Source of the DNA: Thuidium tamariscinum
Taxonomy: Eukaryota > Streptophyta > Bryopsida > Hypnales > Thuidiaceae
DNA: 64,000 nt
Assembly (NCBI GenBank): GCA_947034885.2
Contig: OX344753.2
Span: 26,738,347 to 26,802,346, forward strand
Reading direction: 5' to 3'
Shown here: one piece after another, positions 1 to 64,000 of the stretch
Layout: every line of letters starts with the position of its first letter
How positions within the stretch are numbered: the first letter of the stretch is position 1
The notes under the pieces: model-generated
What the model saw: only the letters and a program-made list of their open reading frames with translations
Told to the model about the DNA's origin: nothing
The model's database searches: none
Translations under genes and position numbers: made by a program

Positions 1-490
1 GTACACATGATAGTCATTTCAAAATTTAAATGTAGGCATCATTTGTGTCACAAAAAAGATAAAGAATTTTTTTAAAAATATAGGTAGATTATAGATAGCT
101 TTTCTTTTTAATTAAATGATAAGCTATCTAAAGTTGACCTACTTTTATGTTCTAGAATCAATGCCTTACATAGAAACTGATTCCATTAGACACATTGACG
201 CCAATAAGTGCTCCTACCTTAATTACAAATTTTCGAAATTGAAAATTAGTTGTCACAACAAGCATGCACCTTTTTTTCTTTCTTTTTTCTGAAGCGTGCA
301 CCTTTTTTAATGTAAAACCTCTTTTACACTGATGGTGCATTAAGAAAGCAATGCATTGAGAAATGTACCTGTGCGGTAGAGGACGCATTTAGAGCCAGGT
401 CTGTTTATCCCTTGCCTCCACAATGGGGATTGGGGAAGGCTATACCTGACTGACGCGTGGCTGCCTCAGGCACGGGCTTCAATAGCAAGT
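1..490. other. AT-rich intergenic DNA
   Basis: No gene, RNA or clear repeat is seen. Short open frames here have no recognisable domain and a composition no different from the surrounding non-coding DNA. Confidence 0.5.
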
Positions 491-3380
491 CAATGCTGAT
501 GCTTCTTTCTACTTGACTGGGTTTCGGTTGCAGGCAATCTGGCAATGGACGTCAAAGTGTAGTTGCATTTGCACGACTCGATTACTCGATACATTCCGTG
601 GTGCAGCTCCTGAAATTTCCGACTTCGTGTGCCGGAAATTTCCGTTGCCGATGACATTGAGTGTGAAAATTGCAGAAATTATTGAAGCTTCGAAAAGGCA
701 TCATCGTTCAAACTTTGATGCGGACTTCGCTCACTCTTCAGTTCGTTTGAAGGGTGTTGATTATCGAGCTCGCGTTCTCATCGCACATCTCATATCGCAC
801 ATTGCCATCACCAGGAAATTTGTGTCTTCGTCATTCGGATTCTTTCGTTGGGGATTAGGGCTGCTCGACTACTTGGGTGGGCTCGCTTTCTGCCGATGCT
901 TTCTGTTCTCATATTTTTTCTCATTTGGGGTGTGCTAGACACAAAGGCGATCTGATGTGCAATGCGGATTGAGGGGTCGTCGGTAGAGATGTGACCAGGG
1001 GCGCAATAAGAAAGGAGACACGGGTTTTAGGCTTTTAGTTCAGTGGTCGTTATTGTGAGAATGAAATTTTCTTTTGTGGTCGTGAGAGGACTTTAAGGCG
1101 CTACTGGATGAATTGTCTGGATACTGTTTGAATAAGCTATGAGTTTTTGAAATTTGACCTAATAGTGAGGTCCCAATTACGATCTTAGACTACCCGAGAA
1201 CTTCAAGTATTGCGTCTAGGATGTATCTCATGAAATAATCAATAGAACCTAGAAGTATCTCATTTCTTATAAGTCATACGTGTGTTTACATGGCACTTGC
1301 ATAGTGAATGGGTTTTCTACCTTAATGAGGGTATGCTGCTGCTGCTGATCCGGTTCTTTGGATTGCTTCGCCAGCTGATGGGATATGTTTATACTGCTGC
1401 TTGCATTCTAGGGCTTCAGTGATCTTTGTCTTGTAATTTGTTTGCCTTTAGGCCACAATGTTTGCAATGTCAGAACTTGTTTTGTGTAGGGACTGTGACC
1501 TAATTTTTTGGGGCCACAAGGTTGTTATGCGACTCGGATTACTATCCTATACATGCATAGTGTTTTCTTTTCTTGTGCCGCTCTGTGGCAATATCGTATG
1601 GTGTTCAGTCCGCACCTTGAATTCAGGTTGTAGTTAAAAGTTCTAGACAATGTCACATTCTGTGCATTTTGAGGTTTCGTTTTCTTGTACAACTATCCAC
1701 TTTTGTATTCTTTGCATATTTTAGCTGTGATAGCAATCATTCTAATTAATGTGTCGGAAATCTCTGCACTTGGGAGCTTGCTAGGGGTTTTCCACATGCC
1801 AAATCTAAGGTCGAGTGATATCGCCGTCGCAGGAATGGGTCATTTACTTGAAATGAAATTGAAATTCATCGCCTTGAACTCAAGAGTCTTCGCACTCTTG
1901 CTCGGATGATGATTTCTTTTTTAAATTGCAGGCTGGTCGGGTTTCAGACGCATTGACAGTATATGTGAGCTTTGCATTGCAAAATTGGGAACTGCTACTC
2001 GGATTTATTTCGTATGCATAAATTCTGTTGGAGTAAAGGCAACGGGATTCGTCTTTTAGGGTTCATGTCTTGTATATTTAGTCCATTCAGAGATCACCTT
2101 GCAATGTTACGGATGAACAGTGGATATGACTCGTGATGATTGTTTCGTGTCCTTGCGATGGAATAATTCAATCTTGTTGCGCCTTCCTTTCATTTATCAA
2201 TGGGCTTCAAAGATTTTCAGAAGACTACGAGGACGTTTCACAAGGTCGGTCTCATCATCTTGTTGGATCTTCTCGGAGATACTCTGCTTTGACTGTTCTG
2301 TTGATTTCTGATGTTATCCATTTTGACAACAGTGTTTGAAACAGGGCCAGCAGGATTCACAAAACGTACCCCGTTCGTGATGTATCCTGAATCGTCTCAC
2401 CTTCACGCCCAGGCCAGAACTTACGCATCACAACCTCCAAAGGTTTGAATAGGATCGTAGTAACTAGTTTCCAGACATCCTTTAGACCACCCACTAAATG
2501 TTCCAAATGAATCATTCCTAACCCTCTGATGGAGTGGCGTTGTAGCTCTTAGCTTGCAAACCAGAGTTTATTACTTCACTTCCTGTTGAATGTCCTAGAT
2601 GAGCAAATTTTTTCTCGCTCCTGAATGTCTCAACATGTTGGGGCTCTTCGGTCGCTTTCGTCCATATCGCATTTTCATTTACGTTCTCTGAGATGTGCAG
2701 GCACCTGTGTATCTCGTTTCCTCCCCATACCAACTGATGTAATGCGTCTTTATTATTTTGATGATATTATTTAATGATGAAATTATTATTATCATACTGG
2801 CACAGTCCATCATTTTCGCTTCATAGTTTCGTCTTCTGTGAGAAACCGATGCGTGATAACCAATATCTCTTTCCCTTGTCATTGTCGATCCACACAGTCC
2901 GTCCTCGCCTGCCATTCTTTAATTCTATTCGCACGAACAATTGGCTCCCTGGCATGTCAGGTTGCAGGAATGCTCAGTACACGTCGTGCATTACCGTGGA
3001 CGTCAGTTGTCAATACGAACTAACTTAGTGAGTAAGTTAGTACTGGGCCTCCTTGATCAGGTCTTGTAAGTTCAGCTTAATGAAACCTGAAAGTGGAACT
3101 CAGCAGAGTGGCAGACAGAAGAGCAAGATGGGTCGGTGACTGGAGCAGCCTGGTTCATCACCAGTTTCAATTCGTCTTCCGTCTCATCATCCCGACCCCA
3201 CTCATCATTTCTGTGAATGCTCACTTCAGTTGCACTCATCTTAATTTCTCATTTCTGAGTTAAAAATTAATTAACCAATTAATTTGAACCTCCGTCTCTG
3301 AGTGCCTGCCTAATTCAGTTGAAAGGGGGGAATGTGCGAATGGACTCCGCAACGTCGATCTGGAGCTTTAATCAACTATA
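491..3380. other. Mixed-composition, possibly transcribed, non-coding stretch
   Basis: This stretch is less AT-rich than the intergenic DNA further right. In texture (T- and G-rich on the + strand, scattered CG, many splice-like sites) it resembles the leaders upstream of CDKB and the kinesin. Open frames of up to about 140 codons (513-938) show no domain I recognise. It could be a long leader or the remains of a gene whose coding part lies elsewhere, a non-coding transcript, or simply a GC-richer spacer. I could not assemble a convincing protein from it. Confidence 0.3.
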
Positions 3381-4127
3381 GCTTTGAAACCTAAAAATGA
3401 ACTGAACGCAGCAGCCTTGCACCTGCAGCCTAGTCTCCAGCCGGACTCATGGCTTGACTTCTGGGCCTCTTCGTCAACTTTGAATGAAAATCTGGGGTGG
3501 ATTGGAGATTTTGAAATCCACCCAAATAGACCCTGGTTTTCCGTGACTACGCCCATCGAAATTAGTTGAGTCTGTGGGCAATGGAAAGACAGATAGGGTG
3601 CAATGGATTCCATTTGTTTCAAAAAAAACAAAAAACAGACAGGGTACGGTAGTACATAATCAGCCTTGCCACCGTAGCGTCCGCCCTGCAACGGCGGACG
3701 GGTTTTGAAAATTCCGCTGCAAGGGAAACTTTTTGAATTGGAGGTTTTTTGAAATGTGGGGATCCCTTTTTTCTTGGTGTTGTCCAGCTCTAAAGGCACG
3801 CAGATAACTGAATGGGTTCTGCTCTCCGTCTCTCCTCAAGGGCCGCCAGGGTCAGCTGCCCACGCATGTGTGGGGAAAAGGAATCAGAAGCGGATTCAAG
3901 GCTAAATTTGACCTTGGCCCCCTCTCCAAGAAAGCCTTGCCACTCTGGCTGCGAGGGTCCTGGAGCTTGCCAAATGCCAAGTAGAATAATGTTCCCCCCT
4001 TTCTATTTTTATGCTTTTTTCCTTCTCCTTTCCTCTCCCCATTTCCCCAGGCCAGGCTCTCACTTCTCAAGGCTCTCACTTCCAGTAATAAGCTTAACTT
4101 AATAATTAAGTGAACTGAACTTCAGGG

Positions 4128-4168
4128 CATGCAGGCACGCAGGCACGCAGACAGGCAGGCACGGCAGG
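4128..4168. repeat. Imperfect CAGGCACG microsatellite
   Basis: About five degenerate units of the form GCAGGCACG run in tandem, interrupted by GCAGACAG. Confidence 0.8.
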
Positions 4169-4848
4169 GTCTGGACTACCTTACCTTCCTGGAGTGATGG
4201 TAAGTCCCCATTTTTTGAAATTGCAAACCAAACCACGTCCTCAATTTCAAACAACAGTTCCTCTCAAATCTCTCACTTGAATTCCGTGATGATCGTGGGG
4301 ACTCCCTCCCTCCCTGGACCCTGGCTCAGGTTCAATTCTCTCTCAGTTCGCAATAAGCTGCTTACCATTATTCTTACACCTCTGTCTGTCTGCCTGCCCG
4401 CCCACTCCCATCAGTCCATTGCCTGCGTGCCTCTGGCTCGGGTGCAGAAGGGGGCCTGTCTGTTCCGTTTCTTCATTGCGAGACCCAGCCTGCCACCTTT
4501 TAATTAATGAGACGTCTGCAATCCGCTTGCTTGGATGCAACAGTTTGAATATCGCAGCAATCCGTCTCCAATTCAATGTCAGGACGGGATTTCAATTCAG
4601 GACTGAGCGACGGAGAAGGGGGTAACTTAACTTACGCTGGACGGAACGTAACGTAAGCTGGCCTTTCAGTTGGATTTGAACATAACGGAACGCCTTATTG
4701 AATGTGAACGCATAGAATACAATATCATTCAGCGCAGGGGTTCAACAGCCAGGCTCTTCATAATTCAGGCCGAGCTCCAACTTGAAATCATTCTAGGTCG
4801 ACGGAAGCTCTTCAGTGCTTCATAATAGAACAGAGACTCTCCCACCTG

Positions 4849-4872
4849 GAATTGAATTGAATTGAATTGAAT
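4849..4872. repeat. GAATT pentanucleotide microsatellite
   Basis: Four to five tandem copies of GAATT lie just downstream of CCCACCTG. Confidence 0.85.
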
Positions 4873-5142
4873 GGGTTTGATCCATTGCTGCCATTCCGTC
4901 TGTGGAGCTCGATCCACGCTTCAATTCGGGCCAGAGTAAGTTAGCCATCCATGATTGAATATTAACTTAACTTGGGTCTGGAGTTGGCACTTCTTTTCTT
5001 TCTTTTTGGGACCATTTTTATTGATAATTATTGATAGGGGAAACAGTACATGAAGTTTGCACTTTTATTGTCCTTGATTGGAGTGGTACACTTCATAACT
5101 GAGTTGGCCAGTATTTATCCCATTTTTCAGTGCATGCTTAAC

Positions 5143-5790
5143 ATAAGGTAAAGGGTGTGTGCTCTAAAAGCAACCACTAATACAAAGGTACCATTAGGGG
5201 AGATTTGAGGGTTGCAGAAGACTACAAGTTCCTGGATTGTAGAAACGCATAAACTACCATGGGAACAAGAATCTAATGTGGTCGAGAGATTGCCACGTCA
5301 TCAACTTTCTTTTTACTTTTTTTCACATTTCAAGACCCCCCAAATTTTATTTTTTTATTTTTGGTAAATGTTGGCCTAATAGTGAACTAGCATTTTTGGG
5401 AACAATTTCAAGAACAACCCTCAAACAACCCTCTGGAGGCTTCAAATCTCCCCTAATGATTTTGCTTTCTTCAATGTACTTGGAGTGTGCATTTTCAAGA
5501 AATAATCACCTTCAATGACCTCTGCATTTCAACTTAAAAAAATTTGTTATGAAATGACTTCGACAGAGGTCCAAATAAAAATGTCTCCCAGAGTGTCCCT
5601 CTAGTTCTATGCACTTTTTTTTTCCTTGCAATGGAAATTGTCCATGTGTTTAAAAATTTTAATTTAAAAAGTCCAAAAAATATGAAACCACTTGGATTGG
5701 ATGCCAATTCCATTTTTCTTCCTACAGAAATATACTGAAAATAGTTTCAAGGAGTTTTGATTAACCCCTAACTAAGGCAGACTAGCTTAC
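5143..5790. mobile_element. Older copy of a TIR element (family B), interrupted
   Basis: The left end TAAGGTA, followed by GTGCTCTAAAAGCAACCACT, matches the terminal repeat of the intact copy at 6338-6628. The stretch from about 5640 to 5785 matches the interior of that copy in the opposite orientation: both share AAAAAGTCCAAAAAA and ATGCCAATTCCATTTT. Between them lies a separate MITE-like element (5192-5458), so this copy was probably split by a later insertion. Its right end is degraded. Confidence 0.6.
5192..5458. mobile_element. MITE-like element, family A, copy 1
   Basis: The ends are inverted copies of CATTAGGGGAGATTTGA. Inside lie TGTGGTCGAGAGATTGCCAC (from 5277) and GGGAACAATTTC near the right end. 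Both motifs recur in the elements at 57739-58102 and 61357-61629, which defines a family of about 270-360 bp. No coding capacity is seen, as is usual for non-autonomous elements. The superfamily is not assigned because the target duplication is unclear. Confidence 0.75.
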
Positions 5791-6337
5791 CCACACTTTC
5801 CACCCCAAATCCAAATTGGAGTTGCTGTGGGAGCATCTGTTCGAGTGTGGAGTAAAACATATGAATCTATGGAATTTGGTCCATTTGTTTAAAAAAAAAA
5901 AAAAATCATATGAATCTACCTACTTTACTTCAATTGATCACAAATAGAATTATTCTATCGCAAGAGGATTGATTGTATATAGTTTTGTTTTGACTTCAAA
6001 TTTCTTCAATTTAAAATAGATAGTCATATTTTCTCAAAAAAGAGTACAAGGAAGCCTCCAGTGGTTTATCTTATTAGGCTGGCTAGACAAAAGAAATAAT
6101 AATCCTTTGTATAGTACAGTACAGAGCCATCCAAGACGTACTTTTGCTTGTTTTTTATTAAAAACATTCTGGGTGGAGGAACAGGAAAACTGGAACAATA
6201 TAATATTAAAGCAGTCCTGCATCACACGGCCTGGAGTGGGTGAGAGGTGAATTGCCCCCCTCATTCCCCCAACCAAGGAAATGTAAAAAATTGCCCTCTA
6301 CTTTGAGCTTGATTAATTTTGTATTTCTACTCCTCTT

Positions 6338-6628
6338 CTAAGGTAGACTGCTCTAAAAGTGACCACTTAGGAGCTGATTGCCTTTTCGGGGAAGCTGAAT
6401 TCCTTCAATCAATTTTCGGTAAATTTTCATACGAAGGAAAATGGAATTGGCATTTTACCTAAGTTGTTTCATCTTTTTTGGACTTGTATAGAATTAGTTA
6501 TGAATTTTCAAAATTCAAACACAGTGTACTCTAAAAGCAACCACCTGCTGAAATACATAGCACTAGTACTTTGCAGAAACCAAAATCTACCACTATGGCA
6601 TAGTCGCTTTTAGAGCATCCTACCTTAG
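6338..6628. mobile_element. TIR element, family B, intact copy
   Basis: The inverted ends read CTAAGGTAGACTGCTCTAAA on the left and, on the other strand, CTAAGGTAGGATGCTCTAAA on the right. The similarity runs on for about 28 bp. A third copy of the TCTAAAAG motif lies inside, near 6528. The 291-bp element has no coding capacity. It is a non-autonomous MITE-like element related to the broken copy at 5143-5790. Confidence 0.8.
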
Positions 6629-7589
6629 CTAATTTGGGGTCTCTGATTCAGTATTTGTATTCAAAATTTTCATATTTTACCATAGGTGGCAAATAAGGAT
6701 TTTCAGAGGGTAAACCGCAAGGGGATGAAGGGGGGATTCACCCTTGCCATCGTGCACACCTCTTGGCTGGGGAAAGGGATAATTACATAACACACTCAAA
6801 AAATGAAAATCAACATAGTTCCAAGCTATCTTTAGCAAGGGGGTAGCTTTCTCATATTAGCCAATAGAAATTATGAATTTCAAAAAAATTAATTACATAT
6901 ATAATATTATATCACCCATGTAAATTTTATAATTTTTCAAAGTGAAAAGTGGTAGACCAATGAAATCCACCTTAAACTTGCCTACTATTGTCTCCATTCA
7001 CCAACACTTATTTTCTTGACAAAGCCAAAAAGGGACATATTGGAGACTTTAAACCGTGCATGTCTTCAAATAATTGGAGTTAGTATGCATTAGCAATTCA
7101 TCCTGATTTAGATACTTTAATAATATAGTGACAACTACTTAGTTGTCCCTCATTTAGTCATAATCACAGCAAATTTATTCAGTAATGATTATGACATGTC
7201 CCCATTGTGACCTATGCATGGCCTTAGATATCCCTTTACTCACTTCAATCATCAAATGACAGCTACAGTAATAGTCTATTGTTAAATTCAAGCAGTTTTA
7301 ATATGTATGCTAAAGAATACATATGCAATTTTAGGTGTTTTCACCTTAAAGAACTCCCATCATTTTCATGAGCACAATTTGATGGATGTTTGATTGATGA
7401 AATATAGTTTAAATTTTCAAAACCAAAGTTGCTTCCATAGTGAAAACCTCCTTTTAATAATGTACCAAAAAGAGGCAATCAACCTGTTTGATTAATTTTC
7501 CTGAACCCCCTCATCAGAAAAATCGACAACTGTTGGATTTGAATTTTTTTAAATCCCAACCCCCCTCCAACAAAAATCAACACATGTTG

Positions 7590-7760
7590 GAGAGTCAGAT
7601 ACAGATATGATATCGGATATGAATATTGAATACGGATATTAATATCAAATATAAATACTAATATTGAATACATATACCTATACTAGATATTGATACATAT
7701 ATGAACATTGATACTAAATATGGATACGATATACAGTTATTATACCACTTATTCCATATC
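7590..7760. repeat. Degenerate GATAT/GGATAT cryptic repeat
   Basis: This tract is built from variants of ATACGGATAT, ATACAGATAT and GAATATTGAATA. A similar tract lies at 49740-49935. Both are followed by G-rich runs, AT-rich DNA and then a short hairpin, which suggests one dispersed repeat type. Confidence 0.6.
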
Positions 7761-7900
7761 CATTATATCCAAGCCCACCCTGTGAGAATTATAAGAGGAG
7801 GTGGGGGGAGGTGGATTTCCAAAGTTTAAATAAAAAATTTAATATTTAAATTAGATTGGAAGGGGGGGGCAAAATAATTAAATTTTTAAATTTTTATAGT

Positions 7901-7959
7901 TTTTGAACTCATTGTCATTGTGACAGTTTGTCACAATGACAATGACAATGAGCTCAAAA
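7901..7959. repeat. Short perfect hairpin
   Basis: The arm CATTGTCATTGTGACA (7910-7925) is followed by a 3-base loop and its exact complement (7929-7944). The similarity continues outwards (TTTTGAACTCATTG against CAATGAGCTCAAAA) after a 6-base CAATGA duplication. It may be a recombination or transposition scar. No function is implied. Confidence 0.75.
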
Positions 7960-10900
7960 GAGGTAATTACTGCCTCATTGTAGATACTAAGAAAGGGTGT
8001 AGAAGACATTTTTTGTCCTTTAGATGCTCAACTAGTATTTGTGCATATTCAAGAATATATGTTTTTCATCTAATATTTTGTATGCAACATGAATCCGTAT
8101 CTTTGAGTTAAGTTCAAGGCATTTGAGTGGATTTTCTACTTTAAACAAGGTAATTTATCAAGAAAATGGTACATTATCTACTGTATTCTAAGGATTTGAG
8201 CTTTTTTTCTTTAATATTTGATTTTTCCATTCAAAATGATTTGTTTTTGCTTACAAAAAAAGTAAATAAATCTTTTCATTTAGAAATTTTGGAAAAAATT
8301 CCTTAATATAAGCATTTTAGTAAAATTTGAAGTTGAGGATCTATTATAATCATGTATCTAAATAGAGAATAAAATTTAAAACTTATTTACAATACAATAA
8401 TTTACTTCTATTTTTTTTAAATAGATTTTTTAAACATAATTTGTATTTAATATGATTTTTTTCCTTTAAAAATTTAATAATGATTCAAATTTTAAACATG
8501 GTTTTTTGAAAATTATAAAAAACAATAGAAATATATACCTTTTATCTTTAAAAAAGAAAATAAAGTAATTTCATTTTTAAATAGCAAAGAAATAATTAAA
8601 ATTGAATGAAGGACTTTTAAATTTGACTATATGATTATGGACTCTTTGCTTTGGAGGTTAAGGTGGAATCATTATTGCCTTCAATCAAATTTATTGTGAA
8701 GATAGCATAATTGTGACAAGGATATGCATTCCTAATTAAATTTGCTTTTAGGCATGGTTGTATTACATTATTTAATGTCTATCAAAATGTGCCCAATGCC
8801 TTAGCAAATACACTTTATTTTATAGAGTGTATTTTATAGAGACTTCCCAAATCATTTTTATAGAAAACAATTGTTTAAACTGATACAAAGTAATATTTTC
8901 CTCTCATTCACAAAATATTTGGAAAACATTATGTTAAAATGCCCAATATAGATTGATCACAAGAGCAAATAGTTTTATCTTCATTTTTTGAAATGATAAA
9001 TCATCATCTATATTGTCATGTGTCATACCAAGAAGGTTAAATTCTATTTTATTTATAATGATTTAACAACTATTTAAAAAAATGAAGTCTAACATATCCC
9101 TTCTATATTTGTATAAATTAATAATTCAATCATTGCAAGCCTCATATTAAAGTTTACAAAAAGAAAAGTGATATTGAAGGTATACTATTATTCCTCTTAA
9201 AAATACAAAATACATTATTTGGTGGCTCTAGTTTTGGGATAATGTAAATTAAGTATTTAACCTCTAAGCACTTAAACAACCGTTTATTGGTCCTTACAAG
9301 ACTTCACACAAAATTTTCAAATCAAAACAAAAAATGAGTTTTTAAAGGTTGCGTTGTCTTTCAATATTCATATTCAAAACTAAAGATTACTATGGTCAAA
9401 TAATAATTATAAGATAAATAACACAAAAAACTTAGAATTTGCTTAGTATTGAAAAATTAATACTTGGAAAAAAATTGATATTTTCAATACTAAATCTTAT
9501 GTAGTTTTTAGAAATAAATGAGAACCAAAATTTTGAAAATTAAAACAACAATTCAAATGCTACAAACTAAAATTATAATTTAGATGAATTTTTGAAGTTG
9601 TATCTTCAAAATTCATTCAAAGTGAATCTAAAAATAGTTTTATAAATTTGACCACGTAAATACTTTTTATTTTATTTTGCTTTATAGTTATAGTATCTTC
9701 TTTGATGCAAGCTTCAAAGAAATTATAGAATTTATATTTTACAACACATGTGTATCTTGTATGAATCCCTTGGATTTTAAGGGATGAGGGATACTAATGT
9801 TGAATATATGAAGTATGTCAACTACTTTTCTTTCTAGAAGCATACAAAAAAGCATTTATCTAGATTTCCAATTGTTGAAAAAGAATTTATTGATCTATAA
9901 ATATCCATCATTGTCAAGTAAATATATTGAACCAAAATGAAAACCAACAAAAATAAGTCGGGTGGAAATACACACACTTCTATTGAATACATGTACTTTA
10001 AGAAAAGGACTGTTTATTATCTATTAAAAATATAAATATTCTTTAATTGTTATCTACAAAAAAATAATAGATAAATATTAAAAAGTCTAGCATCTATTTT
10101 CAAATTAGTTTTTGTCCAACTTGCTCTACATCTTCAAAATACATTAAGGAAATAATATAATAAATATTCTTTAAAATTGTCAATTTCTATACAAATTATA
10201 ACCAATTGATAATCTTGGAATTTTCCTTGGAATTCTCAAATGCAAAGGTTGTAGTTGAATCCAAAATCTATCTAATGCAAATGAGAGAAATATGTTTTCA
10301 TAGAATGCTTAATTAATGAAATACAATACAATTTGTAATTGTACACATAGTTTTGTACAAGTAGTAAATTATACAATCATAAACTCTTAAATAATGAAAT
10401 TTATATTAAAAAAAATCATTTCATGTTTTGTAAAAGTGTGCTTGCTTTGATATATTGCAATCCTAAATTCTTAACATCCATTTGTTATATACCATATCAT
10501 TACAAGCTAATTACACAAGACTTTTATTATTTAAAAAGTATATATTTTTTATCATATAAATTTTGTCTTGATGGATGAAATGATAAATTCATGATTTTTT
10601 GTAATTTACAATAAAATGTTATAATCTAGGTTGCGATATACAAAATTATTTGTGTAACCAAAGTTATGAAAGTCAACCTCTATATATATACTCAAACCTA
10701 TTTCTTGAGCATCACAGTGTCTAAATCTTTGAGTAAATTAGTTTCTAACACTCTTCTAAATGACATTCACAGAATGTTATAATAGGCTTCACAAAAAAAA
10801 TTCATATTTGAAAAAATCAACAACAAATTTTGACATTTTGAAAATTATTCAAGAAAATTATAAGCTTGAAATCGAGAAAAATATAAGATACATTAAAAAA

Positions 10901-13400
10901 ATGATTGAAATTTATTGAGCTTAACTTGCATTCCATTTTGAAATCTGAAACATTCACCTCAAATTTGTAGTATATCCAAAGTATACAACAATGGAGGTTT
11001 TCAATCAAATTTCTATTTTGAAGTGATTTATTACAACCACTTATTTTCAAACAACATTGATCCTTGATGAAAAAATATGAAAGAATAGAGATTATTTTCA
11101 TTCATATTTCACTTGTTACAATTTTCATTTAGTATCATTTTTGAAAAGTTTCCTCAATTTTTATTTTCCTCCAAAACAATATTGAAAGATCAAATGAATG
11201 TTTTTCATAATTAAAACATACAAGAAATCAATCAATACATAAATACAGTATTAAATATAATGATATTAATTTTTTTTTAAAAATCAAATTTGAAAGAGCT
11301 AAAGGAATAAAAATCATTGTGGCTTGAAAATAAATTAAAACATTCTTCATTTCTACTTGCATACTTATGCTATTAGGTTTTTGCAACAAATATTAATTGA
11401 CATTAATTTATTACTTTGTATAATTAAAAGAACCTTCTAGATCATTTAAATTCCCACATTTTCAATAACAAATTAAACCATTGATTATATAGATTTTTTT
11501 AAAATAAACTATATTTAATCTACAAAGTCAATTCACAAACTTTAAAATGATGTTGGAAAATTTGTCCAATAATATGCTTACCAATCTTTTGATAGTCAAT
11601 AAATAATAATATTATAAAGTAGTATAATCTCAAACAATCAAACCAATACAATTTGCATTGCATTATCAAAACTATCAAGGATTGGCAATCCTTAAGTACT
11701 ATTGTAACTATGATAAATAACTAAAATTATTCAAATTTAAACATGTTCAAACTTCAAATGTTCTTATATAAAAGTTAATATTAAAAAGAAAATTCTCAAA
11801 ATTTTTAGGAAATAAAAGTTCATGTGTAATTTTATCAAATTTTAGATTTTTAATGGAAAAGGATATAAAAGCATACGTGAAACTCTAAACATTCATGTGG
11901 TTCCAAGTTGAACAAACATTAGGATGACAAAACAATTATAGTGGTTTCAGTATTTGTAGCATACATCTTCTTGCATGTCAAAATGCTATGGTTGTTGATA
12001 AAAATAAACATTTTTATTGTAGCCTCTCTAAAACTTCATGAATGGTCCTACAATTTGTCAATTTTCAAATCATTGTCTATATAAACATTGTAATAAGTAT
12101 GATTCTTGAAGCTTAAAAGACATTGAGGGTGACACCTCCCTATTTATATATTATAATTTGTAAAAAAATTCATCTTGCAAAGCTAATTCATCTTGCCTTT
12201 GAAGCTAACTGACATAACCACTTCCATTTGCATTTTGCTTGACAAGTGTTCACTAATCCACAAAGATTGTTCTTTATGTTTTTTGATTGAACTGTACATC
12301 ATACCATAAAGCCATTGCAAAGTTGGCTTGACATGTAGTTACCTTATCTATCCAAGATACTTTCACATTAATTTGAAAAACAATGAATATTACACCTATA
12401 TTATCGTCAATTCATACCTAAAAACCAAAAAAAACATTATAGGGAGTTAAATAAAAAATAAAGAGCTTTCCATAGTTGATTTTGAAAGGAAAGTTTCCTT
12501 ATCTGTACTATAGTTATCCCAATTCTAAATACTCTTCAAATTATAGAGTAGTGAAGGAATCTTTAGCCATACATAGAGCTGCAGAGTGTTGTTTATTAAA
12601 TCCATTAATTGGTGACTTTTCAACTTAATTCAAAACCTTTGGATCCCAAATTCCACATTGAATGCACTTTTATTACACTAGAATGCATGAGAGCAAACTC
12701 GGTTCTTCAGATTATAGATTCTAATTGGATTTGGGCCCATTATGGATTTGTTAATTTTATATCTCCCTCTTTTGAATAGACAAATTCTTAATTTTGGGAA
12801 GAGTATTTTGCATCAAATAGGTTATACTTCAACCCCTAAAGGTTCATGGAATAGTCCAAATTTCCAAACTTGTAAAAATTTATTATAAAATACAATTTAG
12901 TAAAATAATTTGATGATGGCTTTCAAACAATAGTTGTGAAATATCATCCATAGATTGTATCCATGAAATTATATCAACAAGTACACAAACCAATATTTTT
13001 CCATGACATTTGAAGTCTTGAAAATGAAAATTTCTTCTAAATTAAATTACACATTGAGAATTTGTGATTTCAACAAGATTTTTTTCAACTCAAAATTCAA
13101 GATGTTAAATTCTAATCATAGTAATTTTTGAAGATTTTCATCATATTACCTTTTTTATTCTAGTCATTTTTGAAGCTGGTCATTCTTTGAATTGGAAGAA
13201 GTTACTTTCTAATGCTAGACTTGCCACTACCCTTTAAAGTATAGAATAATTTGCAAAGCAAAATCTTCAAAGCTGTATAGCACACTGAAAGCTAAAAAGA
13301 ACTAACTCAAGAATCCTCTAATAGATTGATAGATGAAAAAAAATGTAGTTTTGTTGCATGCTTGGGATGTGTTTGTGTTCATCCATTGTTTGAAATTTGA

Positions 13401-15761
13401 ACGCCTGGTTGTTCAAGAGGTTAACTTAATCTCCACTTTTGATCCTTGAAGTTTAAAATTTATGCTGCACCTGTTGTTAGGCCTCGGTGTAAATGTACCC
13501 TTGAGAGCATAAATAAGGGTAAAAAGGGAATTTCACCCACCTAAAGAAACTCCGTGAGACTTGAATCATAATTGACCTCTGGTTGAAGTGCCAAACTTTG
13601 AATCTGATATCATTGAACAAACTGTCCTTCACAGCCCCCTTCATGAAGAAACGTGTCCATCACCCCCAGTTCCGTGCCCCCAGAAACAACCAGAACAGCG
13701 GGCATCAGGGAATTTGAAAATAAGAACCGGCGGGCATCAACCGACACAGACACCCGGTGGTGCAGTCCGGTCCTGTGAGGCCGCCGCGATTCAAACAGGA
13801 AAGGGAAAGCCAGGGTGAATGAAGTCTAGGAACGACGTAGATACACCAGTCCCCAGTTCCCCAGCCCCGGAAAGCCTCTGGAGGCGCACCAGGTTTCTCG
13901 CTGGAGAAAGACATGTGAGCCTCCCCAATGTACCCTTTGCCTAGATCCTAGAGCAGCGCTGCGCAAATCGCTGCTCTTCCTCGCCTCGGCTTTCGCCAGT
14001 TTGAATTCGCGACAGCTTGGCAGAATGGACGACACCCCCACCCGAGGCAGGGCTCGTCCTCGTCCTCGTCGTCGTCACCGTCGTCGTCATCGTTGATCAT
14101 AAGCGTTGGCAGGCAAATTGTCAGTGCAGGGGGCGCTCCATGGGATGCAATCCCCATTTCTGTTTCTTCTTGCTCACCTGACTTTGTATTGGGATTCGCA
14201 AGCGAGCTGAACTGTAGTAGCAGTCCACTTAGAGTAGAGAATTTTCTCTCCTCATATGTTCGGGTTCGGCTTCGGGTTCAGTGTTTGGGAGCCTCGGCTC
14301 GATTGTACGTGGAGTCGTGGTCTTCTGTGACAATAAGTTATATCGTGCTGCGCTTCGTTTGAGGTCATTTGGCAGTGTTTTGCAGGGTCTCCTTGTTGCG
14401 TGAGCATTTGTTTTTCTTGTCGGTAGTAGTCTTGTAGCAATCGCGCTCTTGAGCATTCTTTCCGGGGTTTGAATTCGTGTGACAGAAGATGTAAGAGCTC
14501 CGTTTTCTCATTATAATGTATGTCAAGATCATATTCGAATTCTCTCTCTTTTGTTATCATGCCGGCTTCCATGTCACTGAGGCTGTTTGTCTTCTTGCCC
14601 ATTGTTATAGATAGATAGCCTTTTTTGTAACGTAGCAATCTTTTCGGTTCATGTTGTAGAGTATTATTCGCCTCTTGCGAGTATCTGCAAGGCATTATCA
14701 CGAGTTCGTTTTGACCTCGCTTGAGGCGACGTCGCAGTGTTCGTTCTTTCAGCTTCACAGTGGAGCTCTTCAGTATTCAAAAGTTCTCTGTGATGGTCTT
14801 TGTGTTTTCTCGTTGCTGTCGGGTCGCATTGCTGTCAAAAGATTGAAAGGCGATCAAAAAATTTTCGTCCAGATTTCAGCTTATGAGACTTGTGGTTTGT
14901 TTTACAGTTTGCTTGTCGCCACGAGTCCGATTACCTATTCCGTTTTTGCAGTATTTGCCTTCCGTAATTTGAATTTTGTGTCATCCTTTTTTGAAAATTT
15001 TCTCTGGAGTTCCGCCTTCCTGGTTCTGTGGTCCACGAATATGCTATTGTATTCGTCGGAGCTTCTTTGCAGGAGCTGGAAAGATTTCGTGATGCAGTTT
15101 TGGGCACCGTGTCTCTCTCACTGCGGGGTCTGTTTTTTCGCTGTAAGTGTAGTAGGGGGTATCTGATATAGGGGAGCCCTTATCGAGCGTCGCCAGCTTG
15201 ACTGCCTTCTCATCCTGAAGGCCGTCTTTGATAAGGACGATGTCTGTTGTTGTTGCGCTCTGAAAAAAATCAGTTAACGGCTCTCCTGTTGATACCTTTA
15301 TAAACAATAGCCTTGACCTAACGCTCTGGCTCTGAAGGACACTCTCTGTTTCGGATTTTCTTGATCTGATCTTTCGATAACTTTCATCGACTGAAACACC
15401 TTTCAAATATAACGGTACTGGATTCCACATTGGTCTCAGTCTACATGTTATGACTTTCATCTGCTGCTCGAAGTTCTCCAGTTCTTGGGGCATCAACAGG
15501 ACGTGAGATGCGCATGTAATTGTCAATGCTGGTGGTGTACAATGTGCGTTGGTGGATCATTCTCTTAGCTACGGCACTGAGCTCTCCTTCCTAATCTGCA
15601 TTACAAGCGACTGATCACACTGATGGCGAGGAGGAGCGTAAGTCTCGTTTAGGCTTGCTCTTACCCTAAAATACTACGGATACAGTTTTTCAACTCTTGA
15701 GACATCAAGAGAGAAGAAGTGCCTGTCATCCCGCCCCTCCAGTGGGTACTGAACTACAGCA
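13401..15761 (+). promoter_or_regulatory. Upstream region and probable leader of CDKB
   Basis: From about 13400 the DNA becomes richer in GC than the AT-rich spacer to its left, and stays so up to the CDKB start codon at 15762. It includes a CGTCGT-rich tract near 14060-14095 and long T-rich stretches typical of plant leaders. Open frames here (for example 14252-14758 on the minus strand and 14675-15166 on the plus strand) overlap and have no recognisable domain. A transcription start cannot be placed by eye. An AACGG core sits at 15276-15280, inside TTAACGGCT, resembling the M-phase (MSA) element core. Confidence 0.45.
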
Positions 15762-18088
<2,327 letters not shown>

Positions 18089-19260
18089 TGCTGTGGCCGT
18101 CAACAAGTTGTTGGACCATCATCCCGTTCGACTGTAAGTGTGGGGACTGATGATCCGGACTCAGTTATGCTGGAAATTTAGGTAAATATGTGGCAATCGT
18201 TGAAATTGCGGTTTCTCGCCTCAAAGCCAGGGTGGCATTCACCACGCAAGTTGCATGTTTATAAGCAGAGTGTACTCAACCTGTTCCCATCCTGAATTTG
18301 ATCCTTTTTTGTGTCAAATTTCAATTGAAACGTTCCTTTCACCCCAAGACCCAGGGCAAGAACAAATATTTTCGACTGAGCCTTCTCGACCGATCCAACT
18401 AGCATCGGAGCAGACTGCGAAGTATTGAATTTAGATTTGTCTACCCAAGATTTGGATTTGACGCCTTGATTGTTCGGAGTCGCCAAGGTATGTAGTCAAG
18501 CTACAAGACTTTATTTTTGCTCAAAATTTATTTCTGAACAGTGCGACTGACATTGAAACCGATGTCACCGCCAGACTCAGACTACCCCCCCAAAAAAAGG
18601 AGAAATAGAATTTTAGAATTAGCGTTGTGAAAAGTTTATGTGAGTGGTGATGGGTGTGTTTTACCCTCACGATGTCTTGTGACATACTAGCCTGTGGAGA
18701 TCCTTATGGATACCTGTTTGTCCTGAAGCTGGATACCAACGTGAGATATGTCAAGTGGGCAAACCCTCTCTGCCCTACAAGAATGCCTCAGCATGAGATG
18801 GGAGTTGATTAGATTTCCTCCGTTATTCCTAACTTAGTTGAAGAGGCATGCAGAAACAGAAACACAGATGTTGGATTCGCTTAGAGGTACCCCTCGTACA
18901 TACTAGTTCCTGGAGCGACCTCGAAAATCTGTCACGCAAGCATCTGATCGATGCTCATCCAAAATTGTTAGCATGTAATGATTTCAAACAAGTGATTTAC
19001 AGCATAAGATTTGAACGATGGATCCTGTCTGCAAGCCTGTCGTCGTCGTCATTTCTCAGACACTGTCTGTCTGCTTTATGTTGGCTCTGGTGTACCAAGC
19101 TGAATCATTAGTATGGTAGTTAATAAGGTAGTGTGCCTGCCTGCAGAGTTATCATTCCATTTGTCTGCCCTCACCGGTATAATGTTTGCCTAGTTGCATT
19201 TCGATACCATACGTCCGTACCAATTCTTGCAAAAACTTTGCTGTAAGCTTTGTAAATAAA
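18089..19260 (+). other. Probable CDKB 3' untranslated region with poly(A) signal
   Basis: No further coding exon is seen after the TGA at 18086-18088. Sequence of genic composition continues until an AATAAA at 19255-19260, preceded by TTTGTA (a TGTA-type upstream element) and followed by a T-rich stretch. This would give a 3' UTR of nearly 1.2 kb, long for a plant gene. An earlier cleavage site without AATAAA is possible, since plant signals are degenerate. Confidence 0.45.
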
Positions 19261-21050
19261 GATTTCTCTCTTCTCGTTTTTTTGAGTTTAAGGTTCGTTG
19301 CTGTAACCTTTGTTTGCTAGTTTGTGCACCTAGTTTCAGTCTGTGAAATCTGTTGGCATAGTATTTCAGTACTTGTGTTTGGTAGGAACTCTTTGCAGTT
19401 GCAGAAGTTTGAAAAATATGGTCATCTAGCCTGAGGGAGTTCGGAGGTTAGTAATAATTGCAGACCTTGTAGAATAGCACATTAGGGCCAAAAGACCCAT
19501 CATGATACCCAGAGAATGATCCTATTACTTGGTCTTTTCAATTAATGAAATTTGGGCCACAAGCATTGTCTTTTAGGTGATGATGGTACGTTGATTAGTG
19601 ACTTCCATAGTAAGAACTACTAGCGGATGAATGTCATTCTTTGCAAGAAGTGGTTTATTAGGCTTTGATGTTGTGGCCATTATAGAGAATAATGTGACTA
19701 CTTTAGGTTAGTAAGAGGAGCACCATGGATATAGTTTTTTGTTGGTTTGGGGTGATTGGTAGTATAGAGATTCTTTAAATCTTGATGGACAATTCACTAA
19801 AAAAATTTCATAATGAACTCATACTTTGTTGAAAAAATATAAATTGAATTGCACTTGTGGTTTCCCACACTTGTCTTTATATGAGATTTTTTTCAAAACT
19901 TTAGTATGGAAAGTGGGCAAACTCCTAATTTTGACCATGATGGTTGTTTCTTAACCGTGAAACACTCTGACATCTATAACATTCAGTAGTAGCCTGTCAC
20001 ACTGCCTCCCAGTGGATGAAATGGTGTGGAATATCCCACACTATTCCATCCAACACCAATGGTATTTGACACCATTCAATAACTAAAGTTGCAACTCCAA
20101 GAAATGTTAGATGAAATTAGGTGATGGGGACTTCACCAAGGGGAAGGCAGTCCTTCCATGGGCAACTGAATGTTATGTCCATATTTTCATATTTTCAGGG
20201 CATTGTTTCATCCAATTAACTTCTCATTTATCAAATGTAATACTTGAATCTAGAAAAGACAATCTTCCTTGATGACCAAATTCATTAAATTCTGGTAAAT
20301 GATATATCTGTACAAAGCTGTAAGTGAAAATGCGCAAAAATTCAAAAAAGGATTGAGACGCGTCAGAGTTAAATTATTTATATAAGAAGGATATGAAACA
20401 AGAAGTTACAGTAGTTACAGTAAGTAACTCAAGGTAGGTAGAGATGGGACTCGCAATACTGACAGTATACTTACAGTGGCCCAGTCATGCTTCTCATTAA
20501 TTTTCGCACAAGGTATTCATGACTGACAAACACTGTAATTCTCACTGCTTCTCAATAGGTGCCAGTTTGTTTTCTTTTTAATTGAACCATTTCTATTTTC
20601 ATTTTCGTTTTGTTAGATTTTGATTTGGGAACCAATCTACACTGAATACTAAATACCGTAGGTGTAGGTCAGTTTCGTAACGTACGCGTAGGTCAGTTTT
20701 GTAAATAACTAGGCAAATTTTGAAATTTAAAAAAGTTCTACAACTATTTCTGAAAAATCTGAAAAATTTGAAGGGAAAATTTGAGAGAATTTCAACTAAA
20801 TCTAGATATAAGAGAAAATGAGGAAAATTCAAATAGGTTGCCAAATTGTTGAAATGTGAAAATTAAATTATTTCAACAACAACTTGCTGAATCAAACCTA
20901 AACGTATGATAGGTTTTTTTAAAGGGACCCATACTAATTAATTGACATTTCACACTATGTAAATATCTATCTTTGTTGTACATCAATAGTTAGTGAAGTG
21001 TAGAGGGGTTGTACATCTATAGTTTTCCAAAATAAATCCCTCTAATTCTT
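19261..21050. other. Intergenic DNA without a recognised gene
   Basis: Composition falls back to AT-rich. No domain-bearing open frame, RNA gene or clear repeat boundary is seen. Confidence 0.5.
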
Positions 21051-21053
21051 TGG

Positions 21054-21630
21054 TCCCCATAAGCCCTAAAGAATTGAGGCCATTTCTATGTCAAAAACAC
21101 TCAAAATTGCCATTTCTATTGTGTCCATTGATGAAAACAAGAAAAACATGTTTTTGAGAATCTAATCATAGGATCTTGTATTTAACTTGTTTGAGATCAT
21201 GTTATAAAAATTTCATGAAGTTTGACCATATAGATTGAAAGATATGAGCAATCAAATTATTTTTTCAAAAAGATGCTAAAATTGCCTAAGAAACAATATT
21301 GTCTATAACTTTCTCATTACTAGTCCGAATAGAATGAATCAAAGCTTCAAATGTAGGAAAAAAAGATTTTTAGGAAGAAAAAAATCAATTTTAATTTTCA
21401 ATTTTTGCAAAAAAAACAATGTTGTTCACCGAGTTTAATTTTGGACTTCTTGAATTATAACTTTTGCTCCCAGGTACCAATTGAAATAAAAAAATATATT
21501 CCTAAGAAGCTAATTCATTTCTCTATCTTATGAGAAAGTTTCAAAAAGCTTCACCAAAAATTCAGGTCATAAGAACTTGCCCAAAATCCATTTTGTCCCC
21601 CAAAGAAACAATGGGCCTTAAGGGGTTAAT
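21054..21630. repeat. Diverged copy of inverted-repeat family D
   Basis: It begins with AAGCCCTAAAG and ends with CCTTAAGGGGTTAA, echoing the AACCCCTAAAG termini of the element at 38524-40431. Inside, CATAGGATCTTGTA and ATATAGATTGAAAGATAT match unit X of that element (CATAGGATCTTGTA; TGTAGATTGCAAGATAT). It is strongly diverged. A weaker relative of the later part lies near 25360-25510. Confidence 0.55.
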
Positions 21631-22099
21631 ACTCTCATTTAGTTAGAAGATTTTGGGATGTTTTTTGTATCTTGGATTTGCATTCAATTTTTAAAATCAT
21701 GTAGTAGAAGTACCTATTATTAACCCACGACTTATCAACAAGAAATATAGTACCCTATTTCTAACTAAGATTGGAATGGGCAAGTCCAACTATTGCCTTT
21801 TAAAATTCATAGTAATTTCAATTTAAGACATAAAATTACCAATTTCTTTTTTGCAATCCCTATTATTTCTATCAATACACCTCTCAAAATATTTGCTTTG
21901 CCTTGCACTATCCTAAATCATGTTCAAATATGCTTACTTTATCAATTATGGGTACCTCTACTATATATCATGAAAGGGTTCCAAGCACTATCCACATCTT
22001 GGTTGGAGTCAAGTTGCAGCTAGTCTTTGAGTGGCTATAAATTATATAAACCATTTAAAAGAGTATTGTGGTTCTTTGAACTCTTTTCATCTTCCATGT

Positions 22100-23327
22100 T
22101 GTACAATGGGGTATCAATCAAAATGTCGTTTTCGAATTTGCAGTGAGAAAAATTTCAGTACTGCCAACTTTGAAAGCCTCCTGAGAGCTCAAAAATTGGT
22201 ATTTTACCACGAAAATTTTACTATAGCATCATCTTTAAGTTAATTATATGTATGCAAAATTTCAAGGCCAAAAGATTCACCGAAAAGAAGTTATTCAAAA
22301 TCTACCAACATGGGTAGTAGTGAGAAACATTTCACTACTTTCAACTTTGACACCTTCCTAAGGATTGAGTTTTTTTTCTTTTGCCATGAAATTTTTGTCA
22401 TGAAACAATATCTATGTATTTAATATGCATTAAAAATTTCAAGGTAAAAAAAGTTTTTTTTAAGAAGATATTTGAAATCTCCCAAGAGGTGTAGTTTTGA
22501 GAAAATTTTCACAATTGCCAACTTTGACACCCTCCCAAGGGCTGGAAAATTGGTTTCTTACCATGAATTTCTTTTTGTGAAGTCATCTCTATGTCGATAA
22601 TATGTGCTCCAAATTTCAAGTTCAAATGAATTACCAAAAAAAAGATATACAAAATTTCCCAACATGTGTAGTTGTGAGGAGGAGTTTTTGAGCCCTTAGT
22701 ATAGTGTTATTTTTTGGAGCAAAGTTTGACACAAATGTAAAAACTCAACCTCACAACTACACATGTTGAGAGATTTTGAATATCTTTTTTTGGATAAGTG
22801 TTTTGAACTTGAAATTTGGAACATATATTATCAACATAAAGTTGATCTTATTCAAAAAAATTCATGTTAAATAGACAAATTTTCAGCCCTTGGGAGGGTG
22901 TCAAAGTTGGCAATTGTGAAAATTTTCTCAAAACTACACCTATTGGGAGATTTCAAATATCTTCTTAAAAAAACTTTTTTTACCTTGAAATTTTTTATGC
23001 ATGTTAAATACATAGAGATTGTTTCATGAGAAAAATTTCATGGCAAAAGAAAAAAAACTCAATCCTTAGGAAGGTGTCAAAGTTGAAAGTGGTGAAATGT
23101 TTCTCATCACTACCCATGTTGGTAGATTTTGAATAACTTTTTTTCAGTGAATCTTTTGGCCTTGAAATTTGGCATACATATAATTAACTTAAAGATGATG
23201 TTGTAGTAAAAATTTCGTGATAAAATACCAATTTTTGAGCTCTCGGGAGGCTTTCAAAGTTGGCAATACCAAAAATTTTCTCACTGCGAATTCGAAAACG
23301 ACATTTTGATTGGTACCCCACTGTACA
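22100..23327. mobile_element. Fold-back element with 177-bp subrepeats, copy 1
   Basis: The ends are inverted copies of TGTACARTGGGGTAYCAATC, and similarity extends through TCGTTTTCGAATT. The arms meet near 22715. Within the left arm the motif AACTTTGA falls at 22166, 22343 and 22520. In the right arm its complement starts at 22901, 23077 and 23254. Successive copies are therefore 176-177 bp apart, and each arm is made of degenerate tandem units. There is no coding capacity. The layout matches fold-back elements (long inverted ends made of subrepeats), but a target duplication is not obvious. Confidence 0.8.
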
Positions 23328-26150
23328 TGCACATTATATGAGATTTTAATAAAATTACCTTTTATGTTGAACATATGAATATAGAACAAATCATTGGGTA
23401 CATACTTAGGTAAAGATTTCAACATATATGAAAGGTGTTCTATAACATGATTCTCATGCTTGCAGTTGCTAGTAAATACATTTAAAACTCCTATGTATTC
23501 AAACTTAAAACAAAAAGTTTCAATTTTAATTCCAAAAGTTAGTACAAAGAACTTTTAAATTGTGTTGTTAAAAACATATGGCATAATTTTTTTTTCTACT
23601 AATGGATTCTTATATAATATTTAAATCTTCTTACATGATTTACTCAAATTCCTATATACATTGAAAAGACTCTTCCAAAATGGTATAATTTTTTTGTGTC
23701 ATTATCAATGTTCTATAAAAATTGACATTGAATTTTGTTTATGAATAGCCACTTTATCCTTCACACCTAGACAAAGAAATAATATAAGATTGAGTGGTGT
23801 TTTGGTCAAGAGTTAGGAATAATTACAACATGACCAATGAGAATGTGAAGAATTTGTGATTTTCTTGGTCTTTTAATGTATGATTGGTTGAATAGATGCT
23901 AATTTTTTTTGATCATTTAAGCATCATGAACAAAATATTACTTTAAATTACATGAGACCATATTGCAAAAAATTATTACCAAATTCCAGAGATATTAAAT
24001 ACACCTTAAATAACAATTGACCAAAAATTCTATCATCTAGACTCTTGCATAGAATGTAGATATTAATTTTCAAAATGTACACTATTTAAACATGAGATCC
24101 TAGAATTGATTTATTTTAACTTTATAATTAAGATTTTGGAAATTAATAACTTATTCAAATAATGTGCAATTCATATATACTAAAGTGTGTTGAAATATCT
24201 TGTCATGTAGCAATAAAATTCCATAATTTTTTATTCCATACTAGTAACTATTACTAGTACAAATGCAAGTCAAAAAGTCTAGGAAACTGTCTTATTTCTA
24301 GATTAACCTAGGAAGGACCCGTCAACCACTTTTTGGTTGATATTGATACTTTTTCATTGGTAGCCAAAGTTTTAAAATGAATTTTGATACAAACAAAAGG
24401 AGATGAGGTGTGGACTGTGAAAAATGGCAAATTGAATGCATTGGAACAAGAATTACAACAATCTTCGCTAGCATGTAGTTTAGGGTTGAAAAAACTAATG
24501 AAATATAAGCTGAAAATGCAAAAATCTTTTAATGAGAAAACCTTTAATGGTCATAAAATTTATTATAGAGGCCCAAGTATATAGACAAATTTTATTATTA
24601 TAGATAGATCTTTGTAATACATCACAATTTGGTATTTTTATCCATGTTTTACTTTGGACTTAAAAAGGTTTTGCCCATCTCCAAAATCAAACCCAGTCCT
24701 TAATGTGTTAATAGCATTGGAGATAACATATCTATTGTTCATAACAAAACTCATTGAAAACAATTGTAGTAATGATAGATTGATCTTGATTTTCTTTACA
24801 ATCCACATGGATACAAAACAAAACTCTATCCTAGACTTGTACACAAAATGATTATATTGAGCACAATGAAAATAGTTTCTCTAAATACATGCATTGCAAG
24901 TAGATGAAGGAATCTTGAATAGTTTAAAGCAAGGTGGAAGCACAACCATTCATGAGGTACAAGATCATAAGAAAATCTAAATCACTAATAACGTGAAGAT
25001 GGAATGGAAAATCACTAATTCCAATGGTATTATTATTTTAATAGGCTAACTAAGTCCTATTGAAATTTCTTTTTGAATAAATGTGAAAAGTTTGTTAAAG
25101 AAACAAATCCAATGTGATGTTTTTTCAAGAAGTGTCTATGGTTGCTTCACTTGCTTGCAAAACTAGATCAACTTTATAACTTTCACATCACAAATTTTTA
25201 TGTACAGAAAGCTTTGTGTATACATAATATATATACTCAAAAAGTTGTATATAATCTGTAGTCTTAAAAGTTGTTTCAAGTTTTTGTAGATTTTTTTTTG
25301 CTATCTAGTTTCCCCATATTCATTTAATTGTGTGGAGTAATAGTTCTTTACTTTAATTGTTTTTGGCCACCAATCAAAGCAAAATTTATATTCCTTGAAA
25401 GCTAATGTATTTTCTTATCTTAAAAATAAGTATAAAAAAATCACCTCAAAAATGAGGTTTTGCAAGCCTAACCAAAATCTATTTTGTTACCTATGAACTC
25501 TAGAGGTCAATACATGGTATTAAAGTTAATATAGATACTACAATTGATAGGACCATTGTACTGTAAATTATATAAAACAACTTTGAGAATTGTATTACAT
25601 ATATTTTTTAAACCCACTATTTTAGTGACTTGTGTTGACTTCATTCCTAAACCCTTGAATGCTACTATGGACATTTGGTGTCCTTTGAATGACAAAGAGT
25701 CTTTCCTTCCAGGACAAAAATGCAACTTTTCATCATTAGTATTGGGGGTGGAAAGGGAAGATCTTCTACAATACTTTGACTTCCAATGAGTATATCTGCC
25801 TCTTTCAAAGTAGGTGATGTCACACGATATCAAAGTCCATGATTTTCATGGCCACTGGTCCATCCTTCAAGGGTTAAGTATTCATACCAAGTTACTTTGA
25901 AAATTGCATAAAACAATGTTATGAATTTACAACATAGATTTGTACTAGTACATACTTAGTTGCAATTAGTGGCCAATTATTGGTGCACCTTAATGACCGG
26001 GGGCTGTGACATTAAAGAGGTATGGGTTAATAGGAGGAGTGTTCTTAGTGAAACAGTTCATTTGTTTGTAATAAAAAAAATTAAAAAAAATTAAAAAGAA
26101 AAGTATGCTATGGCATGGCATCGCATCACATTACCCCCATGACATGGCAG
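23328..26150. other. AT-rich intergenic DNA with repeat fragments
   Basis: No gene is supported. Short open frames (such as 24384-24584 and 25507-25833) lack domains. A fragment at 25680-25800 is shared with 35580-35705 and listed separately. CG-containing sequence begins near 26160, taken here as the start of the kinesin upstream region. Confidence 0.5.
25680..25800. repeat. Dispersed repeat fragment shared with 35580-35705
   Basis: TTTGACTTCCAATGAGT occurs in the same orientation at both places. The adjoining AATGACAAAG and GGACAAAA.TGCAAC motifs are inverted in the second copy, so the two are rearranged relative to each other. Confidence 0.55.
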
Positions 26151-27535
26151 AGGCCTGTTGTGGGGTCTAGCCCACGAAATCCCGGGCGACCCGACCCGAC
26201 CCGGTCTTCGTCGTCTCTCCGTTTCACTAAAGCCCTGCATGGTCATGACTTGCATCTGTGCGTGTGTTGTTGATGCTCCGCGAGGAGGCGATGCTTTCGG
26301 ACCGGGTTTTCTTGTAGGTATCGCCGCTGCACGTACTCTTTAGTATCTCCTTCTACATTGGCCGTCGTTTGCCCTTCTCGCGGAGGATTTTGGTTTGGAT
26401 TCTTGTGCTCGTTGGTGGTTTCTGAGGCGATCCTCTGTTTCATGGCGATCCTCTGTTTTGACTCGGGCCGTTTTCGGAGCTTGGGTTCGCTTGATTTGTT
26501 CTGAGATGAGCGTTATGATTAGGACGAGTGATGGATGGATGAATGTAGATTGGTTGTGGAGATTTCGAAGCTGGTTATTTTAGGTTTGTAGCACCACTGG
26601 CTAGTGTTGGTTACTGCTCAGTGGTTTGGTCGTCAGTTTAGGATCGGTTGTGGTGATGGAGAAGGGGTAGGTGTATATCTTTGTATGCGATTTGGAGTTG
26701 CTGGAAGAATTTTGAATTTTGGAGGAGATCATGGGAGCGCTTAGTTCCAGTTTTTGGATTGGTAATTGAACTTGTGAGTATCGATTAATGTTAGGTTTTA
26801 GACGTTTTTGGAGAGTTTCTGGAGAGAGGAGTTGAATTCGGGAGATTGGATGCAAGTAGCTGCTTCTAAGGTAGTCAATATCCTACTTTATTCGGAGTTT
26901 GGAATTTGCGTTCGCAATTTTGTTCAGACCTGGCAACATGGATCGCCGAGAATCCGTGGGCACTGGATCATGAGTTTTCTCGTCGTCTTTAGTTTCTCTT
27001 CTCAGGAGAGTTTCGCTGAGAAAACTACTAGCAATTCAGGTACTTGTGATTTTAAGCTGGATTTGTTTTCGGACTGCTACTCTTACTCTTTTTGAATTGT
27101 ATGCGACATTCATATGATTTCTTTCCTTGTTTTAGCGGGGCGCTATCAATTTGGAATGTGATCAGGAATTTTTGTTGCGTTCGAACGAGAACTTATGCAG
27201 TGTTGTCAACGTTTGGGACACAGGGATCAAGCCGAAAATATCGGCGGAGTAGAAGAGGATCATATTCATGAATGTGTTTCACGAGCACTGGGAGGAGACG
27301 ACGATCAGAATGCTGCAGCAAGTAGAATTCGTCTTATGAAACAGCAGCATGGGCCGCTCAATCTCATCTTCCTACATTACTGTCAAATTACGGTTAATTG
27401 AATATTACAGTGACACATTCGAGATCGCCAGCAGTTCATCAATCGCTCTCATCGTGTTCAATGCCGCCTGCTTCTTGTGTCGAGTTACGGACGGCTATTC
27501 TCCTTTAAAGCCCGAGCTGTGACCTGGACACAGCT
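26151..27535 (+). promoter_or_regulatory. Upstream region and probable leader of the kinesin gene
   Basis: Composition changes near 26160 to CG-containing sequence, with a CCCGACCCGACCCG run at about 26189-26202. This continues to the start codon at 27536. No conserved protein is encoded. Several upstream ATGs exist, and leader introns are possible (for example a donor after CAATTCAG at 27039), but I cannot confirm them. Confidence 0.4.
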
Positions 27536-30500
27536 ATGGTGATGGAGAACGGAATTGGTTACGAAAGTGAGCCATTCGAAGAGGAAAGCGATTTGAAGGA
27601 GAGTGAAGTAACTCAAGCTGTACAGGTTGCTTTAAACATAAGGCCTCTCATTGCGTTGGAGCAGGTTCAAGGATGCAAGGATTGTATAACAGTGATTCCT
27701 GGCGAACCTCAGGTAGACAGATTTCTATGTAGCTTAAGCTGAAAACTGCAGTACTTCTGAGGGTTCTAAGTATTCCCACACTCAAAATTACGGGAACTGG
27801 GTTGTTATTCTTACTATGATTCACCAGAAAACAGGGGTTTCTTATGCTTCGGTGCTCGTGTAACAGGTTCAAATTGGCAATCACTCTTTCACGTTTGACT
27901 ACATTTTCGGCAGAGCTGCGACACCATTGCCAGCAATTTTCAATAAATGTGTGAAACCACTGGTCGAAGGTTTATTCCACGGATACAATGCCACTGTCTT
28001 GGCATATGGACAGGTGCGTTGATACTTGCTAGTACTTCATTTAAGTGAAGTCCGGTCCGAACTTAACTTCTCTCCGGCAGGTTGCGAAATTACTTATACC
28101 ATGCGATAAGGACAAGTTGGATTTATCACAAGAACTCAATTAACTTGAAATATATCGATATTCTGTCATGTATTGTTTACTGGTTGCCTATATTTTGTGA
28201 AGTCGGCATTTTTCTCTTTTCAGACTGGATCTGGGAAAACATACACCATGGGAACTGGCTATACAATTGGGGGCAGCACTGAAGGAGTCATACCACAAGT
28301 CATGCAGACGATTTTTAAGAGAATCGAAACGCTTAAACATAAGGCTGATTTTCAGCTGCGAGTTTCATTCATTGAGGTATGTTTCTTCTTCAAACCTGAG
28401 GTTATAGAGCATTTTCGGGTCTCAATCAATGTCGTGTACCTCGGTTTGTACTTCTATCAGCTCGCAGTTGTGTCAACGAAGATGCCAAGTCTGGCATGAC
28501 AAGAATCATTTGTTTGACCTGGCTTCATACTCTAATTTTTTGACTTGCCTCTTAGTCAAAATTTGTTGTCAATCGGCCTGAGTCTTTTACCAGATAGTTC
28601 CACGTTGTGTTTGAGTTATTCTCTTAATGACATATGAGGTTCCCTTTAAAATGGAATTTACAGCTTTTATCCTCTAGACAATTTGTTCACAAATAATATT
28701 TCCCAGCTGCAATTTCATGACCACATAAGTAATTCCATACGTTCTGTTCCCGGTTCTGTTTAAAGCTGGATCTTGTTTTTTGTGTAGATACTTAAGGAGG
28801 AAATTCATGATCTGTTGGACCCGAATCCTCCATCAACAGAGTATATATTTGGAGGAGGATTGAAGGCATTAGCTGTTGGCAAGCCACTCATTCAAATTCG
28901 TGAGACTACTGCTGGAGGAATTACCTTGATGGGTGTGACAGAGGCTGACGTGAAAAGTTTGGAGGATATGACAGCCTACTTAGACCATGGCTCTCTGAGT
29001 CGTGCAACCGGAAGCACGAACATGAACTCCCACTCCAGGTCTGCTCTTGAGTTCTTTGTGAACAGAACTTTCCAATTATTTAAGATACAGAGTGTCAGTT
29101 CTCGTCGCCATGTTACCCTGTTAACAGTTCACGCCAACTCTCTAGATTTCATTTTTAATCAAGAGAAATATTTTATCTTTCGATCATAGCTGGTTGTTGA
29201 TGTTAGAGACTCTTCTTTCGTCGTGTTACAGTGCTCATTCCAACTTCAGAGTGTTTGTAACTAGAAGTTCGTCTCAAACCTCAGGATGTTGTTTATTTGG
29301 GTGCTTTCTTTATAAATATTGGAAACTTGTCCTTTAGACTTGACGTTGAGGAATGGATATCACCTGTCTGGTACAGCTGAGACGAGCGGATTGAATTGCA
29401 CGACTACATCTGGGGTTACGTTGCTAATTGTTGTCTTTGCGCGTGATGTGCAGTCGATCACATGCAATATTCACTATTACACTTGAGCAGCGCCGGAAAT
29501 GGGACCCACTTCCTGACGGTGGAAACCCTTCAGCTGAGGACTTTAATGAAGACTATTTGTGTGCGAAGTTGCATCTTGTAGATTTAGCTGGCTCGGAAAG
29601 GGCAAAGCGAACGGGAACTGATGGTCTTCGATTCAAAGAAGGTTTGCAGACATTACTGTATCCGACATTCATTTTTTTTCTTGCGGTGCAAATAGATTTG
29701 AATTCTCTTTTTGTGATTGCTTGCCGTGAGTACGATGTGAGGAAGGACTGCTAAATGAGGTATATTGTAATCTAGAGACCAGGTTATGAGTGTGAACATA
29801 GAAGTTCCTCCTCGAGTTTATGCGGTAAGAATTTATGTGTACAAATTCTTATGTATCTGTATATGTATGAAATTCAAAATTTATTCAGGTGTGCACATAA
29901 ACAGAGGCCTTCTAGCACTTGGAAATGTTATCAGTGCGTTGGGTGATGAAAAAAAGCGCAGGGAAGGAGGGCATGTTCCTTACCGGGACAGCAAGTTAAC
30001 ACGATTACTACAGGTGAGAGTGTACTAATTTCTGATTGGGATGCTGACTGTTTTTTGTGAGTCATAAGACCTTATTCAGTTCTCTTCGTGGTTCCTGTTC
30101 GGGACTTCTAATTCGTTGGATAGATTGGACTGAAATCCTACTTACGCATACTTTCTCGCTAAAGATTTCTAAAAGTTTTCTGTTGGTTGCAGGATTCTCT
30201 CGGAGGAAATAGCAGAACAGTTATGATTGGTGAGTATTGTGATGTATATCTTGTTAGGTTTTTATCAATGTCTATGTTGAATTATAATGCCTCCAACCAA
30301 TTCCTACTCGTACTTGTGTCTTGCAGCTTGTGTGAGCCCGCAGATGTAAATGCTGAAGAGTCCATCAATACCCTCAAGTATGCAAATAGAGCTCGGAACA
30401 TTCAGAATAAGCCGACAGTGAGTACCTCGTTGTCGAGTGACTTTCATAATCTTTGAAGCCTTTGCGATTATTTGAGATGTGAATTCTTTCATGCCGATAA

Positions 30501-33332
30501 TCTGTTATTCCCTATTTAGCAAATGACCTCATCGATTAGGAGTGAGTTTGTGAGGATATTCTGACGCATAAGACAAGTTTTGTTTTATCAGGTCAATCGA
30601 GATCCACTTGCAGCGGAAATGCTGCGAATGAGACAGCAACTCGAGCTTATGCAAGCAGAACTTCTATGTGCAAGGGCGGGAGGACCTTCAAATACCGAAG
30701 TTCAGGTCCTTATGTGCATATTAACAGTTGCCTTCCCTAAGATTTAGAGCTTTCTGTTTGGTTTTCTTCATGGTATCAGAATCTCCTCTATATCTACTTT
30801 TACTGATTAAGAATTGGTGCTGATGAAATGGTTCCAAATTGTACAGATGCTGAAGCAAAAGGTGGCCTGGCTTGAAGCTAGCAACATGGACCTGCGGCGT
30901 GAGTTGGAAGAGGCTCGTGATCGTATTGATGCACTTTCTCAATGTGCTCTAGAATCACAAGTAAGCTATTTGTTGCCTCGTCATCTCTTTAGTAGCAAGT
31001 TGGAGGAAATTTTTAGAGTTTCTGCTTCTAAAGGTTTCTTGAATACATCAGCATTGAAGCAGTTCGGTTGACATTTTGCTGTACAGGTGGAACGTGACAA
31101 GCTTAGAATCAAGCTTGATCAACTTAGATCAGGAAAAACTTTTGAGGAGCTCGATCAAGAACCTGATGTGCAGGTACTCCAGCTTTCATTGAAGCTACAT
31201 TTGGTTGTGGGCAGTGCTAGGCTCTTACTGTAATTTAAATCAATTTCAATGCTTCAAAAATGTATACGGTAGTCTTTTGTCCCTCAGCAGTTGGGTGTAA
31301 TTTGGTGATGCAGACGGACAATATGCTAAAAGAGTACGTGATCAGGATTCAAGAGTTAGAATCTGAACTACAAGAACTGCAACGTGCTAGAGTCCCATCC
31401 TATACTCCCTCAAGACCTCCCTCTTCTTCCTCATCTCGGAGCAGGGGGGAGAGCACAGCTGGGGCAGGCTTTGGTGTTGCGGGCATTGACGGGGATATTT
31501 ATCTACGCCCTGGTATGCGTTGTGATTCTCTGGTCATCTATCAAAGATATCGTTTACGAATGTTTTTGCTTTGATCGCGTGATCTTCAAGGTTCTGTACT
31601 CACAGCGCTTTATATTATTGGTATAGTTATTTTCGTTGGGTTTCTTTCCTTGCACTTTGTTTAACGTAAACTGGAGTGTTCTAAAAGATGGGAATGTGCA
31701 GGTGAATTCTCTGGAGAGATTGATACTGAATTTTTGCTGAAAGAATCTAAACATCCATTGATGCAAGAGAACCTTGACAAAGATTTATGGGAAATTGATA
31801 AATGCCTTGAGAGAAAAGAGGTGATGAAATTTCCTTTTGAGAGGATAAGATGCCTTTGTTTGTTCAACTCGGAATTACTCCCTGCACTTTAGGATACCTT
31901 CGCATATAGTGAATATGCTAGAGAGTGCACTTATTTAAGAGCTACTCTTGCGTGTTTGGATTCTGTTTTGAAAATGATCGAACTATTCGTAGAGGGCACT
32001 TCTGACTAATGAAGAGCTGATTTCATTACAATAGCATTTTTTGAAAAGTATGTGAACTCTTCATCCTTCTTCAGCGTTTTCATTGTCATTATGTTTCAGG
32101 CGGAGATCAAGTTATTTGTACGACCTGATTCAAAAGTCCTGAAGCACCACTTCGAAAAAAAATTGGTAGAGCTAGAAGAGGAAAATAAGCATCTGCAGGT
32201 AGTACTGTTTTTTTTCTGATTCTGCTAGCTTACAACAATAACTTTGAAGTTGGCTAAATATAGCACGGAGGCGGCAATAAATATGGGAAATGAATTAATG
32301 TGTGTATGTTTATGAACTGTGGCAGGAAGTTAAATTGGTGAGAAAAGTAACACTAACATTCATTTTCTGTCTTTGTTGCAACCTTCAATTTTGCAGGAAG
32401 AAAAGGAAAAATTAGTGATGGAGCTTGAAATTCTTGCGCATGGCTCGGATAAGACTGCACTGAAGTTTCAAGAGGCTCGTTTGCAGAAATTGAAACAGCT
32501 CAAGGTTCAGGTACGATGTGAACCCACAAAATTCTCTCGCCAAGGCGTCACGAGAATGCGAATCTCAGCTGCACGTCTTCTTTCGGGCTTACTTCGTGCT
32601 TCAGTGGCGTTGAGTTCTATTTTGTTGTGAGTGGGAACAGATCGCAGCCTTGAAAAATAAGCAGGAAGTATGGTCTCAGTACCTTCGTCAACAGCAATCT
32701 AGGGATGAAGGCGACAAGATGAAGGCCAAAGAGGTAGTAGTCATTGTTTTGGAATTTTCATGACTTATTAGTCAGTTTAAATATTAGGTGAAGACAGCTG
32801 TTGCGATCATAAATCTAGCCTATCTTACTATGTATGTCTTCACCCAAAACCAAACCAATCTTTTCATTCTTTGCCGCTATTGATAATGACAGTACCCACA
32901 GTAGAACTACCTGTTGGTGACTAAGATATTTTTATCATTGTTGCATCACCGCTTCACATTGAATTACGAGGAGGCTCTTGAAAGGACCCGGCAGCTTATG
33001 AGGAGTCTTCGTTCCCTCTGATCTCACTGTTTTGTTCTCAGGTCCACTTTTTCATCTCGTTAATCTGTGAGTTTGTCTCACCTCAGTTAAATGTGCAGGA
33101 TGAGGTCGAGGATGAACCTCGAGAGCTGCAAATGTGGAGCATAACCACCGGGTTGAAGGGATTCTTCCAGGTGAGCTTTATTTTCTGCTCAAGCCTAGTT
33201 TTTTGGAAGTTCGACCTTCCAACGTGGGTTTATGCTTCAGAAGTGCGCTGTAAAGCGAAGGTCAAGCCCGGAGTCGGGTTAACCGTAAGGCCTGCAGGGA
33301 ACCGTTATGTGTGGTTCCCTATTGACACCTAG
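27536..33332 (+). CDS. Kinesin-4 (FRA1/KIF4-type), truncated, with one missing base
   Basis: A microtubule plus-end motor. Exons: 27536-27712, 27867-28013, 28224-28376, 28788-29038, 29454-29641, 29889-30013, 30193-30229, 30327-30417, 30592-30705, 30847-30960, 31087-31173, 31314-31512, 31702-31820, 32100-32198, 32397-32510, 32641-32733, 33099-33332. The motor covers roughly residues 20-390: NIRPL, P-loop GQTGSGKT (107-114), switch I NSHSSRSHA (239-247), switch II DLAGSE (286-291), [18 protein letters not shown] and [12 protein letters not shown] coiled coil and a Ser/Pro-rich linker follow. In exon 8 the conserved ACVSPAD lacks one base (AGCCCGCA where AGCCCNGCA is expected), which breaks the frame. 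Splicing to the AG at 30342-30343 would restore it but lose six residues. The protein ends near residue 780, whereas FRA1 has about 1,035, and the last exon is not kinesin-like. A possible 12-base microexon lies at 32325-32336. It may be a degenerating paralogue. Confidence 0.88.
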
Positions 33333-35870
33333 AATATGATATATGTACTAAAGTATGGTAATGCATACACCATTGGATTTGTAATTAAACGATTAGCAAC
33401 TTTCATTTGAATGTCATATTAGGACCTAAACTTTACCATGCTCAAATACCACACCTCCTTCTAGAATATGTGACCATTTTGAAGCTTCTTGGACATGCGG
33501 TATGTGCAATAATGATCCAGATTGGATCCGGCTTAGCATGAGGACAAACTTCTGTTCCTAGTTTGTACCTCAATTTATGGACCTTCTATGTCAAAAACAC
33601 AAAAAACACAATGTTGCGTCTAAGTTCGTGCTCCTCCGACCTTTTCAAAGGATTGATCAGCAAGGGTTATCATTGCTCGCAGAAGCAACAAATTCTCAAG
33701 CTATTTCTTCACTAGCCTTGCCTTTTGTTTACTGGTTGAAGTTTCAATATAGCCGAAGGAATAGAAAATTGAGAGGAACCTCGTGCATTTCGGACAATAG
33801 AGGGGCCAAGAGTAAACTGAAGCTAACTCACTGTCACTTGGTATCAGCCCGAGTTCTTTAGCAGTAATGTTAGTAGTTCTGAAACATAATTTTAACGATC
33901 GTATGGACTCTAACAACTGCAATTATTGGTGATTCGAATTAAGTGCATCTTGTGTATTTCCCGATTCAATCCTTTGTTCTGCTGCTCACGATAACTCAGT
34001 TTCCTGCTCAGATGTATAGGCTCTTAGATTCCTATGGTATAGGACTTCATGTGATGCTGAGCTTCTTCATACTGGTTGCATGTGCAGGAATTCATTCCAA
34101 GGACTCTTCTGTATAGGTGCTTCTCGTTTCATTGTCTTATTTCCTTTCTATTCATTTGAACGTATTTTTTTCTGATTAGGTATGTGGATATTTTGCATAG
34201 CTTGCCTAAACCTTTCTGTGATTAATGATTCTAAAATCTCTGTGGTTAAGATATATATATTAGCTTTGGGGGCTCATTTAAACTCTGCCAGGTGATTGAA
34301 CGTTCAGTAGGGACGCCTCTGCAAAGCAGTTGGAAGGATTAGTCGGATCAAATTCTGGAGATGGCATTGAATTTCCAATGGTCGACCTCGTGTAAAATAG
34401 AGCATGTAACTGTAAGTACTATGAGATCCATGTTGTACTTATACAGGTTTTAAACTGTGGATGTGATACCGTTTGATTCGTTCCCATTTATATCTCTCGT
34501 TGGCCTGACGCAATCATGAATCAATTGAGAAAGATTTGTGAAGAATGAGCTAGTAGCGATATGTGCTGTGCGTATTTCAAAAAGAATAACTTGATACAGT
34601 GGTGCAGCCAAAACTTGTAGCTTGCGAAGGTGAGTCAGCATCAATGGATATACTCCTGATGAGGAGTAAATACCAGGTAGGCAGTTCACAGACTGGTTAC
34701 GTTTCCCTTTGAAAGCCCTAGTTTTTTTTATCTGATAATCTGCTCCAGTTCCGACCATTCAAGTCCAAATCATTCCAGTCATAGGCTTCTTGATACCTTG
34801 CTATAAGCGCATGTAAGAATCTTTTGAAACTACATTCTAACTTTTCTAGACAAATAGGAATGGGTGGGAAGAGTTGAAGATTATGTTTGATTCTATTCTT
34901 ATCGGTTCCAGTGCACTTTTTGCTCTGCAGCTCTGCACTAGCTCTATCTTCTCAGACTTGGGGGAATTTGAAACTCAGATATTGAGTTCCGAAGGTTATG
35001 AAGACGAGAGTAAATTGCCAAGTCAATGCTTAATCAAGTTTTTTTTGTACCAACAACTATGACTGCTTTGGGGAGTTGGATACAAAAGCCCAATAGTGAC
35101 ATTTTAAGAATATGAATCTTAATTGCGAGCTATTTAGTCTTCTTGGCCGTTAGTATTTTGTACAGTAATTGACTGTTAATTTGCGTATTGAGCAGAGTTG
35201 CTCGAAGTGTGTAGGGAGGCCATTCATGCACTCTGAAGTGGCATCCTGATGTTGAAAGAAATATCTTGAAAGGAAGTACATAATGTAACATAAGGATAGA
35301 ATAGGTGAGTAGTGGAGCAAACCTTTACTCAATTCTAGTTGTAGAAATGCCTTTCTCAATGCTCAATTTCCAGTCGATGGATCTGGCCAAAATCTGAAGC
35401 ATCAAATTTGTTTGCTTGGATATTGGTTTACTGTAAAATGTTGAATGGGATATCAATTACATGTGTTCTTGATGATCTATGTGAATTGCTGATTTTGTTT
35501 GCTTTTTTGATTCCAAGATGTTCATTTGATCCTTCAAAGGATAAGATAGTAGCCATAGAAATCATCCCTTTTGGATGTCTTGTACAGTATTTTGACTTCC
35601 AATGAGTGCTTTTGGAACTTTTAAACCAACTATTAACAAAAGATTTTGGAGAATAAAAGTTGCACTTTTGTCCTATGTATGAAGATTCTTTGTCATTCAT
35701 TGACCAAAATATGGTTGTGTTGTTTGTGGGTTAAATGTTTAACCTCACAACATCTAAGAAGCTAAAATACTACTTTTGGATGACATTCAAAGCCATCTAG
35801 AGAATCAAATTTTCATCCAATTTATTTTGTGGTGATCTACTTGCTCTTTCTTCTTGTTGTTTGTTGTACA
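33333..35870. other. Downstream of the kinesin; no recognised gene
   Basis: This is searched for the missing kinesin tail without success. Open frames at 33577-33861 (+) and 34450-34758 (-) have no recognisable domain and no coiled-coil character. Composition stays closer to genic DNA until about 35100, so it may be a long 3' UTR or decayed coding sequence. Confidence 0.4.
35580..35705. repeat. Dispersed repeat fragment shared with 25680-25800
   Basis: It contains TTTGACTTCCAATGAGT followed by the inverted form of the GGACAAAA.TGCAAC / AATGACAAAG block seen at 25680-25800. Confidence 0.55.
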
Positions 35871-35874
35871 ATGG

Positions 35875-37249
35875 GGTAAATTCGCAGTAAGAAAAATTTC
35901 AATACTACCAACTTTGGAAGCCTCCAGAGAGCTCAAAAATTGGTATTTTATCACGAAATTTTTACTACAGCATCATCTTTAAGTTAATTATATGTATGCA
36001 AAATTTCAAGGCCAAAAGATTCACCGAAAAAAAGTTATTCAAAATCTACCAACATGGGTAGTAGTGAGAAACATTTCACTACTTTCAACTTTGACACCTT
36101 CCTAAGGATTGAGTTTTTTTTCTTTTGCCATGAAATTTTTGTCATGAAACAATCTCTATGTTTTTAATACGCATAAAAAATTTCAAGTTAAAAAAAGTTT
36201 TTTTTAAGAAGATATTTGAAATCTCCCAAGAGGTGTAGTTTTGAGAAAATTTTCACAATTGCCAACTTTGACACCCTCCCAAGGGCTGAAAAATTGGTTT
36301 CTTACCATGAAATTCTTTCTGTGAAGTCATCTCTATGTCAATAATATGCTGTCCAAATTTCAAGTTCAAATGAATTACCAAAAAAAAGATATACAAAATC
36401 TCCCAACATGTGTAGTTTTGAGGAGGAGTTTTTGAGCCCTTAGTATAGTGTTATTTTGTGGAGCAAAGTTTGACACAAATGTAAAAACTCAACCTCACAA
36501 CTACACATGTTGAGAGATTTTGAATATCTTTTTTTAAATAAGTGTTTTGAACTTGAAATTTGAAACATATATTATGAACATAAAGTTGATCTTATTCAAA
36601 AAATTTCATGTTAAATAGACAAATTTTCAGCCCTTGGGAGGGTGTCAAAGTTGGCAATTGTGAAAATTTTCTCATGACTACACATGTTGGGAGATTTTGT
36701 ATATCTTTTTTTTGGTAATTCATTTGAACTTGAAATTTGGACAGCATATTATTGACATAGAGATGACTTCACAGAAAGAATTTCATGGTAAGAAACCAAT
36801 TTTTCAGCCCTTGGGAGGGTGTCAAAGTTGGCAATTGTGAAAATTTTCTCAAAACTACACCTCTTGGGAGATTTCAAATATCTTCTTAAAAAAAACTTTT
36901 TTTAACTTGAAATTTTTTATGCATATTAAAAACATAGAGATTGTTTCATGAGAAAAATTCTATGGCAAAAGAAAAAAAACTCAATCCTTAGGAAGGTGTC
37001 AAAGTTGAAAGTAGTGAAATGTTTCTCACCACTACCCATGTTGGTAGATTCTGAATAACTTTTTTTTGGTGAATCTTTTGGCCTTGAAATTTGGCATACG
37101 TATAATCAATTTAAATATAATGATGTAGTAAAAATTTCGTGGTAAAATACCAATTTTTGAGCTCTCTGGAGACTTTCAAAGTTGGCAATACTAAAAAAAA
37201 ATTCATTGCAAATTCGAAAACGACATTTTGATTGGTACCCCACTGTACA
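35875..37249. mobile_element. Fold-back element with 177-bp subrepeats, copy 2
   Basis: Second copy of the element at 22100-23327. The left end TGTACAATGGGGTA is followed by a deletion of about 23 bases relative to copy 1. The right end is intact. Left-arm motifs AACTTTG lie at 35910, 36087 and 36264. Right-arm complements start at 36645, 36822, 36999 and 37176. All spacings are exactly 177 bp. The right arm therefore has one unit more than in copy 1, which accounts for most of the 147-bp length difference. Confidence 0.82.
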
Positions 37250-38523
37250 CTAAAATAGATTATCATGGGGAATTTGCATATTTTTGTATGAATTTAATGT
37301 CTATACCACATATTATCTTCTATTTGGTAACTTTTAGTTCTTTATTGTAGATCTAAATTTCACTTGTGAAAATAATTTTTTGGAATAATTTGATCTCAAC
37401 AATTGAATTGTAGTTAAAGTTGAACATTTGATTGGGGCCTATCACTATGGTACATTGATTTTCTAATTATAGAATGATGTAGAATCTTTTTTTATAATAT
37501 TATAATTTTTACTATATTTGAAGTCTATAGTAAAAATTTTTAAATTCACATGATTTTTCTTTATTTTTTCTACAAAATACACTATCATTTCAATATTTTA
37601 CAAAAAAATTGAAGTTTTCATTACTTTAAGAAGGTGTAGTGTGAGAATTCTTTTTTAGTAACCAAAAATTGAATTTGGTGTGAAAACTTTATGTCTAATT
37701 GATTAGAACAAATAGGATATGGGGATTAAATAATAAAAAGAAAGTAGATTTGTGAAGAGACATATCATTACTATGGAAGAGAGTAAATAAAGAAAGGAAG
37801 ATGACATCAACTCTATACTATTAGGAGTAATGGTTTCATATTATTTTATTATAAATTTGCTTTAGAAATATAGGTCTTCAATCTCATAGAATTTGTCATG
37901 TTGTTTCTTGTGTATTTCTTATTGTTTTTGTGTCTTTTCAAAAAGCTATGCTAATGGCAATTAGTAGTATGGAGATGATCTTGATGCAAGTGAAAATAAT
38001 TTGAATCTAATTAATTTGTTCAAATGTCATTATTTTATGTACATTTTTGTCTAATTGACTATGCTTGAATTGTATTGAGTGGCTTACAACAACTCGAGTT
38101 TAATTATGCTTAGTGTATGTGAGAATATGAAATAAAGACCTCTTTAATGGAAGATTGAGATTGGATGAGGTATATTTCCCCCTTAATTGAAGTAGGGTAT
38201 GTTGTCCTACTTCCATGACTTTCTTTTTCCCCTTCAAAATTGTTATTTCTAGTGCAATGTACAAAAATGGAAAAATTGCTTTGTTGAATGTACAAAGAAT
38301 ATTGTCTTTTACCAAAGTAGTATGAGAATTGCCCTATGAACAAATTTCAAGACTTTGATTTCATAGATTGCAATATACTAGCCTTTAAAGAAAAAATAAA
38401 CTTTATTCCTAGCATCTTGCTATACCATGTTATAAGACTCAAAATCCCCTTGACTAAAAATTTTAGTGCCATTGATCTTCAAATATTTTAGATTTGAGAA
38501 TTGAATTCAAATCTTAAAAATAA
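37250..38523. other. AT-rich intergenic DNA
   Basis: No gene, RNA or clear repeat is recognised between two large inverted-repeat elements. Confidence 0.5.
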
Positions 38524-40431
38524 TTTTAACCCCTAAAGGTTTTTTACTATGTTTCCACCAAAATCACTCCAAAACTGTGATTTCTAATACAAGTGCATTT
38601 TTTTTGAAATTTTTTTTTGGACATATTTAACCATAGGATCTTGTACTTAGGTGGTTTGAAAAGATGTAGAAAAATTTTCAGAAATTTTCACCATGTAGAT
38701 TGCAAGATATTAATATTTGAACTAGCAAAAATCCTTTTTTTAACCCCTAAAGCCCTGAACAACGTTTTTTGAGATTATAAATTTTTTGGGCAGCTCACTA
38801 CGGATGGAGGGTTTTTTTTTCTTTGAAATTTTGATACAATGTGTGCCAAAGGAGTAGCTTTAAGGCCCGACAATTTTCATAACTTTTGACCTCACGGTTA
38901 AAAAGTTATGGCAAGATATGTTGTTTTCTTTACTCGGCGGGCATCCCGGGCAGCTGAAAAAACTTCTTCAAAAAAACTTTTTTTGAAAAAGTGAAAGTTC
39001 AAATTGGTTCTTTAGATTTATATAGACATGGGAAGCTTTGAATCAATCCATTCCGATCAATGAGTCAAAAGTTATGAAGATTTTGAGTTTGGGGTAGTTT
39101 GCAGCTAGTTACAGAATCTCTACAGTACAAAAAAAGTTTGAAATTCCTCATTTAATTCAATTTTTCATATTTTTGGAAAAAAATAAAAACACAAGGTGTA
39201 GATTGATTATTACAACATTTGAACCATTGGGATTGAAAATTTTCAATTCCATGAATAAAATGTTCACAATTTAGTATTTTGGCTCATTTTTTACTTCTTT
39301 CTACTTACTTATTTTTTCCTATATGTTGTAGAATTCCAAATGGTTTGAAATTTTTTGAGAATGTAGCCAACTTGCATTGAAGTATGAATTCAAAGAGTAA
39401 CCACCATTTTGAATTTCTTTTCATACAAATGTGACCTTGTGAAGTGTAGCTGCCCGGATTTTCGCCGGGATAAAAAAACAATTTTTGTCAATTCAAATGC
39501 TTATATCTTGCAATCTACACGGTGGAAATTTCTGAAAATTTTTCCACATTTTTACAAACCACCTTACTACAAGATCCTACGGTTACATGAGTCAAAAATG
39601 TGTTTTAAGAAAAAAAATTGCACTTGTATTAGAAATGGCAGTTTTGGAGCATTTTTGGTGAAAACATAGTCAAAAACCTTTAGGGGGTAACCTTGCTAAA
39701 ATCCGAGTAGCTACTCTTCACAAGGTCACATTTGTATGAAAAAATACTCAAAATGATGGTTACTCTTTGAATTCATTTTACAATGCAAGTTGGCTATATG
39801 CTCAAAAAATTTCAAATCATTAGGAATTGTATGACATATAGGAAAAAAATAGTTAGTAGAAAGAAGTAGAAAATGCTTGGAAATACTACATTGTAAACAA
39901 TTTATTTATAAAAATGAAAAATGTCAATCCCAATGGTTAAAATATTGTAATAAACAATATTCACCCAATGTTTTAGTTTTTTCTCAAAAATATTAAAAAT
40001 TGAATTAAATACAAAATTTCAAACTTTTTTGTAGGGTAAAGATTCTATAATTACCCACAAACTACCCCAAACTAAAATTCCTCATAACTTTTGACTCATT
40101 TATCAAAATGGAATGAATCAAAGCTTTCCACATAGATAAAAATCTAATAAACCAAATTCAATTTTTTATTTTTAGAAAAAATAAATTTTAAAGAAGTTAT
40201 TTTTGCCGCCCAGACTGCCTACAGTTCAAACAAAACAACATATCATGCCATAACTTTTTTACCGTGTGGTGAAAAGTTGTGAAAATTGTTGGGCCTTGAA
40301 GCTACTCCTTGGACATATGTTCTGTGAAAATTTCTAAGAAAAAACATAAAAACTCTATTTGTTGTGAGCTACCCAAAATTGCTATGTTGCCAAAAAACGC
40401 AATTTGGGGCTTTAGGGGTTAAAAACTTCAA
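38524..40431. mobile_element. Large inverted-repeat element, family D
   Basis: The terminal inverted repeats are TTTTAACCCCTAAAG. Inside are four blocks: X (38528-38738), Y (38739-39453), X inverted (39466-39693) and Y inverted (39705-40430), so the order is X-Y-X'-Y' rather than a plain palindrome. X carries CATAGGATCTTGTA and TGTAGATTGCAAGATAT. Y carries CATAACTTTTGACCTCACGG and AGTAACCACCATTTTGAA. Block boundaries also carry AACCCCTAAAG, so the structure may be two elements side by side or one inside another. The open frame at 39409-39669 lies in X' and looks incidental. Confidence 0.7.
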
Positions 40432-42640
40432 AACCTTGAATTTCTTTCTTAAACAACTTGTTTAGGAGGAGTAGGTATAAGATGGAATGAAAATTAATTT
40501 TTAATACTTCTAAAATCCAATCAAAATATGTCAATTCTAATAGAAATTAGTTCTAGCAAACAATCTTAATCAGTTGAAGTTTTTTTAATCAAAAATATGA
40601 AAAAGTAAAATTCTAGAAAGTGAATATGTTCCCCTATCTTAAAAAAAACAAGTTTCAAAAATTGACCCAAGAATTTTAAATTATACAAATCTTCCTAAAT
40701 TTTCATTTGTTTAGTGTATGTTTGTATGGAAAGAGCATTGAAAACTTACATAAATATCTTATGTAAACTGTAGAATAAGCATGACTAATGAGTAATACCT
40801 CAATAAAGGGCCCCTCTTCCTTCCATTATGAATACATTTTAAGGAAGTTTTTAAGTATACAAATAGATGAAAATCTACAGTCCATTGTCCTCTTAATATG
40901 TTTATTGCTCAAAATCATTCATAAACTTTTTTCTAGCTCTTACAAATTTACAAGGTTTTGCAAGGGCAAAGGAAACCAATCCATACTCTTGGACCTTTAG
41001 TAATTACAATGGAATTCATTACTTCAAATGGATGAAAATTTTGTATTCATATTTGGAATATGACACTTTTAATTAGCTAGAAGAAGTTAAGAAAACACTT
41101 GGACCTCTTCAATCTAACTTTATCAACAATGACATTCTATAATATCTTGCACGTTTGCTACACTATCATTATTAGTAGTACACTTGTTTTACAATCAAGA
41201 TATTTGATCCAAAATGTAACTATTTCTCAAAAATCTAGATAAAATAGGGGGAGTAGAGTGTCCAAACTTAAACATTTATAAATTCAAAAGCAAGTTTTTA
41301 CTTCACTTGGAGTCCTAAGTAACTAGATTGGTTTATCCAAATCACTTTGCACTTAGATCAAGATTTTTAGAACATCTCTAGTGGTGTTTATCTTTTAAGT
41401 CTTAAAGAATGAGACCTATCAATGGGGTACTTTGTTAAAAATTATCTTATTTTTAGATTGATAGGTATATATTTTTAATTTTTAAGCTAATCTTTAAAGT
41501 CATCCACTAACTACTTTTGGACTTCAACATCTTCCTAGGGTTAAGCCTACTATGATATTGTTGTTTTTATGAATAGTAAGCAATAAATTTATAGTTCATG
41601 CAAACAATTCTTTTTGGCAAAGGATAATTTCATTATTTTGCATCCACAACAAATGCTACAATACAATTCATCTTTAAAACTAGGTAATAGACATCATCAT
41701 TGATGAGATTCATTTTCCTTTTCCACATCAAAGTCTTCACATTGGTTGGAAGTTAAAGTAGTGAGTTGCTTAAGTTGTCTACTCTTTGCAAATCAAACAC
41801 AATGATTTGCTTAGTGAAGTTTTTCTTAGCAAATGTTCCCAAATCTTACTTCACTTTCAAAGGTCGCTTCCATCACAGTAAAAAAAAGTGAATGAAATTG
41901 CCAAAACACTCTCTAATAAGTATGAAATTCATTAGTATACATTTGGATGAATTTTATTATTCTTAGTTAATATTGTAGATGAGTGATGGATGGATGACTA
42001 AAATTGGATGATTTATCTAGCTTCCTTATATTTTAGGGACTCCATTGTACTTCTATGAAGAAAACTTCATTACCAAAGCTTTTAGAGCATCTATATTACA
42101 ACCTTCAAAAACTTTGAAACTTGTTAAATTTGGATGATTAATGTTGTGATCCACTTATAACATTTTCATGACACTCAAGTCTAGCGTTTCAAGCAATAGA
42201 CCTTAAAAATACTATTCACTTTATGTTTAGTGAGTTCTATCCAATATTCCACTAGGTACTTGATCAATTGATTATTTGTTGGGCACATTTGATGAACAAG
42301 GATAGGAGACAAGAATTTTGAGGGATCTTCAAAAATAGATGTAAACTTTTAGTGTATCAAATTTAGCGCACATTTATATAGATGCTCTTAACACCTCAAT
42401 ACTCCGAACTGTCCGAAATCTAAAACTTGGATGATGAACAAAGTGCCTCCATAGATCCATGCAATGTTCCTCCAAATAACTTTTCATTTATACCAAATAA
42501 TACTTAAAACACAACCTTCCTTCACAACCCTTTCAATGAAATTGAACTAAGTGATATATTTGTTACAAGAATATAAGCCAATATTCCAATATTTATAAAA
42601 AAATATTTATAAAAAGGACTTAGGTATTAAAGGCCGCCCC
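40432..42640. other. AT-rich intergenic DNA
   Basis: No gene or structured repeat is recognised. CG-containing sequence begins abruptly at about 42630, which I take as the APE2 upstream region. Confidence 0.5.
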
Positions 42641-43235
42641 TTATTAATGTAGTTGCCAGTGTACCTTTCCACGGGCCGAGAAGAAGGCGTCGCCACTCGC
42701 CACCGTCACGCCCTGCATTTGTCCTCGCGCCGGTTGCCGATTCCCCCCGGGCCCCGGCTCATCACTGGCGCCGAAGGAATTTGCCTGTCGCAGGTGCCAG
42801 GAGGAATTGCTTCAATTAATTCCGAAGTAGCGCCGTCACAGAGACTCATCATCACTCTTCCGATTCTTTCCGAGGGAGCCGTGTCTGTATCCAAGAGAAA
42901 GATTTGATGCCCACCCACATAGGACGTTTTCAAATGGAGAATGCCAAGGAGAATTGGATTTGACGTCGGTGATGGTGCCCGAGCTGAGGCAGGGTCGACA
43001 GCTCCATGAACAAGAATGCTCGGGAACTCCGTACTGCTTAGATTACATTCGGCGGAGGGAGCTCCGGTTGGGGATTCGACCAACACCTGCCTGGCTTGGT
43101 TTCATTGGGGATTTCGTGATTTTGGAGAGGTTTTGGAAATTCATGGGAGGACGCGCATGAAAGCAAATCATGAGCTAGGTAGTGGGTTTGGTGGGGAAGA
43201 AGGGAAGGGAAGGGAAGGGGAGAGATTGATCCACA
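42641..43235 (+). promoter_or_regulatory. Upstream region and probable leader of APE2
   Basis: A sharp rise in GC at about 42630 leads into 600 bases of CG-rich sequence, including a GGGAAGGGAAGGGAAGGGGA purine tract ending at 43221, just before the start codon. The overlapping open frames on both strands here have no recognisable domain. The transcription start is not identified. Confidence 0.45.
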
Positions 43236-46200
43236 ATGCGCATCGTGACGTACAACATAAATGGACTGCGAGCTCGCCTCGTGCCGCCTCGCAACTTGCT
43301 AGCGTTCCTCGACTCGCTCGACGCCGATATTATCTGTCTTCAGGTCGTGGCTTACTCAAGGAATCCCTGTTTTCGCTGCCATTGACTCTGCTTCGTACTG
43401 AGAAGCCTAAATTTGGTTTAATGGCTTAGGGTGCAGTTTTTGAGTAATGTATAGTCTCCATTCACCGTACAGTAAGGAGGAGCTTCCATTCAGCATACGT
43501 CATGGGCTTGGAGATGACTTAGAATTTGTTTGAATTTCGAGGATTTCGAAGAATCATGTTCCATGGGCGCCCGTGTGCTCTTGAAACTTCGCTGGACACC
43601 GGAACATTCGATGGAAATATCGATGTTATGTTATTAAGCAGAAGGATTTGTAAGGTCAAGCTTATGACCTTAAGCCTTACGGTGGTTTAGGGTTTAGGGT
43701 TACATTTGAGTTGGAAGCTTGCGCTTCGATTCCTACTCATTAAGTACTAGACAAATATGGGTAACTTCGTTTTGCGCGTTCGCGGATTGTTAGTATATCA
43801 CGATTTTTGTTCTAGAATTTCTTCTGAACTTCGGAGCTCCTTTCAAGCGAAGAGTAGAGGGATAATGAAGTGTTTCGGGACGAACAGTACTGATGGATCA
43901 TGCGTTGGAGTGATGCAGGAGACGAAGATAACTAGGCAAGAGCTGACGGCTGACATAGCAGTCGCAGAAGGATACGAGTCATTTTTTTCTTGCACCCGCA
44001 CTGTGGCAAAGGGACGGATTGGTTACTCCGGTGAGAGTTTAGCTTCCTTTGGATTCGTATTCACAAAAGCGAAGGGCGAATATGTAACCCTATTTGGATG
44101 CTCCTTATGATCCAGAATGTATAAGAAGCTTTTCCATTACTTTAGGTTTGTGTGTTCATACACCTTCCACAGGTGGCGAATTGTAGGTGGAAGTGCTGAA
44201 CTCCCCATTTTGTATATGCTGCAGGAGTAGCCACCTTCTGTCGCACGAGCACTGCCGTGCCTTTAGCTGCAGATGAAGGCTTCACAGGTACACGATCGCG
44301 TATTAAGAAGAGGAAGAACACCGCAGCCTTATGTTTAGGAGTTTCAGTTCTCTGGTGGCTCTATCTACTGTACATTGCTGGATGTAGATTTTTATGTCAT
44401 TCTGGACTTGTTTTCTTGACCAAGTTCTCTTGACGCTGTGGTCTACGGGTTTAGTCCCTGACATCTTGGACTCTGTATAGAGTTGGCGTGTCATCTTTTT
44501 GAGTTCCTTCATTCTACGAATTTTCTCAGCTAATATGTCTCATGTCAGGTCTCCTTCATGTAAATCGCTTCGGGGTAATAGAAGGTGGCAAAGCACGGGT
44601 TGGGTGCTATGAGGAGGTTTTGAAGACGGAGAATTTGAGCAGGCAGGAGTTACTTCAGCTGGATAGGGAGGGTCGCTGTCTTGTTACCGACCATGGCTCT
44701 TTTGGTATGTTGAGCTTCTGGAGTTGCCACTTGCCAGTTGATAGACCTTGGGAGTGTCCCTTCGGTAGAGCGCCAAGCATACAAAGAAATATTGGAAGTA
44801 ACGTTCTTGTTCACTGGAGATTTTCCTGAAGATAATCATGTGTTATGCAGTTCTTTTCAATCTTTATGGTCCTTGCGTTGGCTGCGACGATGAAGAACGC
44901 TACGATTTTAAACTGAGGTTTTATCGAGCTTTACAGGTATTTTCTTTTCTCCTGATAAATTCATTTATAAAGCACTACTGAATACGTATTTGCATTCCGC
45001 AATTTTGTAACCATTATTGAAATTTTGAAAATGTATGGAATTCATTGTAAATTATTGTGTGGCAGGATCTTTATTACATTTGCATTTCTGTGTACAGAGC
45101 AGGTGGGAGGGACTGTTAAAGGCTGGGCGGAGAGTAATAGCTGTTGGCGACTTCAATATATCTCCCTTCCCTGTGGATTTCTGTAACCCTGGCCCTGATT
45201 TTGATAAGAGCTTGTATGTTCTCAATCTTGACTATTGTATGGTCCTGCCTAGATTTTCTCATGTGCTATAAGCATTTGTTACCTGGCAAAACAAAGTGGA
45301 GATTGTGGTTGTGAGGCAACGTTTCAGGTGAATTGTTCTTCTCTACCCAAAGAATGAACAGTGAGTGAGTTGCTTACTGAATCGTACTTTGGTTGGCCTA
45401 CACCTCAGAATACGCCAGTGGCTACGATCTCAGCTACGAGATGGAGGCGGCCCTTTCTTAGACGTTTTCCGAGTAATTCATCCGAATAGGTTGTTTCCTC
45501 AACCGTGGCAGTCACTTCTTTATTCTATGCCCAAGTACATATCAAAACTGAGATTCCGCATGTAGAGATATGTGGCCAGCAATCCTTATCCACTGAGAAG
45601 TTTAGACTCCATTTTGCTGTCTCGGTCACTTCAAAAGAGGAATAAGGACTCCATCTATGGTCCATTAATGTATAAACAAGAAATTGCACGACAGGCTGCT
45701 GACTAATTGGTAAGGGTATGGTTTGTGCGTGCAGAGAAGGGGCTTACACATGCTGGAACCAAAGTTCTGGTGCAGAGGAGTTCAATTACGGATCAAGAAT
45801 TGATTTGATCTTAGCAGCTGGATTTTGTTTCCACAAAGCTGAGTTCAAGGACAACAATTGGAAGGTTGAAGAGAACCACCACTTTGGAGCCTGCGAAGTT
45901 GAGGACTGTGACGTCCTTCAGCAATTCAAACGCTTCAAAGCTGACTCTCTTCCACGGTGCGTAGTTGATGCCTTCCGGTTTCAAGTGGTTGGTTGTCATG
46001 GTCGCTTAACAATTTGCAGTCTGCACAACTTAATGCTCTTCTTTTTCAAGTGATGGGCTATATATTTTCAAAATAGCTCCTATATAATGACTTTTTGGTG
46101 CGTGGTTTGTTCTTAAGGAGGTGGCGAGAATTAAGTAATCCAATAAAAGTTCTTAATTTAATTTAATTTAATTTTAAAACTTTTTTTCTATGATAATTTC

Positions 46201-48720
46201 GAATTGGGGGTTTCTTAATAGCATATGTTCATATATTGTTAATTTGGAAACCCGAAATAATGTAAGAATTTATGAAACGTCCACTTCGAAGGAGTAAATT
46301 ATTTACAGTTATTTCTTACAAACATCCCTATCATCCATGAGTACCCGCCATGCTTTCTGGTTTCCAATGGTGTATTTTACAACCTTTGTATATTGTTCTT
46401 ATTTGATTCGTTTCAACTCCCAAAGATATTGATCATGTAGGCCATAAGGGTTACTCGTGAAAGCAATATAGATTAATGGTTTGCTTCCCTCTTCTGCCTA
46501 TGATTTCTGTGCTTTCATTCCTCTTAATTTTGGACAATGTTGGAACTTGGCCCAGGAGGGGAGGGGAAAAGTATGAAAAATTGGAGGGCTCAGATCATGC
46601 TCCTGTTTACGTGCATTTGAGAACACAACCACCTTTAGACCAACATGATGTGCCCCCCCTTGCAGCTCGTTTCATGCCAGAACTTCGAGGTCGGCAGCAA
46701 AGTATTGGTAAGCTTTCGAATTGGCGCAGTGGATATCTACCATTTGATTCTCAAGCTAATGCGGTGGATGAATTACGTCCTGTGCCATAGTCAGTTTCAG
46801 AAATTTGAAATTTGAAGATCTGTTCGAAGTGAATTCATCCTTTAGACGCACTGTCTGGGAAGTCCCGACTGCAAGTCGAATGATTTGCCCGATTTACCAT
46901 GAAAACAGTGTCCAAAATGAGAAAGAAATGTCTATTGATAATTGGGAATACAGTCAAGGCTCTGTAAGTACACATTCCTAGTATTTCCTGGGGATATATT
47001 ATGTTGTGTTCACATCTGATTGGGCAACTTCCACATTTCAAGTTGTGAACACATGTGACAGGAGCCCATTTTTGCCCCTCCGCTGCACAGTGCAATTAAG
47101 AGAGGTTTGAGTAAAGATGGGATAACGGAGCGTATCATTAAATGACTGGTTGGTATTGAAAAGATAGATTTCTGACAGAATTTTCTCAAATACTTATGGT
47201 CTCAGTTTGAATTTGCACTTACGGAGACCTGGGCTGGTCGTGCAGTATCCTTATTACAGAAAAGACCTGCCGGGAGTGAGTTCACTGAGATCAAGTCATG
47301 CTCTGAGATGAAGGAAGTGAAGCTTAAAACATCGCCGTCTACAGCTACTCTTGTGAAGAAGAATATGATGAAGACGACGACGAAGATTGATTCCCAAAAG
47401 GGTAAACAGAAGAACCTTCGGTCATTCTTCATGCCTCCAGCAGCAGCCAAAGGGAAGGAGAACACTGAGGGTGTGAGCACAGTCTCTGAACCTTCAGACT
47501 CGGAAACTCTTGTGAAAACCAGTTTAGTACAAGGAGACGACCAACATTGTACTCCTTTATTCCTTGCTGATGATTCTAGTGCTTCGCAAATTTTTTCAAG
47601 TGGTAATATCCTGCCACTGTCGACCAGCCAAGCTATCAATGAGGAGGATCCTGTTGACTGGTCTCAGAGTACCAGCACAAGTGAACTGGAGAAGAGTAGT
47701 TTCGAAACAAGCACGAACTTAGCAGCGAAAGCTGAATGGCAAAGAATTCAGAAGACCATGAAGAGGGTCCCTATGTGCTCAGGCCACAATGAGCCATGTG
47801 CTGTACGGGTAGTGAAGAAGGCAGGTCCTAACCTCGGAAGAACTTTCCACTGCTGTGCTCGAGCTCAGGTACGGTCTCCCATCTTCTTTTTTTTCATTTT
47901 TTATGAAGTTCCAAAGTGGTGCTCCAAATTTCAACATTCATCTACATATTAAATAGAAAATATCACATTCATACATATCACATGTCTATAATTATGTTTT
48001 CATCCACAACTTGGCGATTTCATCCAAGATTTATTTTAGTTTGAGTTTTCTGGCGATAAATCTCACAAGTTTTTGCCATTTTTTAGCCAGATTATTTTTT
48101 TCTGGTGCAATCTGGCACCAGAAAGCCAAAAAAGACCCTGGCGCCAATATAAAACAATTGAATTGCCTTGAGTAGTAAGTTTGCAGTTTTGGCCAAGTAA
48201 ACTAGCTGTGCCACTATGTAGTAATGGTCTGAGTCCGGGGTTTGAAGTGCTAATCTGCCTTCCCAAAGTAAGTAGGATGAAGTCACCAACCTAGAAAGCC
48301 CAACTCCCCCATTCGTGACCTTTCCAGTAGCAGGTGTGGGCACGAAATTAGTTGTTAGCTTCCAATTTACTTTCTTCATTTTATGTAATTTGGACCACGG
48401 CTGTGATGGCGGGCTAGCAATTGTTGCAATCCTTTCAATTGGTTCCAAGTGGACTGATCCATTGATTCTGTCAATTAATGGGCAACTGTATTTTAAATGC
48501 CACACTCGATAGAATGAGGAGTGTAACAAACGAACCTTAATGCCCCAGTTATCCAATTGGAGCCACTTGGATGGTGCGTTGGATTGTGGATGGTTCCGTT
48601 AAGAGTTGCTAAGCTTTTGAGAGGTGGATGTGTATGCAGGGCCCATCTTCAAATCCTGAGGCCAGGTGTGACTACTTTGAGTGGAATGCTCCTACCAAGG
48701 GGCAAAGTAGGAGAACTTAA
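43236..48720 (+). CDS. APE2: AP endonuclease 2 (DNA 3'-phosphodiesterase/exonuclease)
   Basis: A nuclear DNA-repair enzyme of the exonuclease III fold that trims blocked 3' ends and works with PCNA. Exons: 43236-43343, 43919-44030, 44225-44287, 44549-44704, 44851-44936, 45098-45213, 45409-45489, 45735-45956, 46556-46707, 46791-46963, 47062-47110, 47246-47868, 48640-48720; about 673 residues. Catalytic residues are in place: YNINGLR (N8), ETK (E37), NLYGP, GDFN (D193, N195), GSRID and SDH (D328, H329). A PCNA-binding box QKNLRSFF lies at 494-501. The C-terminal GRF zinc finger (about 616-665) shows C617, H620, C624, C642 and [15 protein letters not shown]. The join of exons 11 and 12 is the least certain, chosen because GAGTAAAG and TCGTGCAG keep the frame. 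Exons 10 and 11 encode poorly conserved linker. The gene appears intact. Confidence 0.93.
43686..43702 (+). promoter_or_regulatory. Telobox-like TTTAGGG repeat in APE2 intron 1
   Basis: TTTAGGGTTTAGGGTTA contains more than two units of the plant telomere repeat. Teloboxes near plant gene starts bind MYB-related and TRB proteins and are common in genes active in dividing cells. Here it sits in the first intron, about 340 bases after the first exon. It may equally be a chance interstitial telomere repeat. Confidence 0.5.
46161..46176. repeat. AATTT microsatellite in APE2 intron 9
   Basis: Three tandem copies of TTAAT form a short pentanucleotide tract in the intron that follows the exon ending at 45956. 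Confidence 0.7.
47920..48140. repeat. Dispersed repeat inside the last APE2 intron
   Basis: This part of the 771-base intron matches 57100-57330: CTCCAAATTTCAACATTCAT against TTCCAAATCTCAACATTCAT, then TTTTCATCCA, GCGATTTCATCCA, and a GGTGCAAT..GGCACC palindromic core. The family is diverged and has no coding capacity. Its presence shows repeat insertion within the APE2 transcription unit without disturbing exons. Confidence 0.6.
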
Positions 48721-49739
48721 GCACCATGTTTTGTGGGTTGTCTCCCCAGTGGAAGCTGAAAATCAGAGATGGTGTGGTCAGAATATGCGAGGAAACTGAT
48801 GATGGAGAATGAGTGGCATGGGAGCCGCCTGTAGTAACTTTAGGGGTGTCGGATATCTTGATTCTTGCTCCACAATTTGCATTTGCATTTCCAAATTGGG
48901 CAGAACATGATTCTTTTTTCCTCAGAATACTAACCTTGTCGTAGAGTTTTCAACCACAAGTCTGAAATTATATGCTTCTCCAAGCCCGCTCAGATTCCCC
49001 CCTACTACAGTAGTGACATATCTTCATGATTTTCATGCGGGGGGGAATTTATGGTTGTATTCTAAATTTTCGTCTGTTGACGCACATGATTTATGGTTTC
49101 TTGTGAGAGTGCGAATCAGTATAAAACCCCACGGTGAGAGAAGGAAGTTCAGAATACCGTTTATTCAAATATTGTTTCAAAAAGTGTGTAAAAAACATAC
49201 AATTCACAAGTTTTTAACATAAATGGATTTCATGCATTGCATAAATCGAAGAGACTTGAATATGGAAAGTGGGGGAAGTCGTTGTCATTCCAGTCAAGCA
49301 CTGAGTTGCATCAAGGCATGTTATCCCATGATCATCACCATCAGAAATGCTACATTGACATCAAAAAGTATCACATTTTTTTAAGTATTGATTACATAAG
49401 ATGTACACAATCACAACATGCAAGTATATGAAAGCTTTGTGTTATCTTTGGTGCAACTAGAAATTGAACTTTGAAATTTCATAACTAATTCATATGGTGC
49501 TAAATAATGATGCTAAATTGTAATGGAATCTTCTTTCAAATGCTAGTAAGAATTTATAAGTAAAGTTTGGGTTTAATATTAGCAAAATATGCTAAGTTGT
49601 AAGAAGTTTACTATCCTTTGAAAAGATGTAGTACCTCCTAATGTGTCCCTTGTCTCCCCTAAAAATCACAAGCCGTTAATTTTTTTTTTTAAATGCTCCC
49701 CTCCCAAATGTCATTGATTTAAAAAAAGATTACATACCA

Positions 49740-49935
49740 TCGATCTTTCCAAGATTTAATCTAAGCCATCCAAATTGGGTATATGGACACAGATATTGTA
49801 TGCATACAATAGATATATGATACTGAATATGAATATAGTAAAGATATTGTAAAAATATGTCTGAATGAGTGGATATGGATATTGATATGGTATGGAATAC
49901 GGATACTAATATAGTTAAAAAAAAATGGGATACGG
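49740..49935. repeat. Degenerate GATATGGATA cryptic repeat
   Basis: Variants of ATATGGATAT and GATATTG recur without strict period. It resembles the tract at 7590-7760 and, like it, is followed by a G-rich run (50068-50078) and a hairpin. Confidence 0.55.
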
Positions 49936-50129
49936 GAGACACAATTGTCCCATATTGATTGTAGGAAAAACTTGTTCTAAAATTTACAAAGAAGGAATGG
50001 AAAGGGAAGATTGGGATGGTAAATAATTTTAATTACTTAATTTTTATTTATTTATTTTTGTAAACCCGGGGGGAGAGGATTCTAGGGAAATTAAAAAAAA
50101 GTTTAAAAATAAAAAATAAAATGGCACAC

Positions 50130-50196
50130 TTACACTGTCTTTTGGGTGGAAGTGGCATAGTAGCTCACTTTCACTATCCACTCAAAAGACAATGCA
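50130..50196. repeat. Short imperfect hairpin
   Basis: ACTGTCTTTTGGGTGGA on the left pairs with TCCACTCAAAAGACAATG on the right, with further pairing inwards (AGTGGCATAGT against ACTTTCACT) and a very small loop. About 27 paired positions include a few mismatches. It could be the remnant of a small palindromic element. A microRNA precursor is conceivable but unsupported. Confidence 0.5.
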
Positions 50197-50473
50197 TAAT
50201 TGTAGGTATGCATACCTTCGTTTCTCAACTTCCAATTCAGAAATGGTCATTTGTCTCATGTTTATATGACACTTGTTTCACAAAAATAATTCAACTCTTC
50301 CAAATTTAGGGTTTGAAGTGGACAATGATGTATAGTATAATCCAAGGAGGAGTAATTATGTGTAATTTTCTAATCTACAGCAGATGCTAATATTCAGTAC
50401 CGACCACTGTATCCATTTTCTTAAATTTGCACGCTGCGTACATGTACCCAGCGTAGCCAACGGTCTCCAAAGC

Positions 50474-50664
50474 GCGGGAAATTCAATTAATATTTCGCGG
50501 GAGATGACCTGGCTAACAGGTCACCCATCCGTCACCATCCCGAAACCACCAGCGGCCCCTGTCCCGCGACGTCGCATTCGTAAACCATTCCCTAGCGGTT
50601 ACCGGTGATTCCTCTCCCGCCCTTCCAGTTTAGAAAGCGCGGGAAGAAGACCGTTCCCCGCCAA
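50474..50664. promoter_or_regulatory. Cluster of E2F-type sites
   Basis: Within 190 bases lie GCGGGAAA (50474-50481, the complement of the consensus TTTCCCGC), TTTCGCGG (50493-50500), GCGGGAAG (50639-50646) and TTCCCCGCCAA (50654-50664). A TCTCCCGCC near 50613 is weaker. E2F/DP proteins bind TTTSSCGS sites in S-phase genes. The cluster is 760-950 bases upstream of the start codon at 51425, compatible with a promoter if the leader is long. No other gene is near enough on the left. Confidence 0.6.
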
Positions 50665-51424
50665 TTTTTCTGATATCGCACATCTATGAGCTCTCTAGAT
50701 GTCCACTCTGTGGCGCCATTTCTGCCAATAGAGCCGTGCTACTCCAGGCTTTCACTCTGCGAGCTGATGGTCCCATATATCCTAAACTCTGTGTTTGGGA
50801 ATTCAGAGTGGGAGTTGCATTTCTGATTCAGAGCACAGTGGTGTTTGATTTCCTGAGACATTCCGGGAGTGTTTTGGTGCTTTTTTATTAGTGACGTACT
50901 GTTTTTCTTCGTGTATGCTATTGAGACGCTTTGGGCACGCATTTTTGTATTGGTCACCGTGACGATATTGTTGGACAAGAGTTTAGAACTTGGTGCGGTT
51001 CTCTTTGAAATCTCTCTTTCGCAATACCCACGTGTATTAGAGAGGCTAAATTCTGGGAGAGATTCTATCGTTGAGTTGGTGTGAGCCTTTGAGTTTGCGA
51101 CATTGTCACGACATTTCAAGAGGTGAAGTAGCACTGCCACTCGTGCCGTTTGGAGGTTGCAATTTTCTATTCCTCTTCCCGTTGCTGTTGCTTTTGCCTT
51201 TGGCACTGGCCTTTCCTCTGCACATTGCTCCTATTATTTTGGAGTAGGAGTGCATGACACGACGCTAGTTTCCGTGTGATCTCTGTTCCATAGTATATTC
51301 GGGTATTCTACTGGAAGGGAGATTTCGTTGCTGGATTAAAGCTTTATTGCTGTTCCGAGTGCTGGAGTGAGGTGAAGCGTAGTCTAGCGGTCGGTTGCAT
51401 AGCACTTATCCTGGTATAGGAAAG
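50665..51424 (+). other. Probable promoter and leader of the gene at 51425
   Basis: The sequence is of genic composition without a recognisable protein. The minus-strand open frame 50739-51206 has no domain and is probably a shadow of a leader. The position of the transcription start is unknown. Confidence 0.4.
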
Positions 51425-52195
51425 ATGGTGGCATTGAAGCCTGCGAAGTTTTACGGGAGGCTTCTGCCGCGTCCACGGATTTACTGTGATGTTAAGTTCA
51501 ATGACTCTCGAGTCGACCCGCCAGAGCCTGTGAATGCAAAGTTGTTGAAGTGGGCGAGTGAAGCGAGCTGGAAAATGGGTGGGACTGCTACGAAGCGCAA
51601 GCGCATGAGCGGGAAGATCGAAGGTCGCATGAACAAGCTCCGCAATATGGAGGAGAGCGATGAGGATGGTGCAACTCCAACAGAGAAAGTACGGGAGGTA
51701 CTTTCTTCAGGGGAAAAAAAGCGTGAGAGAAAGCAGTCTACCGCATCGGTGCCAGAGAAGCACAAAACGCCTATTGAGTGGATGTTAGAACCATCCAAAG
51801 TGTCCAAGCGGGGGAAGCTGGCTCCGCGACGTATAATGTCCGATGACGATACACCGAACCAAGCCCCGGTAGTGATATCTAGAGCTCGTAGAAGCCGGAA
51901 GGAGCAGCCGATTCCGCAAAGCGACGACGACAGTGATGATGGTCTGGAAGGTTTTATGCTGAGATTGCAATCTGATAAGCTTACTCCTAACCGGAGTACC
52001 AGGAGAAGCACACGTTTGCAAGCGTCTCCATCACCGTCTTTAACTCCAAATTCGAAGAGGCCATTGAAGAATGCACCTGGAAGCGGCGATGGCAGAAAGA
52101 GTTCCCTGCGTAGTCCGTTGTCTCTCAGTCGCAAGCGAGTTTTTGAGGATTCGAGATCTGAGTCTGATGAGCAGTCCGAATCAGTATTCCTTTAA
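51425..52195 (+). CDS. Conserved plant protein of unknown function, probably nuclear
   Basis: A single open exon encodes 256 residues. The first about 75 (opening MVALKPAKFYGRLLPRPRIY, then VKFNDSRVDPP, SWKMGG and GKIEGRMNKLR) look like the conserved N-terminus of an uncharacterised land-plant family as I remember it. I cannot verify this here and know of no assigned function. The rest is charged and low in complexity: likely nuclear localisation signals (KRKR at 57-60, KKRERK, SRKR), acidic serine clusters (SDDDTP, SDDDSDD) that suit casein kinase 2, and several SP/TP sites that suit cyclin-dependent kinases. No catalytic motif, membrane segment or zinc finger is visible. ATG 51425 is preferred because the frame upstream has no other ATG before its first possible start. 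E2F-type sites upstream suggest expression in S phase. Confidence 0.75.
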   Translation: MVALKPAKFYGRLLPRPRIYCDVKFNDSRVDPPEPVNAKLLKWASEASWKMGGTATKRKRMSGKIEGRMNKLRNMEESDEDGATPTEKVREVLSSGEKKRERKQSTASVPEKHKTPIEWMLEPSKVSKRGKLAPRRIMSDDDTPNQAPVVISRARRSRKEQPIPQSDDDSDDGLEGFMLRLQSDKLTPNRSTRRSTRLQASPSPSLTPNSKRPLKNAPGSGDGRKSSLRSPLSLSRKRVFEDSRSESDEQSESVFL

Positions 52196-53800
52196 AGCAT
52201 TTTCGTAACCTTTCGTGGTTCTTAAGATCTCTACCATGCCATTTCGGTCCTCTTGCCATGCCTGAGCACTTGTGAAATTAACTACACTGAGAGAAAGATA
52301 GAACGGCAGTGTCGACTCCTCTGCAGTTTTGTCAACGGATACATGTGGAGGTATATGCGAAGCACTGGTTTCCGTCCTTAGGAGGAGCACCCTGTGACTT
52401 GAAGTTGATCCTCACTTTATTTTCCGCCCGTCAGGTCGAAATGTAGATATGCCAGATTCACCCCCTTAAATCCCTGATGGCCTAGAATCCACCTTCATAG
52501 TTCACTACTCATCTGTTGGGTGATTTGATTGATGCTCCCAGAGAAGGATTGGACTACAACGTACCGTTGGTAGAACTAGCGGTCGAGGGCAGGGTAATAG
52601 AGGATCCCAACGACGAAAAACAGTCGTTGGTGTTCGTAGAGGTCAAATGCAGATCTACATGTGATCTTGTAGTTTGGACATTCTCTCCCGCTTACAATGT
52701 ACTGTACTTTTCCTGAAAATAGACAATGCGACTAGAATGTTGCAACTCACAAATTCTGTGTACGTCCTCATATGTCGGCTCTCGTTGCGACCTAAATATG
52801 TTCTCTATGGCATGTTTCCGAATTGAATCTTCTGAATTGCTGTCAATTATCACGGTATATTTGCAAGGTGTGTTGTCTACTCCTTGCAAATACACCGAAT
52901 TAATTCAAGCTCGCTTCTAAATACACCCAAGCGAGCTGAAATACTGGAAGTGCTTCAGTCTCAGGTGAGGCCAACTTCTGACTGCCTTCGTTTCACAGTT
53001 TCTGGTTACCTGGAACGCTAGAATCAATGGGGGTCTTCTGCAATGTTGGGTATCAAGAAATGTAATCCGTTCGTCTTCGATTTGCATTCTGCGTTTGTCT
53101 TCGAACAGATTTGTTCTGCTCGTGACCACACGATGAGGGTCAGGTGATGCTCGGTTGTTAGCATATTCAGTTGGTCATTCTCTAACATTTTAGTCCCAAA
53201 GCGGCAAACGGGAGAACATGCATATGCTGAATGCTCATCTTTGCTTGAATAGAGTTTAGGGTGCAGAGACAGGGGAGTCCGACACTCTTTTAAGAATTTT
53301 TGTGCTGGTTCACCCATCTTACGAATTCTGTAGAACAGAACTGATCCATGTTTCGTGCATGTGTGCATGTGCTTGATTCTGCACGTAGAAAGGAACTCCG
53401 TTCGAACGTATGGCAATTGATGGTAGAAATCCATACGCTGGAATAATGCTGAAGGCTCCTCTCTCAAGATTTTGCAACAGAAATCAGGAGCAAGGGTGTC
53501 CTGTGGGATTAGGGGTTAACTTGTAACCCGTAACAGTCGCTGGGAGTATTTGGGATAAGGCAGGACAGGGTGAAATCTTGGCCATGTAAGAAACCCCGAT
53601 GTGGGCCTGTTGTGTAAACTAGCATTCTTTGCCTTCATGGTACGTTGTATGACATACTATTTCTCCAGGGCTTTGTCCTCGACTGATTGTTCTTGGTTCT
53701 CCTGCTTTCACTTGCCAATAAGACTATGGAAATTTGAACAACCTATTCACAGGACCTAGGCATAGTATGAATAAGTGGCACATTTAGGTGTACCCACCTT
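52196..53800. other. Downstream of the unnamed gene; no recognised gene
   Basis: Mixed-composition sequence, probably including the 3' UTR. An open frame at 52516-52716 starts without ATG and has no domain. The minus-strand frame 53024-53467 is likewise unrecognised. A half-site resembling family E ends (GCACATTTAGGTGTACCCAC) lies at 53768-53787. Confidence 0.4.
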
Positions 53801-56375
53801 AGTGTACTTAACCCTCAATTGGCATACCATGTTGAAGTAAATTTGATCAAATTTCATTATTGAGTCTTGAATTGAATTTGAGATGCAAATTAGATTTGAA
53901 GTTGATTGTATTGGATCTCAAGTTGTCCAAAAACGCATGAAACTTGACATAAAGTAATGCTAGAATGGTTGACAGTAGTGACATGGATTATTATTGTAAA
54001 AGCATGAAATAGAAACATTAAGATGGGATTTGAGGCAAAAGAAGGTCATTTTTGGCTTGTTCCTTTGCTACTCCTAATGTAATGAAAGAATGGTTGACCA
54101 CTATCAAAATAATATTTTCTAAAAGGAATGAAGTTTTTGAAATTTAAAAAAATCAAAAAAATTGTTATATTAAATATTTGACATGGCCATCTTCTGACTA
54201 TGTTAGATACTAATGTAGTGCAATTCTTAGAATTCCCCTATGTTTAGGAACTCACAACCTTATTTAATAGGTGAATTTCATCTAATGTTGAAATGTATCA
54301 AAAATGCAATTGGAATTGAAGGTGTAGGAGATTGAGACTATATGGTTTAAGATTGGTCAAAGAGTGACTTGAGAACCAATTTCCTCCCTCCAGAAAATAC
54401 AACAAAATGAAAATGGAGATTGGATTTAATTTAGTAGTAGATGAGTAGTTGGAGATGGAAGAAAGGTGAAGGTGAAGTAGAAGGAAGGCTCATGGACATG
54501 GAAGGGTCTTGACATAGTGATAAGAATTGGTAATTAATCTAGTGTTGAATTGTGTTAATGTACCTTGCTAACATGTCTATGGGGAATGAATATAGATGTA
54601 GGAATAGTAGCATGACATGATTGTGAAGTTATTTGGATGAAGTATTGTAACTTGGTTGTTGTTAGGTGGTGAACATGTAGAGTGCTTAAAGCAATAGAAA
54701 AGGAGAGGAGAAAAATTTGCAAGATTATTGGACCCTACTATACATTTAATGCATTTTTAACAAAATAACTTATGGCTTGAGAAGGATGCATTCATTGAAT
54801 CCTCATTTTTGCAAGTTTTCATTTTTTTCCCATCTCTACATGACTTCATTCAAAACCTTGCACAATAAACATGAAGCATTGTTTGACCATGCCATTGATG
54901 CTAGTCACACCATTAAAGAATAGATTAAATTGTTTTTGTAGTATATTTGGATGCTTCATTTGTTTTTTGTAACTCCAACTATGAGCTTTTGAAAAAATTC
55001 GCAATTCATCTAGTGGATGTCTCTTGTAGTAGTTAAATAACAGGAAAAGGCCCTTCAACTTAGGTTCATTCAAGTGAATCTTTGACAAAAAGTGTGGTTA
55101 AAGTTTTTTGGAATTTTCAACCTATAAGACCCACTTCCATTTTGAATAAAGCTTGCCAAATACCACATTTAGGCTACAAAGTCAAATCTTTTTTAATTGG
55201 TCATTTTTACATGACTTGACTATGCAAATTTTGAATGAGGAACAAGATTCATGCCTAGTCTTGAGGAGATTTTGAATCCCTTTGGATTTTTATGCTAGGC
55301 AAAGAAATGCCATATAAGGGTTGATGACTAGGATGGATAAAATGAGGTCAAATTCAAGTCAAATTGTGATGAAAATTTATCTTTTTGAATCAAATATCGA
55401 CTAATGACATGCCCATGTAATAATATTTTGTCGTGAAATGGAGTTACATTTTGGATAAGTATTAAAAGTAAGGGTACACTAGTTGATGTTGCAATGAACT
55501 TCATTTTTTTAATCAATTCTTAAAGGATATGGGATAATTTGAAACTAAGAAGGTCAATGTTCAACTATTCATGGTTTAAATGTAGTAGAAATATTGTTAA
55601 TACATTTTCATATCTCATTTATGTATTACCTATAAACAATTTCAAAATTTGATAAACTAAAAAAGTATAGAAATTCTAATTAATTTTAAGTTTGAAAGTC
55701 CTTTTGTAATTTTAAGCCTCCAATCTAAATTTACAAAGCTCAAAGAGTTGGAGAGAAGACATCTATACAAACCCTAGCTCTCTAAATTTTATTACTTTTG
55801 AGTAGAGTTTTCAAATTAGAAAAAGAAATTAGAGAATAAAATCAAACCTCCAAAGGGCTACTAGATAGAGACATCCTTAAGGATTTCTACATCATGCTTG
55901 GCAATGTGAGAACAACAATGCTAGTATGTGAACATAGAGGTGTGAGCTTATGAGCCTTGAGCTTAAGTATAAGTAAGTATCATACACTCATTAAAGGTGT
56001 TTATAATATAGATATACTATAACCATTAAGGGGTTTATAAAATAGATACCTATACTATAGGTGTATAGAATTCTAGGCACATAGGCTCACACTTTCTATG
56101 CTCACATACTAGCAACCATGCCTTGTAGAATGGTATTAAGTAGGGGCTTACCTTGTCTAATCTTCACAAAAGTAGTCAAGATATAATAGTTAGGATGCAA
56201 CTAACGTAGCATTTATTTAATTAATTCTAGATCCATGTGAGATTATTATTCAACTAGAGTTCAAAGTCTTTAATAAACTCTAATGATTTTGGTAATTAGC
56301 TTCTAATTAAAGCCAGTTGCTTTGGTGTATTTGAAGATGACAACTTGAGAAGCTCTTTATACAAGTAGGATAGTA
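53801..56375. other. AT-rich intergenic DNA
   Basis: No gene or well-bounded repeat is recognised. Open frames are short and without domains. Confidence 0.5.
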
Positions 56376-56379
56376 GGAG

Positions 56380-57060
56380 GTTAACCCCTAAAGGTTTTTG
56401 GTTTTTGACACATGTCATTGTAGAATCTTGTGGTAAGGTAGTTTGAAAAGATGTGAAATTTTTTTTAGAAACTTTCACTGTATAGATTACAAAATATTAG
56501 CATTTGAATTGACAAAAATCCTTTCTTTATCCCTACAAACACTCAAGTAGCTATACTTCACAAGGTGACATTTGTATGAAAAAATGTTCAAAATGGTGGT
56601 TACTCTTTGAATTCATTCTTCAATTCAAGTTGGATATTTGCTCAAAAAAATTCAAATCATTAAAATTGTACAACATATAGGAAAAAAATAAGAAGAAAAA
56701 AAAAATAGAAAATGATTAAAAAATACTAAATTGTGAAAAATTTATTTATGGAAATGAAAAATGCTAATTCCAATGCTTGTAATATTGTAATGAATAATCT
56801 TCACCTAATGATTTAGTTTTTTTTCAAAAATATTAAAAATTGAATTAAATAAAGGATTTCAAACTTTTTATAGAGTAGAAATTCTATAACTATTTCCGAA
56901 CCACTCTAAACTGAAACTCTTCATAACTTTCATGACATTTATTGAAATGGAATGATTCAAAGCTTTCCATGTACATGTGATTCTACGTAATTAATTTCAA
57001 ATTTTAATTTCCTAAAAAATTGATTTTTGAAGAAGTTTTATAAGCTACCTAGGCTACCTA
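56380..57060. repeat. Partial copy of inverted-repeat family D
   Basis: It starts with TTAACCCCTAAAGGTTTTTG and a block X (to about 56520). Block Y then follows in the inverted orientation (TTCACAAGGTGACATTTGTA, GGTGGTTACTCTTTGAATTC). The order X-Y' differs from the X-Y-X'-Y' of 38524-40431, as if the middle two blocks were absent. Confidence 0.65.
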
Positions 57061-57094
57061 CTAAATGATGAAAATGACATCATTTTATTGTAAA

Positions 57095-57330
57095 GTTCCA
57101 AATCTCAACATTCATCCATATATTGGATAGGAAAGATCATATTATTTAGCTCATAATACATATCTCTCATTCTATTTTCATCCATTATTTTAGCAATTTC
57201 ATCCAGTACTTTTTTTTAAATTGAAGTTTATTGGCAATTTCATCCAAAATTTTACTAATTTTTTCTCTATAGGCTTGGTGCCAAGCCAAAAAATTTGGTG
57301 CAATTTTGCACCAAATTGTTGGAAAGAAAA
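57095..57330. repeat. Second copy of the repeat found in APE2
   Basis: It matches 47920-48140 in order and orientation: CTCAACATTCATCCATATAT, TTTTCATCCATTATTTTAGC, and a palindromic core TTTGGTGCAA...TTGCACCAAA. Confidence 0.6.
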
Positions 57331-57479
57331 CATTGGCTTTCACATTTCTATAAAAAAAAAATCTCAATGGTAGATGATAGCACTAGGTGTTTTTTCAAAC
57401 CATGAAGACTATTTCTAGAGTGTTCCCCAAGCTATGAACCAATATACCATTGGCTAGATTTATAAATAATACATTTTTA

Positions 57480-57600
57480 AACTAATAAATAATAAATAAT
57501 AAATAATAATAATGAAATAATTATAAAATTATGAAATTATAAATAATAATAATAATAATATATATTTTAAATTTTAATTAATAATAATAAATAATAATAA
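57480..57600. repeat. AAT-rich microsatellite
   Basis: Runs of AAT and AAAT units are interrupted by short AT tracts. A shorter ATA run lies at 58403-58428. Confidence 0.8.
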
Positions 57601-57738
57601 AATAAAAAATTTAGAAATATTATTTGATGTAGCAATCTCTCAATAACATCAAATTTCTAATGTGCCAAAGGTTCCAATCAATTGTAAGTAAAGGGATTTT
57701 TTTCTCCATTTTCTTACAGATATTTTTTCTTATCATAG

Positions 57739-58102
57739 CATAAGAGGATTTTCAGCTCCTGTACAAGACTGTGGGTTCCCAAACGCTGGGAACGCATTGG
57801 GAACTCTGGGAACGCGATGCTGATGTGGTCGAGCGACTGCCACGTCAGAAAATGATTTTTTTAAATTAATTTTAATTAAATATTAAATACTTTTAAAATA
57901 TTTTTTTGAAAAAAAAATCATTTTCTTAAATCATTTTTTTTCTCATTAATACATTCTGAAATTTTTTGAAAAAAAAAAATTTTAATTTTTTTTTTTCAAA
58001 ATTCAAAAATTCAGACCAGCAGGGTGCTGGTCTGCAGCAGTGGGAACAATTTCGGGGAACACCCCTGAAACGGTCTCCTGGGGGCCCAAAAATCCTCTTA
58101 TG
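57739..58102. mobile_element. MITE-like element, family A, copy 2
   Basis: The inverted ends are CATAAGAGGATTTT. Shared internal motifs are TGTGGTCGAGCGACTGCCAC (from 57823) and GTGGGAACAATTTC near the right end. The middle is A/T-rich. It differs from copy 1 at 5192-5458 mostly in the inner spacer. Confidence 0.75.
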
Positions 58103-58598
58103 TATTTTCCTTCATAGTTTAGGCCTTGTAATTTGCTGATTTTTTTTTCATTTTGAAATTTTTAAAAGTATATTCTAGTTATTATTTCCTACTATATGGG
58201 AACTTGCAGTAGTCTCTCCATAGCCTAAATGTAATGAATTACAATATTTTGGATTCTTTTTTTTCTAACAACTTGGTCAAAGTACAAGGCGCATCATATT
58301 ACAAGATGTTTGATAATGAATCAAACCTTTTGTACTTAGATTTTAAGCCACTTTAGACAATGACAACCATTCAACATTCTAATGTAACATCAACAATAGA
58401 GGTAAATAATAATAATAATAATAATATGCAAGATAAAATATAAGATTTGGAATTCTTTGAAGGCTTTCTAGTAGTCCTTTGGAGATGGGATTTTTTCTCT
58501 AAAGTTTTTGGATGAAGGTTAATTTTTTTTTAAATTGAATAAAATTTGTGTAAAAATTGTTTTAATAAGTTAAAGCTCTCTTAAGAACATAATTTCTA

Positions 58599-59672
58599 GG
58601 TCATTGCAAGAAACACCGACCACTTTTGTAGCACTTTGCAAAATTTGTTCTTGTCCAATGCTATAACTTTTGATTGATGAATCCATTGCCCAAACCAAAA
58701 AAACTATTTCTAGAGTTTTTGATTGCAATCATATTTTATATTTTTTAGAATTAAAAAAAATCATTTTATATTTAAAAGTTATTTTTGTTAATTTGTCACA
58801 CTTTCAAGATTAGGGGTTTTTATACTATTGATTGGTTAAAATTAATGATTTTTGGTTGAAATTTCTGTGGTATATTTTTATAGTAGGTAGACATGTCTCT
58901 ACCAAAGGGCATCTAAAAAAACCTTATTTTATGACCTCTACATTAGTGCAAACAAACCTCCCTTGCGTGCACACTTCCAAACATTAGAAATGCTTTTGAA
59001 CTCATTTTCTTAGTCAAACCTCATTACCAAAAAGTCTTCTCAAATGGAAAATTTTTAGTTTTGTTCAAAATTGTTTTTCCTATTTTTTACAAATTAAAAC
59101 GTCAATGTATGTATTTTCTAGTACATCATCTTAAACATTGAATTCTAGTAAAGAAAATACATACATTGACATTTTAATTGTAAAAAATAAGAAAAAAAAT
59201 TTGAACAAAACTAAAAATTTTCCATTTGAGAAGACTTTTTGGCAATGAGGTTTGACTAAGAAAATGAGTTCAAAAGCATTTCTAATGTTTGGAAGTGTGC
59301 GCGCAAGGGAGGTTTGTTTGCACTAATGTAGAGGTCATAAAATAAGGTTTTTTTAGATGCCCTTTGGAAGAGACATGTCTACCTACTATAAAAACACACC
59401 ACAAAAATTTCAACCAAAAATCATTAATTTCAACCAATCAATAGTATAAAAAAACCCTAATCTTGAAAGTGTGACAAATTAACAAAAATAACTTTTAAAT
59501 ATAAAATTATTATTTTTTAATTCTAAAAAATATAAAATATGATTGCAATCAAAAACTCTAGAAATAGTTTTTTTGGTTTGGGCATTGGATTCATCAATCA
59601 AAAGTTATAGCATTGGACAAGAACAAATTTTACAAAGCGTTACAAAAGAGGTTGGTGTTTCTTGCAATGACC
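58599..59672. mobile_element. Near-perfect 1.07-kb palindrome, family C
   Basis: Two arms of 521 bases each (58599-59119 and 59152-59672) are inverted copies around a 32-base loop, with only scattered mismatches and compensating small gaps. The ends read GGTCATTGCAAGAAACACCG. A possible 5-bp target duplication TTCTA flanks it (58594-58598, and 59674-59678 after one extra C). No coding capacity is seen; the minus-strand frame 59605-59886 merely overlaps the end. It should fold into a long hairpin and could produce small RNAs if transcribed. Confidence 0.85.
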
Positions 59673-61356
59673 CTTCTATATTTGATTCAATTGTAAGCAA
59701 TTTTATTTTGATATAATCTAATTTATAAGTCACTTTATAGAATAGCTTATCCCTACCATATAAAACATTGTAGAATTTACATTTAACCAGTAAGGTGGGG
59801 TACTTGCATGATGTCCATTTCTTACATAACAATTCAACCCATTTGCTATAGACTATTATAAAGTTTGTTGATAAAGAATAAACCAATAGAAGCTAAATAG
59901 CTTTGAAACAATCTCCACTTTGAAATATTGTTGTCCCTTAAACCAACATTTATTTAAAGGCTCTTATAAATGGTACAAAGTTTGTTTGATTAATTTCCTT
60001 TTACAAGTAGAAAACTTGTCATTTTTGTGACAAAATTATAATCATAATTTGACGATTGTTGGTACACTTGCAAATGACAATGTAAACTTAAGTTTCAATT
60101 GCATTATATGAAATGAAGCAAATACTCTCCCTTAAGAATTTAGGAAATCGTACCGTTATTTGTTCAAGGCTTCAATTACTCTAGCTTCAATTAGGTATTA
60201 CGATGCACTTATACTTATATTTTACTTCTTCCAAAAGTAAAGTTATACTTGCTGAGGGCATCCTCAATTGAAGACTTGTATTGAGTCTTGCACCTTCGCT
60301 TGCACTAGTATAAAGCTAGACCAAGTTACAACCCTAACAACTTCTCATCCACTTTGCTAGCATTATAGGCCTAATACATGCTAGAAAGCTAAATCCATGA
60401 GTCATTTTTTAGCCAATTGAACATGTGCTATGGCTCTCAAGGATTCTCATATCAAGAATGTAAATTCTTCTTGCATTTATGGACTCATAGTTCTAAGTAG
60501 TACAAAAGTTGAGCTAAAAAGAATGCATGGTTAGACAATTTATAATTTGTTGAGAATATAGATCTCTAAAGTCTAGGAATAGAAATCGAGACAATACCAT
60601 AATTTTGAATTGGAGGGAAGTGGACCTCACTTTGATCCAGGGACTTTAAAAAAATTTGTTCCAATGCAAAGTTGGAAATCTAAACTTCAAATGGATTTTT
60701 CCTAATTATAAAAAAAAAGGATTCTACATTCAAAAAAGATCCTCTATAGAAAAAAGGAGAATTTTAATTTATTGGCACATACAAAAAAGTTTGAAAAGGT
60801 ATAACAACTATGAATTTTTTCATTATGAGTGAATTTAGAAGCTCTTCATATTTTTCCAATTTGCCATACTTGAGAAGGAAATGATAGGGTTGGGAATAAA
60901 GACATACCGGTTGCATTTGACACCTCTTTTTTATTTGCCCTATTATTATACTATTGGTATGGTGGTTTCTTAGAGCTACTCTAAAGGTACTATAGTCATG
61001 AGCTCTCCAAAGTTTCTCTCATTTTTATAGCCTATTAGGAGAAGATGGTAGCCCCACAATAATGCAAAGTCTAATCATGGATGCATTGGATTACAAATCA
61101 ATTTAGACCAGACCCATTTTCAATCATTGTCTAATTCTATCATCCTACTTTTGGCCCTAGTTCCATCCAAAAAACATCCAAGTTTAGTCATTTTTTGATA
61201 AAATCATTGTATTAATGATAATGTCTCAATCTTTCAATGGTGAACACTCAAGTACCATTGAATACATAGAAGAGTCATAATGGATTGTTTAGAGCATCTA
61301 CAATGCTCCCTTCAATATGTACAATATCAACACTATAGTAAGTGCACACATTAGAT
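59673..61356. other. AT-rich intergenic DNA
   Basis: No gene or repeat boundary is recognised. Confidence 0.5.
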
Positions 61357-61629
61357 GAAATTTGAGGGCATTATAGGACCGTTTCGGGTCTGTTCCCAAA
61401 ACGGCTCCCAATGCCGCAGTCCCCTGTCAGGCCGACTTTTATCGAAAAATAAAATAAAAAATTTGGATCTTGAAATATGAAAATAAGTCCAAATTTTTAT
61501 TTTATTTTTTGAAAAATAAATAAATTTATTACGTGGTAGTGTCCCGACCACGTAGGATTCGAGTTCACAGGGCAGAAACTACGTTCCCGCAATCCGGGAA
61601 CCCGCAGTCTCCTAATGCCCTCAAATTTC
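61357..61629. mobile_element. MITE-like element, family A, copy 3
   Basis: The inverted ends are GAAATTTGAGGGCATTA, where CATTA...GG corresponds to the ends of the other two copies. On the minus strand it carries ACGTGGTCGGGACACTACCA, matching the GTGGTCGAG..TGCCAC motif, and TTGGGAACAG. It lies in the opposite orientation to copies 1 and 2. Confidence 0.72.
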
Positions 61630-61805
61630 TTCTAATGATCATTTGTAATTAAAAATCAAATCCAATGCAACCATTATGGATCCCTCCACTTCCATGGCCT
61701 CAATATGCAACTACTTAGGATCAACAAATTTGCAAAATGTGAAGGATCCACAAGTTGATTCACTGTAAAAATAGTCATTATTTTTATATCTTTTTTTGTA
61801 TTGTA

Positions 61806-62533
61806 GGGTCATTGTAAGAAACACCGTCCAAAAAGTGTAGCGTTTTCACAGTATTCTTTTTTTCCTTCAGGAGGGCTTTAAAATTAGAAAAACAATTTTT
61901 AAAAATTAAAAAAAATATGTTTCATGTATATATCTTAAGAAAAAGGTACCCAAGAAAGGAAAATTATAGGAAAAATCTCTAAGTAGGGGAACTAGAAAAG
62001 TGCAAAATCTCATGAAAATTGGTACTTTTACATTTTAATTTGTAAAAGATAGGAAAATCAATTTTTTTTAAAACTAAAAATTGTCCATTCTTAAAGAGTT
62101 GATTTTGATGAGATTTCACCAAAAGAACAATCTTAGAACCATCTTCAATGTTCAGAAATTGTGTGCAACAGAAAAAAATTTGCACTCATGTGGAAGACAT
62201 GAAATAACATATTTTTGGATTTCATTCAAAAATTATAAGTTTTACACCTATATGTATAGACCATGAAAGTTTTGTTTATAAATCATTAAATTTGGGCACT
62301 CATAAAGTAGTGAATTTTGTAAACTACAAACTGTGATGCTCAACAGAAATGATTTTTAAATATTATTATTTTTTTTTTTTTTTGAAAAATAAGGGATCTA
62401 ATAACCTTCAAGTTAGGTATATTCAATAAAAATTTCATGTTCATTGGACTTAATCTCCAAAAATTATAGTAGACAACAAAAAAGTGATTCTCATTGTGAC
62501 ATGAAATAGGACCGGTGTTTCTTGCAATGACCC
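61806..62533. mobile_element. Family C element, diverged copy
   Basis: The ends GGGTCATTGTAAGAAACACC and, inverted, GGGTCATTGCAAGAAACACC match the palindrome at 58599-59672. The interior shares ACATTTTAATT.GTAAAA and AACTAAAAATT..CCATT with it but is no longer a full palindrome. TGTA on both sides may be a target duplication. Confidence 0.75.
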
Positions 62534-62918
62534 TGTAATGTGTGCCAATGAAAGCAATCTTCCTTTTTTTGCATAAAAAATCTTTTTTAATGTAGAATCT
62601 AGTCTTTTCTTTCTTTAAATAGTGCAAAAAAAATCCAATTGATGTTTAGATTGCCAATTTTGCATTGGTTCAATTTGCTCAAAAAAATCCCATCACTATG
62701 CAAGTCTCATGGAATGTCCCTCCATCTGGTGATATAGGGATTGTTTGTTGAGAGAGCAAAGGAGATGCTTTTATAGGATGTTCATAACTCCACTCCATAA
62801 GTGGTTTTACAATTTCAATGCAGAACACTTGAGAATTGATCATACCTCATACATGATAGTATCTCAATTGCTTTGCAACAATACCATTGACAATTCCATT
62901 GAAGAAGCCACTGACAAA

Positions 62919-63216
62919 GCCTTAAGGTAACTATACCTAAAATTGCACAAATAAGCAATTCAACATATTTTCCATTATTATATTGGAAATTTTTGGTGGG
63001 GTCATGTTGGTAGTCAAAAGGGGATTCTAGATTCTCTTAGAATGCATTTTTGGGACACCACATGAATAAACTATGAATTTTCAAAAATGCTGAAAATAGA
63101 TGTTTCTAAAAGGAGTCATAGATTCTCATGAATAATGGGAGTACATTTTTGATAAAAAAAAACCTGGAGTCTGTGATTCTAGAAACGTGCAATTTTAGGT
63201 GTACTTACCTTAAGAC
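62919..63216. mobile_element. MITE-like element, family E
   Basis: Inverted ends of about 30 bases: GCCTTAAGGTAACTATACCT on the left and, on the other strand, GTCTTAAGGTAAGTACACCT on the right, both continuing AAAATTGCAC. The length is 298 bp and there is no coding capacity. A lone half-site lies near 53768. Confidence 0.72.
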
Positions 63217-63422
63217 TCCCTTGCACGCCAAATCTGACACACCAAACAAGAGTGATGGCAGACCCAATTTGTGAGGATGCGCTGAGAGTTGGGCCTGTCC
63301 TTCACCTTGGCTCGCCAATTCGAAACTCCCAGAGTGTCAGTTACTGCTATTCCGTACTCCACAATTACAGTGCATCGTATTAAAAATACTCAGTATTAAA
63401 AATATGTAATTTCTATCAACTA

Positions 63423-63516
63423 CTCCCTCTGTCCCGCCCACTAAAAGCGTCCCAAATTCTTCCTGCAAAGACTGTAAATCAGCCTAATTAGGAAGCTTTT
63501 AGTGGGACAGAGGGAG
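63423..63516. mobile_element. Stowaway-type MITE
   Basis: The inverted ends CTCCCTCTGTCCC match the Stowaway (Tc1/mariner) consensus CTCCCTCCGTYYC, and TA flanks both sides as the expected target duplication. The ends go on to pair through ACTAAAAGC. At 94 bp it is a short, well-preserved, non-autonomous element. Confidence 0.9.
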
Positions 63517-64000
63517 TACTTATTGAATTTGAGTACCAACAGAGAATAGGTTCATGACAGCTCCGATTCCAAGAGCATTGAAGATCTCAGTATCCACATC
63601 TAAATTCTAAAACAGACACTTTTCTGAAACCAACAGTTCGGAACACAATTTGGGAAAAATATCACATCACAATGTAATCAAATGAAAGAAAAAGTGAGAG
63701 CTACTGGTTTGAGGATTTTTAGAGTCTATGAATATACTACAAATTTTCAAAATTGAGGTCATAGGAACACTTGTTATTGATATTAGACTATGTAGCTTTA
63801 ATTGGGCATCCTTGAAGTACAAAATGCTTCAAGTCTCATTAGTTGCTTCAAAGTACTCTTCAACTTCTAATGGTTCTAATTAAAAACGATTGTTGAGTTT
63901 GAATAAACGCTTTGTCAAAAGGACTACTCACCTACAGTAAAGCCATCAGTTTTTGTGCCCCATATTACTAGAGTGTTCAAAATGATGAAACTTTGATGTG
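63517..64000. other. Intergenic DNA to the window edge
   Basis: Nothing recognisable is seen. Confidence 0.45.

Follow-up and report, generated by a model that had tools for sequence, protein, structure and literature searches.

Mirror-image arms evolve together in a probably Tc1-like fold-back transposon family of the moss Thuidium tamariscinum

The window, a stretch of 64 kb from the genome of Thuidium tamariscinum, had been predicted from its letters to hold a terminally inverted element at 22100-23327, with arms built from units repeating at a 176-177-bp step. The anchor AACTTTGA starts at 22166, 22343 and 22520 and its complement TCAAAGTT at 22901, 23077 and 23254, just where the original prediction had placed them. 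The ends are inverted as claimed, with outer arms (22100-22460 and 22967-23327) that are complementary at 94%; the inner arms (22431-22689 and 22739-22997) are 85% complementary. Self-comparison for 177-bp off-diagonals, the check that had been set for the repeat, gave a signal well above that at other lags. For the left arm, lags of 177 and 354 give self-identities of 0.63 and 0.64 (z of about 9), the mean over all lags tried being 0.28; for the right arm the values are 0.65 at lag 353 (z 10) and 0.49 at lags 176 and 177 (z 5.4). A fold-back thus lies within the predicted interval, but the element itself, here E1, is confined to 22104-23323, the remainder being the TA plus the flanking TG/CA. 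Its order is TIR A B C loop D' B' A' TIR', where TIR is the terminal inverted repeat and the primed units lie on the right arm:

22102-22103, no strand: left target duplication TA (in TGTACA), from the boundary and the TA statistics of the family
22104-22143, plus strand: left terminal inverted repeat, beginning CAATGGGGTATCAATCAAAATG, from genome-wide TIR matches
22144-22320, plus strand: unit A of the left arm, from unit alignment and mapping
22321-22497, plus strand: unit B of the left arm, from unit alignment and mapping
22498-22678, plus strand: unit C of the left arm, from unit alignment and mapping
22679-22749, plus strand: loop, from arm alignment, fold and unit mapping
22750-22927, minus strand: unit D' of the right arm, 97.2% identical to D' of E2 and 83-85% to C units
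22928-23106, minus strand: unit B' of the right arm, 96.6% identical to B of E1
23107-23283, minus strand: unit A' of the right arm, 92.1% identical to A of E1
23284-23323, minus strand: right terminal inverted repeat, ending CCCCACTG, from the sequence
23324-23325, no strand: right target duplication TA, from the sequence

A second fold-back copy, E2, which the original prediction had missed, lies 13 kb downstream at 35869-37245 with the order TIR A B C loop D' C' B' A' TIR'. Relative to E2, the D-side arm of E1 is without one C. The parts of E2 are as follows:

35867-35868, no strand: left target duplication TA, from the sequence
35869-35889, plus strand: left terminal inverted repeat with a 21-bp internal deletion, from comparison with E1
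35890-36422, plus strand: left arm with units A, B and C, from unit alignment and mapping
36423-36493, plus strand: loop, from unit mapping
36494-37197, minus strand: right arm with units D', C', B' and A', the commonest plan of the family, from unit alignment and mapping
37198-37245, minus strand: right terminal inverted repeat, from the sequence
37246-37247, no strand: right target duplication TA, from the sequence

A scan of the window in sliding 540-bp blocks (lags 100-259, identity above 0.5) found the 177-bp periodicity at E1 and E2 only. Tandem Repeats Finder reported 3.4 copies of 177 bp at 36494-37094, inside E2, and did not report E1. Folded as RNA, E1 is predicted to form a single long stem at -831.8 kcal/mol, and E2 a long stem except at the centre and at the truncated TIR end, at -879 kcal/mol; both are absolute energies, without a shuffled baseline. 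No open reading frame of at least 120 aa overlaps either element, and Rfam gave no match at the gathering score over the whole window. Elsewhere in the window, open reading frames match a kinesin motor (28815-29186, 2.3e-07) and a GRF zinc-finger (47308-47949, 1e-07), and a low-complexity tract of impure TAA/ATAAATA occupies 57462-57610.

Alignment of the 13 units of E1 and E2 revealed four fixed types, A, B, C and D, that are not interchangeable, a division unnoticed in the original prediction. Identity between types is 57-78%, with the exception of C and D (82-85%), and the same type in the two elements is 88-97% identical. The possibility that the TIR is itself a partial unit was rejected, as the E1 TIR and the unit ends agree in phase at only 18 and 15 of 44 positions.

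We searched the assembly (363 Mb in 19 contigs) for the family, as had been proposed, and found many dispersed fold-back copies with TA on both sides. The assembly also has 22 matches to LOB, a family of land plants, against none in any of 14 control genomes, and its 11 large contigs and AT-rich spacers would suit a moss. A 24-base TIR pattern with up to two mismatches gave 938 and 887 matches on the two strands, 1825 in all, and therefore roughly 900 copies in the genome; the reversed pattern gave 0 and 0 on the same assembly. With E1 as the query, there were at least 130 matches among the 40 of 1911 first-look candidates that were scored. The TIR pattern was absent (0 and 0) from a viral and a genome contig collection, as expected of a eukaryotic element. 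For the unit plans we used 58 elements, that is, mapped loci with duplicates dropped and with A and B on both arms; they were not drawn at random, since 41 come from loci (L039-L078) picked as good E1 matches. The commonest plan, TIR-A-B-C-loop-D'-C'-B'-A'-TIR' (ABC/ABCD), accounts for 35 of the 58 and the E1 plan (ABC/ABD) for 16, so that D is one-sided in both commonest plans (51 copies). Three are ABC/ABC, and ABCD/ABCD, ABCD/ABC, ABD/ABD and ABC/ABCCCD occur once each. Of the 14 elements reached through TIR matches on contig C1, 11 have the plan ABC/ABCD and a single one has ABC/ABD, which makes the E1 plan the rarer one. With long TIRs holding tandem subrepeats, the family has the character of the fold-back class. 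As a MITE, a short, non-coding, high-copy element moved in trans, it would be a borderline case: no open reading frame of at least 120 aa overlaps E1 or E2 and there are roughly 900 copies, but elements of 1.2-1.4 kb with 0.5-kb arms are long for a MITE.

Several loci show more complex arrangements. At L057 (C6:12828000-12834500) three fold-back elements abut, neighbours sharing single TAs. At C1:6942350-6948717 (L030, L080 and L031) two family members are mutually inverted, one of them within an older diverged relative, and in L030 the D unit sits across the loop, opposite its usual side. A diverged cousin adjoins a family member at L068:2430-3501, with a TIR like TAGTAGGGTACAAGTCAAAATGG; its units are more diverged, and the unit family therefore seems older than the present element.

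TA is present at both ends in 52 of 54 TIR pairs. No pair (0 of 54) carries a duplication of 3 bp or more at the TA boundary, and shifting the boundary out by 1-6 bases gave no clear longer duplication (top excess 2 against 0.2 expected). The 7-10-bp target site duplication of Mutator-like or P-superfamily elements was likewise found in 0 of 54, whether at the TA boundary itself or after removal of 1-6 bases. Outside the TA there is a preference for TG read inward, with G at 117 and T at 110 of 125 ends, which could be a target preference or a part of the TIR. A duplicated TGTACA is disfavoured by the 15 of 54 pairs whose two sides differ there. In one case an element lies inside an older relative, and by eye, taking out one TA keeps the units of the host in phase.

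The two arms were compared over their first 460 bases in 53 of the 58 elements; the five excluded (E2, L018, L081, L084 and one of the three at L057) have no recognised TIR unit on both arms. In this set of 53, the arms belonging to a single copy evolve in concert, each unit with its mirror counterpart. Their divergence is 4.3% within a copy, as against 8.7-8.9% between copies, and none of 5000 random re-pairings of arms was as low. The nearest D-side arm was the copy's own partner in 39 of 53 and another in 14, and no alignment column had a different majority base in the two arms. Four-way site counts gave 28511 same-element, 1243 same-side and 832 cross patterns, the cross pattern (the opposite diagonal) being the control for parallel change; these counts are not independent, because the copies share ancestry. 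Of the 1243 same-side sites, 526 fall in the final part of the alignment, in which D of the E1-type copies is set against C. In a FastTree analysis of the 106 arms, 44 of 46 cherries paired the arms of a single copy (support was at least 0.9 in 34), compared with a mean of 0.43 and a maximum of 4 over 2000 label shuffles. The remaining two cherries join L030 and L031, the inverted neighbours.

Changes private to one copy are in accord with this pattern for substitutions and less so for indels. There are 71 private substitutions in both arms and 160 in one; shuffled partners gave a mean of 1.42 doubled substitutions and a maximum of 11 (200 shuffles), and 36 of 53 copies have at least one. Only 4 private indels are in both arms and 36 are in one, which counts against arm rewriting. 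E1 and E2 alone give a weak signal of rewriting (same-side 7, same-element 6, cross 3), and in unit A their left-to-left likeness exceeds the likeness of arm to arm. Mean within-copy divergence is 0.046-0.060 in columns 0-180 and 0.024-0.040 in columns 180-480. The outer arm is somewhat less uniform, as would be expected if copying began close to the loop, but the change along the arm is uneven.

A natural tracer of the process is found in L084, outside the 53-copy set. A 273-bp insert at L084:180-452 is present, identical, at mirror positions in both arms, which are 99.4% alike over 853 bp. Its junction occurs exactly twice in the assembly, both times in L084. It is not credible that the insert arrived twice, independently and at one and the same mirror base, so that one arm must have been copied from the other, and a fold-back sequencing artefact is disfavoured because the two flanks of L084 differ. 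Short-read polishing might falsely blend arms and could hardly produce this insert. The insert is flanked by TTA/TAT, suggestive of a TA duplication of its own, and has the inverted ends AGGTAGGTACA...TGTACCTACCT; it may be a member of another small element family.

The likeness of arms would also be accounted for if each fold-back had been made anew by snap-back copying of a one-armed progenitor, with no rewriting of inherited arms. Such copying likewise predicts arms that are alike within a copy and unlike between copies, and a short inverted sequence does lie beside the loop (TGAGG..GAGTTTTT). However, 35 of the 58 elements agree in one asymmetry, C being present in both arms and D in a single arm, and 16 agree in a second; independent events would need identical skipping of D every time. 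The private substitutions, 71 doubled and 160 not, are moreover what is expected of piecemeal rewriting after dispersal. We therefore regard repeated snap-back as unlikely. Rewriting of existing arms is the preferred reading, and the shared asymmetry of D indicates that most copies inherited a two-armed structure and that the rewriting came later.

The family ends in CARTGGGG...CCCCAYTG, which we count as the 5'-CAGT...ACTG-3' ends of Tc1-like elements; CAGT stands at the right ends of E1 and E2 and CAAT at their left ends, and both forms occur among the copies listed. The DDE_3 transposase domain (PF13358) has 48 matches in the assembly, with all 67 candidates scored, and also matches 3 of 14 control genomes. 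One of these matches lies between C cores, in a relative at C1:18460064-18463676 (3613 bp including both TAs) that was pieced together from three stretches (L091, L089 and L092). Its TIRs match the pattern at 21 of 24 positions at both ends, its first unit is A-like (84%), and further units, 76-80% like those of E1 and E2, follow at a pitch of about 185 bp. Its arms are 99.6% alike over 238 bp in the outer stretches and 98.8% over 671 bp in the inner ones. The middle holds pieces that match HTH_Tnp_Tc3_2 (1.6e-13) and DDE_3 (1.2e-10), the first of which also matches Sleeping Beauty (5cr4, 5.7e-12). The pieces are not in one open frame, and the transposase is broken. This middle lacks TACAGT and ACTGTA and, the arms apart, its inverted repeats do not exceed 11 bp, so there is no sign in it of another, nested Tc1-like element. 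The transposase was thus found in this one relative, as two pieces, and none was seen in E1 or E2. The TA flanks, together with a relative that encloses a Tc1-like transposase, point to a Tc1-like family with greatly lengthened TIRs. E1 is non-autonomous, and E1 and E2 would be non-autonomous Tc1-like members, presumably moved by a Tc1-like transposase supplied in trans.

The transposase region of L089 has at least 45 matches in the assembly (40 of 41 candidates scored), of which 12 are 750 bp or longer; one of the matches was examined for fold-back ends. A second enclosed transposase, considered at C1:18472036 onward, was rejected, since L090 (1001 bp of its middle) has no likeness to that of L089. 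L079 (C1:9823000-9828250) was rejected as the autonomous form: its unit C is interrupted by about 3.9 kb that includes open stretches of 312 and 307 codons, and about 5 bp of the unit is repeated on either side, as for a nested insert.

Pogo elements also duplicate TA, and their DDE_1 domain is abundant in this genome, with at least 150 matches among the 150 of 303 first-look candidates that were scored. A pogo-like transposase is nonetheless quite improbable as the mover of the family. In the four DDE_1 loci read, the best TIR match covers 15 of 24 positions, no better than in L089, a stretch without TIR ends, and it is a Tc1-like transposase that sits within the arms of the relative. At L085 (C6:5908700-5913000) and L086 (C2:16334500-16338800), two related open frames, 568 and 593 codons long, match DDE_1, and the sequence read around them shows no clear terminal repeats; they are perhaps domesticated pogo-type genes.

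The unit plan ABC/ABCD places a mirror pair and a tandem pair in the same element, and the two behave differently. In the 35 copies with this plan, mirror C/C' gave 4689 same-element and 23 cross patterns, with a divergence of 2.3% within a copy and 6.9% between copies. In contrast, tandem C/D gave 212 and 242, and the divergence is 18.7% both within and between copies; in these 35 copies the tandem neighbours C and D are not co-evolving. Since the mirror units are homogenised and the C/D neighbours are not, the comparison points to inverted pairing, and not tandem nearness, as the driver of concerted evolution. The low likeness of C and D (19% divergence) may also bar exchange, besides their arrangement.

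These data bear on the suggestion in the original prediction that the element could link transposons to satellite birth, an ordinary 177-bp satellite being captured by, or escaping from, a mobile element, as has been described by the Tetris route in Drosophila virilis (PMC4079207, in the part available). A C/D core has 4212 matches in the genome and none when reversed, more than the roughly 2700 expected from 1825 TIR matches at 1.5 per arm, and one arm of L059 carries C three times over, with no difference between two of these units across the 177 bp compared. Diverged older relatives and B units passing the mismatch limit may lie behind the excess. Against this, an A core has 1716 matches (none reversed), about one per end when set beside the 1825 TIRs, and a unit is tandemly multiplied in 1 of the 58 mapped elements. 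When six C units served as the query and 40 of 1552 candidates were scored, the longest array in the assembled sequence had 6 units; that one lies inside L059, three others have about 5 units, and the rest have 4 or fewer. Among the matches listed for contig C1, perfect C cores never stand in runs longer than two. The long, homogenised head-to-tail arrays of a satellite were thus not seen among the scored candidates or in the C/D comparison, and satellite birth is highly improbable here. The nearness of 177 bp to nucleosome or centromere-satellite length may be no more than a numerical coincidence. E1 and E2 lie within 13 kb of each other in the window, but it is hardly credible that they arose by local segmental duplication of a unique hairpin and not by transposon insertion, given that their likeness ends at the TIR on both sides with no shared flanks, that about 1825 ends are spread genome-wide, and that the flanks vary over 54 element pairs with the TA nearly constant.

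We conclude, with a probability of about 0.84, that E1 and E2 belong to a high-copy non-autonomous Tc1-like transposon whose TIRs have grown into arms of three to four 177-bp units and whose arms have been mutually rewritten. The repeated units may have begun as extra transposase-binding sites, by analogy with a proposal made for Galileo. The arms would be rewritten in place through gene conversion or polymerase template switching, most likely by pairing as a hairpin or cruciform in which one arm templates the other, as analogous systems suggest.

Parts of this picture are already known, as judged from the available portions of the papers cited: the anatomy from Tetris and some Galileo subfamilies, and within-copy TIR likeness from Galileo (PMC2775673). 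Tetris is a non-autonomous fold-back element with target site duplications of 8-10 bp, for which its authors suggested Mutator; its long TIRs hold AT-rich tandem repeats of about 220 bp that vary in number between alleles, and these repeats make satellite-like arrays of up to 66 copies (PMC4079207). The E1 family, on the other hand, has TA and a Tc1-like link, and no array above 6 units was found. Galileo of Drosophila, of the P superfamily and with a 7-bp duplication, has long TIRs with tandem repeats of about 210 bp in some subfamilies; in each of two non-chimeric copies the paired TIRs agree at more than 99% of positions, and about 7% separates the TIRs of one copy from those of the other. 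Proposals made for Galileo include recombination and conversion, and tandem repeats serving as extra transposase-binding sites, whereas the available text contains no contrast of mirror with tandem units and no measurement of conversion over many copies (PMC2775673, PMC3573991). PpTc1 and PpTc2 of the moss Physcomitrella patens share the 5'-CAGT...ACTG-3' ends and the TA duplication and encode a Tc1-like transposase with helix-turn-helix domains, but they are described, in the accessible part of the report, as elements of 1584 and 1709 bp with 33-bp TIRs and without fold-back arms or internal tandem units (PMC4054914). In yeast, template switching homogenises the arms of inverted repeats and sometimes inverts the spacer, which may be compared with the D unit across the loop in L030; those repeats, as far as the available text goes, are short and lie in coding genes, unlike a dispersed transposon with mirror and tandem units (PMC8604942). 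Our search of the literature, largely without subscription papers, came upon neither this family nor the contrast of mirror with tandem units. A Tc1-like fold-back of such a kind, and the measured contrast, appear to be new.

The family indicates that an element of the Tc1-like kind, whose TIRs are normally short, is able to turn into a fold-back and reach roughly 900 copies. One element offers mirror partners up to about 1.2 kb apart together with tandem neighbours 177 bp apart, and the contrast between the two is a natural system replicated over 35-53 copies; the many insertions are ready material for measuring conversion rates and tract lengths. More tentatively, and in our view rather doubtfully, the rewriting of arm by arm could be a part of the life cycle of the transposon, with the arms pairing in replication, excision or gap repair. 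If that were true, the element would keep its ends matched and would double foreign inserts, with its tandem repeats left to diverge; this would amount to a Tc1-like transposon that proof-reads itself and records mirror conversion across the genome.
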